Shown: positions 1 through 35,239 of the stretch, in pieces
Numbering within the stretch: the stretch's first letter is position 1
Layout: each line of letters starts with the position of its first letter
Source: a virus
Direction: 5' to 3' (one strand)
DNA length: 35,239 nucleotides
Virus record (IMG/VR): IMGVR_UViG_3300031565_010406
Location: 1-35,239 of that record
Notes under the pieces: model-generated
The model's database searches: none
The model's input: only the letters and a program-made list of their open reading frames with translations
What the model was told of the DNA's origin: nothing
Translations under genes and position numbers: made by a program

Positions 1-2
1 CG

Positions 3-392
3 CACACGGAGTGCGGCGGTGATCAGCCGTTCACTGGGGTCACCTACAGGGGCTTGCTCCAGGGCACTGGCGCCCACATGGAGATGAGGGTGGACCTGGA
101 CACCTCCCCTCTGAACAACCCTGACCCTGCCGCGGGCGACTGCTTCGACCTGCGCTGGATGATGGCGTCTTTCTATGGCCTGTCGGGGTTCCCCGGGTGG
201 AGTGGCGAGGTAGCTGCCTGGTGGCCCATCGAACCTGTGGACGAAGGGGACTACACTGGAGGCTGCACGGTTCTCTGCCTGAACCCGTGTGAGGCGGAGT
301 TCGTCCCCGAGCCAGCGACGATGCTCCTTTTGGGCAGCGGCCTCGCTGGCCTGGCGGGGTATGCGACCTTGCGCTGGAGGACGAGAGAGTAG
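3..392 (+). CDS. PEP-CTERM-type secreted protein, 3' part
   Basis: The reading frame is open to the left edge of the window, so the true start lies outside and only about the last 130 residues are seen. The body is acidic and rich in Cys and Trp, with no domain I recognise. It ends in a tripartite sorting tail: VPEPATMLLLGSGLAG, a hydrophobic stretch, then the basic end LRWRTRE. In the PEP-CTERM/exosortase system such tails anchor exported proteins and are then cleaved and sorted. The tail closely matches those of the next two genes, and a paired terminator follows, so the three genes look like paralogues sharing one 3' module. No exosortase gene is in the window. The sorting-tail call is firm; the role of the protein body is unknown. 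Confidence 0.8.
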   Translation, partial: HTECGGDQPFTGVTYRGLLQGTGAHMEMRVDLDTSPLNNPDPAAGDCFDLRWMMASFYGLSGFPGWSGEVAAWWPIEPVDEGDYTGGCTVLCLNPCEAEFVPEPATMLLLGSGLAGLAGYATLRWRTRE

Positions 393-420
393 GCGAGTGA
401 CGAGAACGTAGCTATTGGAG

Positions 421-449
421 GGGCTGTCCCTGCACGGGATGGCCCTTTT
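421..449 (+). terminator. Rho-independent terminator after first PEP-CTERM gene
   Basis: GGGCTGTCCC pairs with GGGATGGCCC around a 5-nt loop and is followed by TTTT. The 30 bases before it (GAACGTAGCTATTGGA) are nearly repeated before the terminator at 2539, so gene end and terminator were duplicated together. Confidence 0.8.
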
Positions 450-811
450 CTTCTTGGGTGGTAGGTCTACGGCGGGTTGTCAACGGGTGAGTTGTAGCTT
501 ATGCGCTCTCTCCAGGCCCTCCCCTGGCAGAGCCAAGCATCTCTGGATGTGGGGGTAGGGGACAGGGTCTATCCCACAGGCTAGAGCACGTATCAGGCAA
601 TCTACCAAGCGGTCAGGCCAAGTCAGCCGACTACATCAAGAAGGTGAACACGGCGCAACACGCGTTCTTGCCAAGAACAAGAGGCCCCGCCGTTGAGGGG
701 GTAGTACCAGAAGGTGCAATCACCTAGGTTGACTGTACCAACGGGGCTTCAGTAGCATTGTGGCAGACGCAAAGGGTACCGGCAATGCACCTCAAGAGTG
801 TTCACTAGGGA
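450..811. other. Gene-free interval
   Basis: I see no supported gene here. A short inverted repeat (GTTCTT-GCC-AAGAAC) lies near 664-678. The rest has no recognisable structure. Confidence 0.5.
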
Positions 812-840
812 TTGACACGGGTTCAGAAATGCGCTATACT
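812..840 (+). promoter_or_regulatory. Sigma70-type promoter for the 889 gene
   Basis: TTGACA (812-817), a 17-nt spacer and TATACT (835-840) stand about 49 nt before the ATG at 889. This placement is why the longer frame starting at 760 is rejected: it would begin upstream of the promoter. Confidence 0.75.
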
Positions 841-888
841 GTGGGCGACAGGATCGGACTCAGTGAAGAAAGGAAGGAGGGAGGAGCG

Positions 889-1506
889 ATGAGGAAGCGT
901 TGGCTGAGAGGCATACTGTTGGGCGTGAGCCTGGCGCTGCTGCTGGCGGGTGGGGTGGCCTTTGCCCAGGGCTTGTACGTCACCGCTGACAAGGCATGTG
1001 TGGAATGCTTTCCGATGGAGAGGGGCGACGCCAACACGCTGCCGATACCCATCCCAGAGGAGTATCAGGTCCCCATCACCTACGGCGGGTGGGTCCAGAA
1101 TCCAAACTATCAGCTGTGCTCCCGAATGCTCCCACCCCAGTATGAATCCATGTTTCACTGCTTCGCGCCGCCGGCTCAGGACCCGCAGACATTTAGGTTT
1201 TTTGCGTACTGCGACGGGCTAACGGCGAGCGAGTCATCCCTGCTGCCTGAAGGTATCGACGCCTCTGGTGGAATAGAGGACTTGTACGGAGAGTGGACCT
1301 ATCAGGTGAAGCTGCTCGACGAGGGCCAGAACCGCATTGACTCTGCTGAGGCCAGCTGGCTGCTGGCGGAGGACTGCGCTGCTGCACTGTTCGTCCCTGA
1401 GCCTGGCTCAGTTCTCCTTCTGGGCAGCGGTCTCGCTGGATTGGCGGGATACGCCACCCTTCGGCTGCGCTCAGGGGAGCCGCTTCGCTGGAGGAGCAGA
1501 GAGTAG
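889..1506 (+). CDS. Secreted PEP-CTERM-type protein
   Basis: 205 residues. I chose the ATG at 889 because GGAGGGAGGAG sits just before it and it begins a clean signal peptide: MRKRW, a hydrophobic core around residues 8-22, and an AFA-Q cleavage site. The mature part is Cys-containing and of unknown fold. Residues from about 172 form the sorting tail VPEPGSVLLLGSGLAG, a membrane stretch, then a basic end. The end carries an extra in-frame segment (LRSGEPLRWRSRE) compared with its paralogues, which may be a small internal duplication of the basic tail. The protein is expected to be exported and handled by an exosortase encoded elsewhere. The promoter at 812-840 and the 1572 gene downstream suggest a two-gene unit ending at the 2539 terminator. 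Confidence 0.85.
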   Translation: MRKRWLRGILLGVSLALLLAGGVAFAQGLYVTADKACVECFPMERGDANTLPIPIPEEYQVPITYGGWVQNPNYQLCSRMLPPQYESMFHCFAPPAQDPQTFRFFAYCDGLTASESSLLPEGIDASGGIEDLYGEWTYQVKLLDEGQNRIDSAEASWLLAEDCAAALFVPEPGSVLLLGSGLAGLAGYATLRLRSGEPLRWRSRE

Positions 1507-1571
1507 AAGGCTACCAGTAGTTCTCTGATCGCGGTTTTCGTTGTCTCAAGAGGAAGGAGGAGGAGTTCAAG

Positions 1572-2510
1572 ATGGGTACGAAGGGTCGGCACGGGGCAAG
1601 AGGATGGCCGCTGCTATGCACAGCGTGCTGTCTGGTTGTCGTCTTAATCTTACCAGGGATCGCCCAAGCACAGGATGGCTCCACCGAGGGAATCCCAACT
1701 CCATGGAGAGACGTTGGCGACGCGCCTACCAGTTACAACAGCTTCCTGCTAGACATGACCGCCTATCCCGCTGGCGGCCCCCCAGGCGTCAAGGCCAACT
1801 TCCCGGTGGTAGCGTTCCCATTTCAAGGGGCACCGCCCTCACCCGATGGCTATGGGTTGTGCCATGGGGCGTCTTCTCCGTCGTATCTCGGTCCATCACC
1901 GCTACCGAGCAAGAGCGGTGAATGGGATGCCGACACGGCACCGGACGCGGACGGCCTGACCAACATCAACCCGAAGACAGACACCGCTGACCGGGATGGG
2001 CACGATGACGGGGTGAGGTTCCCCCCCACTCTGCCCCACTGCACTCCGGTGAACGTCTCCGTGGAGGGGTGGATCCAAGTAGTGGGAGCGCCTCCCGAGT
2101 ACTACATCGAAGCCTGGTTCGACTGGAACCGCGACGGTGATTGGAACGATGGTGGAGCGTGCGGCTGCGGCAGCGACGAGTGGGCTATCCAGGACTTTCC
2201 GGTCGTGCCCGACGCGGCGGGGCGCTTCACGGCGTCCATCCCCATCATCCCCTGCCATCCTGGCAGCGACACAGACCCGCTCTGGGCGCGCGTCACCCTG
2301 TCGGATGAACAGTTCGTGGCGCTGGGTTCGGGGTGGTGGGCCGCGGGCAGGCCGATTGACACGCCGTGTCTAGAAGACGGAGAGACCGAGGACTACTACC
2401 TGGAGCCGACCGTGGAATTCGTCCCTGAGGCAGGCTCAATCCTGCTCCTGGGCAGCGGCCTCGCTGGTCTGGCAGGATACGCCGCGCTTCGCTGGAGGAG
2501 CAGAGAGTAG
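1572..2510 (+). CDS. Secreted GEVED-domain protein with PEP-CTERM-like tail
   Basis: 312 residues. The ATG follows AGGAAGGAGGAGG. An N-terminal signal peptide (hydrophobic core about residues 14-28, IAQAQ cleavage site) is followed by DVGDAPTSYN, an Asp-rich segment and a C-terminal GEVED-like signature (ARVTLSDEQ...GETEDYYLEP, about residues 225-277). GEVED modules are beta-rich domains of bacterial surface and adhesion proteins. The sorting tail reads VPEAGSILLLGSGLAG: the usual second Pro of the VPEP motif is Ala, so recognition by an exosortase may be weaker. The gene lies 65 nt after the 889 gene and ends before a strong terminator. The Asp-rich part may bind calcium, which is an inference. 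Confidence 0.85.
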   Translation: MGTKGRHGARGWPLLCTACCLVVVLILPGIAQAQDGSTEGIPTPWRDVGDAPTSYNSFLLDMTAYPAGGPPGVKANFPVVAFPFQGAPPSPDGYGLCHGASSPSYLGPSPLPSKSGEWDADTAPDADGLTNINPKTDTADRDGHDDGVRFPPTLPHCTPVNVSVEGWIQVVGAPPEYYIEAWFDWNRDGDWNDGGACGCGSDEWAIQDFPVVPDAAGRFTASIPIIPCHPGSDTDPLWARVTLSDEQFVALGSGWWAAGRPIDTPCLEDGETEDYYLEPTVEFVPEAGSILLLGSGLAGLAGYAALRWRSRE

Positions 2511-2529
2511 GCGACTGACAAGAACGTAG

Positions 2530-2819
2530 CTATTGGAAGGGCTGTCCCCGTGGGGGATGGCCCTTTTCCGTTTGCGGGGAATCCTGCGACTCTCCCTCAG
2601 CGACAAGCCAGCGGAACCACGTCTTGATGCCTCTTGCGTGTGCACGTTGCGTAGTGTCCTTGAGGCCAGGGTGTTGGAGACGCAGCAGGTACTCTCGGAT
2701 GTGGTGGGCGGTATCTCTTGCGGAGATTCAAGTCCCTGCTCTTGGAGCCAACTGACAAAGCTACCCCGTATGTACCTGTACTGGACCAGAGTCTTCTCGG
2801 TAGTCCGCTGCGGTTTTAG
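2530..2819 (-). pseudogene. Tyrosine recombinase N-terminal fragment, frameshifted
   Basis: Read leftward, one frame gives TEKTLVQYRYIRGSFVSWLQ followed by EQGLESPQEI. After a frameshift near 2700-2715 another frame continues AHHIREYLLRLQHPG, then TQRAHARGIKTWFRWLVAEG. This is the pattern of the SAM-like N-terminal domain of XerC/D-type recombinases (T..Y......F..WL ... hi.eYl ... r....i+twf.WL...g). There is no catalytic domain. The frame runs into the neighbouring terminator and stops there. It has no start codon of its own and an in-frame stop lies just upstream. It is probably a relic of an older element beside the tRNA attachment site. The call rests on pattern only. Confidence 0.5.
2539..2567 (+). 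terminator. Rho-independent terminator
   Basis: GGGCTGTCCCC pairs with GGGGGATGGCCC around a very short loop, followed by TTTT. It is a near copy of the terminator at 421-449 and ends the PEP-CTERM gene pair. Confidence 0.85.
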
Positions 2820-2846
2820 CTACAGGAGTGTTGGCTCGCTGAGTGC

Positions 2847-2875
2847 TTGACAACTCCCTGACCGTGGTTTACAAT
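2847..2875 (+). promoter_or_regulatory. Promoter of tRNA-Arg
   Basis: TTGACA (2847-2852), a 17-nt spacer and TACAAT (2870-2875), 9 nt before the tRNA 5' end. Confidence 0.75.
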
Positions 2876-2884
2876 GGTCGGCAG

Positions 2885-2958
<74 letters not shown>

Positions 2959-2995
2959 CCTAGCGTCCAACGTCTCGCCAAGTTGATAGGGTAGC

Positions 2996-3204
2996 ATCCA
3001 CGGTGTGCGCCACCCCGAAGTGAGGTACACCCGCGGAGACCACGTCACCCCTCTTTGCTGCGCCCGCCGGTGTGCAGCGCCGCGAAGTGAGGTACACCCG
3101 CGGAGACCACGTCACCCCTCTTTGCCGGGCTCGCCGCTGTTCCGCTCCGCGAAGTGACGTACACCCGCGGAGACCACGTCACCCCTCTTTGCCGGGCTCG
3201 CCGG
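2996..3204. repeat. Three tandem repeats, 67-bp period
   Basis: A core of about 44 bp (CGAAGTGAGGTACACCCGCG, then GAGACCACGTCACCCCTCTT) starts at 3016, 3083 and 3150. The bases between cores are also related (GGTGTGC..C, GCCGGGCTCGCCG). They stand 55 bp inside attL, so they could bind a recombination or segregation protein. That role is inference. Confidence 0.85.
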
Positions 3205-3332
3205 CCGGACTACCCCGCGCGCTGCCTCCCTCTCCCCCCCCTTGAACCCCTTAAAGCAAACCCCCACCCCTCCGACAGCCCTCGCCCAGAACACTGAGGC
3301 CGCGACGCATCCCCTGCTACGCCTCGCGTCGG

Positions 3333-3363
3333 CTCTTCGCACTAACCGGTTTAGTGCGAAGAG
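3333..3363. repeat. Perfect inverted repeat, 13-bp arms
   Basis: CTCTTCGCACTAA, a CCGGT centre, then TTAGTGCGAAGAG. It has no T tract and no nearby gene, so a terminator role is unlikely. A binding or cruciform site is more plausible. Confidence 0.8.
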
Positions 3364-3386
3364 GCCTAGAGGCTTCCCTCCGCTCG

Positions 3387-3413
3387 GCTCAACATAATGG
3401 CATTATGTTGAGC
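3387..3413. repeat. Perfect 27-bp palindrome
   Basis: GCTCAACATAATG, a central G, then CATTATGTTGAGC. It lies 23 bp from the previous palindrome and has the same arm length but a different sequence. Confidence 0.8.
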
Positions 3414-4373
3414 AGGTAGGTAGCCAACCCCACCAGAGCGCGGCGTGACCGCGGGCGGATCTCCCCGCTCGCCTATGTCTGCGAACTGTGCTACGATGAC
3501 CGCTGCCCCTGCGGCTCACGCGAGATGGACCTCTCATGGAGGCCGTCCATGTCGCGTCGCCGCGGGGGCTTCACATACCCCCGACCGACGACCCCTTTGG
3601 TCACCCGCAGAGCTGCACCTGGTCGCCCATCTGTCACCAAATCCACCCGCACCCCTCACAGCGTGATACCCAAAGCCACACCGAAGATCCAATAATCGCT
3701 GAAATAATCAACAAACATAGAGCGGAAGATCATACGGTCTCTCCCGCTCACCAACAGCCAACCACAAAGCAACCAAGACCCCGAGCTCCGCGCACCCAAC
3801 CCTGGCTCTGCAAGCACCGTGCGGGCGGGCGTTCCTTTTCCCCTATCTCTCCAGGGGCACCCACTTGCGCGCTCGGCAGCTGGCCCGCTGACGCGTTCCA
3901 GTGCCTTCGCTGCTTCGGGGGCCCCCTCCGTTCAGGGCCGGATACCGCCACCGCCCGCACTGTCGAGATCATGATGCTCCGGGCCCAGCAGGCGGCCAGC
4001 AGAGGGGCGCAGTCCGCTGAGCCAGGGGGGCCGCCGCTGGTCCCTTCGCATTCGTTTTGCAGAAAACCGCCAACGCCCCCAGACCACCACCCCCTTACAA
4101 CCTCACAACCTACCCGCGCAGCCTAGCTCCGCGCACCCTGTACCCCTCTGGATCCCACCGAACCAACTAGATCAGCGCGCTGTCGCTCGCCGCTTCCAAC
4201 CGACCGCCGCCGTGTGATTTCCGATGCACGGGAACGGCTTTTGGGGCCCGAACACCGTCTTGAGGGCTCTCGCTGCCGCGACACCCACTCTTGGCTCTGC
4301 AAGCAACGTCGCGGCCCACAGACAGGCGACGTCGAGGAATGTGCAAAATAGGCTAGATGTAGAGTTTCTTGTG

Positions 4374-4399
4374 ATTTTTCGCTAAAAGGCGCGAAAAAT
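4374..4399. repeat. AT-rich hairpin
   Basis: ATTTTTCGC and GCGAAAAAT form a perfect 9-bp stem around TAAAAGGC. Because it is A/T-rich on both sides it could act as a bidirectional terminator or as the edge of a structured transcript. Confidence 0.6.
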
Positions 4400-4400
4400 G

Positions 4401-4509
4401 CTTGTGTTTTCCGTGCATCTGTGTTGGCCACTCCGAATTCACCGCCGCCGCCGCATATATCGGGCCCCTCCTCAACAATCCGGACCACGGATGCACGAAA
4501 AAGCACAAG
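4401..4509. repeat. Long imperfect inverted repeat
   Basis: CTTGTGTTTTCCGTGCATC (4401-4419) pairs with GATGCACGAAAAAGCACAAG (4490-4509) with few mismatches, enclosing about 70 nt with a GCC-repeat tract. It is directly next to the hairpin at 4374. A folded RNA about 110 nt long is possible. Confidence 0.5.
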
Positions 4510-4833
4510 GTTCATTAAGGGGTCCACCCACCACCACACACCAGGGGGAAAAACTTCTCCTTTCCTCGTTCCCATGGCTCTTTCGCGTTTGTTGCGTTTC
4601 TTTCCGAGTAATTTTTTTGCCCGTCCCCGCCCCTTCCCGCCAGGGACAGCCAATGGGGGGCACAACGGAATATTTTATAGCCCCCCTTGGCTGCCCTGCT
4701 CTGCCCCCACTTCGTGCGGGAGTCGCCTTACAGGGCGGTTCGGGGTTCCCTGCGGCGGTGCCGGGCTTGGTTCCTTGTAGTGATCAATCGTTTGCGGCTT
4801 CGCTCGTCAGGCTTTTCGGTGGGAGGTGGTGTC

Positions 4834-5514
4834 GTGTCTGGTGTGTCCTCTGTCCGCTCTGTCCGTGTCGCCGTTGTGGGCTCTCGCTCGTTGCCGCCGT
4901 CTCTGGTGGGCCTCGTGGCCCCGTTCGTGGCCGCGGTGGTGGCGTCGGGTGCCGCCGTCGTTTCGTCCTGCTGTGTGGGCGCGGATCGGCTCGTTGTCTT
5001 GGCGGCTCTTCGCCTCCTGCCCGCGGCCTCGCTGCCCCGCCGTCTCGTGGTGTTCGCCGCCTTTGGCCCGGGTGGCGCTGGCTCGTCGTCCGCCGTGTCC
5101 GCCGTGGCCGCCGTGCTCCGTGCTGCCCGGCGTGGTGCGTGCGTGCGCTGGGCTTGCGGCCCGGCCCCGCGTGTCCCGTTTCGCGTCCGCCTGTTCCGCC
5201 GTGCCCTCGCTCTGGTTGGCTTTGTCGCCGCTGGTGCGCCCGGCTCGTGTCTCGTGGCCGTCCTCGCCTCGCCGTCCTCGCGTGGCTCGTTGCGCTCCTG
5301 CGCCCTGGCTGCGCGCGCCGGTGTGCCCGTCGGCGCCCTCTGCGCCTTCTCTGGCCCGCCGCTGCCCGTCTTGTCCGGCTCTGGCCTCTGGTCGCGCGTG
5401 CCCTGCCTGCCGTTGCCCGCTGGCGTGTCCGCGTGGCGCTGGTGCCGCGTCGCCCCCGCTCAGCTGGCGTTGCCCTGGTCGGAGGCGTGGCCCGAGGATG
5501 TGTCGTCTTGGTAG
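4834..5514 (+). CDS. SLOG-like (DprA/YspA-type fold) protein, adenine-free gene
   Basis: 226 residues from GTG at 4834, preceded by GGGAGG. SLOG-fold signs, in order: RVAVVGSRSLPPS (residues 11-23, first strand and nucleotide-binding loop), GAAVVSSCCVGADR (39-52, equivalent to the VSGGA.GAD motif), and a SRGSLRSCALAARAGVPVGA segment (the G(T/S)..A...GkPv motif). SLOG proteins bind nucleotides or their derivatives and include DprA, LOG and sensors in anti-phage systems. The coding strand has a single A from 4825 to 5461. Residues 1-209 therefore use only Ala, Cys, Phe, Gly, Leu, Pro, Arg, Ser, Val and Trp, plus one Asp (residue 51, in the GAD motif). Because A-free DNA has no stop codons, all three forward frames are open here, so the frame was chosen by motifs, not length. 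Function unknown. Confidence 0.75.
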   Translation: MSGVSSVRSVRVAVVGSRSLPPSLVGLVAPFVAAVVASGAAVVSSCCVGADRLVVLAALRLLPAASLPRRLVVFAAFGPGGAGSSSAVSAVAAVLRAARRGACVRWACGPAPRVPFRVRLFRRALALVGFVAAGAPGSCLVAVLASPSSRGSLRSCALAARAGVPVGALCAFSGPPLPVLSGSGLWSRVPCLPLPAGVSAWRWCRVAPAQLALPWSEAWPEDVSSW

Positions 5515-5525
5515 CCCGCTTGTTG

Positions 5526-5550
5526 GGGGCGGGTGCGTTTCGCCCGCCCC
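5526..5550. terminator. GC hairpin after the SLOG-like gene
   Basis: GGGGCGGG pairs perfectly with CCCGCCCC around a 9-nt loop, 11 nt after the stop codon. It lacks a T tract, so it may protect an mRNA end or weakly terminate. Confidence 0.45.
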
Positions 5551-5687
5551 TGCGGCTGATGCGGTCGCCCGATGGCGCCCGCCGGGGGCTTGTTCGGTGA
5601 GCGCGTGTTGTTGGGACAGCCCCCCGTTGTTCGGTAACAGTGTCGCTGGCTGCAGGAGTGCCGCCAGCCTAGAGAGAGGAGAGGAAG

Positions 5688-5903
5688 ATGTATAGCCGCT
5701 ACCAGTGTCAACCGGCCCGCTTCGGTGAGGCCCTCGCGTCTCTCGTTGCCCGCGAGGAGAGGCGCAGCCCGCAACGCCGTGCGGCTGTGAGATCGGCAGC
5801 GCGTCAATCGTTGCCCTACGACGTGGAGATCAGCCAGGCGACCGCCGTCGCGTGGCACCTCCGCCAGACCCGCCGACAGGCAGGAGAGGAGCAGACAGCA
5901 TGA
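5688..5903 (+). CDS. Small basic hypothetical protein
   Basis: 71 residues. The ATG follows GAGAGGAGAGGAAG. It is Arg/Gln/Ala-rich with no motif I recognise. It starts the rightward run of accessory genes, and its stop codon overlaps the start of the SWIM gene (ATGA), which supports coding and translational coupling. The rich Arg content would suit nucleic-acid binding, but nothing in the sequence proves it. Confidence 0.6.
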   Translation: MYSRYQCQPARFGEALASLVAREERRSPQRRAAVRSAARQSLPYDVEISQATAVAWHLRQTRRQAGEEQTA

Positions 5904-6346
5904 GACCCGCGACTATCGCCGCCCTGGTCGAGACCGGAGAACAGAACGTGCCCGCCCTCGCGTCGAGGCTACACAAGGCCGCGGAGATGCTCCGCAGCAA
6001 CGCCCCCTCCAAGGTGAACGTCCCGGCCAGCAGGCTCTGGCACGTGCCCTCGCAGGCGCGCGCGGGAGTCGTCTATCTGGTCGACCGCCTCGACCAGTCG
6101 TGCACTTGCCCCGACTACCGCCAGCACTGCAATTGGAGGAGCAGCGGCCGCCACAATGCGAACCCCCGTGGCGCGCCCGCCGGGTGGTGTAAACACCGCC
6201 TCGCCGTCGAGATGATATGCCGCCTCCGTTGCGAGCCAGACCCGCAGCCGGACCCGCCGCCAGTCCCGGCCCCCGGTCTGGTGTGGCAGCGCGCCAGCCT
6301 CACCGTCGAGGCGGCCCAGGCAGGAGAAATGGCCCTGCTGTCGTAG
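5900..6346 (+). CDS. SWIM zinc-finger protein
   Basis: 148 residues, starting at the ATG that overlaps the preceding TGA. Residues 58-103 form a SWIM-type zinc finger: a YLVDRLDQ strand, then CTC (Cys68, Cys70), and CKH (Cys97, His99) followed by the RLAVEM helix. The spacer between the two ligand pairs is longer than usual and Arg/Asn-rich. SWIM domains bind DNA or proteins and occur in recombination-linked proteins and mobile elements. The C-terminal part is Pro-rich (about 111-130). The 78-nt gap to ardC and the same strand suggest one operon. Its partner is unknown. Confidence 0.8.
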   Translation: MRPATIAALVETGEQNVPALASRLHKAAEMLRSNAPSKVNVPASRLWHVPSQARAGVVYLVDRLDQSCTCPDYRQHCNWRSSGRHNANPRGAPAGWCKHRLAVEMICRLRCEPDPQPDPPPVPAPGLVWQRASLTVEAAQAGEMALLS

Positions 6347-6423
6347 CAGCGGCCGAGTAGACCGGCAGCGGGTGCAGGTAGAGAGCTTGCACCCGCTCGG
6401 ACCGGACCCAGGAGAGAAGAACT

Positions 6424-7248
6424 ATGGGAAAGGCAGACGAACTCAGAGAGCAGATACAAGAGCAGATGGCAGCCCTAGTAGCCAGCGCCGGAGATGTCAG
6501 AGCGTCGGAGCAGTTCCAGCAGTGGCTTGCCCACGTCGCCAGGTTCCACCACTACAGCGCGGGCAACGTCCTGTTGATATGGATGCAGCACCCAGGTGCA
6601 ACACGGGTGGCCGGGTACCGCCGATGGCAGGCGATGGGCCGACAGGTCAGAAAGGGAGAAAAGGGAATAGGGATACTTGCGCCCATCCCGTTGACCGCCA
6701 CGACCGAAGACACCGAGACCGGCGAGAGCAAGCAGGTGCAAACCGGCATCCGCTTCAAACCCGTGCACGTTTTCGACGTCAAACAGACCGACGGCGACGA
6801 ACTGCCCGAGCCTCCAGACTGGAAGGGCGAAGGCAGAGACGGACGCCTTGAAACCGCCCTGCTCGACTACGCCGCCGCCCTGGGAATCGAGGTTCGCCGG
6901 GAGGAGTCGGCCAGCGGAGCCCTCGGTTGGTCACGGAAGGGCACCATGGCATACAGCGACAAGGGCAACGTCCCCTTGACCATAGCCCACGAACTAGCGC
7001 ACGAACTCGCCCCCGACTGGCGCGCAGAGGTGGGCAAGCGCGTCACGGAATCACTGGCCGAACTGGTGGCCGCCATCGTCTGCCTGCATTTTGGCGTCGA
7101 CGTCGGCGACAGCCCCGCGAACTATGTCGCCACTTGGACCGACGACCCCGCCGACCTCCTGCGCAACATCGAGAGAGGGCAGCGCGTCGCCAGCCAGATC
7201 ATCGACAACGTGGAGACCAGACTAGCCGCCGAAAACAACCGCCAGTAA
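6424..7248 (+). CDS. ArdC-like anti-restriction protein
   Basis: 274 residues, ATG after GGAGAGAAGAACT. The N-terminal ArdC-type ssDNA-binding domain is clear (about 30-90): YSAGNVLLIWMQHPGAT, then V.GYRRWQAMGR.V.KGEKGI.ILAPI. The C-terminal half carries the metallopeptidase motif HELAH (189-193) with Glu residues in VTESLAEL (about 207-214) as a likely third zinc ligand. ArdC proteins of conjugative plasmids protect incoming DNA from restriction. Here the gene shares an element with its own restriction-modification island, so it could also protect the element when entering new hosts. Fold assignment is firm; activity on this element's own enzyme is unknown. Confidence 0.88.
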   Translation: MGKADELREQIQEQMAALVASAGDVRASEQFQQWLAHVARFHHYSAGNVLLIWMQHPGATRVAGYRRWQAMGRQVRKGEKGIGILAPIPLTATTEDTETGESKQVQTGIRFKPVHVFDVKQTDGDELPEPPDWKGEGRDGRLETALLDYAAALGIEVRREESASGALGWSRKGTMAYSDKGNVPLTIAHELAHELAPDWRAEVGKRVTESLAELVAAIVCLHFGVDVGDSPANYVATWTDDPADLLRNIERGQRVASQIIDNVETRLAAENNRQ

Positions 7249-7270
7249 CACACACGAGGAGGACCCGAAA

Positions 7271-7660
7271 ATGACCATCACCGCCACCGCCACAGTCACC
7301 GCCGCCATCGAAGTCACAGCACCGCCGCTCACCTGGGACGACGTGCCCCAGCGCCTCGCAGGTGACCCCAGCTCGCACCCCTACATGGTCGCCATCGTCG
7401 AACTGGAGCCGCACACCGGCGCCAAGCGCTGCGTAACCGTGACCCGCGACAAGCGCTCATGCTTGGCCCTGGTCAACGACTACAGGCGCATCCACCGCGG
7501 CACCTACTATCGCGCCCTGCTGCCCGTGTGCCCCGCCTGCGACAACTACGGAGGCGCACCCGACGGCCACTACTGCGAGTGCCCGGCAGGTGAGGCGCTT
7601 GCCCTGGAGGACGACGCCCTAGAGCGCATCATCGACTACAGCTACAAAGGCGGCCTTTAG
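7271..7660 (+). CDS. Hypothetical protein with C-terminal Cys cluster
   Basis: 129 residues, ATG after GAGGAGGACCCGAAA. The N-terminus is Thr/Ala-rich. Residues 85-110 contain CPACDNYGGAPDGHYCECP, a Cys/His pattern that could bind zinc. It sits 22 nt after ardC and belongs to the same rightward run. Not recognised. Confidence 0.65.
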   Translation: MTITATATVTAAIEVTAPPLTWDDVPQRLAGDPSSHPYMVAIVELEPHTGAKRCVTVTRDKRSCLALVNDYRRIHRGTYYRALLPVCPACDNYGGAPDGHYCECPAGEALALEDDALERIIDYSYKGGL

Positions 7661-7666
7661 CAGCCA

Positions 7667-7713
7667 GCCGGGCCGGGGAGAGCCTCGCTGCGCTCAGGAT
7701 CCCCCGGCCCGGC
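7667..7713. repeat. GGCCGGG hairpin element, copy 1
   Basis: A perfect 12-bp stem GCCGGGCCGGGG/CCCCGGCCCGGC encloses AGAGCCTCGCTGCGCTCAGG. A near copy with the same loop stands at 11075-11119. Both begin just after a stop codon, so this is a REP-like or terminator-like module reused within the element. Confidence 0.8.
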
Positions 7714-7753
7714 TTGACAACGTGGAGACCAGACTATCAGCAGAGGAGGCACT

Positions 7754-7939
7754 ATGACGCTCGCCATCTCCGAGGAAGAATACCAGAGACACCGCCAGCG
7801 GGTGGCCGACCTCGAACGCAACCACCAAGACCACAACCACGCCGCAGCCGAGGCCGCCAAACGCTGGAAAGCCTACATCGACGCTAACCCCAAATGGTGG
7901 CAGGACCCGCAACGCTACCAGCCCCCGCCGCCTCAATGA
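7754..7939 (+). CDS. Small coiled hypothetical protein
   Basis: 61 residues, ATG after AGAGGAGGCACT. It is highly charged, with a helical EEEYQRHRQRVADLERN stretch, a His-rich middle and a PPPPQ end. Codon use matches its neighbours. The 21 bp GACAACGTGGAGACCAGACTA just before its ribosome site copy the 3' end of ardC (7204-7224). Function unknown. Confidence 0.55.
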   Translation: MTLAISEEEYQRHRQRVADLERNHQDHNHAAAEAAKRWKAYIDANPKWWQDPQRYQPPPPQ

Positions 7940-7944
7940 TGGGC

Positions 7945-7973
7945 TTGACTAGGTTACCGATTGATGATATACT
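7945..7973 (+). promoter_or_regulatory. Internal promoter for the 7995 genes
   Basis: TTGACT (7945-7950), a 17-nt spacer and TATACT (7968-7973), 22 nt before the ATG at 7995, in the only AT-rich spot of the region. Confidence 0.7.
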
Positions 7974-7994
7974 GTCACCAAGGAGGGACACCAC

Positions 7995-8318
7995 ATGGAC
8001 GGAGAAGAAAACTACTGGCAGCGCTTCGCCGAACAGGTGGAGCAGGCCACACGCGACGAACTGGACCGCGACCCCGACCAGCTTTTCATCTGCCTTGCAC
8101 AGGACGTCGCCGCCACCTTCGCCCCCCTTTCTACCCTCGATGTGCTGCGCGTCACAGCTGCACATCCCGGCGTACTGGCCCGCCGCCATCCGCACGTGGA
8201 CAGCCTCAACCCTGTCCACCACATGCGCGCCAACCTCATCGCCGCCATGGTCACACGGGCCCAGGGCGTCATCGACAGATGGGAAGAGGACAACGAGCAG
8301 GAGGAACACGAATCATGA
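7995..8318 (+). CDS. Hypothetical acidic protein
   Basis: 107 residues, ATG after CCAAGGAGGGACACCAC and 22 nt after a consensus-like promoter. It is rich in Glu/Asp and predicted mostly helical. No motif is recognised. Its stop overlaps the next start (ATGA). Confidence 0.65.
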   Translation: MDGEENYWQRFAEQVEQATRDELDRDPDQLFICLAQDVAATFAPLSTLDVLRVTAAHPGVLARRHPHVDSLNPVHHMRANLIAAMVTRAQGVIDRWEEDNEQEEHES

Positions 8319-8530
8319 AAACAGCCGTCACCGTCGCCAGGACCCGCCTAGTCATCGCCAGTTCCGACGCAGAGTACAGCAAGACGCTCATCAACGACAT
8401 GGCCGACGAGGCGCACCACCTACCCATCGACCGCGTCATGCTCTTGCTGGCCTGCAGCTTCTGCGCCACCGCACGACGCCAGCTAGATCAGGCACTGTCT
8501 ATCATCAACGACATCGAACAGGAGGCCTGA
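8315..8530 (+). CDS. Small hypothetical protein
   Basis: 71 residues, starting at the ATG that overlaps the previous stop, with AGGAGG 9-10 nt upstream. The larger frame open upstream is a shadow of the 7995 gene. It looks like a single helical domain. Not recognised. Confidence 0.6.
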   Translation: MKTAVTVARTRLVIASSDAEYSKTLINDMADEAHHLPIDRVMLLLACSFCATARRQLDQALSIINDIEQEA

Positions 8531-8532
8531 AC

Positions 8533-8997
8533 ATGCCTATGTACAACGGAGACCCCTACCGCGTACGCGACGACCCCGACGAAGTGCGGGCCGCCGTAGG
8601 ACGACCAGGAGACAAGGAGGCCGCCGCCCTCTACGCCAAATACGGCGACGGAGGCCCCCCCGCCTACCTCGAAGAGGCAGCCCTCGCCGCGTACATCGCA
8701 GAGATGAAGTCTATTTCTGCGGAGATAGACCAGCGAATCACACAGCTGGAAGAAACTGACGAAGTCTGCTCCCTGGACCACGACACCCCCGCCGCAGGAA
8801 AGTTCCACGCCCTGCGCGCCGTTCTCAATCTGCTACACCCCGTGCTGACCGACCTCAACCACCCGCGCACCGTGCCCCCCGCTGAACTGGACAGCTACAG
8901 CATACCGCTCTGGTCAACCTATCGCGAGCAGCGCAACCACGCAGTGCGGACCGCCAACGCCAAAAGAGACGAACGCGACGCAACTCAGATACCCTGA
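8533..8997 (+). CDS. Hypothetical helical protein
   Basis: 154 residues, with the ATG at 8533 two bases after the previous stop and GGAGG upstream in the end of the 8315 gene. The N-terminal half is Tyr/Asp-rich; the middle (IAEMKSISAEIDQRITQLEE) is a likely coiled coil. The upstream extension of this frame is a shadow and was left out. Function unknown. Confidence 0.65.
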   Translation: MPMYNGDPYRVRDDPDEVRAAVGRPGDKEAAALYAKYGDGGPPAYLEEAALAAYIAEMKSISAEIDQRITQLEETDEVCSLDHDTPAAGKFHALRAVLNLLHPVLTDLNHPRTVPPAELDSYSIPLWSTYREQRNHAVRTANAKRDERDATQIP

Positions 8998-9010
8998 AAA
9001 GGAGGCAACC

Positions 9011-9199
9011 ATGAGACACGTCAAGCGCATCTGGTACACCAACCACATCGGCTGGCGCACCCTCAAGGTGGGAGCCCACGCCGTCACCGTCTGGCGCAGC
9101 CCGTTCACAATCACCGCAGGCCACTGGTACAAAGGCGCCCCCCAGGCCCACCAGCTTTGGCCCATCACGCTCACCCGCTCAGAGGAGAAAACACCATGA
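9011..9199 (+). CDS. Small basic hypothetical protein
   Basis: 62 residues, ATG after AAAAGGAGGCAACC. It is rich in Trp, His and basic residues and probably beta-structured. Its stop overlaps the next start (ATGA). Not recognised. Confidence 0.55.
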   Translation: MRHVKRIWYTNHIGWRTLKVGAHAVTVWRSPFTITAGHWYKGAPQAHQLWPITLTRSEEKTP

Positions 9200-9861
9200 C
9201 CGACAACAGCAAACCGACCTATAAGCCCATGTTCTACCGCATCTACCGCCGAGTGTCCGCCGCCATGATCATCACCGTGGAGGATGCCCTACATCTCGGG
9301 AAAATCCGCTTCACGCTCACGAAATACGCGAAAGGGCAGGGAGCCAGCGCCACCGTCGAGCACTACGTTGACACCAACCGCGCCGCCCTGCTGGCCTGGG
9401 ACCTGCTGAACACGCCCAACGCCGCCAACACCGCCCGCGGAGACGTGTCGCTGTGGTGGAACGGGTACTCAGAATTCAAAGGCAGCCGCAAAGATGGCGA
9501 ACTGCAGGCGCGCACGTTCCACGTCGAACTCGCCACCAAGTCCGAGAATCCGGTGCGCATCACCATCGCCAACGGACCGGGCGAGCCAGTGGGCACCAAT
9601 GGAGCCATCAAACCGAAGACAGGAGCCAAGGCCACCAACGTGAGCACCGTCCTCCCCTGGCTGGCCGTCAGGGAGATGGCCCTCGCACTGCTGATGCACC
9701 TGCAGGCGTGGCAGACCATGACCTACTACCAGCGCAGGGACGAGGAGACCTGGCAGCCAGACCAGGCCGAACAGGGCGCAACCGCCACACTGGACCTTGA
9801 GACCGGCGAGATCACCGGCCCCAACCCACGGCGCGCCATACCCACGCAGGACCGCAGCTGA
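9196..9861 (+). CDS. Hypothetical protein of the accessory operon
   Basis: 221 residues from the ATG overlapping the previous stop, with GAGGAG upstream. The N-terminal part alternates strands (FYRIYRRVSAAMIITVED, GKIRFTLTKYAKG). The middle has FHVELATKS and RITIANGPG, like a beta-sheet single-domain protein, and a helix (LAVREMALALLMHLQAWQ) follows. I do not recognise the family. It is the largest unknown in this operon and so a good target for structure prediction. Confidence 0.7.
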   Translation: MTDNSKPTYKPMFYRIYRRVSAAMIITVEDALHLGKIRFTLTKYAKGQGASATVEHYVDTNRAALLAWDLLNTPNAANTARGDVSLWWNGYSEFKGSRKDGELQARTFHVELATKSENPVRITIANGPGEPVGTNGAIKPKTGAKATNVSTVLPWLAVREMALALLMHLQAWQTMTYYQRRDEETWQPDQAEQGATATLDLETGEITGPNPRRAIPTQDRS

Positions 9862-9920
9862 CAACCAGGGGCGGCCGCCATCCACGTGGCCGCCCCTAAT
9901 CACACCCAGGAGGAGAGCCA

Positions 9921-10118
9921 GTGACCGCCGAAACCGCCGCCAGAATCCACACGCTGCTGACCACGCACGCATGCCACCCCCGATGTGTCGCCGCCCGCGG
10001 CCCGATCTGCGAGTGCCGGTGTGACGGAGGCAACCACGGCCTGCTGTGGGAGATGCAGCCCCGCATACCAGGACTAGAGCCAGACCAGACCCAAGACCCC
10101 CAGGAGGCACAACCATGA
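9921..10118 (+). CDS. Small Cys/His-rich protein
   Basis: 65 residues from GTG at 9921 after AGGAGGAGAGCCA. HACHPRC...CECRC gives five Cys and two His within about 20 residues, a likely metal-binding knuckle. It overlaps the next gene by ATGA. Confidence 0.55.
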   Translation: MTAETAARIHTLLTTHACHPRCVAARGPICECRCDGGNHGLLWEMQPRIPGLEPDQTQDPQEAQP

Positions 10119-10285
10119 ACCACTGCCAAGGCTGCGCGAAGTCGACCCACGCCACATGCTCCGCCAGGCACGACCCGGACCGCTGCCCACGCCATGCCTT
10201 CGTGCCCGATGAACCACACTACGCCGTTCGATTCTACCGCCCGAGTGCACACCAGCTAGAGCAGACCGACGAGGAGGAGGCGTAA
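10115..10285 (+). CDS. Small Cys-rich protein
   Basis: 56 residues; the start overlaps the previous stop, with AGGAGG upstream. CQGCAKSTHATC and CPRH suggest a compact zinc site near the N-terminus. Below the usual gene-calling length, but the overlap and ribosome site support it. Confidence 0.55.
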   Translation: MNHCQGCAKSTHATCSARHDPDRCPRHAFVPDEPHYAVRFYRPSAHQLEQTDEEEA

Positions 10286-10288
10286 GCC

Positions 10289-10636
10289 ATGTTGCTCTGT
10301 TCCTACTTCGACGAGCAGAGGCCGCGAGAAATCATCTCCATCAGCCTGGGAGTGCCTCCAGGCCTGCAGGTAGCTGCCCGGTGGCCCAACGTCATGCCCA
10401 CTCCATCGCTGCTACGCGGCTGGAAATCCGGCGCCATCACCTGGGACGAGTACCGAGCAGCGTACCTCGACATCCTGCGGGCGCGGTGGCCTCGCGGCCT
10501 CAACGACGAGATGGCCGCCCTCCGCGACGACTGCACCTTGTGCTGTTGGGAGCGCGACCCGCAGCACTGCCACCGCAGCATATTGGCCGACGTCATCCAG
10601 AAGTGCCGGCCCGACCTCAATGTGCAGCTACGATGA
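10289..10636 (+). CDS. DUF488-like protein
   Basis: 115 residues, ATG 4 nt after the previous stop, with GGAGG inside the end of that gene. Family signs: a first strand (ISISLGVP), a middle with WKSGAITWDEYRAAYLDIL, and the diagnostic C-terminal LCCWERDPQHCHRSILAD (84-101). DUF488 proteins are found in mobile elements and stress loci. Their biochemical role is not settled. Family call firm, function open. Confidence 0.8.
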   Translation: MLLCSYFDEQRPREIISISLGVPPGLQVAARWPNVMPTPSLLRGWKSGAITWDEYRAAYLDILRARWPRGLNDEMAALRDDCTLCCWERDPQHCHRSILADVIQKCRPDLNVQLR

Positions 10637-10652
10637 ACCAGGAGGAGACAAC

Positions 10653-11066
10653 ATGATCGACAACGACCACATAGAACAAGCACGAAAGAACCTCACCGCC
10701 GCCGCCGAGCAGCTGGACAACCTCGCCGCAGAGATCAGATACTCGCGCAAGGAGATAGCAGCCCTGGAACAGCAAGGCGCCACCCAGGCAACCGAGCACT
10801 GGCGCGAGGGCAAGTACCTCTACCTGCTGCACCCAACCCGAGACGGAAAGCGCGTCCGTGAGTACATTGGCTGCAACCCCGCAAAGGTCCAGGCGGCTCA
10901 GGACCGCGTCGACCGCTACAAGAAAGCCGAGCAACACCGGGCCACCATCGCCGACCTTGAGCGCCAGCTGCAGCTGCTCACCGACACCGCCGCCGCACTG
11001 GTCGACCCGGACAGAATCCCGACGCTCCGATACAGGTACCAGCCCGCCACCTACCACAGCTACTAG
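10653..11066 (+). CDS. Coiled-coil protein with GKYLYL..REYIG motif
   Basis: 137 residues, ATG after GGAGGAGACAAC. It contains two predicted coiled coils (about 8-35 and 82-115) flanking EGKYLYLLHPTRDGKRVREY. Short proteins with this arrangement recur in mobile elements, and their role is unknown to me. A truncated, diverged copy of the central part lies at 11652-11879, so the gene was duplicated within the element. The hairpin at 11075 follows the stop directly. Confidence 0.7.
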   Translation: MIDNDHIEQARKNLTAAAEQLDNLAAEIRYSRKEIAALEQQGATQATEHWREGKYLYLLHPTRDGKRVREYIGCNPAKVQAAQDRVDRYKKAEQHRATIADLERQLQLLTDTAAALVDPDRIPTLRYRYQPATYHSY

Positions 11067-11074
11067 CCCCGACC

Positions 11075-11119
11075 GCCGGGCCGGGAGAGCCTCGCTCCGC
11101 TCAGGATCCCCGGCCCGGC
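11075..11119. repeat. GGCCGGG hairpin element, copy 2
   Basis: An 11-bp stem GCCGGGCCGGG/CCCGGCCCGGC and the loop AGAGCCTCGCTCCGCTCAGG, one base different from the loop of copy 1 at 7667-7713. It may end the accessory operon. Confidence 0.8.
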
Positions 11120-11651
11120 CCAGACCTCCCGCCCCGCCGATGCCGCCAAACTGGACCCGCGGACTCCTATTTTCCCGCGCCGATGCCCCTAACATCCCCA
11201 CCTTCACAACCCACAGTCGCCACCAGAATAATAAAATAATGCAGCGGAAAATTGATGTTTCACCCCCCCGCGCGCCGATGCCGCTCACGTGTCCACCTTC
11301 ACGACCCCCAGCCGCCGCCGCAATAATAGAGCGGAAGATCGATAGAAAATAGAGCGGAAGATTTCTACGCCACCCGCCCCTGACCAAACAGCCCGCTGGA
11401 TGTCTCCCCCACCACCCGCCAACCAGCCGCGCCCACGCAACAAAGCCTGCGCCGCACCATCGCCCCTCCGCTCGGGAACCAATAAACAAGAATAATACGC
11501 GGTTCCCGAGCTCCGGGGCGCGCACTCCGCCCGGCATGAACAAAAATGATGGTGCCGGGCTCCCTGCGCTTGGGCCGCCGCCGATCCGCTCCCAACTTGT
11601 GCAAAGACCCCAGGCGCCCACCCCCAGCAGGCCACCCCGCCACCCGCTGCC
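11120..11651. other. Repeat-rich intergenic region
   Basis: No gene is supported. Two diverged tandem units start near 11178 and 11272 (GCGCCGATGCC...CCACCTTCAC...AATAATA..GCGGAA). ATAGAGCGGAAGAT occurs at 11326 and 11345, and also at 3717 in the left end. A perfect 11-bp inverted repeat, GCTCGGGAACC (11470-11480) and GGTTCCCGAGC (11501-11511), encloses a 20-nt AT-rich loop. Confidence 0.6.
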
Positions 11652-11879
11652 TTGGCCACAGCCGCCCGCCTGGCCACCTCACCAGCCGCCACCATCCAGG
11701 ACCACCAAGCGAAGATAGCAGCCCTAGAGGAGCAAGGCGCGACCCAGGCCACCGAACACTGGCGCGAGGGCAAGTATCTCTACCTCTTGCACACGACCCG
11801 AGGCGGCCAGCGCGTCCGTGAGTACATCGGGCGCGACCCGCCAAAGGTGCAGGACGTCCAGTTCCGGTCGAGGCGGTAG
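11652..11879 (+). pseudogene. Truncated copy of the 10653 gene
   Basis: From about 11711 the frame reads AKIAALEEQGATQATEHWRE, then GKYLYLLHTTRGGQRVREYI, nearly the same as residues 35-80 of the 10653 product. The N-terminal coiled coil is replaced by low-complexity sequence and the C-terminal coil is lost. It has no ribosome site and no good start. It is best read as a decayed duplicate, possibly with a regulatory remnant. Confidence 0.75.
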
Positions 11880-11949
11880 CCCTTGGTGGAGGGCCATTGA
11901 CACGTGCTGTGCAGTGCACTGGGACGGACCTCAGGATAGTAGCCCGATG

Positions 11950-11978
11950 TTGACATCTAGAGACCATCGTGCTATCAT
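11950..11978 (+). promoter_or_regulatory. Promoter of the restriction-modification operon
   Basis: TTGACA (11950-11955), a 17-nt spacer and TATCAT (11973-11978). GAGACCATCGTGCTAT (11960-11975) overlaps the spacer and -10, and is nearly repeated (14 of 16) at 12002-12017, 42 bp downstream. This pair could be an operator for feedback control. The leader to the first ATG is about 205 nt. Confidence 0.65.
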
Positions 11979-12190
11979 GGTTCATTAGTGGGTTCACCCT
12001 GGAGACCGTCGTGCAATAGATGCCCGCTGTAACCTCGCGTTGGAGTCCACGCCACATCGCTCAGCGAGCAGCGTCAGTCGCGGAAGCAGTCCACTCAGGG
12101 GGCAGAAAGCTGGCGTGCGTAGCCTGGCGTGAACAGGGGCAAGTCTTGCTCACTGAACAGCGTCGATTTGCTTGACAGGATGTTGATCGG

Positions 12191-13168
12191 ATGCGAGTCA
12201 TATCCCTCTTCAGCGGCGCGGGCGGACTAGACTTGGGCTTGATCCAAGCTGGCCACACAGTTCTGTGGGCGAACGAACTGGACAAGGATGCCGCTGCGAC
12301 CTACCGACTGAACATCGGGCCTCATATTGTGGAGGGCGACATCGGAGAGATCGGCCTAGACACGATGCCAGAGGCCGACGTTGTTGTCGGCGGCTTTCCG
12401 TGCGAGGGGTTCTCCAGAGCGAACCTCAGGCGTTCTTTGGAGGATACTCGCAACAACCTCTACGTCTACTTCGTGCGCACCGTTCGCACAAAGCAGCCGC
12501 TGTACTTCCTGGCGGAGAACGTGCGCGGTCTATTGACACTTGCGGGGGGCGCCGCAATCCGACGTATCGTGCGGGATTTCGGCGAATCCGGGTATCGGGT
12601 GCAGTATCAGCTGTTCAACACTGCGGACTATGGCGTGCCACAAACCCGCCAGCGAGTAATCATCGCTGGAACCCGAAACGACCTCCCCCCCGACCTGGAC
12701 TACATCTTTCCGCAACCCACCCATTCAAGGGACGCACAGCCCGATCAGTCGGCGGTGCTGCTGCAGGATGCATTGCTGCCTTGGGCCACCTGCTGGGAAG
12801 CCCTCAAGGATGTGCCTGAGCCTGATGCCGCTGACTGCAGTCTAGCCAATCATGTGTACTCTAGGTACAAGGTGACGAACCGGGACTTCACTGGACACCG
12901 TTGGACTGACCCGAGCAAACCCTCCCCGACCGTCCTGGCCCGAGGCGACGGCGGCGGCGGCGTCTGCGCACTGCAGCACCCCCTGAATCACAGGCGGATG
13001 AGCGTTCGCGAAACCGCCATTATCCAGACGTTTCCGACGGACTTCGGGTTCGTCGGCAGCATGAACTCGTGCTATAGGCAGGTTGGTAATGCTGTGCCAG
13101 TGCTCTTTGCCAAGCGTCTCGGCGAGCAGCTGGCGGTGCTCGAGGAACGCCTAGAGACATGCGCGTAG
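12191..13168 (+). CDS. DNA (cytosine-5) methyltransferase 1
   Basis: 325 residues. Motif I is LFSGAGGLDLG (6-16), motif IV GGFPCEGFS with the catalytic Cys, motif VI ENV, motif VIII QTRQRV, and motifs IX-X RETAIIQTFP ... RQVGNAVP. Motif IV reads PCE where nearly all m5C enzymes have PCQ, so activity may be altered. A short target-recognition region lies between motifs VIII and IX (HVYSRYKVTN ... LARGDGGGG). It overlaps the next methyltransferase by 10 nt. Two m5C enzymes in tandem commonly serve an asymmetric target, one per strand. The ribosome site is weak. The target sequence cannot be read from the protein. Confidence 0.92.
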   Translation: MRVISLFSGAGGLDLGLIQAGHTVLWANELDKDAAATYRLNIGPHIVEGDIGEIGLDTMPEADVVVGGFPCEGFSRANLRRSLEDTRNNLYVYFVRTVRTKQPLYFLAENVRGLLTLAGGAAIRRIVRDFGESGYRVQYQLFNTADYGVPQTRQRVIIAGTRNDLPPDLDYIFPQPTHSRDAQPDQSAVLLQDALLPWATCWEALKDVPEPDAADCSLANHVYSRYKVTNRDFTGHRWTDPSKPSPTVLARGDGGGGVCALQHPLNHRRMSVRETAIIQTFPTDFGFVGSMNSCYRQVGNAVPVLFAKRLGEQLAVLEERLETCA

Positions 13169-14103
13169 CCTCCCTGTTCTCGGGCGCCGGCGGAATGGAC
13201 CTGGGTTTCATTCGCGCAGGTCATCGGGTTGTGTGGGCCATCGATTCGTATGAGGATGCCGTGGAGACCTACCGCCGCAACATCGGTGACCACGTCATAC
13301 TCGGTGACATCCGCGGGGTGGCCTCCAAGGAGGTGCCCGATTGCGATATTGTCATGGGTGGTTTCCCCTGCCAAGGCTTCTCTGTGGCCAACGTGAGCCG
13401 CCGGGAGGAGGACTCACGCAACCTGCTCTATCTAGAACTGCTGCGTATCATCACGGACAAGCAGCCGATCTTCTTCGTTGCTGAGAATGTCAAAGGCATC
13501 CTGTCGCTGGCTAAGGGTAGGGTCGTAGCGATGATCATGGATGATTTTGCCAGCGCCGGTTACCGTGTAGCCTGCAAGGTGCTCAACGCGGCGGACTACG
13601 GCGTCCCCCAGACGCGGGAGCGCGTGATACTCGTGGGCGTCCGCCTCGACATCGGGATCCATGTCAGCTTCCCAGAACCGACCCACGCCGACCCAGATTC
13701 CGAGGCACAGCCAAGCCTTTTCGACACACGGATGAAGCCCTGGGTCTCCATCGGCGAAGCGCTGGCCCATATACCCGAGCCCGAAGATGCGCCTGACTTG
13801 CCAAATCACACTTACTCGAAGTACAAGCTTCGCTTCAACAACTACCTCGGACACCGGCGCGTGGACCCGGGCAGACCGGCTCCAACTGTGACTGCCAGGG
13901 GAGATGACCGAGGTGGTGTGGTCGTACTGCATCATCCTGGCAACCACAGGCGAATGTCCTGCAGGGAGATGGCAATCGCACAGTCCTTCCCGATGGGATT
14001 CGTGTTCGTGGGTTCGCAGACGTCAGTATACCGGCAAGTTGCCAATGCTGTTCCACCGCTCATGGCAGAGGCGATAGCACGGGCTTTTCCGCGCGAGGTC
14101 TGA
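13159..14103 (+). CDS. DNA (cytosine-5) methyltransferase 2
   Basis: 314 residues, starting at ATGCGCGTAG, which overlaps the end of methyltransferase 1. All motifs are canonical: LFSGAGGMDLG (I), GGFPCQGFS (IV), AENV (VI), QTRERV (VIII), and the RQVANAVPP end (X). Its recognition region resembles that of enzyme 1 (HTYSKYKL..., TARGDDRGG), so the pair arose by tandem duplication. Unlike enzyme 1 it keeps the normal PCQ. Its stop overlaps the start of the endonuclease (TGATG), which couples translation of modification and restriction. Confidence 0.94.
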   Translation: MRVASLFSGAGGMDLGFIRAGHRVVWAIDSYEDAVETYRRNIGDHVILGDIRGVASKEVPDCDIVMGGFPCQGFSVANVSRREEDSRNLLYLELLRIITDKQPIFFVAENVKGILSLAKGRVVAMIMDDFASAGYRVACKVLNAADYGVPQTRERVILVGVRLDIGIHVSFPEPTHADPDSEAQPSLFDTRMKPWVSIGEALAHIPEPEDAPDLPNHTYSKYKLRFNNYLGHRRVDPGRPAPTVTARGDDRGGVVVLHHPGNHRRMSCREMAIAQSFPMGFVFVGSQTSVYRQVANAVPPLMAEAIARAFPREV

Positions 14104-15335
14104 TGAAACCACCAGCCAAGCCGTTCCCGGGATATAGATGGCGCTGGGCAACCCTTACCCCCACAGAGGGACTCAATGATCCACCGGTCTACTTCGGTGT
14201 ACTCAGGGCGCTGGCCAAGCTAGAGGACATCAAACCCAGCGACGAGCGCCTCATGCAGACACTGAAGCTCATTCAAAAGGAGACCAAGACCAGTGTCACA
14301 CTCGCCCGTAGCACCCAGAGGAACATCATTCGCAATTCTGGGCAATACTGGAAAGCCCTTGGTTTGTTGAAGCACACCCAGCCGGGCATCAGGTTGACCT
14401 CTCTGGGCCGAGAGCTTGCCGAAGGTAACATTGCGCCCACTGAGTTCGCCATAACGATGGTCAAGACGCTGGAGCTTCCCAACCCTCGTATCGAACGCGC
14501 CAGCGAGCAGCGAAAATGGGGTGAGCTTAGAATAAGGCCGCTCCTGCTCGTCCTCGATATTCTTGCGGCATTGGACGCCGCCGGCGGTGGAGCCGAAGCG
14601 TATCTGACGCCGTTCGAGCTAACCAGAATCGTCATACCGCTCGCCGGCGAGGCGGCCCCGGTCTTCCGGCACGTGGAGGCGATTGAACTATATCGCGGCG
14701 AGGAGTTGGATCTGAGCGCGTGGCCCGACTGTGCTCCAGGCGCCAACGACGCGCGAATGGCCAGAGAATTCCTCCTGTTCCTTGAGCACTACGGCTTGTG
14801 CACCAGGGAGCAGAATGGGCATGCTCAGCACCAAAAGTACTTCCTGAGCGCTCTTGAGCCTAGCGAGGTGCAGGAGCTACAGCAAGTTGACACGTCGGGG
14901 CTCACCACCACGGAGGCCGTTGAGAGAGTAAGGCAGACTCTCCTGCCGGCGGCAGCCGACCGCAAACGGCTCTCAACAACCGTCTTGACGCGCCCTCTCC
15001 AAGCCAGGTTCCGTCTCGCGGTCCTGTGTGCATACAGCTCGACTTGCCTGTTCACTGGAGCCTCGTTCCCGCCGGTACTCGAAGCGGTGCACATAGTGCC
15101 TGTAGCTGCAAGCGGTGCAGACGCGCTCGACAACAGCCTGTGCCTTCGAGTTGACGTCCATCGTCTGTTCGATGCGGGGCACCTGAGGGTAGAACCCTCC
15201 GGGCGCGTGCATCTATCGGACGGAGCACGAGGTTCGGGCGACTACACCAGTCTGCCTCCACAGATTCCCATCCCCGAATTCGTTTCGATTGACAACATCA
15301 AGTGGCGCTGGAACTACGGCTCGCTTGGGGACTGA
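14103..15335 (+). CDS. HNH restriction endonuclease
   Basis: 410 residues; the ATG overlaps the stop of methyltransferase 2. The C-terminal nuclease domain (about 310-385) has LEAVHIVP, D.LDNSLCLR.DVHRLFDAGHL and a following GRVHLS strand, the pattern of HNH enzymes from restriction systems. The N-terminal 300 residues contain helical segments and probably read the target. Its position right after two methyltransferases makes it the cutting partner of this system. Regulation by order (modification first) and translational coupling is likely. Target sequence and cut position unknown. Confidence 0.85.
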   Translation: MKPPAKPFPGYRWRWATLTPTEGLNDPPVYFGVLRALAKLEDIKPSDERLMQTLKLIQKETKTSVTLARSTQRNIIRNSGQYWKALGLLKHTQPGIRLTSLGRELAEGNIAPTEFAITMVKTLELPNPRIERASEQRKWGELRIRPLLLVLDILAALDAAGGGAEAYLTPFELTRIVIPLAGEAAPVFRHVEAIELYRGEELDLSAWPDCAPGANDARMAREFLLFLEHYGLCTREQNGHAQHQKYFLSALEPSEVQELQQVDTSGLTTTEAVERVRQTLLPAAADRKRLSTTVLTRPLQARFRLAVLCAYSSTCLFTGASFPPVLEAVHIVPVAASGADALDNSLCLRVDVHRLFDAGHLRVEPSGRVHLSDGARGSGDYTSLPPQIPIPEFVSIDNIKWRWNYGSLGD

Positions 15336-15376
15336 CCAGGCAACCGGGAGTTCTAGCGACTGGACGGTCGTCTCAG

Positions 15377-16075
15377 ATGCGGGAGCTTGAGTTCGGCGCA
15401 CCCAAGGAGGATTTCCACGCCGCCCTCCTTGACTGGTTCGAGTCAGAGAAACGAGATTTCCCTTGGCGACGGACGCGAGACCCCTTCAAGATTCTCATCG
15501 CTGAGAGGCTGTTGCAGCAAACTCGCGCGACACCAGCCGTGGTTAGCGCATATAAGCGCCTAGTGCGCAGATACCCTACTCCCGCCCGTCTCGCCACCGC
15601 ACAACTGTCTGACCTTGAACACATTATACAGCCGTTGGGGCTGCTCTTTCGGGCAAAGCAGCTGCGCCGCATGGCCAATGAGCTAGTGGACCGTCACTCT
15701 GGCGGCGTACCATGCAGCTACGGGGAGCTGATGGAGCTCACGGGCGTTGGTGAGTATTGCGCATCGGCTGTCTTGAGTTTTGCTTTCGGAGAGGATGCGG
15801 CGGTCGTCGACACCAATGTCGGGCGTTTTCTGTACAGGCTCTTCGACATCAGTCAACCCTTCCCTGCTAACCCTTCGCGGACGAAATGGCTCCATAAGGC
15901 GGCCACGGCGCTGCTGCCTCCTGGTCGCTCCAGGGCCTTCAACCTTGCTGTGCTCGACTTGTGTGCCAAGGTCTGCGCGCCGTCGCATCCGACTTGCGGC
16001 GTCTGCCCCGTGCACGGATTCTGCCGCCACGCTCCGCCGCAGAGCCCCGCGGCCAGTTCACGGGATGACCAGTAG
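15377..16075 (+). CDS. HhH-GPD DNA glycosylase with 4Fe-4S cluster (T:G mismatch type)
   Basis: 232 residues from ATG 15377; an upstream frame start would overlap the endonuclease and add unrelated residues. It is of the MutY/Nth superfamily: FPWRRTRDPF (28-37), Glu43 in AERLLQQTR, hairpin LTGVGEY (121-127), catalytic Asp145 in VVDTNV, and a cluster motif C-x6-C-x2-C-x5-C (Cys200, 207, 210, 216). Position 127 is Tyr, not the Lys of bifunctional Nth. It lacks MutY's C-terminal NUDIX-like domain, and its length matches the Mig.Mth-type thymine glycosylase of a plasmid-borne m5C system. It probably removes T from T:G pairs made by deaminated 5-methylcytosine, replacing the usual Vsr nuclease. 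An A:G-specific activity is the alternative. Confidence 0.85.
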   Translation: MRELEFGAPKEDFHAALLDWFESEKRDFPWRRTRDPFKILIAERLLQQTRATPAVVSAYKRLVRRYPTPARLATAQLSDLEHIIQPLGLLFRAKQLRRMANELVDRHSGGVPCSYGELMELTGVGEYCASAVLSFAFGEDAAVVDTNVGRFLYRLFDISQPFPANPSRTKWLHKAATALLPPGRSRAFNLAVLDLCAKVCAPSHPTCGVCPVHGFCRHAPPQSPAASSRDDQ

Positions 16076-16191
16076 CATCCGTTTTCCAATCGCCACCCCG
16101 CGACCCCACCGGCGCCGACCCTTGGCGACACCGCCTCATGGAGCCCGGCCGCCTGGCCAGCCCACCTGCCGGCACCAAAAAAGGACCGCCT

Positions 16192-16231
16192 GGTGACAGA
16201 CGATCCTTCCTGGTCCTCCGCAGCGGTCACC
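16192..16231. repeat. 40-bp GGTGAC/GTCACC element
   Basis: GGTGAC-N28-GTCACC, between the convergent glycosylase and tail genes. It is the leftmost member of the family. Confidence 0.75.
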
Positions 16232-16352
16232 ACCCCGACCGCCAGCTACGCAAAGCCCCCGCAGCGAAGCAGCCTTGATGACCTTGACGAGGGGTCCAGC
16301 TGCCATGAGCCGCAGGGGCGATTCCGATTATACCCCCTCTTCGCCCTCCACG

Positions 16353-18497
16353 TCAACGCGCCGCCAGCGTCACCCTCTGACCGAACACCACCGGGTGCTT
16401 GGTGAAGTCGTAGTCCTCTTCGATCCCCTTCACCCGGTAGACCTCCCCGGAGACCCCCGCCCTGCTATCCGTCACCGTCACCACGTCGAACAGCTGCAAG
16501 CCCACGTTCGGCAGCGTCGTGAGCTCGCCCCGCTTCCTCGTGGCCTCGTGCTTCCTGAGCTGACCAACCGCCCGGGCGTCGCACTCCGAGGTGCTGTCAT
16601 ACGCATAGTCGAATACCTTCTGCAACCGGTGCCCCACCAGGTCAACCTCGTCATAGTCCACCTCGTCACCAAAGACCGGGACCCCGTACCCGCTCACACC
16701 CGCAAAGACCTCGATGTGGTTATACGCCGCGCTCCGCAACCCGTACCGGCCCGCGATGATCACGTGGTTGCCGCTGCCTCCGTAGGTGTAATCGCTGGTC
16801 TCGCCCGTGGTGAGCTCCTTGAGGTATGGGGTGGTCCCCTCCCAGTAGACGAAGTCCGGCACCTTGGAGAGCGCCGTAAGAACAGCCCCCCGAAGGTCCT
16901 GCCCCGGGTGGATCAGGATCGGCGGCTTGAGCGTGCCTAGCTCGCTGGAGTACTCCCCGCTCTTCGTGCTCACCCGGAACCCCGCCAACGCGAACAGTCG
17001 TTCTACAATCGTCCACGCCGTCGCCTCGCCGTCGGTCCAATGGTACTGCCTCTGCGCAGCCATCCCCGACAGCAGCCCCCAGGGACCGGTCGCGTAGATC
17101 ACCAGGTACCGCCGCCCCTGAAAGTCGATCACGTGCTCATAGTCCTCGACCCACATCGACGGCCACGCCCCGTACTCGCTGCCGGCAGAGGTGACGTACC
17201 CCCGGCTCAGGTTCACCATCGACCCCCGCTTGAACGCAGCCAGCGACCCCGATCCGACGGAGTTCAGGCCGCCGTCGCTGTTGTCCAGCCAGATCTCCGC
17301 GTACATCTCCGGCGCGATCAGCTGACCGTAGTCCACCGACACCCCGGCCGCCTTGTGACCGGTCCACCGGTCCACCAGCTTGTACTTGACCACCCTGGCC
17401 GACAGGTCCACGCTACCCTCGCCGGCAGCCTTGGCCCGGTACGCCGCATTCGAGCACGCAGCGTACACGTAGCCATCCCCGCCCGGCTCATACCCGATCA
17501 CCATGCCGAACGGACCACCCTCGGCCTTGAAGGGGCTCGGATCGGTCCACACGCCCTCCATGAACGTCGGCGCGTAGATGCCCCGCACCCGCAGCACCCG
17601 CGAGTACTCCTCCCCCACCAGGTACCCGGTGAACACCGCCCGGTACTTGTCCACGTAGGTCAGCGACGGCCACGCGTGCGCGAAGGAGGTGCCAGCGTCT
17701 GTGCGCTCGACCGCTACCGGGTCCGCCCACGTGTCCGCGCTCACGTCGACGCCCGCCCCATAGGCCATCGCGAACAGCGCCCACACGAAGTACAAACCTA
17801 CTCCCTCCCCGATGCCAAAGAAAGTGTAGGCGTCCACGTTGGCGCCGAAGAGCATATTGTAGTCGCCCGTCTTGTGACAGGTCAACCCTCGCATTACCCC
17901 CACCCCCGACTTGCCCCAAGACGACGCCCCCTGCCAGACACCCCCGCTCCGCTTCCGCCGGTACACGTGGCACGACGCGGACACGCTGACGTCGTGCACC
18001 GAGAAGAACACGATCGGGTCCGTTCCGCTCAGATGCGCCGCCGCCACGCTCTCCAGGCGATAGTTGCCCGTGCAGGTGTGCACCGTGGCCGCGCTCCCCC
18101 AGGACGCGCCATAGTCCGTGCTCTCCCGGCAGTACAGCACCAGGTCCGAGCTGGAGATGTAGAACCACCACACGTACGCCCCCGAGGTCGCGAGCCACAT
18201 CTGAGCCCACGTCGAGCAGCTGCCCATGCCGCCCGTCCACGTGGTCCACTGCCCCACCGTCGTGGGCGACGTCACCCGCTGGTACTGCGCGCTGCCGGCA
18301 TGAGAGCGCACCCGCACAATGGACTCATCGCCGCAAACGATCATCCCCTGCGCCTCGTCCTCCGACGCGTCGCTATACAGCTTCGACCAGGTCAGGCGCT
18401 GGTGAGGGCCCAGCTTGTCGTAAATCTCCAGCTTCACGCAGGGCTTGGCGCGCGCCTTCTTCTGCCCTGCCAGCAGCGTTCCGCTCAGGGTCTGCAC
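16353..18497 (-). CDS. Phage tail hub/fibre-like protein
   Basis: 714 residues from GTG 18497 with GGGAGGTGACTC upstream. The N-terminus (LLAGQKKARAKPCVKLEIYD) resembles the start of phage tail proteins that begin with a jelly-roll or hub strand. Residues about 60-400 are Trp/Tyr/Gly-rich with repeated beta-blade-like segments. The C-terminal third (TAWTIVERLFALAGF ... LRGAVLTALSKVPDFVYWEG ... VGLQLFDVVTVTD) has the character of a tail-hub or baseplate domain. It is last in the virion operon. A receptor-binding or hub role is the best reading, based on context and composition more than on a firm family match. Confidence 0.6.
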   Translation of the reverse strand: MQTLSGTLLAGQKKARAKPCVKLEIYDKLGPHQRLTWSKLYSDASEDEAQGMIVCGDESIVRVRSHAGSAQYQRVTSPTTVGQWTTWTGGMGSCSTWAQMWLATSGAYVWWFYISSSDLVLYCRESTDYGASWGSAATVHTCTGNYRLESVAAAHLSGTDPIVFFSVHDVSVSASCHVYRRKRSGGVWQGASSWGKSGVGVMRGLTCHKTGDYNMLFGANVDAYTFFGIGEGVGLYFVWALFAMAYGAGVDVSADTWADPVAVERTDAGTSFAHAWPSLTYVDKYRAVFTGYLVGEEYSRVLRVRGIYAPTFMEGVWTDPSPFKAEGGPFGMVIGYEPGGDGYVYAACSNAAYRAKAAGEGSVDLSARVVKYKLVDRWTGHKAAGVSVDYGQLIAPEMYAEIWLDNSDGGLNSVGSGSLAAFKRGSMVNLSRGYVTSAGSEYGAWPSMWVEDYEHVIDFQGRRYLVIYATGPWGLLSGMAAQRQYHWTDGEATAWTIVERLFALAGFRVSTKSGEYSSELGTLKPPILIHPGQDLRGAVLTALSKVPDFVYWEGTTPYLKELTTGETSDYTYGGSGNHVIIAGRYGLRSAAYNHIEVFAGVSGYGVPVFGDEVDYDEVDLVGHRLQKVFDYAYDSTSECDARAVGQLRKHEATRKRGELTTLPNVGLQLFDVVTVTDSRAGVSGEVYRVKGIEEDYDFTKHPVVFGQRVTLAAR

Positions 18498-18785
18498 GAG
18501 TCACCTCCCAGGTAGTTATCCACCGTTTGGGGATAACCTGTCCACACGCGAGGACCAGGTGGTGCCGAGGGCACCAGGGGTGATGCCGCCGGCACCAGGG
18601 GTGGTGTCAGGGGCACCAGGGGTGATGCCGCGGGCACCACAAATAAGAACAATGAAGAAGACGAAAAAAAAAGACGAAAGAACAACAAAAGCCCTGGCGC
18701 TTTTTTTCTTTCAACGATCTCTGCTTTTTTCTCTCTCAACGATCTCTGCGCTTGCTGTTGACAACCTGGTTCTCCGTGACCAACT
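18498..18785. other. Candidate replication origin: iterons, DnaA-like boxes, A-rich tract
   Basis: Next to the tail gene start are two inverted DnaA-box-like sites, TTATCCACC (18516-18524) and TGGGGATAA (18528-18536). Then come four 21-bp iterons (18558-18641), then an A-rich tract (about 18642-18700) with AAAAGC-CCTGGC-GCTTTT near 18690-18707, and two CAACGATCTCTGC repeats (about 18713-18750). Boxes, iterons and a nearby A/T-rich segment are the usual parts of a theta origin. The hairpin with its T tract could alternatively be a terminator. Confidence 0.45.
18558..18641. repeat. Four 21-bp direct repeats (iterons)
   Basis: Units start at 18558, 18579, 18600 and 18621, with consensus GGTGATGCCGCGGGCACCAG. 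Each unit is itself an imperfect palindrome (GGTG..GCC/GGC..CACC). The period equals two helical turns, so bound proteins would align on one face. Confidence 0.85.
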
Positions 18786-18825
18786 GGTGACAGCACCTGG
18801 TTGCCGGCGGGATCCGCGCGTCACC
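18786..18825. repeat. 40-bp GGTGAC/GTCACC element
   Basis: GGTGAC-N28-GTCACC, centre TTGCCGGCGG. First of a cluster of three behind the lysin gene. Confidence 0.75.
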
Positions 18826-18859
18826 ATCTCGACGAGGGCATTTGCGCCTTCCAGGGCTT

Positions 18860-18899
18860 GGTGACGGCGCCGAGCTGCCGGCACTTCCCAGCCGTCACC
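18860..18899. repeat. 40-bp GGTGAC/GTCACC element
   Basis: Arms GGTGACGGC/GCCGTCACC pair over 9 bp; centre CTGCCGGC. Confidence 0.75.
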
Positions 18900-18913
18900 A
18901 TCTTGGAGCAGTT

Positions 18914-18953
18914 GGAGACAGCATCGATGCCCGGGCCCGACGTCGGTGTCACC
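18914..18953. repeat. 40-bp GGTGAC/GTCACC element, imperfect
   Basis: GGAGAC-N28-GTCACC. Its right end is one base from the stop codon of the lysin gene. Confidence 0.65.
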
Positions 18954-18954
18954 A

Positions 18955-21069
18955 TCAGTCGACGTCTTCCACATCGGTCTCGAACCCATGCTCCGCGCGC
19001 AGCCGCTCACTCAGGGCCTGGGCCTCGTCCCGGTCCATCGTCTCCGTCACCAGCCGGCTACCCTCAACCCTAGCCCAGTCCCCTCCCCACTGCCGGCCCT
19101 TCCACAGAGCGTCAACCAGCTTCTCGCCCGGGCACTCCGTGGCCACCACGCGACCATGAGGAATCACGTACAGCGCACGGCGCCGCCCCCATCCTCCGCC
19201 GAAGAACTCCGGAAGCACCCACCACATCAGCCGCCGCAGCGTGTCCAGCTGGGCGCTGTTCGGCTGCCGCTGCCTGTAATCACCCAGGACACACACCGAC
19301 ACACTCTGAGCGTTGACCAGTGCATCCCCGCTATTTGGCAGTTCGTAGCACAGCCGGCCGGTGAACGCCAGGCCACCGTCGAACCCGATGCAGAAGTGGT
19401 AGGGGATCGTGGGATCGCCCAGCTCCAGGACCCGGTATCTGGCCACGGAAAGAGCCGTCTGGCTCATCAACACGGACCCGCTGTGATGGACGACCCCGAA
19501 GCGCACGTCGCCGAACGGCCTCCAGAGATTGTACAGCGCCGGCATGTTGGAGAAGGACTCGATCTCGTCTCTCAGGTCCACCACGCCCTCGATGCCGGCG
19601 GCGGGGAACGCCTTCATGAGGTTGTACTCATCACCTGCCGGAGGTGGTGGCTCCGGTGGCTGTGGTGGCTCGGGTACGTCCTGGCCCTGCACCCGCTCAA
19701 AGAACACCAGCACCGGGCGATGCCCTTTGTACCGATGGTCCAGGTTCTCCGCGTAGAGTCCCAGGCCAGACACCCGCTGGCTGTTCCCGACCACTTCCAC
19801 GGCGTAGGCTCCCCACGGCGCGAACATGGGCATCGACGCCGCCCACTCCCTGGCCCCCGGAGGAGCCAACGGGTCCGCCTGGGGCGACCGGAAGACCTCG
19901 CCCCCTGGCCACGAGAACCGCACCTGAGCACCGGTCCCAGGAGGGAGGACCGCGAACAGGCTGAAGTTGTTCGTCTCTGGCTGGACCTCCACCCGGCACA
20001 CCGACCACTGCGGCGCGCTTGGGTCTTGCGGCGCCGTCCACTCCACTGCCTCGATCATGGGCTCCGTCAGCGCGTCCCAGTCCCAAGTGTCCGCCGCCGG
20101 GTCCATGGGCGGGGCGGGCACTGGCTCCGGCAGCGGGTCGCCGCCTTTGCAGGCGAGCTCCACCGCGTACACGACCGGCCGGTGACTCTCAGGGTTCGGG
20201 CCATCGCTGTGGCAGAAGGCGAACCAGCCAGCGCCGGGATCCCCACCAATCCAGAGGGAGATGCCCTTGACCTGCGGGTACTTCTCTCCCAGCAGTTCCA
20301 GATACGCCACGGTCTCCTGCGCCCTCACCGTGTTCTGGTCAGCAGCCTGGCCCGAGTTGACGCCATACGCCCCCTCGACGATGTAGACGTCCTTGCCCCG
20401 CAGGTACCGCTCGTACTCCAAGAACCGCAGCCCATGGGCGCGCTCCGCGTACTGACCCGGGTGCATGCCGTAGCAGTGCACGAAGTGCACATCCAGGGCG
20501 CTCAGGGCATCCTTGCAGGGACTGGACTCGAAGGTCATATCCTCGCCGTGGTAGTAGTAGACGCCGGCAGGATCGTTCGAGAAACGCACGTCTCGGTTCC
20601 CGACCGTGAGGTGAGGACCACCCACGCGCAGCCCCGGCATGTCCTGGTGCACCCGCTCAATGAAGATCAGCAAGGCCTCGTTGTACCGCTTCATGGCGTC
20701 CTCAGTGTCGCCGAACCCCTCCCACTGCGGCGCCCACCCCGGCATGTTCGGCTCGTTGAAGGGCTTCCCGATCAAGTACTCGACGGGGATGCCGGCAGCG
20801 ACGCACCTGTCAGCCGTGGCCATGGTTTCGCTGGCGTGAGCCCCCCACTTCGCCGGACCGCCCCGCGAAGGCTCATAGTAGCGCCGCAGCACCAGCGGTG
20901 GACGGCCCCCCAGCTCCCACGCGTCCCGCAAGAGATCGGGCTGCTGGTTGACCACCCCATCCATCGCCAGCAGCAGGCTGAGGGGCTTCCACCTAGCGAT
21001 GATGTCCATATCAGCAGGCGTGATCCCCGAACCGTTGTGGAAGTGCAGCCCAGGCCTCAACATGCTCAT
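18955..21069 (-). CDS. Glycosidase-like/N-acetylmuramoyl amidase fusion (lysin or tail lysin)
   Basis: 704 residues; two adjacent starts (21069 and 21063) both follow GGAGG. Residues 1-310 look like a glycoside-hydrolase TIM barrel (GLHFHNGSG, an early DGVVN, IGKPFNEPNMPGW with the NEP acid pair, VEGAYGVNSG, ISLWIGGDPG). About 320-480 is a Pro-rich link with a beta domain, ending in PPQPPEPPPP. From about 524 there is an amidase_2/PGRP domain: FGVVHHSGS (His528/529), PYHFCIGFDGG, SVSVCVLGDY, IPHGR (His638), TECPG (Cys646), with zinc ligands in place. It should cut sugar and peptide links of the cell wall during entry or release. Its position next to the SleB-type gene suggests a lysis block. 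Confidence 0.82.
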   Translation of the reverse strand: MSMLRPGLHFHNGSGITPADMDIIARWKPLSLLLAMDGVVNQQPDLLRDAWELGGRPPLVLRRYYEPSRGGPAKWGAHASETMATADRCVAAGIPVEYLIGKPFNEPNMPGWAPQWEGFGDTEDAMKRYNEALLIFIERVHQDMPGLRVGGPHLTVGNRDVRFSNDPAGVYYYHGEDMTFESSPCKDALSALDVHFVHCYGMHPGQYAERAHGLRFLEYERYLRGKDVYIVEGAYGVNSGQAADQNTVRAQETVAYLELLGEKYPQVKGISLWIGGDPGAGWFAFCHSDGPNPESHRPVVYAVELACKGGDPLPEPVPAPPMDPAADTWDWDALTEPMIEAVEWTAPQDPSAPQWSVCRVEVQPETNNFSLFAVLPPGTGAQVRFSWPGGEVFRSPQADPLAPPGAREWAASMPMFAPWGAYAVEVVGNSQRVSGLGLYAENLDHRYKGHRPVLVFFERVQGQDVPEPPQPPEPPPPAGDEYNLMKAFPAAGIEGVVDLRDEIESFSNMPALYNLWRPFGDVRFGVVHHSGSVLMSQTALSVARYRVLELGDPTIPYHFCIGFDGGLAFTGRLCYELPNSGDALVNAQSVSVCVLGDYRQRQPNSAQLDTLRRLMWWVLPEFFGGGWGRRRALYVIPHGRVVATECPGEKLVDALWKGRQWGGDWARVEGSRLVTETMDRDEAQALSERLRAEHGFETDVEDVD

Positions 21070-21083
21070 CCTCCGACCTCCTT

Positions 21084-21123
21084 GGTGTCAATTGGCGACG
21101 TGGCCACCTCGAGCTCAGTCACC
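21084..21123. repeat. 40-bp GGTGAC/GTCACC element
   Basis: GGTGTC-N28-GTCACC. Its right end overlaps the stop codon of the HNH gene. Confidence 0.6.
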
Positions 21124-21556
21124 ACGCGCACCAGGGCGCCACCCGCCAGATGCACAGCTGACCCAGGACCACCCCGGCCACTCCCACCGCCAGTGTAATG
21201 CACAATCCGATGCACAGCCCCGTGACCAAGCCATGGGTCGCGTGTTCGAGCACCCTCCCTTGCACTCCTTGGGCCACCCGCGCCGGCCAGAGGCGCATCT
21301 GCTGATCATCCTCTGGCCCGTACTTGCTCTGTCTCGCACACGCCACCATGTGACACCGCTGGCACAGCGCCACCGTGTTCTCAGGGGCGTTGTTCATGGG
21401 GTTGCCGTCCCGGTGGTGCACCGTCAGCACATACCCCGCGGCCCAATCGTTCGCGTGCCCACAGTCCGGATTCTCGCAGCACCACCCGGCCCGATCCTTG
21501 ACCGCCGTCGCGATCTCTTTCCAGTTGTCAGCGTACCCATCACTCACAGAACACAT
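21119..21556 (-). CDS. HNH protein with C-terminal membrane segment
   Basis: 145 residues from ATG 21556, preceded by GGGAG and overlapping the end of the SleB-type gene. HNH motif: CCENPDCGHA, then LTVHHRDGNPMNNAPEN, and ALCQRCH, with two Cys pairs for a structural zinc and His-His-Asn for the metal. Near TerL, HNH proteins often aid packaging-linked DNA cleavage. The unusual part is a hydrophobic C-terminal stretch (LVTGLCIGLCITLAVGVAGV and on), which suggests membrane anchoring. The longer frame starting at 21859 is a shadow of the SleB-type gene. Confidence 0.8.
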   Translation of the reverse strand: MCSVSDGYADNWKEIATAVKDRAGWCCENPDCGHANDWAAGYVLTVHHRDGNPMNNAPENTVALCQRCHMVACARQSKYGPEDDQQMRLWPARVAQGVQGRVLEHATHGLVTGLCIGLCITLAVGVAGVVLGQLCIWRVAPWCAW

Positions 21557-22028
21557 GATCTCCCACCCTTTCGCAGTTGTAGAGCCAGGGAGGCAGTCCC
21601 CCCGGCCAGTAGTTCGGGTTATCGAAGTGCGTCTTGTCGGCCAGCTCAGGCGGTGGCTGCCACGAGCCGTCGTACACCGCCAGCGCCAGCGCCCACACGT
21701 GGTGCCAGTTTTCCCCGGATCCCACGCGCAGCTGTCGCCACCACCGCGGGTGATGCGCTTCCATCCAGCGCTCGATGCACCAGGGATCGTCGGGAAAGGC
21801 CCCCTGGCTCTCACACTCCAGCACCGCCAGCCGCAGGGAGTGCCCGGGCCCGTAGACATCGCCGCCCCACACCGCGAACTGACGCGGCTGGAACAGCGTC
21901 TGCTCGATCTGCTCGCCGCCCGCCCGGTTCATCGCCACCTGCGCCACCATGGCCTTGCCCACGTCCGGCTGGTTGCGGGCCTCCATGATCATCGTCAGCG
22001 CCAGCAGAGCTACACGCCACGTGTCCAT
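21540..22028 (-). CDS. SleB-type cell-wall hydrolase
   Basis: 162 residues from ATG 22028, preceded by GGAGGCAAG; the upstream frame extension is rejected. Signs of the Hydrolase_2/SleB fold: ALTMIMEARNQPDVGKAMVA with the catalytic-type Glu in MEAR, VAMNRA, FQPRQFAVWGG, LAVYDGSW, and the late THFDNPNYWP. These enzymes are lytic transglycosylase-like and cleave the glycan strands. It sits between TerL and the HNH gene, with the amidase fusion further down, giving a phage lysis block with two glycan-active enzymes. Confidence 0.85.
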   Translation of the reverse strand: MDTWRVALLALTMIMEARNQPDVGKAMVAQVAMNRAGGEQIEQTLFQPRQFAVWGGDVYGPGHSLRLAVLECESQGAFPDDPWCIERWMEAHHPRWWRQLRVGSGENWHHVWALALAVYDGSWQPPPELADKTHFDNPNYWPGGLPPWLYNCERVGDHVFCE

Positions 22029-22039
22029 CTTGCCTCCCT

Positions 22040-22079
22040 GGTGACAGCCGGCCGAGATCTCCGAGCTGCACCTGGCACC
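22040..22079. repeat. 40-bp GGTGAC/GTCACC element
   Basis: GGTGAC-N28-GGCACC. It begins 12 bp upstream of the SleB-type start and ends 2 nt from the TerL stop. Confidence 0.65.
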
Positions 22080-22081
22080 AC

Positions 22082-23587
22082 TCAGAACTCCCCTTCGTCG
22101 ATATCCTCCAGCACGTCCCTCGCCTCGATCACCGCTGACTTCCCCGGCATCGTCCACGTAGCTGAATCAAGCTCCGCCACAAGGGCAGCAGAAAGCACCC
22201 GATCATCGTGCACCTTCGCGTCCGGTACTCCCCACTTCATGCGCTTCTCTTCGCCCTCAGACACCTCATAGCGGCACTGCTCCACCTGGGTCCAGAACTC
22301 CGACCAGTCGCGAGAGCCATCGTCCCGGAAGTACTTGAAGCGACCAGTCTCCACCACGCTGAGGAAGTCCCATCCCAGGTCGCTCTTCCGCTTCGGAGGC
22401 GAGAACTGAAACGGGATCACCCGCTCACCAAACGCCTGCCGCGACGACAGGAAGCTCACCAGCCCCGCGCCCACTCCGGACGCATCGGCCACAATGTGAC
22501 GCACCTTCCAATGCTCGAAGTACGCCCGCAGCTTGGCGTACAGCCGCGTGTGTCTCGTGCCGGCATCAGCCAGGACGTCCACCGCCTCGTACGTCGGCGC
22601 TGCTAGAAGTGGATCGCGCACCGTCCTCAGGTCCACCCGGAAGATCGTGGCGACCGTAAGGTCCTTCGTCGGTCTCGCCTGCCGGAGCTCATCGCCGGTC
22701 ATCTCTTCGTCCTGCCCCGCCACGTCGAGCGTAGCCACGTAGACCGTCTCTAGCTCCGGAGAGCGCAGCCGCTTGTGGCCACCCTGCATCAACGCCTGCC
22801 GCCGGTCATCGAACATGCGCCCCTCAGAGTCGATCTCTTCCAGGCAATACTGAGTCTTGACCATCGGATGATGCCGGCCCTTCCTGGCGATCTCCTTGCG
22901 CACGTGCTCACCATACGCCGGCACTTCCTTGGCCACTTCCTCCCACGGCACGAAGAACACCCGCTGCTGGCCGTCGCCCTCTTCCTCCCGCCGCAGGTCC
23001 CGCACCACCTTCGCGAGCATCGTCCGCGAGGTCCACACCGTCCCGTAAAAGACCCTGGTGGCGTTCGTCGAGGCGCCCATGGGCGTGAAGTCGACTTCCC
23101 ACTTGTCCTCGTCCACGTCCTGCGCCTCGTCGCACTCCAACAGCAGAGATGCTGTAGCACCCACAACTTGAGACGACGGATCAGCCGAGAGGAAGATCAC
23201 GCAGGCCTTGCCCAGGAAGGTCATGTACCCCTCGCGAGTGCGCACCTTCGAGCGGTTCCAGGGGTTGTCGAGGACGTCTTCGAGGCGGAGCTTGGAGTTG
23301 ATCAGCTGAGGCTTGTAGGTCGGGGCCGCCTTGACCATCTGGCCACCCTTCCGCTGGTACAGGTTGAGCAGGTACGCCTCAAGCTGGGCGCTGACCTCGT
23401 TCTTGCCCGCCTGCCGCGAGAACACCACCGCAAACGAGAGGCCCCGCTGATTGAGGACCGAGTCCAGGATCGCATACGCCGGAGCCAGCTGGTACTCTCG
23501 CAGCGGACGCTCGACTACCAGCTTCGAAAACCACCGGATGTCCGAGAGGAACCGCCTGACCACGTGCTCGATGGGACGAACCGCCAC
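22082..23587 (-). CDS. Terminase large subunit
   Basis: 501 residues from GTG 23587 with GGAGGGGGTGAGC upstream. The ATPase half has Walker A-like SRQAGKNE (58-65) and Walker B LLLECDEAQD (148-157). The nuclease half has LDVAG (Asp288), VADASGVG (Asp368) and HDDRVLSAAL (Asp461/462). It is the motor that cuts and pumps DNA into the head. It lies eight genes from the small terminase, after the head genes, whereas most phages place TerS-TerL-portal in a row. The gene is intact. Confidence 0.93.
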   Translation of the reverse strand: MAVRPIEHVVRRFLSDIRWFSKLVVERPLREYQLAPAYAILDSVLNQRGLSFAVVFSRQAGKNEVSAQLEAYLLNLYQRKGGQMVKAAPTYKPQLINSKLRLEDVLDNPWNRSKVRTREGYMTFLGKACVIFLSADPSSQVVGATASLLLECDEAQDVDEDKWEVDFTPMGASTNATRVFYGTVWTSRTMLAKVVRDLRREEEGDGQQRVFFVPWEEVAKEVPAYGEHVRKEIARKGRHHPMVKTQYCLEEIDSEGRMFDDRRQALMQGGHKRLRSPELETVYVATLDVAGQDEEMTGDELRQARPTKDLTVATIFRVDLRTVRDPLLAAPTYEAVDVLADAGTRHTRLYAKLRAYFEHWKVRHIVADASGVGAGLVSFLSSRQAFGERVIPFQFSPPKRKSDLGWDFLSVVETGRFKYFRDDGSRDWSEFWTQVEQCRYEVSEGEEKRMKWGVPDAKVHDDRVLSAALVAELDSATWTMPGKSAVIEARDVLEDIDEGEF

Positions 23588-23603
23588 CGCTCACCCCCTC
23601 CAT

Positions 23604-23644
23604 GGTGACAGGATGATCACCGGCTGCCGGCACGCCCTGTCACC
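23604..23644. repeat. 41-bp GGTGAC/GTCACC element
   Basis: ATGGTGACAGG pairs perfectly with CCTGTCACCAT (11 bp); inner CCGGCTGCCGGC. Its right end is one base from the stop codon of the adaptor gene. Confidence 0.8.
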
Positions 23645-23645
23645 A

Positions 23646-24302
23646 TCAGATACCGTCTCGCACCGAGTCTCGGTCCCAACCAGGACGCTGGATGGGCACC
23701 CGTTTGTCGACCCTGAGCAGCAGCTGCCGGCGGATCTCCGTCAGCTGCACGTTGAACGAGTCCAGCCGACCGGTCGCCCACTCCAGCCAGTGCTCGGGCG
23801 TCTCCGTGGACACGCCGGCCTCGCCCACGGACCCGCGCGCTTTCTCCATGGCAGCGTAGCCACCCGCACCCCCGACCACCACCTCTTCGTGCTCTGCCGG
23901 CACCGTGGTTTCCGTGGCGCTGTTCAGGTCCTCAATGGTCTGCGGCTTCTGGTAGTAGACGCGCACCACGTCACCCGACGCCGGCTCGCCCCCGTCCAGT
24001 ACATAGAGCGTCGCCCCCCAAAGCTCCCACTGCCGCCACTCGGGAGGATCTTCGGGCGCCGTGCTCGTGTACGGGTACCACACCCTGACCACCCTCGTCA
24101 GCCCGGTCAGTGTCGAGAGGGAGACCTCGCGACCGTCCGCCGCCAGCGTGATCGTCCCCACCGCCTCCTGGGGCCGCGCCCGAGAGTACCCCGACAGCGC
24201 CCTCTCGATAGCACGGTCGATCTCACCCGCAGTCCAGACCGCGTTGCCCGCATCGTCCAGGTCTTGCTCGACCAGCTCCCGGAGCTCGCTCAGGGTGCTC
24301 AT
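23646..24302 (-). CDS. Head-tail adaptor-like protein
   Basis: 218 residues from the ATG that overlaps the stop of the 24299 gene (ATGA). The N-terminal helix set (LSELRELVEQDLDD...WTAGEIDRAIERAL) and later E.PEHWLEWATGRLDSFN match the helical build of phage adaptor or connector proteins, and the middle is a beta insertion. It probably joins the portal to the tail. The first 28 residues of the longer open frame are not used. Confidence 0.7.
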   Translation of the reverse strand: MSTLSELRELVEQDLDDAGNAVWTAGEIDRAIERALSGYSRARPQEAVGTITLAADGREVSLSTLTGLTRVVRVWYPYTSTAPEDPPEWRQWELWGATLYVLDGGEPASGDVVRVYYQKPQTIEDLNSATETTVPAEHEEVVVGGAGGYAAMEKARGSVGEAGVSTETPEHWLEWATGRLDSFNVQLTEIRRQLLLRVDKRVPIQRPGWDRDSVRDGI

Positions 24303-24565
24303 CGGTAGGCCACCGTCACGCTGGGCGCGGTGCCAGTGATCGTCGCGTACATCCCCACGCCGTAGGCTACATCCAGGACCGCGCACACCGACACGCCCGC
24401 GGCCGCTGCGAGGCTGATGATCGCGTCGCCAGCGGTGGCCACCTCATCTCCGAGGACCACGGTCGCCGCGTCCGACCCTCCAGTGAGGGCGATCGAGTGA
24501 ATCACGCCAGGCCCGCTCTTGATGAGGCCGCTGGCCGCCAGGTTGGTGTACTTGTAGATCTCCAC
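24299..24565 (-). CDS. Small virion-associated protein
   Basis: 88 residues from GTG 24565 after AGGAGGCAGACA. It is rich in Ala, Gly, Val and Thr, with alternating strands and no charged patches, similar to small beta-sandwich head or tail proteins. The starts and stops overlap with the adaptor gene. Exact role unknown. Confidence 0.65.
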   Translation of the reverse strand: MEIYKYTNLAASGLIKSGPGVIHSIALTGGSDAATVVLGDEVATAGDAIISLAAAAGVSVCAVLDVAYGVGMYATITGTAPSVTVAYR

Positions 24566-24575
24566 TGTCTGCCTC

Positions 24576-25406
24576 CTATCTTGGTACCACCATCACCCAA
24601 TCCAGATAGAAATTGAGCCCGTCTCCCTCACTGTAGGCCTGCCAGAAGGGCGTCAACGATATTGTTGGGATGTCGGTCGTTTTCGTCACCAGATGAACCC
24701 CATCAACCCAGTAGTCAACGCGACCCGTAGATACCTCGATGGCGTGCACATGCCACCCCGTGTCCGCTGCTACTGAACTCGCGACAAATGAGCCAGACCC
24801 GCTCTGATTGCTGCGGACCACCCAATTAGCAGACTCCGAACCCCTGAAGCCTGCCTGTATCCAGTCCCCGCTGATCGCCCCCATCGTGAACTGACAACTC
24901 CCCAAGGCACCGCTGATCGCTCGCATGATCATCACGAAGCCGCCATCCGGGTCTAGCGTGTCGTGGTTATGCGCCGCGCTCCCCAGGTACAGCCGGCCAT
25001 ACTGCCCTGCCCCTGCGACCGCGCTAAGCCTCACCAGGCCGCCGTGATTCTCGAACAGTCCCGAGGTTCCAACGTTGACCTTCGCCTCATACTGCGGGTG
25101 CAGCGCCTGCCCCAGGAAGTCATCGGTCCACGCCCGCGCCAGATCGGTCATCGTCAGAGTCGGTCCCCACGAGTCCAGCACCAGCCCCGGCGTCGGCGCA
25201 TCACCAATCGTGCACACCACCACCCCACTAGCCCCATCCTCGAAGAACAGCACCCCGCACCCCGCGCCCTCCACCATCAACTGAGCGTCGATGTCCTGCG
25301 ACACAGGCACCGCCAGGGCCAGCCTCGACATCGAACCCACCAGCAAGACGTCGGCCTTGTGGTTCGTCCAATCGTACGATCTCACTACGCCCCGGTAAAA
25401 GCGCAT
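24576..25406 (-). CDS. Virion protein with concanavalin-like C-terminal domain
   Basis: 276 residues. The first 75 residues look like a small OB/SH3-type barrel as in tail-spike or baseplate proteins (MRFYRGVVRSYDWTNHKADV). The rest (FENHGGLVRLSA..., WVVRSNQSGSGSF, GWHVHAIEVSTGRVDYWVDG) has the strand pattern of LamG/concanavalin-like sugar-binding domains. Possible receptor binding. The fold calls are by pattern only. Confidence 0.65.
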   Translation of the reverse strand: MRFYRGVVRSYDWTNHKADVLLVGSMSRLALAVPVSQDIDAQLMVEGAGCGVLFFEDGASGVVVCTIGDAPTPGLVLDSWGPTLTMTDLARAWTDDFLGQALHPQYEAKVNVGTSGLFENHGGLVRLSAVAGAGQYGRLYLGSAAHNHDTLDPDGGFVMIMRAISGALGSCQFTMGAISGDWIQAGFRGSESANWVVRSNQSGSGSFVASSVAADTGWHVHAIEVSTGRVDYWVDGVHLVTKTTDIPTISLTPFWQAYSEGDGLNFYLDWVMVVPR

Positions 25407-25419
25407 CCTTCCTCGCTTT

Positions 25420-25459
25420 GGTGACGGCCGGCCGTCCTCGAGGACGCGGCCGTGTCACC
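25420..25459. repeat. 40-bp GGTGAC/GTCACC element
   Basis: Almost fully palindromic: GGTGACGGCCGG...CCTCGAGG...GCGGCCGTGTCACC. It is 6 bp from the next member. Confidence 0.8.
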
Positions 25460-25465
25460 AACCCT

Positions 25466-25505
25466 GGTGACAACCCTGGCCACGATCGGCAGCTGATCTG
25501 TCTCC
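25466..25505. repeat. 40-bp GGTGAC/GTCACC element, imperfect
   Basis: GGTGAC-N28-GTCTCC, directly beside the 25420 copy. Confidence 0.6.
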
Positions 25506-25514
25506 AATAAGGGG

Positions 25515-25583
25515 GAGTCGGGGAAACCGGGACCGCCGACCCATTCTCCCCGACTCATAAGACGGCTGGGTGGGACAGCCGTC
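25515..25583 (-). terminator. Double hairpin, attenuator or terminator
   Basis: In transcription order: GACGGCTG/CAGCCGTC (25583-25561), then GAGTCGGGGA/TCCCCGACTC (25556-25515), followed by CCCCCTTATT. Both lie behind the 25594 gene and could lower expression of downstream genes relative to the head genes. Confidence 0.6.
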
Positions 25584-25593
25584 ACTCTACCGA

Positions 25594-25968
25594 CTAGGCC
25601 TGGGCCCCTGCCAGGTAGTAGACGACCACGTCGAACTCCGCCGTGGGAGTGGTCCCGCCGGTCAGGTTCAGGTCTACCTCTACCACGCTCCCCGCCGCGA
25701 TGGTGACCGGGGTCTCAGTGCCGCCCATGTGCGGCGTGAGCCAGGTCCCAGGGGTAAGAGCCGTGTCCGCCGTGATCGCCGTGATCACGTCCGCCGTGTC
25801 ATCCTGGATGTCCACGGTGCATCCCGTCGGCGTGCCCGTGAACACGGTCGCACAGAGGGAGACGCCGACGACCGTCATAGCCTCCAGCGCCTTGAACGCG
25901 ATCACGCTGTCGGCATCGGCCAGTGGAGACACGTGGAACGGGAGTACTCTCATCACTTCGTTGGCCAT
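25594..25968 (-). CDS. Small virion protein, possible head decoration
   Basis: 124 residues, ATG after AAAGGAGCATTACCC. It is Thr/Ala/Val-rich, with alternating strands and few charges. It is followed by strong hairpins, which would set a high level for the gene, as expected for an abundant head protein. Not matched to a family. Confidence 0.6.
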   Translation of the reverse strand: MANEVMRVLPFHVSPLADADSVIAFKALEAMTVVGVSLCATVFTGTPTGCTVDIQDDTADVITAITADTALTPGTWLTPHMGGTETPVTIAAGSVVEVDLNLTGGTTPTAEFDVVVYYLAGAQA

Positions 25969-25982
25969 GGGTAATGCTCCTT

Positions 25983-26480
25983 TCAGACGTTGTTGCGAAG
26001 ATAGTTGACGGCCTTGAGCCCGGCCTTCGACAGTCCGTGGGTGGTCTGCGAGGCGAAGAACGCCGTGAATGCCATTTGCCCGCCCCTCGCCACACTGTCA
26101 GCGTCGCAGCTGGTCACAAACCTGAGAACCGACAGGTCCAGCCCCAGCCCTCTACCCAAGCACCCGAGACACACCGGAGCAAACCCCAGGGCCACGCAGC
26201 CAACCAGCCACAAGAACCGCTTCGTCTCCCAGGTGAGGGAGTCCCATCGCTTCTGCACCCCAGGTATCACCTCCAGAACGATGGCCAGCCCGCCCGCCAG
26301 CAGCGACACGATGAGCTCCGCCGACAGCCCCCCGGTCACCGGCTCCGTCACTGGCTGAGCAACCGGCGCCTGCACCAGTGGCGCAGCACCAGCCACCAAC
26401 GGATACAGCAGCACCAGCGCCACCAAAGCCAGCCCCAGCGCCACGACGACCAATACACCATTCCCCCGTTGAGTAGTCAT
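25983..26480 (-). CDS. Three-helix membrane protein, holin-like
   Basis: 165 residues from ATG 26480 after GGAGGGGAGC. Segments: residues 8-27, about 55-75 (AELIVSLLAGGLAIVLEVIP) and about 92-113 (FLWLVGCVALGFAPVCLGCL). The loop after segment two has RWDSLTWETKR, and the C-terminal tail is soluble. A holin role is possible, but it lies in the head block, not beside the lysins, so a virion membrane-contact protein is an alternative. Confidence 0.6.
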   Translation of the reverse strand: MTTQRGNGVLVVVALGLALVALVLLYPLVAGAAPLVQAPVAQPVTEPVTGGLSAELIVSLLAGGLAIVLEVIPGVQKRWDSLTWETKRFLWLVGCVALGFAPVCLGCLGRGLGLDLSVLRFVTSCDADSVARGGQMAFTAFFASQTTHGLSKAGLKAVNYLRNNV

Positions 26481-26502
26481 GCTCCCCTCCTCTCCGACCG
26501 GT

Positions 26503-26552
26503 GGTGACAGCGGCCGGCGGGATCCCCGCGCCCTCACCGCACCGCTGCCACC
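26503..26552. repeat. Variant GGTGAC element, 50 bp
   Basis: GGTGACAGCGG pairs with CCGCTGCCACC (one mismatch) at 50-bp span, about one helical turn longer than the usual 40. Confidence 0.45.
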
Positions 26553-26572
26553 AACTCCATAGCGTTATCGCT

Positions 26573-28603
26573 CTAAGTGACGTTGCTCTTATGCAGTGGC
26601 CTATAGTCCGCCACCCCTCCGGCGACGAAGAAGCGGCACTTGATCCGCAACTCGTCGTTGCTCCACATGGACCCCACGACCTGGTCATCGGCTACGAACA
26701 GCTCAGGCTCCCGCCCGTACCGGTAGCCGAGGCACACCCCGGGGCAGTCGTTGGGCTCGCACACCGCCGCCCAATCCTTGGCATCCGTCCACTCCGGAAC
26801 CACGACCACGCGGGCACTGCCGGCCCTGGGCTCCAGGTAGTGGTAGGTCGCCTCCGCGGACCACGGTTGCTCGAAGATCGTCAGCGCCGTTCGCTCTAGC
26901 TCGATCGGCACCAGGCAAAAATGTGGCCGGATGGCCAGCGGAGCCGCAGACCCTGGCTCCGTCTGCTGGTACACCGCCTGCACCACAACATCCCACTGCG
27001 CGGCACTGAGCGCCGTCGTCAGCAGGTTCGTGTGGTTCCCCGCGTCGAACACGTTGTGCGTGCACGACATCACCGGCCCGATACCCGCGTTGTCCGTGAA
27101 CATCGCCGACACCAGAGAGGACAGCGTCCGCCAGGCCGCGTTGCCCAGCTCCCTGGGAATACGCTTGACAGACCCGACATCGTCCCGGTCCATCATCTCC
27201 AGCGTGATCCCGATGTAGCCGCCCTTCTTCACGAAGTCCGCCGTCTCCTCCGCATCCGCCCAGTCAAGCTCCGTGTACGGCCCGCCCTCAGACACCGTGG
27301 GCAGCGCACCGATGCCGCCGGTCTTCATCCACGTGACCTGGTTGAGAGAACCGAAGTCCTCTTCGTAGGCGATGGGCGCCCACCACCGAGGCCGCACGTT
27401 GTACGCCTGCAGTAAAACCTTGTTGAGCACGTTCTTGACCACGGAGGTCATCGAGGCCGCGGTGACGTTGGCCAGCCGCACCCGCTCCGGATTGAACGTG
27501 CCATAGAAGTCGTAGTCGCCGCTCAGCATGAGGTACATCTCCCGGATACCCGACAGGCGAGGTATATCCGAGTGCTCCTCGGGGACCTCCAGCCCCATGA
27601 ACTTCTCGAACGCCAGCTCCACGCGCTCCAGGCTGGTCAGCATGCCCGACACGCGAGACCCGTCCAGCGCGTCGCCTGCCCCGATGACCACCTGGTCCTC
27701 CAGCATGCCCGCCAGCATCTTGCGGTACCGCTCGATCTCCCCGGTCAGCACCTCGGGAACGAACACCTTCCCGCTGAACTGAGCGCGGACCGCGTCTTTC
27801 ATCGGTTGTGGGAGCTCGCACCATGTCAGCGCCCCCTCCAGGACCGTCTGACACTGTGCGCGTAGGAGCTCCTGGGCTTGCTCTGCCGCCTCGTCGACAG
27901 CGGTGGCCGCGTTCACGGCCCGCGCGCTCTCTTCCGCACGGCCGGCTGCCCCTGCCCTGAGCTCATTCCTGACTCTGGTTTCCTCGGCCCCAGGGGACTG
28001 CGAGGCGGGCGTGGAGTCAGTCTGGACTTGTGCCCCTTCCGTCTTCACTTGGTCCTCAGGCATGATGTTTCCCCCTCTCACTGAATTGAGGACACGATCA
28101 AACGACCCGCCAGATGCGGGATAGAAAACGACGTCCACTGAGTACACATCGCTGACCGCCATAACCACCCTGGTCTCGCCCTCCAGGTAGTAGCTGGCCA
28201 GCAGGTCCGCAGACAGCCCCACGTTGGGCACCGCTAGACCCGCCTCCCGGTCCTCGATGATCTGGTCTACAAGGGCCTCTACCCAGTCGGCACTTGGCGC
28301 GTTCGACAGGCGCAGCCGACCCCTCAGGCCTCCGCGCGGCTCCACGTCGGGATCCCAGGCCACGCCGGCCATCACCCCGACCAGGTCCCGCACACTGGCC
28401 CCCCGCTCGAACCACCCGACGTGGTCCACAAAGCAGCTGGCCCCCTCGAAGCGGCCGACCGACGCTTGCAGCACCGGCGCAGGGAACCGCCACCCATGCA
28501 GAGTGTCGCCGGCCTTGATCAGTGTCACCTCATAGTTGCCACCCTCGCCCACAGACGCCGACAGCGCCAGGGAGACTCGGGTTTCCATGGGTTCCGGTGC
28601 CAT
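26573..28603 (-). CDS. Prohead protease-scaffold-major capsid fusion
   Basis: 676 residues; GGAGG stands 8 nt before the ATG. Residues about 1-180 resemble a prohead protease (ITLIKAG-like strand, HGWRFPAPVL, GASCFVDHVGW, VGLSADLLASYY). About 185-260 is an Ala/Glu/Gln-rich helical scaffold-like link. From about 300 to 676 is the capsid part (RLSGIREMYLMLSGDYDFYG, MTSVVKNVLNKVL, GGYIGITLEMMDRDD, and a late VFYRYGREPELF-like strand). Fusions of protease and coat in one chain are known but uncommon; the protease must free the coat by cutting itself out. A single gene in place of three fits the compact virion operon. Confidence 0.82.
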   Translation of the reverse strand: MAPEPMETRVSLALSASVGEGGNYEVTLIKAGDTLHGWRFPAPVLQASVGRFEGASCFVDHVGWFERGASVRDLVGVMAGVAWDPDVEPRGGLRGRLRLSNAPSADWVEALVDQIIEDREAGLAVPNVGLSADLLASYYLEGETRVVMAVSDVYSVDVVFYPASGGSFDRVLNSVRGGNIMPEDQVKTEGAQVQTDSTPASQSPGAEETRVRNELRAGAAGRAEESARAVNAATAVDEAAEQAQELLRAQCQTVLEGALTWCELPQPMKDAVRAQFSGKVFVPEVLTGEIERYRKMLAGMLEDQVVIGAGDALDGSRVSGMLTSLERVELAFEKFMGLEVPEEHSDIPRLSGIREMYLMLSGDYDFYGTFNPERVRLANVTAASMTSVVKNVLNKVLLQAYNVRPRWWAPIAYEEDFGSLNQVTWMKTGGIGALPTVSEGGPYTELDWADAEETADFVKKGGYIGITLEMMDRDDVGSVKRIPRELGNAAWRTLSSLVSAMFTDNAGIGPVMSCTHNVFDAGNHTNLLTTALSAAQWDVVVQAVYQQTEPGSAAPLAIRPHFCLVPIELERTALTIFEQPWSAEATYHYLEPRAGSARVVVVPEWTDAKDWAAVCEPNDCPGVCLGYRYGREPELFVADDQVVGSMWSNDELRIKCRFFVAGGVADYRPLHKSNVT

Positions 28604-28606
28604 CCT

Positions 28607-28996
28607 CTAGTCCTCCCTCATCCAGACCCGCTTCTGCCCCACAGGTCCCTCGATGATCACCACGCGGTCCGCGTACACACTCGACGCCATCACGCTGTCA
28701 GCATCGATGCGCAGAGCTTCCAGAGCCGCATGGAACACCATCTCGTCACCCTCCACCCGCGCCTCCGCCAGCTCCGCCCTAGATGGACCCACGAAGTTGT
28801 CACCCTCGCCCAACGCCGGCTCCTCTTCATCCTCACCCAGGCCCGCCACGATCTCCACTGCCACCGGCACGATCTCCACCGCCTGCTCCGCCTCGACAGC
28901 CCTCGGGTACACCGGCTCAGGGTGCTCCCGCTTCATGTGGCGCCGTAGACCTGACCGGCTCTGATACGGCTTCCCGCACTCAGAGCACTCGTACAT
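28607..28996 (-). CDS. C2H2 zinc-finger protein
   Basis: 129 residues from ATG 28996 after GGAGGGAACG. Residues 1-27 form a classical C2H2 finger: Cys4, Cys7, His20, His25 with spacing C-x2-C-x12-H-x4-H and the YQSRSGLRRHMKREH helix. A Glu-rich link (about 58-70) and a C-terminal beta segment (VYADRVVIIEGPVGQKRVW) follow. It stands between portal and capsid. C2H2 fingers are rare in bacteria but recur in archaeal viruses and some phages. DNA binding during packaging or regulation is plausible, not shown. Confidence 0.8.
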   Translation of the reverse strand: MYECSECGKPYQSRSGLRRHMKREHPEPVYPRAVEAEQAVEIVPVAVEIVAGLGEDEEEPALGEGDNFVGPSRAELAEARVEGDEMVFHAALEALRIDADSVMASSVYADRVVIIEGPVGQKRVWMRED

Positions 28997-29009
28997 CGTT
29001 CCCTCCTTT

Positions 29010-29059
29010 GGCGACACCTAGTCGCCCGATCCGCCGGCCGCCGCAGGCTTTTTGTCACC
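29010..29059. repeat. Possible variant GGTGAC element, 50 bp
   Basis: GGCGAC-N38-GTCACC spans the portal stop and the gap before the zinc-finger gene. It is weaker than the other members and overlaps coding sequence. Confidence 0.3.
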
Positions 29060-30370
29060 AGCGCCGCCGCTCCCCTCTTCCTCGATCTCCCTCATGAGCG
29101 CTTCCACGTCCACAACCTCGCCCGCGAACTTGTAGGCCAACTCCATGGCCTTGCGCTCCGTGATCCAACCCCGGTCCCTCATGGCACCCAGGTATTCGAT
29201 GATCTCCCCGGCCGCCTGCGCCACCCTCAGACTGTCCTCTTCTCGCAGTTCCGACACCGTGTAGCTGAGTTGCAGCCCTCCCCGCGGTTTGCCCATCCGC
29301 CCCGACACACGCGCCCTGTACGCTGCCTTCTCGATCAAATCGAGCAGCATGCCACAGAAGAACCTCTGCCGGTGCTCGTAGTGGCGCACCGTCGGCCCCG
29401 CCATCTCCTTGGCCGTGCTCCTGGTGGCGCTCTCACCCTCCGCCAGGTAGTGCAGAGGGATACCGGCACCCGCGGCGATCATCAGCCGCAGCGCCTTCCC
29501 ATCGGCCTGCACATCCTCCGCCTCGATCTTCGGCTGCACCGGCGACCACTCTTCGCTATCGTCGGTCACGATCACCGACCCCGGAGACGGAGGCTTTGCG
29601 TACTGCCCTTGCTTGGCCTCAATGTCACCTGGCGAGGCGTTCGTCAGCTTCACGTGCCAGAGGAAAGCGTTCTTGTACCGGTTCACTCGTACCCGGTCCT
29701 CTAGCCACTCTCGGTACCTCCGCAGCCACGCCAGCAGAGGAGTCAGGTCGCCCTGGCCCCGCACGCATCCGACCGGCCTGTTGATGGCGTAGTGGAGCAT
29801 GACCGGCGTCTCCACGTCATCCTTGGCCGTCTCCCACCCGGACCACCACTTGCCATCGATGGGGTTGTCGTTGCGCAGTTCGTGGTACCTGAGTTCCTTC
29901 TCGAGATCGTCCGGGCTGGTCTCGATGCGGTCTATTTTGATGGCGGGTATGGCGCGGAAGTAGCTCAGGCCGTCAGCCGGGTTGGTGTAGATGACGACGA
30001 AAATCTCACCCGCCCGGCTGAGCTCGTCGCACCAGCTATAGAGCCTCATCCCCATGTTGTTCAGCCGATGACTCCACAGCTCCCCGATGAACTTGTCCAC
30101 GTACGCCACCGGCGACGTGACTTGAACCCCGTCTCCCACCACGTAGTCCGTGGTCAGCGCCACGATACGGAAGGCCAGCGGGTTTGTCCGCCACGCCTTG
30201 AGTGCATCCTCAAAGTCGTCCCGCAACTCCCACCACTTCTTGTCCTGCGGGCCAGCTGCGCCATCCACTTGCCTCCACCACTTGTCGTCCACAACCTTGA
30301 CTGCGGACCTGACACGCTCCGCGATCACGTCACCGAACAGCCACGCGGCAACGGTCCCTCTGATGCTCAC
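29018..30370 (-). CDS. Portal protein
   Basis: 450 residues; the start overlaps the small-terminase stop by 4 nt. Portal signs: FRIVALTTDYVVGDGVQV near residue 65, ELWSHRLNNMG...DELSRAGEIFVVIYTN, ...AINRPVGCVRGQGDLTPLL, and LRLMIAAGAGIPLHYLAEGE with the AATRSTAKE-like helix. A twelve-fold ring at one head vertex forms the DNA gate and the seat of the terminase. The last 25 residues are a Gly/Ala/Lys-rich tail. Clear family call. Confidence 0.88.
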   Translation of the reverse strand: MSIRGTVAAWLFGDVIAERVRSAVKVVDDKWWRQVDGAAGPQDKKWWELRDDFEDALKAWRTNPLAFRIVALTTDYVVGDGVQVTSPVAYVDKFIGELWSHRLNNMGMRLYSWCDELSRAGEIFVVIYTNPADGLSYFRAIPAIKIDRIETSPDDLEKELRYHELRNDNPIDGKWWSGWETAKDDVETPVMLHYAINRPVGCVRGQGDLTPLLAWLRRYREWLEDRVRVNRYKNAFLWHVKLTNASPGDIEAKQGQYAKPPSPGSVIVTDDSEEWSPVQPKIEAEDVQADGKALRLMIAAGAGIPLHYLAEGESATRSTAKEMAGPTVRHYEHRQRFFCGMLLDLIEKAAYRARVSGRMGKPRGGLQLSYTVSELREEDSLRVAQAAGEIIEYLGAMRDRGWITERKAMELAYKFAGEVVDVEALMREIEEEGSGGAGDKKPAAAGGSGD

Positions 30371-30762
30371 AGTTCTACCCCCAATTCCTCGCTCATATCG
30401 TCCAGCGCGCGAGCCACGGCCTGTTCAATCGCGCCCTCACTCTCGCCCGCACTCTGGAGCTTGCTTCGCGTCTCGATCAACCGGCGCAGCTGACCGGTCG
30501 CCCGTCCCACCAGTTCCACCGTTTTCTCCGGCCCGAGCTTGGACGTCAGCACGCGCAGAATCACCACCCGCAGCATCCCGATCTCTTCATCCAGCGTGAG
30601 CTCCGCCACCGCCAGCTTTCCGATCTCGAGCAGTTCCTCGTCGGTGAACGACCGAGAGTAGAATCCGCTCTTGATGGCGTTCTCATTCCCTGGCTGGCCA
30701 CCCCGCGTGCTCCTGACGTCGAACCCCAGCTTCCCGCTATCACCGCTCTTCTTCTTCGCCAT
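30367..30762 (-). CDS. Small terminase-like DNA-binding protein
   Basis: 131 residues from the ATG at 30762 after GGAGATCCTGG. The RGGQPGNENAIKSGFYS motif near the N-terminus is typical of proteins placed where small terminases are expected, followed by helical segments (FTDEELLEIGKLAVAELTLD..., VELVGRATGQLRRLIETRSK). It would mark viral DNA for packaging. Its stop overlaps the portal start. The partner large subunit is far away at 22082. Confidence 0.7.
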   Translation of the reverse strand: MAKKKSGDSGKLGFDVRSTRGGQPGNENAIKSGFYSRSFTDEELLEIGKLAVAELTLDEEIGMLRVVILRVLTSKLGPEKTVELVGRATGQLRRLIETRSKLQSAGESEGAIEQAVARALDDMSEELGVEL

Positions 30763-30892
30763 CCAGGATCTCCACCATGTGCTCAACCTCGCCGGGATCG
30801 GGGACCACCGCCACCAGCACCAGCAACAGGAGGTGATACAGCGTCGCCGCCACCCCCACCGCCAGCCGCCCTACAACAACCCTACCGTCCAC
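30740..30892 (-). CDS. Small single-span membrane protein
   Basis: 50 residues, from GTG 30892 after GGGAGGTCGGCA, overlapping the stop of the upstream membrane gene by 11 nt and the small-terminase start by 23 nt. One hydrophobic span (VVVGRLAVGVAATLYHLLLL and on), then an acidic tail ending GEEEER. The gap it fills has no other use. Could be a spanin- or antiholin-like peptide, but nothing decides this. Confidence 0.5.
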   Translation of the reverse strand: MDGRVVVGRLAVGVAATLYHLLLLVLVAVVPDPGEVEHMVEILDGEEEER

Positions 30893-31214
30893 TGCCGACC
30901 TCCCTTCTCACGATGAGCAGAGACACAAGACCGGTCGCCCCCAGCCCTACCAACGACACCATCAGGACCGGCACCCAGAGGCGGTCCACCAACCCCTCGA
31001 ACGTCATAACCAGCCGCGCCTCGCAAGCAACGTAGTACACCGCCCCCCATAGCAGGTTCACCAGAAACACAAAGCCGGTCAGCAGAATCAGCGCCAACCG
31101 ACCGGGGGAGTGACGCTGCAGCCGCGTCGAGAAGTACCAGCACGCCAGCGCACTCAGCAGGAGAATCGCACACATTACGCCTAGTACAGCCGTTTGAGCC
31201 GGTTCCAGCCTCAC
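30882..31214 (-). CDS. Three-span membrane protein
   Basis: 110 residues from GTG 31214 with GGAGGACTC directly upstream; the longer frame to 31304 lacks a ribosome site. Membrane spans: about 9-28 (TAVLGVMCAILLLSALACWY), 40-62 and 78-102, short loops, and a basic end. It lies between an unknown early gene and the packaging genes. A holin or superinfection-exclusion role would fit; no family was recognised. Confidence 0.65.
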   Translation of the reverse strand: MRLEPAQTAVLGVMCAILLLSALACWYFSTRLQRHSPGRLALILLTGFVFLVNLLWGAVYYVACEARLVMTFEGLVDRLWVPVLMVSLVGLGATGLVSLLIVRREVGSGR

Positions 31215-31313
31215 GAGTCCTCCGTAATCGCCCGCAGACGGCTCGCACACAGCCGCAGACAGGGCAATCGTACCACACGAGGGCCAGGACACACAATCGA
31301 CCACAAAGGCACC

Positions 31314-31715
31314 TTAGACGGCCTCTAGGCGCTCCCCACCGAGATCACGCGGCAGAGGGCGCTCGTAGCACATCCCATCAGACAAACCGAAGGTACACAG
31401 AGAGAGCCCCGTGTCCATCACCACCCGCAACCCCGCCACCATTCCAAACGTCCCATCCGCGTTCAGCACCAATCGGCCCAAAACCTGAGCCGGCGTCTGC
31501 AGCACAAGGATCGTCGGCTCCCGACCAGTCCGCTCCCTGTAATTCTCCACCGCCACCCCGACCACCGCCTCCATGCACCCTACCATCTCAGGCGTCTTCC
31601 AGTTCGCCTCCAACCCCCGCTTCCTCATGCTCTCGCCCCAGTCGTACCAACGATACTCACAGGGCGCCGGCGCCGGCTTGAGAGCGTCCTCGAACCCCAG
31701 TTGCACGCTGGTCAT
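31314..31715 (-). CDS. Hypothetical early protein
   Basis: 133 residues from the ATG that overlaps the initiator's stop (ATGA, start 31715). It has EYRWYDWGESMRKRGLEANW near the N-terminus and a later beta-rich part (TILVLQTPAQVLGRLVLN, AGLRVVMDTGLSLC). Coupled to the initiator gene, so perhaps a replication partner. Not recognised. Confidence 0.65.
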   Translation of the reverse strand: MTSVQLGFEDALKPAPAPCEYRWYDWGESMRKRGLEANWKTPEMVGCMEAVVGVAVENYRERTGREPTILVLQTPAQVLGRLVLNADGTFGMVAGLRVVMDTGLSLCTFGLSDGMCYERPLPRDLGGERLEAV

Positions 31716-32521
31716 GGGCGCGTTCTCGCACACGTCGCGTAGATGCGAGAGATGCCGTGTCCATCGATCTCCACTCCGACCTCCGCCGCCAGCCGGCGCA
31801 GTAACGACTCGAACTGCGACTCAATCCCCATCGCTACCATGGGGCTACTGCACTCCAGGTACAGCGCCTCCGCCTCCGGATCGAAGTCCCGCGCCGTCAC
31901 GTTCGCCAGGTACAGGTTGAAGTTTCCCTCGCTCACCCGCTCCGCCGCCGCGCTCAGCAAGCGCCGCCACTGCTCCGCGAGCTCCCGCTGGTCCCCGTAC
32001 GTCTTCCCCTCCCGCACGCGCGCACCGCTCCGGGCCCGCTCCGCGTAGCTCTCCTCATCCAGCCCGCACCGATACAGCAGCGCCTCGTGCATTTGCTGCA
32101 AACGCCCCGGCAGCGACGCCACCTGATCGGGACTCAGGAGAGGAGGTTCCTTCTGCACGTGAAACATATACCGCTGGTCACCCGGCTTCCCTTCCACCGA
32201 GATCAGACCGTGGTCCTCCAGGACCTGCAGAGCCCCCGGCATGCGCACCCGTTCCCCGCCCTCAGTCCGCCAGCGCCCCTTGATGATGTTCCGATTGCCG
32301 CCCGCGGCCATGTCGGCCAGCAGCGAGATCGACGGCCAGCAGGAGTCCTTCTCCCCGTAGCAGAACCCGATCAACGCCTGCCACGTGGCCCAGGCTGTAG
32401 GGCCTAGCAGCGGAAGCCAGAAGCGAGTGGAGTAGTTCCACACCACGTGGTGACCGTGCAGTGTGGGTTCGAGAGAAGCCGCCCTTGTGTCGAAGCGCTG
32501 TGAGTCCGCCTCAGCTGTCAT
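31712..32521 (-). CDS. Replication initiator with winged helix and DnaA-N-like domain
   Basis: 269 residues; the start at 32521 overlaps the Cro-like gene's end. Residues about 25-125 form a phage-type winged helix (LLGPTAWATWQALIGFCYGE..CWPSISLLADMAAGG...LQVLEDHGLISVEGK). The C-terminal part, LLSAAAERVSEGNFNLYLAN ... LYLECSSPMVAMGIESQFES (about 185-250), resembles domain I of DnaA (helix-strand-strand-helix that contacts helicase or DiaA). Such combinations occur in phage replisome organisers. The candidate iteron region at 18558 could be its target. Confidence 0.75.
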   Translation of the reverse strand: MTAEADSQRFDTRAASLEPTLHGHHVVWNYSTRFWLPLLGPTAWATWQALIGFCYGEKDSCWPSISLLADMAAGGNRNIIKGRWRTEGGERVRMPGALQVLEDHGLISVEGKPGDQRYMFHVQKEPPLLSPDQVASLPGRLQQMHEALLYRCGLDEESYAERARSGARVREGKTYGDQRELAEQWRRLLSAAAERVSEGNFNLYLANVTARDFDPEAEALYLECSSPMVAMGIESQFESLLRRLAAEVGVEIDGHGISRIYATCARTRP

Positions 32522-32729
32522 ACGGGGTCCACGCCTCGTCGGGCACACCTAGAAGGTCATGGCATCTCTGGCGAAACTCCTGTGTAACCGGGTTGGCACC
32601 GTTCAACACACGAGAGAGGTACTGCGCGCTGTACCCTAGCTGGGCCGCGACCCACCAGTGACGAAGGCCTCGCCCCTCAATCCAGGCGCGGAGGCCGTCA
32701 GGCGCTCCGTAGGTTCGATCTGCGACCAT
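32511..32729 (-). CDS. Cro-like HTH protein
   Basis: 72 residues, ATG 32729 after AGGAAGGACAGGCC. One HTH domain fills the chain: DGLRAWIEGRGLRHWWVAAQ (helices 1-2), LGYSAQYLSRVLNGANPVT (recognition helix and turn), then FRQRCHDLLGVP. It is the first solid gene on the leftward promoter of the switch, so it is probably the Cro-like regulator that favours lytic growth, and is coupled to the initiator. Confidence 0.8.
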   Translation of the reverse strand: MVADRTYGAPDGLRAWIEGRGLRHWWVAAQLGYSAQYLSRVLNGANPVTQEFRQRCHDLLGVPDEAWTPYDS

Positions 32730-32827
32730 GGCCTGTCCTTCCTGGGCGTGCCGACGATGTCAGCCACCTTCGTGACAAAATCCAACACGTCGCCCAGCTC
32801 CGATGAGGTGATCTCTATCTCGTCCAT
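32636..32827 (-). CDS. Possible leader ORF of the leftward operon
   Basis: 63 residues from ATG 32827, about 10 nt behind the expected transcription start, so the message would be almost leaderless. The N-terminal half (MDEIEITSSELGDVLDFVTK) looks like a real helical peptide; the end overlaps the Cro-like gene by 94 nt in another frame. It could be a small gene or a leader that tunes translation of cro. Confidence 0.35.
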   Translation of the reverse strand: MDEIEITSSELGDVLDFVTKVADIVGTPRKDRPWSQIEPTERLTASAPGLRGEAFVTGGSRPS

Positions 32828-32829
32828 AT

Positions 32830-32894
32830 CTGCAAACGATGACATTATACACCCAAAACGCAATGTTGTCAAACGATGACATTTCGTGTATAAT
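32830..32894. promoter_or_regulatory. Divergent promoters with shared operator (genetic switch)
   Basis: Leftward: TTGACA (32872-32867 on the minus strand), 17-nt spacer, TATAAT (32849-32844). Rightward: TTGTCA (32866-32871), 17-nt spacer, TATAAT (32889-32894). The two -35 boxes overlap. TGTCAAACGATGACA (32867-32881), with TGTCA/TGACA arms, covers them. A partial copy (CAAACGATGACAT, 32833-32845) overlaps the leftward -10. Binding at the shared site would choose one direction, as in lambdoid switches. Confidence 0.88.
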
Positions 32895-32975
32895 ACCAGT
32901 ACAACCCACGTAACTAAGTACAAGCTCACTGCAGCGTCGCGACCGGCCCCGCGCGAAAAGAAAGGGGGTGATCAC

Positions 32976-33386
32976 GTGAACGTCGAACACGAGATCGGCC
33001 GGTTGGCCGCTGAGGCCCACAGCCTCGGCGACTTTCTAGACAAGGCATGCAAGCTGCGAGCGAAACCCGTCACGCGGGCCAGTGAGGAGGCCGGCCTGTC
33101 GAGGAATTCCATCTCCAGCTTCATCCTGGGGTCTCGGCGTCCGTCGGTGGCCTCTGTGCACGCACTGGCGCGTTACTTCGGGGTTCCTGAGAGGGACATC
33201 CTGAGGCTTGCGGGCCACACCGACACTGTGCCGGCTGCCGACCTCGAAGGACTGGGGGAGGTGGTCGGGCGTCTGGTGCGTTCCATGGACGCGGAGGAGC
33301 TCAACGAGTGGATACAGTTCGGGGAGATGCTCCTGCTGCGTCGTCAGCGACGCATGATGGAGGAGAGGCGTGAGGTGGAAGGGTAG
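32976..33386 (+). CDS. XRE-family repressor
   Basis: 136 residues from GTG 32976 after AAAGGGGGTGATCAC, about 75 nt behind the rightward promoter. The HTH (about 18-73) reads AKPVTRASEEAGLSRNSISS, then FILGSRRPSVASVHALARYF and GVPERDILRLAG. The C-terminal part (LGEVVGRLVRSMDAEELNEW...EMLLLRRQRRMM) is a helical oligomerisation segment. It has no peptidase-type domain as in LexA/CI, so induction probably does not use RecA self-cleavage. It should keep the element silent by binding the operator at 32867. Confidence 0.85.
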   Translation: MNVEHEIGRLAAEAHSLGDFLDKACKLRAKPVTRASEEAGLSRNSISSFILGSRRPSVASVHALARYFGVPERDILRLAGHTDTVPAADLEGLGEVVGRLVRSMDAEELNEWIQFGEMLLLRRQRRMMEERREVEG

Positions 33387-33507
33387 CTACTTCGACCGGT
33401 TGATGCAGGAGCACGAGGACGCGTTTGTCTGGTTCATGCTCGTGATCGGTGGGGGGCTGGTGCTGAGGTTCGTGCTGGAATCCCTCGGGGCGTGGCCGTG
33501 GGCGTAG
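33370..33507 (+). CDS. Tiny membrane protein between repressor and integrase
   Basis: 45 residues from GTG 33370 after GGAGGAGAGGC, overlapping the repressor end by 17 nt and the integrase start by 16 nt. N-terminal amphipathic part (WKGSYFDRLMQEHEDA), then one membrane span (VWFMLVIGGGLVLRFVLES). The ribosome site and nested overlaps suggest translational coupling. Expressed in the lysogen, so superinfection exclusion is a reasonable guess. Confidence 0.5.
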   Translation: MRWKGSYFDRLMQEHEDAFVWFMLVIGGGLVLRFVLESLGAWPWA

Positions 33508-35021
33508 CCCTGATCTACGTCCGCCGCTCCATGGTCCGCTACGAGGCCGACCGCGCCAGCCCTGAGCGCCAACTGGACCACTGCATGCGCGTCTGCGACG
33601 AAAAAGGCTGGACCTACGAGGTATACCAGGACGCCGAAGGACACCGCTCCGGCCGCTCCGAGAAGCACCGCCCAGAGTGGCGCCGCCTCAAGACGCAGCT
33701 GCCCCGGCCCGAAGTAGTCGCCGTCGTTGTGAGCTCGCTGGACAGGGCGTCGCGGTCTCCCAGGGACTTTTTCAACTTCGTCGACCTCCTGCAAGAGCAC
33801 AGCGTCGAGCTCGTCAGCGTCAAGGAGCGCTTCGACACCACGACCGCCATAGGCAACGCCTTCCTCGCCATGCTGATGGTGGTCGCGTCGCTTGAGTCCG
33901 ATCTCGCCAGCGAGCGCATCTCAGACAGTGTCCGCCACCGACGCACCAAGGGAGTCCACGTCGGCCTCGCCCCATTTGGCTACCGCCGCGAGGACGGCCA
34001 CCTCATCCCCGGCGAGGACGCGCGAATCGTCACGCTCCTGGTCGAGTTGTACGCCACCGGCAGCTACAGCTTTTCACAGCTGGCCGTCGAGCTCAACCGC
34101 CGCGGCTACCGCTTCCGAGACCGCTACGGAGCCAAGCCCTTCACCAAGGTCTCCGTCCGCAGCGTGCTCCAGAACGCCTGGCTCTATGCCGGCAAGATTC
34201 CAGTCGGCCGTGAGCGAGACCGAGCCTACTCCGAGATCTACGACGGCGACCACGAACCGCTCATCAGCGACGAACTCGCCGGCCACGTCACCGACGTGAG
34301 ACGAAACAGGACCAAGGGCACAAGCCGAAGCCCATCCAGGCTGTACCTCTTGACCGGCTTGCTCTACTGTCAGGACTGTGGAGCGCGGCTGTGGGGCAGG
34401 CGGCGGGGCAGGGGAGGCGACCCGACCTACCGGCACCCTGGCCCCGCCTGCCAGCCCTACCGTGGCTCCTTCCCGGCTGAGCGGCTGGAAGCCGAGGCGG
34501 TGGCGCTACTCGACGGCCTCGCCCTTCCGACTCAGCTGCAGGATATGATCAGGGACCGCGTCAAGGAGCGAATCGAGGCCGAGCCCAGGAATGCGGACCT
34601 ACTCAGGGAGCTACAGGCAAAGCGCGCCAAGCTCATACGCCTGACCGAGATGCGGCTTGAGGGCGACATCGACAGAGACGCCTTCCACGCCCGCAAGGCA
34701 GAGATCACCGCCGCGACCCTGGACCTGGAAACCCAACTCGGACTCGGCTCGCACGATCCGGACAGTTCCTTGCAGCGCATCACCGACCTGGCCCGCGTGG
34801 CCCGTGACGGTTCGCCGTCTCAGCGGCGTGGTGTCCTGCTCTCCATATTTCAACGACTCGAGCTCAGCATCGAACGCGGCGAGATCGTCAAGGTGGTGCC
34901 CAAACCGTGGTTCCGCACTTTCTTCCCCCACCTCGTGGAAGCATGGGACCATGCGGACACTCCGCGCGCCGGAACCCCTCCAGGCGCGCCTCTTACTTCC
35001 CCCGTTGGAGGCACTGGATAG
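33492..35021 (+). CDS. Large serine integrase
   Basis: 509 residues from GTG 33492 (GTG 33498 is an alternative). The resolvase domain (about 1-150) has catalytic Ser in YVRRS (residue 13), the Arg/Ser pair in SSLDRASRSPRDF, and the TTAIGNAFLAMLMVVASLES helix with ERISD.V. A recombinase domain (about 165-270) follows. Then a zinc-ribbon (GLLYCQDCGARLWG with a later Cys) and a coiled coil (about 370-415: LQAKRAKLIRLTEMRLEGDI). The last residues differ between integrated and free forms because the attachment core lies in the gene: residues after GAP are host-derived here. It catalyses integration at the tRNA-Arg site. Confidence 0.93.
   Translation: MAVGVALIYVRRSMVRYEADRASPERQLDHCMRVCDEKGWTYEVYQDAEGHRSGRSEKHRPEWRRLKTQLPRPEVVAVVVSSLDRASRSPRDFFNFVDLLQEHSVELVSVKERFDTTTAIGNAFLAMLMVVASLESDLASERISDSVRHRRTKGVHVGLAPFGYRREDGHLIPGEDARIVTLLVELYATGSYSFSQLAVELNRRGYRFRDRYGAKPFTKVSVRSVLQNAWLYAGKIPVGRERDRAYSEIYDGDHEPLISDELAGHVTDVRRNRTKGTSRSPSRLYLLTGLLYCQDCGARLWGRRRGRGGDPTYRHPGPACQPYRGSFPAERLEAEAVALLDGLALPTQLQDMIRDRVKERIEAEPRNADLLRELQAKRAKLIRLTEMRLEGDIDRDAFHARKAEITAATLDLETQLGLGSHDPDSSLQRITDLARVARDGSPSQRRGVLLSIFQRLELSIERGEIVKVVPKPWFRTFFPHLVEAWDHADTPRAGTPPGAPLTSPVGGTG
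34976..34991. repeat. attR: 16-bp attachment core inside the integrase gene
   Basis: CCCTCCAGGCGCGCCT, identical to 2946-2961. The preceding base is C here and T at attL; the following is C here and A at attL. Everything right of 34991 is host sequence. Confidence 0.85.
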
Positions 35022-35032
35022 GCCCCCGATCA

Positions 35033-35239
35033 TTACTCGGCGAAGCGAAACCTGTCCACAGCTACCGAAGAGACCACCCCCACCACGAAGATCCACAACA
35101 CCCAGGGGATCACGATCTCCAGGGGGAACTCCCCAGCGCGCATCAACACGTAGACGAGGGCGATGAGCACGTACGGGGAACTCAGCCCCAGACCAGCCGC
35201 CAGCGTTCTGTGCAGTGGGGTCTTGGACAGCAGTATCGT
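35033..35239 (-). CDS. Membrane protein, C-terminal part
   Basis: The frame is open to the right edge, so only the last 68 residues are seen. Two hydrophobic segments, SSPYVLIALVYVLMRAG and IVIPWVLWIFVVGVVSSVAV, are followed by a short basic end (DRFRFAE). It is the first host gene beyond attR, reads toward the element and ends 41 bp from the junction. Not recognised. Confidence 0.6.
   Translation of the reverse strand, partial: TILLSKTPLHRTLAAGLGLSSPYVLIALVYVLMRAGEFPLEIVIPWVLWIFVVGVVSSVAVDRFRFAE

Follow-up and report, generated by a model that had tools for sequence, protein, structure and literature searches.

One ORF of the window, by which is meant the whole stretch of 35,239 nt that was analysed, has lost nearly all adenine from its coding strand, and it is a real protein gene encoding a standalone DprA-type SLOG protein. 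Its relatives indicate that a lasting pressure keeps A out of the gene (Table 1). A conserved gene nearly without one of the four letters constitutes a natural experiment on the forces that act on a message, and no description of such A-purged genes was found in the open-access literature, which covers part of the whole.

Table 1. Positions of the A-purged ORF, its signals and associated genes.
Feature	Position	Strand	Remarks
Inverted repeat, GC-rich, upstream of A-purged ORF	4641..4698 (arms 4641-4661, 4680-4698)	+	seen in sequence; predicted stem
Shine-Dalgarno sequence GGGAGGTG	4821..4828	+	5 nt before GTG (4834)
Adenine-purged ORF, standalone DprA-type SLOG protein	4834..5514	+	226 aa; GTG start, TAG stop
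GAD motif codons GGC GCG GAT	4978..4986	+	4985 is the sole A within 4825-5461
Stretch without A, 476 nt	4986..5461	+	base count
Gene downstream of A-purged ORF, CxC...CxH (SWIM-like) motif	5900..6346	+	motif by eye
ArdC-type antirestriction protein	6424..7248	+	PF08401, E=1.4e-15; same strand as A-purged ORF
Large serine recombinase of the phage	33492..35021	+	PF00239/PF07508
Three-gene module with overlapping Shine-Dalgarno sequences (Margulisbacteria)	L085:9324-11501, L086:9201-11165, L088:7512-9719

Composition of the ORF and identity of its product

The base count of region 4825-5461 is A1/C248/G228/T160, and besides the 476-nt stretch the ORF region has an A-free run of 160 nt (4825-4984), the next longest run of the window being 46 nt. 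The 160-nt run begins immediately 3' of the A in the Shine-Dalgarno sequence, and each depleted relative has a GGAGG-type site in the corresponding position. Six A are left in 4825-5514 with the stop codon counted, four of them in the C-terminal tail (one CAG, two GAG and one GAT). No codon out of 226 ends in A and 19% end in T, and there are no A-bearing synonymous codons where about 36 are expected from the window's own synonymous codon usage (log10 P about -19). The neighbouring genes have 16-27% A, with 3-18% at the third position (A3), and none resembles the A-purged ORF. The sequence-only reading, which had reported one A in 4825-5461 and the 476-nt run, was exact in its counts, and it was also right about a ten-letter alphabet (among residues 1-209 only Asp51 falls outside the ten A-free letters), about normal neighbours, and about a loss of A from the coding strand that is not high GC. 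Its claim that A was retained only for the fold fails, given the A of the C-terminal tail and the replacement of the Asp in a second phage (SGACAF, L004/L093).

One-strand runs of 150 nt or more without A are present in 94 of 398 Pseudomonadota genomes (GC-rich genomes), and among the cases listed those inspected by eye look like low-complexity genes rich in Lys/Glu/Ala/Pro read on their reverse strand, or like assembly junk. In the window, by contrast, it is the coding strand that lacks A, and the protein is non-repetitive and folded. An antisense gene is ruled out, as the sense frame aligns over its full length to normal-A homologues. No unusual mRNA structure is predicted in the ORF (z +0.7).

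The A-free run lacks stop codons in all frames as well as TpA and ApT steps, and the gene might thus have been selected for the absence of internal -10 boxes, ATG starts, stops and AT-rich silencer sites on both strands, a silence that follows from the sequence. Such a selection does not require the loss of A from GCA or CCA, however, and the AT-rich members keep T-runs, and this explanation is considered improbable.

The window protein matches PF02481 with 17.2 bits (E=0.003, cut-off 29.6), and the relatives L054, L061, L065, L066 and L042 match above the cut-off with 33-60 bits. A profile built from the family retrieves solved DprA. The predicted structure of L042 (pLDDT 81) matches DprA and ShosA in Foldseek with E about 1e-6 and TM 0.6-0.65, and that of the window protein (pLDDT 66) again has ShosA/DprA as its best matches (E 3e-4); ShosA 8zva and several DprA structures head the list of matches. 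Both the GSR loop (GSRSLP) and the GAD motif are found in the window protein, and most members retain the Asp of GAD. The SLOG fold proposed from the sequence is therefore supported by the structure match and by the relatives' PF02481 matches, and is of the DprA type. The Rossmann/SLOG domain is common to the window family, DprA/Smf (PF02481) and ShosA of ShosTA, but unlike these the family consists of a standalone domain of about 150-226 aa with a coding strand purged of A. Phages and satellites carry DprA-like proteins, which function in defence and as members of toxin-antitoxin pairs (PMC9122126). No ShosTA-type PRTase partner was recognised by eye beside the ORF in the window or beside its depleted relatives.

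Depleted and normal relatives

A-depleted homologues number 13, with a coding-strand A content of 1-8%, and are located in the second phage, a Deltaproteobacteria MAG and nine Margulisbacteria-type genomes, staying A-poor even in AT-rich hosts. An A-free motif pattern found those of L004/L093 (second phage), L042 (Deltaproteobacteria MAG) and the Margulisbacteria-type MAGs. Another motif pattern matched 33 viral loci, all of them without A depletion, protein searches with the window ORF gave no match in viral contigs, phages or plasmids, and more scans of viral, phage and plasmid sequences gave no extra member. The statement in the sequence-only reading that similar genes exist in other mobile elements is borne out by the second phage and by the relatives in distant bacteria, and its proposal to compare per-strand A among homologues separates the 13 depleted genes from sister homologues with normal A.

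A profile search of Margulisbacteria found homologues in 22 of 74 genomes, falling into a depleted group (A 3-8%, A3 0.02-0.07, T3 0.33-0.59) and a normal group (A 17-29%). Genome G053 carries both, a depleted copy with 7.1% A and a normal homologue with 27.5% A that are 45% identical, and this normal-A copy in the same genome rules out overall GC or genome bias. Relatives in the phylum to which the Deltaproteobacteria MAG belongs, L098/L100, share about 59% identity with the depleted copy and have 11% A; the depleted L080 has 1.5% A against 10.9% in L100 at 59% identity. The profile match of the depleted L090 is split across two frames, and this gene may be broken. In the tree a single branch with modest support (83/74) parts the depleted from the normal set, and one origin of the depleted set is thus possible.

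In Margulisbacteria A makes up 0.12-0.28 of the 240 nt upstream, falls to 0.00-0.08 over the first 270 nt of the ORF and is back at 0.21-0.37 3' of the stop; the depletion is limited to the ORF and has sharp borders. Transcription that spares ATP, one of the reasons suggested earlier, fits poorly since the upstream leader and the flanks keep normal A in these bacteria. Avoidance of restriction, also suggested, finds little in the sequence either, with GC-only palindromes near expectation and only CCGG somewhat low.

The second phage differs in that an A-poor ORF and a further A-poor stretch lie upstream of the SLOG gene. The ORF (L093:7002-7331) encodes 109 aa with 5 A in 330 nt, its 3' end overlaps the Shine-Dalgarno sequence of the SLOG gene, and it has no relatives in viral contigs. 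The stretch upstream of the A-poor ORFs (L093:6660-6890) contains a repeat of roughly 60 nt twice, with GC palindromes.

Third-position A is 0-7% in the depleted relatives, with T up to 59% in AT-rich hosts. The third-base synonymous differences between them comprise 315 among C, G and T and 45 involving A, dN/dS is 0.09-0.36, and synonymous sites are near saturation with A still mostly excluded. The expectation that A would stay depleted at synonymous sites while the Asp of GAD is kept holds in its first part (315 vs 45) and not in its second, as the Asp is lost in the second phage. A-free stretches of 82 nt are found in the SLOG gene only, without exception, in G003, G052 and G053, which were listed completely; in the other genomes, some of them covered in part, G051 and G002 have one further place each and G004 has none. 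The loss confined to the ORF, the exclusion of A from synonymous sites and the A-free stretches at the SLOG gene together point to a lasting pressure on the gene and not to genome composition.

An A-specific mutator, based on reverse transcription or editing, could have hit the locus until an absorbing A-less state was reached, and would explain why all codon positions lose A while third bases still change between C, G and T. The borders in Margulisbacteria match start and stop and not a wider DNA segment, however, and purifying selection acts on the protein, which leaves this explanation unlikely, though ahead of selection for regulatory silence. If it were correct, the gene would reveal an A-specific mutator hitherto unknown. 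No reverse transcriptase is present in the window, G006, G003, G004, G051, G053 or G069 (the phage records may be incomplete), and the two found in other genomes are not near an A-purged gene. The target of a diversity-generating retroelement was likewise rejected, as RVT_1 matched nothing in the window record or in G006.

Forces that may act on the message

In ten depleted Margulisbacteria genes, which are related and have non-independent sites, third-position A after a purine is found at 3/156 sites compared to 239/490 in normal homologues, and after a pyrimidine at 60/275 compared to 180/468; the counts cover these ten genes, since hardly any A is left to count in the phage genes. None of the 70 A at codon position 1 (0/70, 33 alignment columns) follows a purine, whereas 11 would follow G in synonymous shuffles. 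Normal homologues deviate weakly in the same direction (94 G observed, 123 expected). The avoidance spans codon borders and is invisible to tRNAs, and thus points to the nucleic acid, which favours a cause at this level rather than tRNA supply.

Supply of tRNAs is nevertheless the foremost of the rival explanations, although an unlikely one. The ORF would here shun tRNAs with U in the anticodon and remain translatable after a defence nuclease has destroyed them. The A-free codons require only U-free anticodons, the host genome G068 encodes a U-free tRNA for every such codon (46 tRNA loci), the depletion is limited to the ORF, and the specificity of LshCas13a, which cleaves tRNAs with anticodon uridines and prefers U-rich ones, fits (PMC11042736). 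With LshCas13a or anticodon nucleases an A-free ORF would use only the spared tRNAs, but such nucleases would not be expected to leave a rule on purine-A that crosses codon borders. The Margulisbacteria genes avoid A according to the base that precedes it, and CAG is enriched and not avoided (73/1722 codons vs 48/2350).

Least probable is a role for the template strand, which would be free of T (in Margulisbacteria of TT/TC), resist dipyrimidine lesions or T-directed damage and stay transcribable. TT and TC are the main sites of UV lesions, and purine-A in the coding strand equals TT/TC in the template, precisely the avoided steps. However, template CT (coding AG) is enriched, CC is still abundant and the leader is unpurged, and some hosts are probably subsurface MAGs where UV is unlikely.

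RNases with adenosine or purine specificity are known, as Pfu Csx1 and Ton Csm6 cleave after adenosines and other Csm6/Csx1 enzymes after purines (PMC7192623, PMC9704534), and escape from an RNase is therefore ranked first, as the best, albeit unproven, of the reasons that the sequence-only reading had proposed. The message would have been purged of A to survive a putative adenosine-directed nuclease during host shut-off, which is a tentative explanation. The pressure would act on the mRNA, which loses A, in Margulisbacteria chiefly the purine-A dinucleotides, and the purged mRNA would survive and still be translated while the ribonuclease is active. Candidate nucleases are HEPN RNases cutting after adenosines or purines, and A-specific toxins that abortive defence sets free. 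With its strong Shine-Dalgarno sequence and the coupled downstream genes, the element might then make the DprA-like protein during shut-off. As a conjecture, it could protect or handle incoming DNA, or be an antitoxin or ligand sensor like ShosA.

Against RNase escape, the leaders and downstream cistrons have ordinary A, and the whole transcript is thus not protected; the purine-A rule is seen in one related group, and normal homologues show the same tendency weakly. Cas10 is present in 6 of 74 Margulisbacteria genomes, and the nine that carry a depleted gene all lack it. These numbers are too small to decide the matter, and type III CRISPR in particular is not implicated. We know of no enzyme that recognises what is purged in this gene.

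CpG and UpA dinucleotides are suppressed in viral RNAs, and motif avoidance against ribonucleases is also familiar. The A-purged gene would resemble these cases in a purge, at synonymous sites, of the steps read by host RNA-level defences, but differs in that nearly a whole letter is lost, from one gene, in a DNA phage or mobile element, rather than one dinucleotide throughout a viral genome. It is conceivable, though more doubtful than the escape of this one message, that mobile elements of unrelated hosts carry a previously undescribed class of RNase-proof genes, with coding sequences freed of adenosine, or at least of purine-A, and messages that stay intact and translatable while a host ribonuclease acting at adenosine destroys other mRNA. 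If the pressure is an RNase, a defence activity could be named by the footprint in its target, and a design rule would follow for expression under RNase attack.

Operon, leader and gene neighbourhood

Several Margulisbacteria loci share a tight operon order of depleted SLOG gene, a Cys-rich protein of 57-68 aa and a large serine recombinase, and the Shine-Dalgarno sequence of the next gene sits within the SLOG C-terminus (KEV codons). The SLOG gene may plausibly help to establish or excise the element. R-M-like genes are among the neighbours of the module. The leader upstream of the depleted gene in L081-L092 (e.g. L084:9718-9968:-) has a hairpin whose arms vary among relatives but keep their complementarity; GGGTGACA and an A-tract/GCT box come after it. 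One copy has a folding z of -2.3, and Rfam gave no match to the leader, only two tRNAs beside the genes searched.

The window is an IMG/VR virus record with terminase- and portal-like genes, judged by eye. The inverted repeat upstream of the A-purged ORF may possibly be a structured leader or a site, with a z of only -1.3 for the whole region. The product of the gene directly downstream has no match in Pfam, and a similar gene is found in the same place in the second phage (L004/L093). Two adjoining cytosine methyltransferase-type genes (the second recognised by eye) are located in 12191-16075 together with an HNH protein and an HhH-GPD glycosylase, possibly an R-M unit plus its mismatch repair enzyme. 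Within 54-2510, three proteins end with a PEP-CTERM-like tail (VPEP...LLLGSGLAGLAGYATLRWR), a feature that made Chloroflexota suspected hosts of the phage and that is unusual for a phage record.
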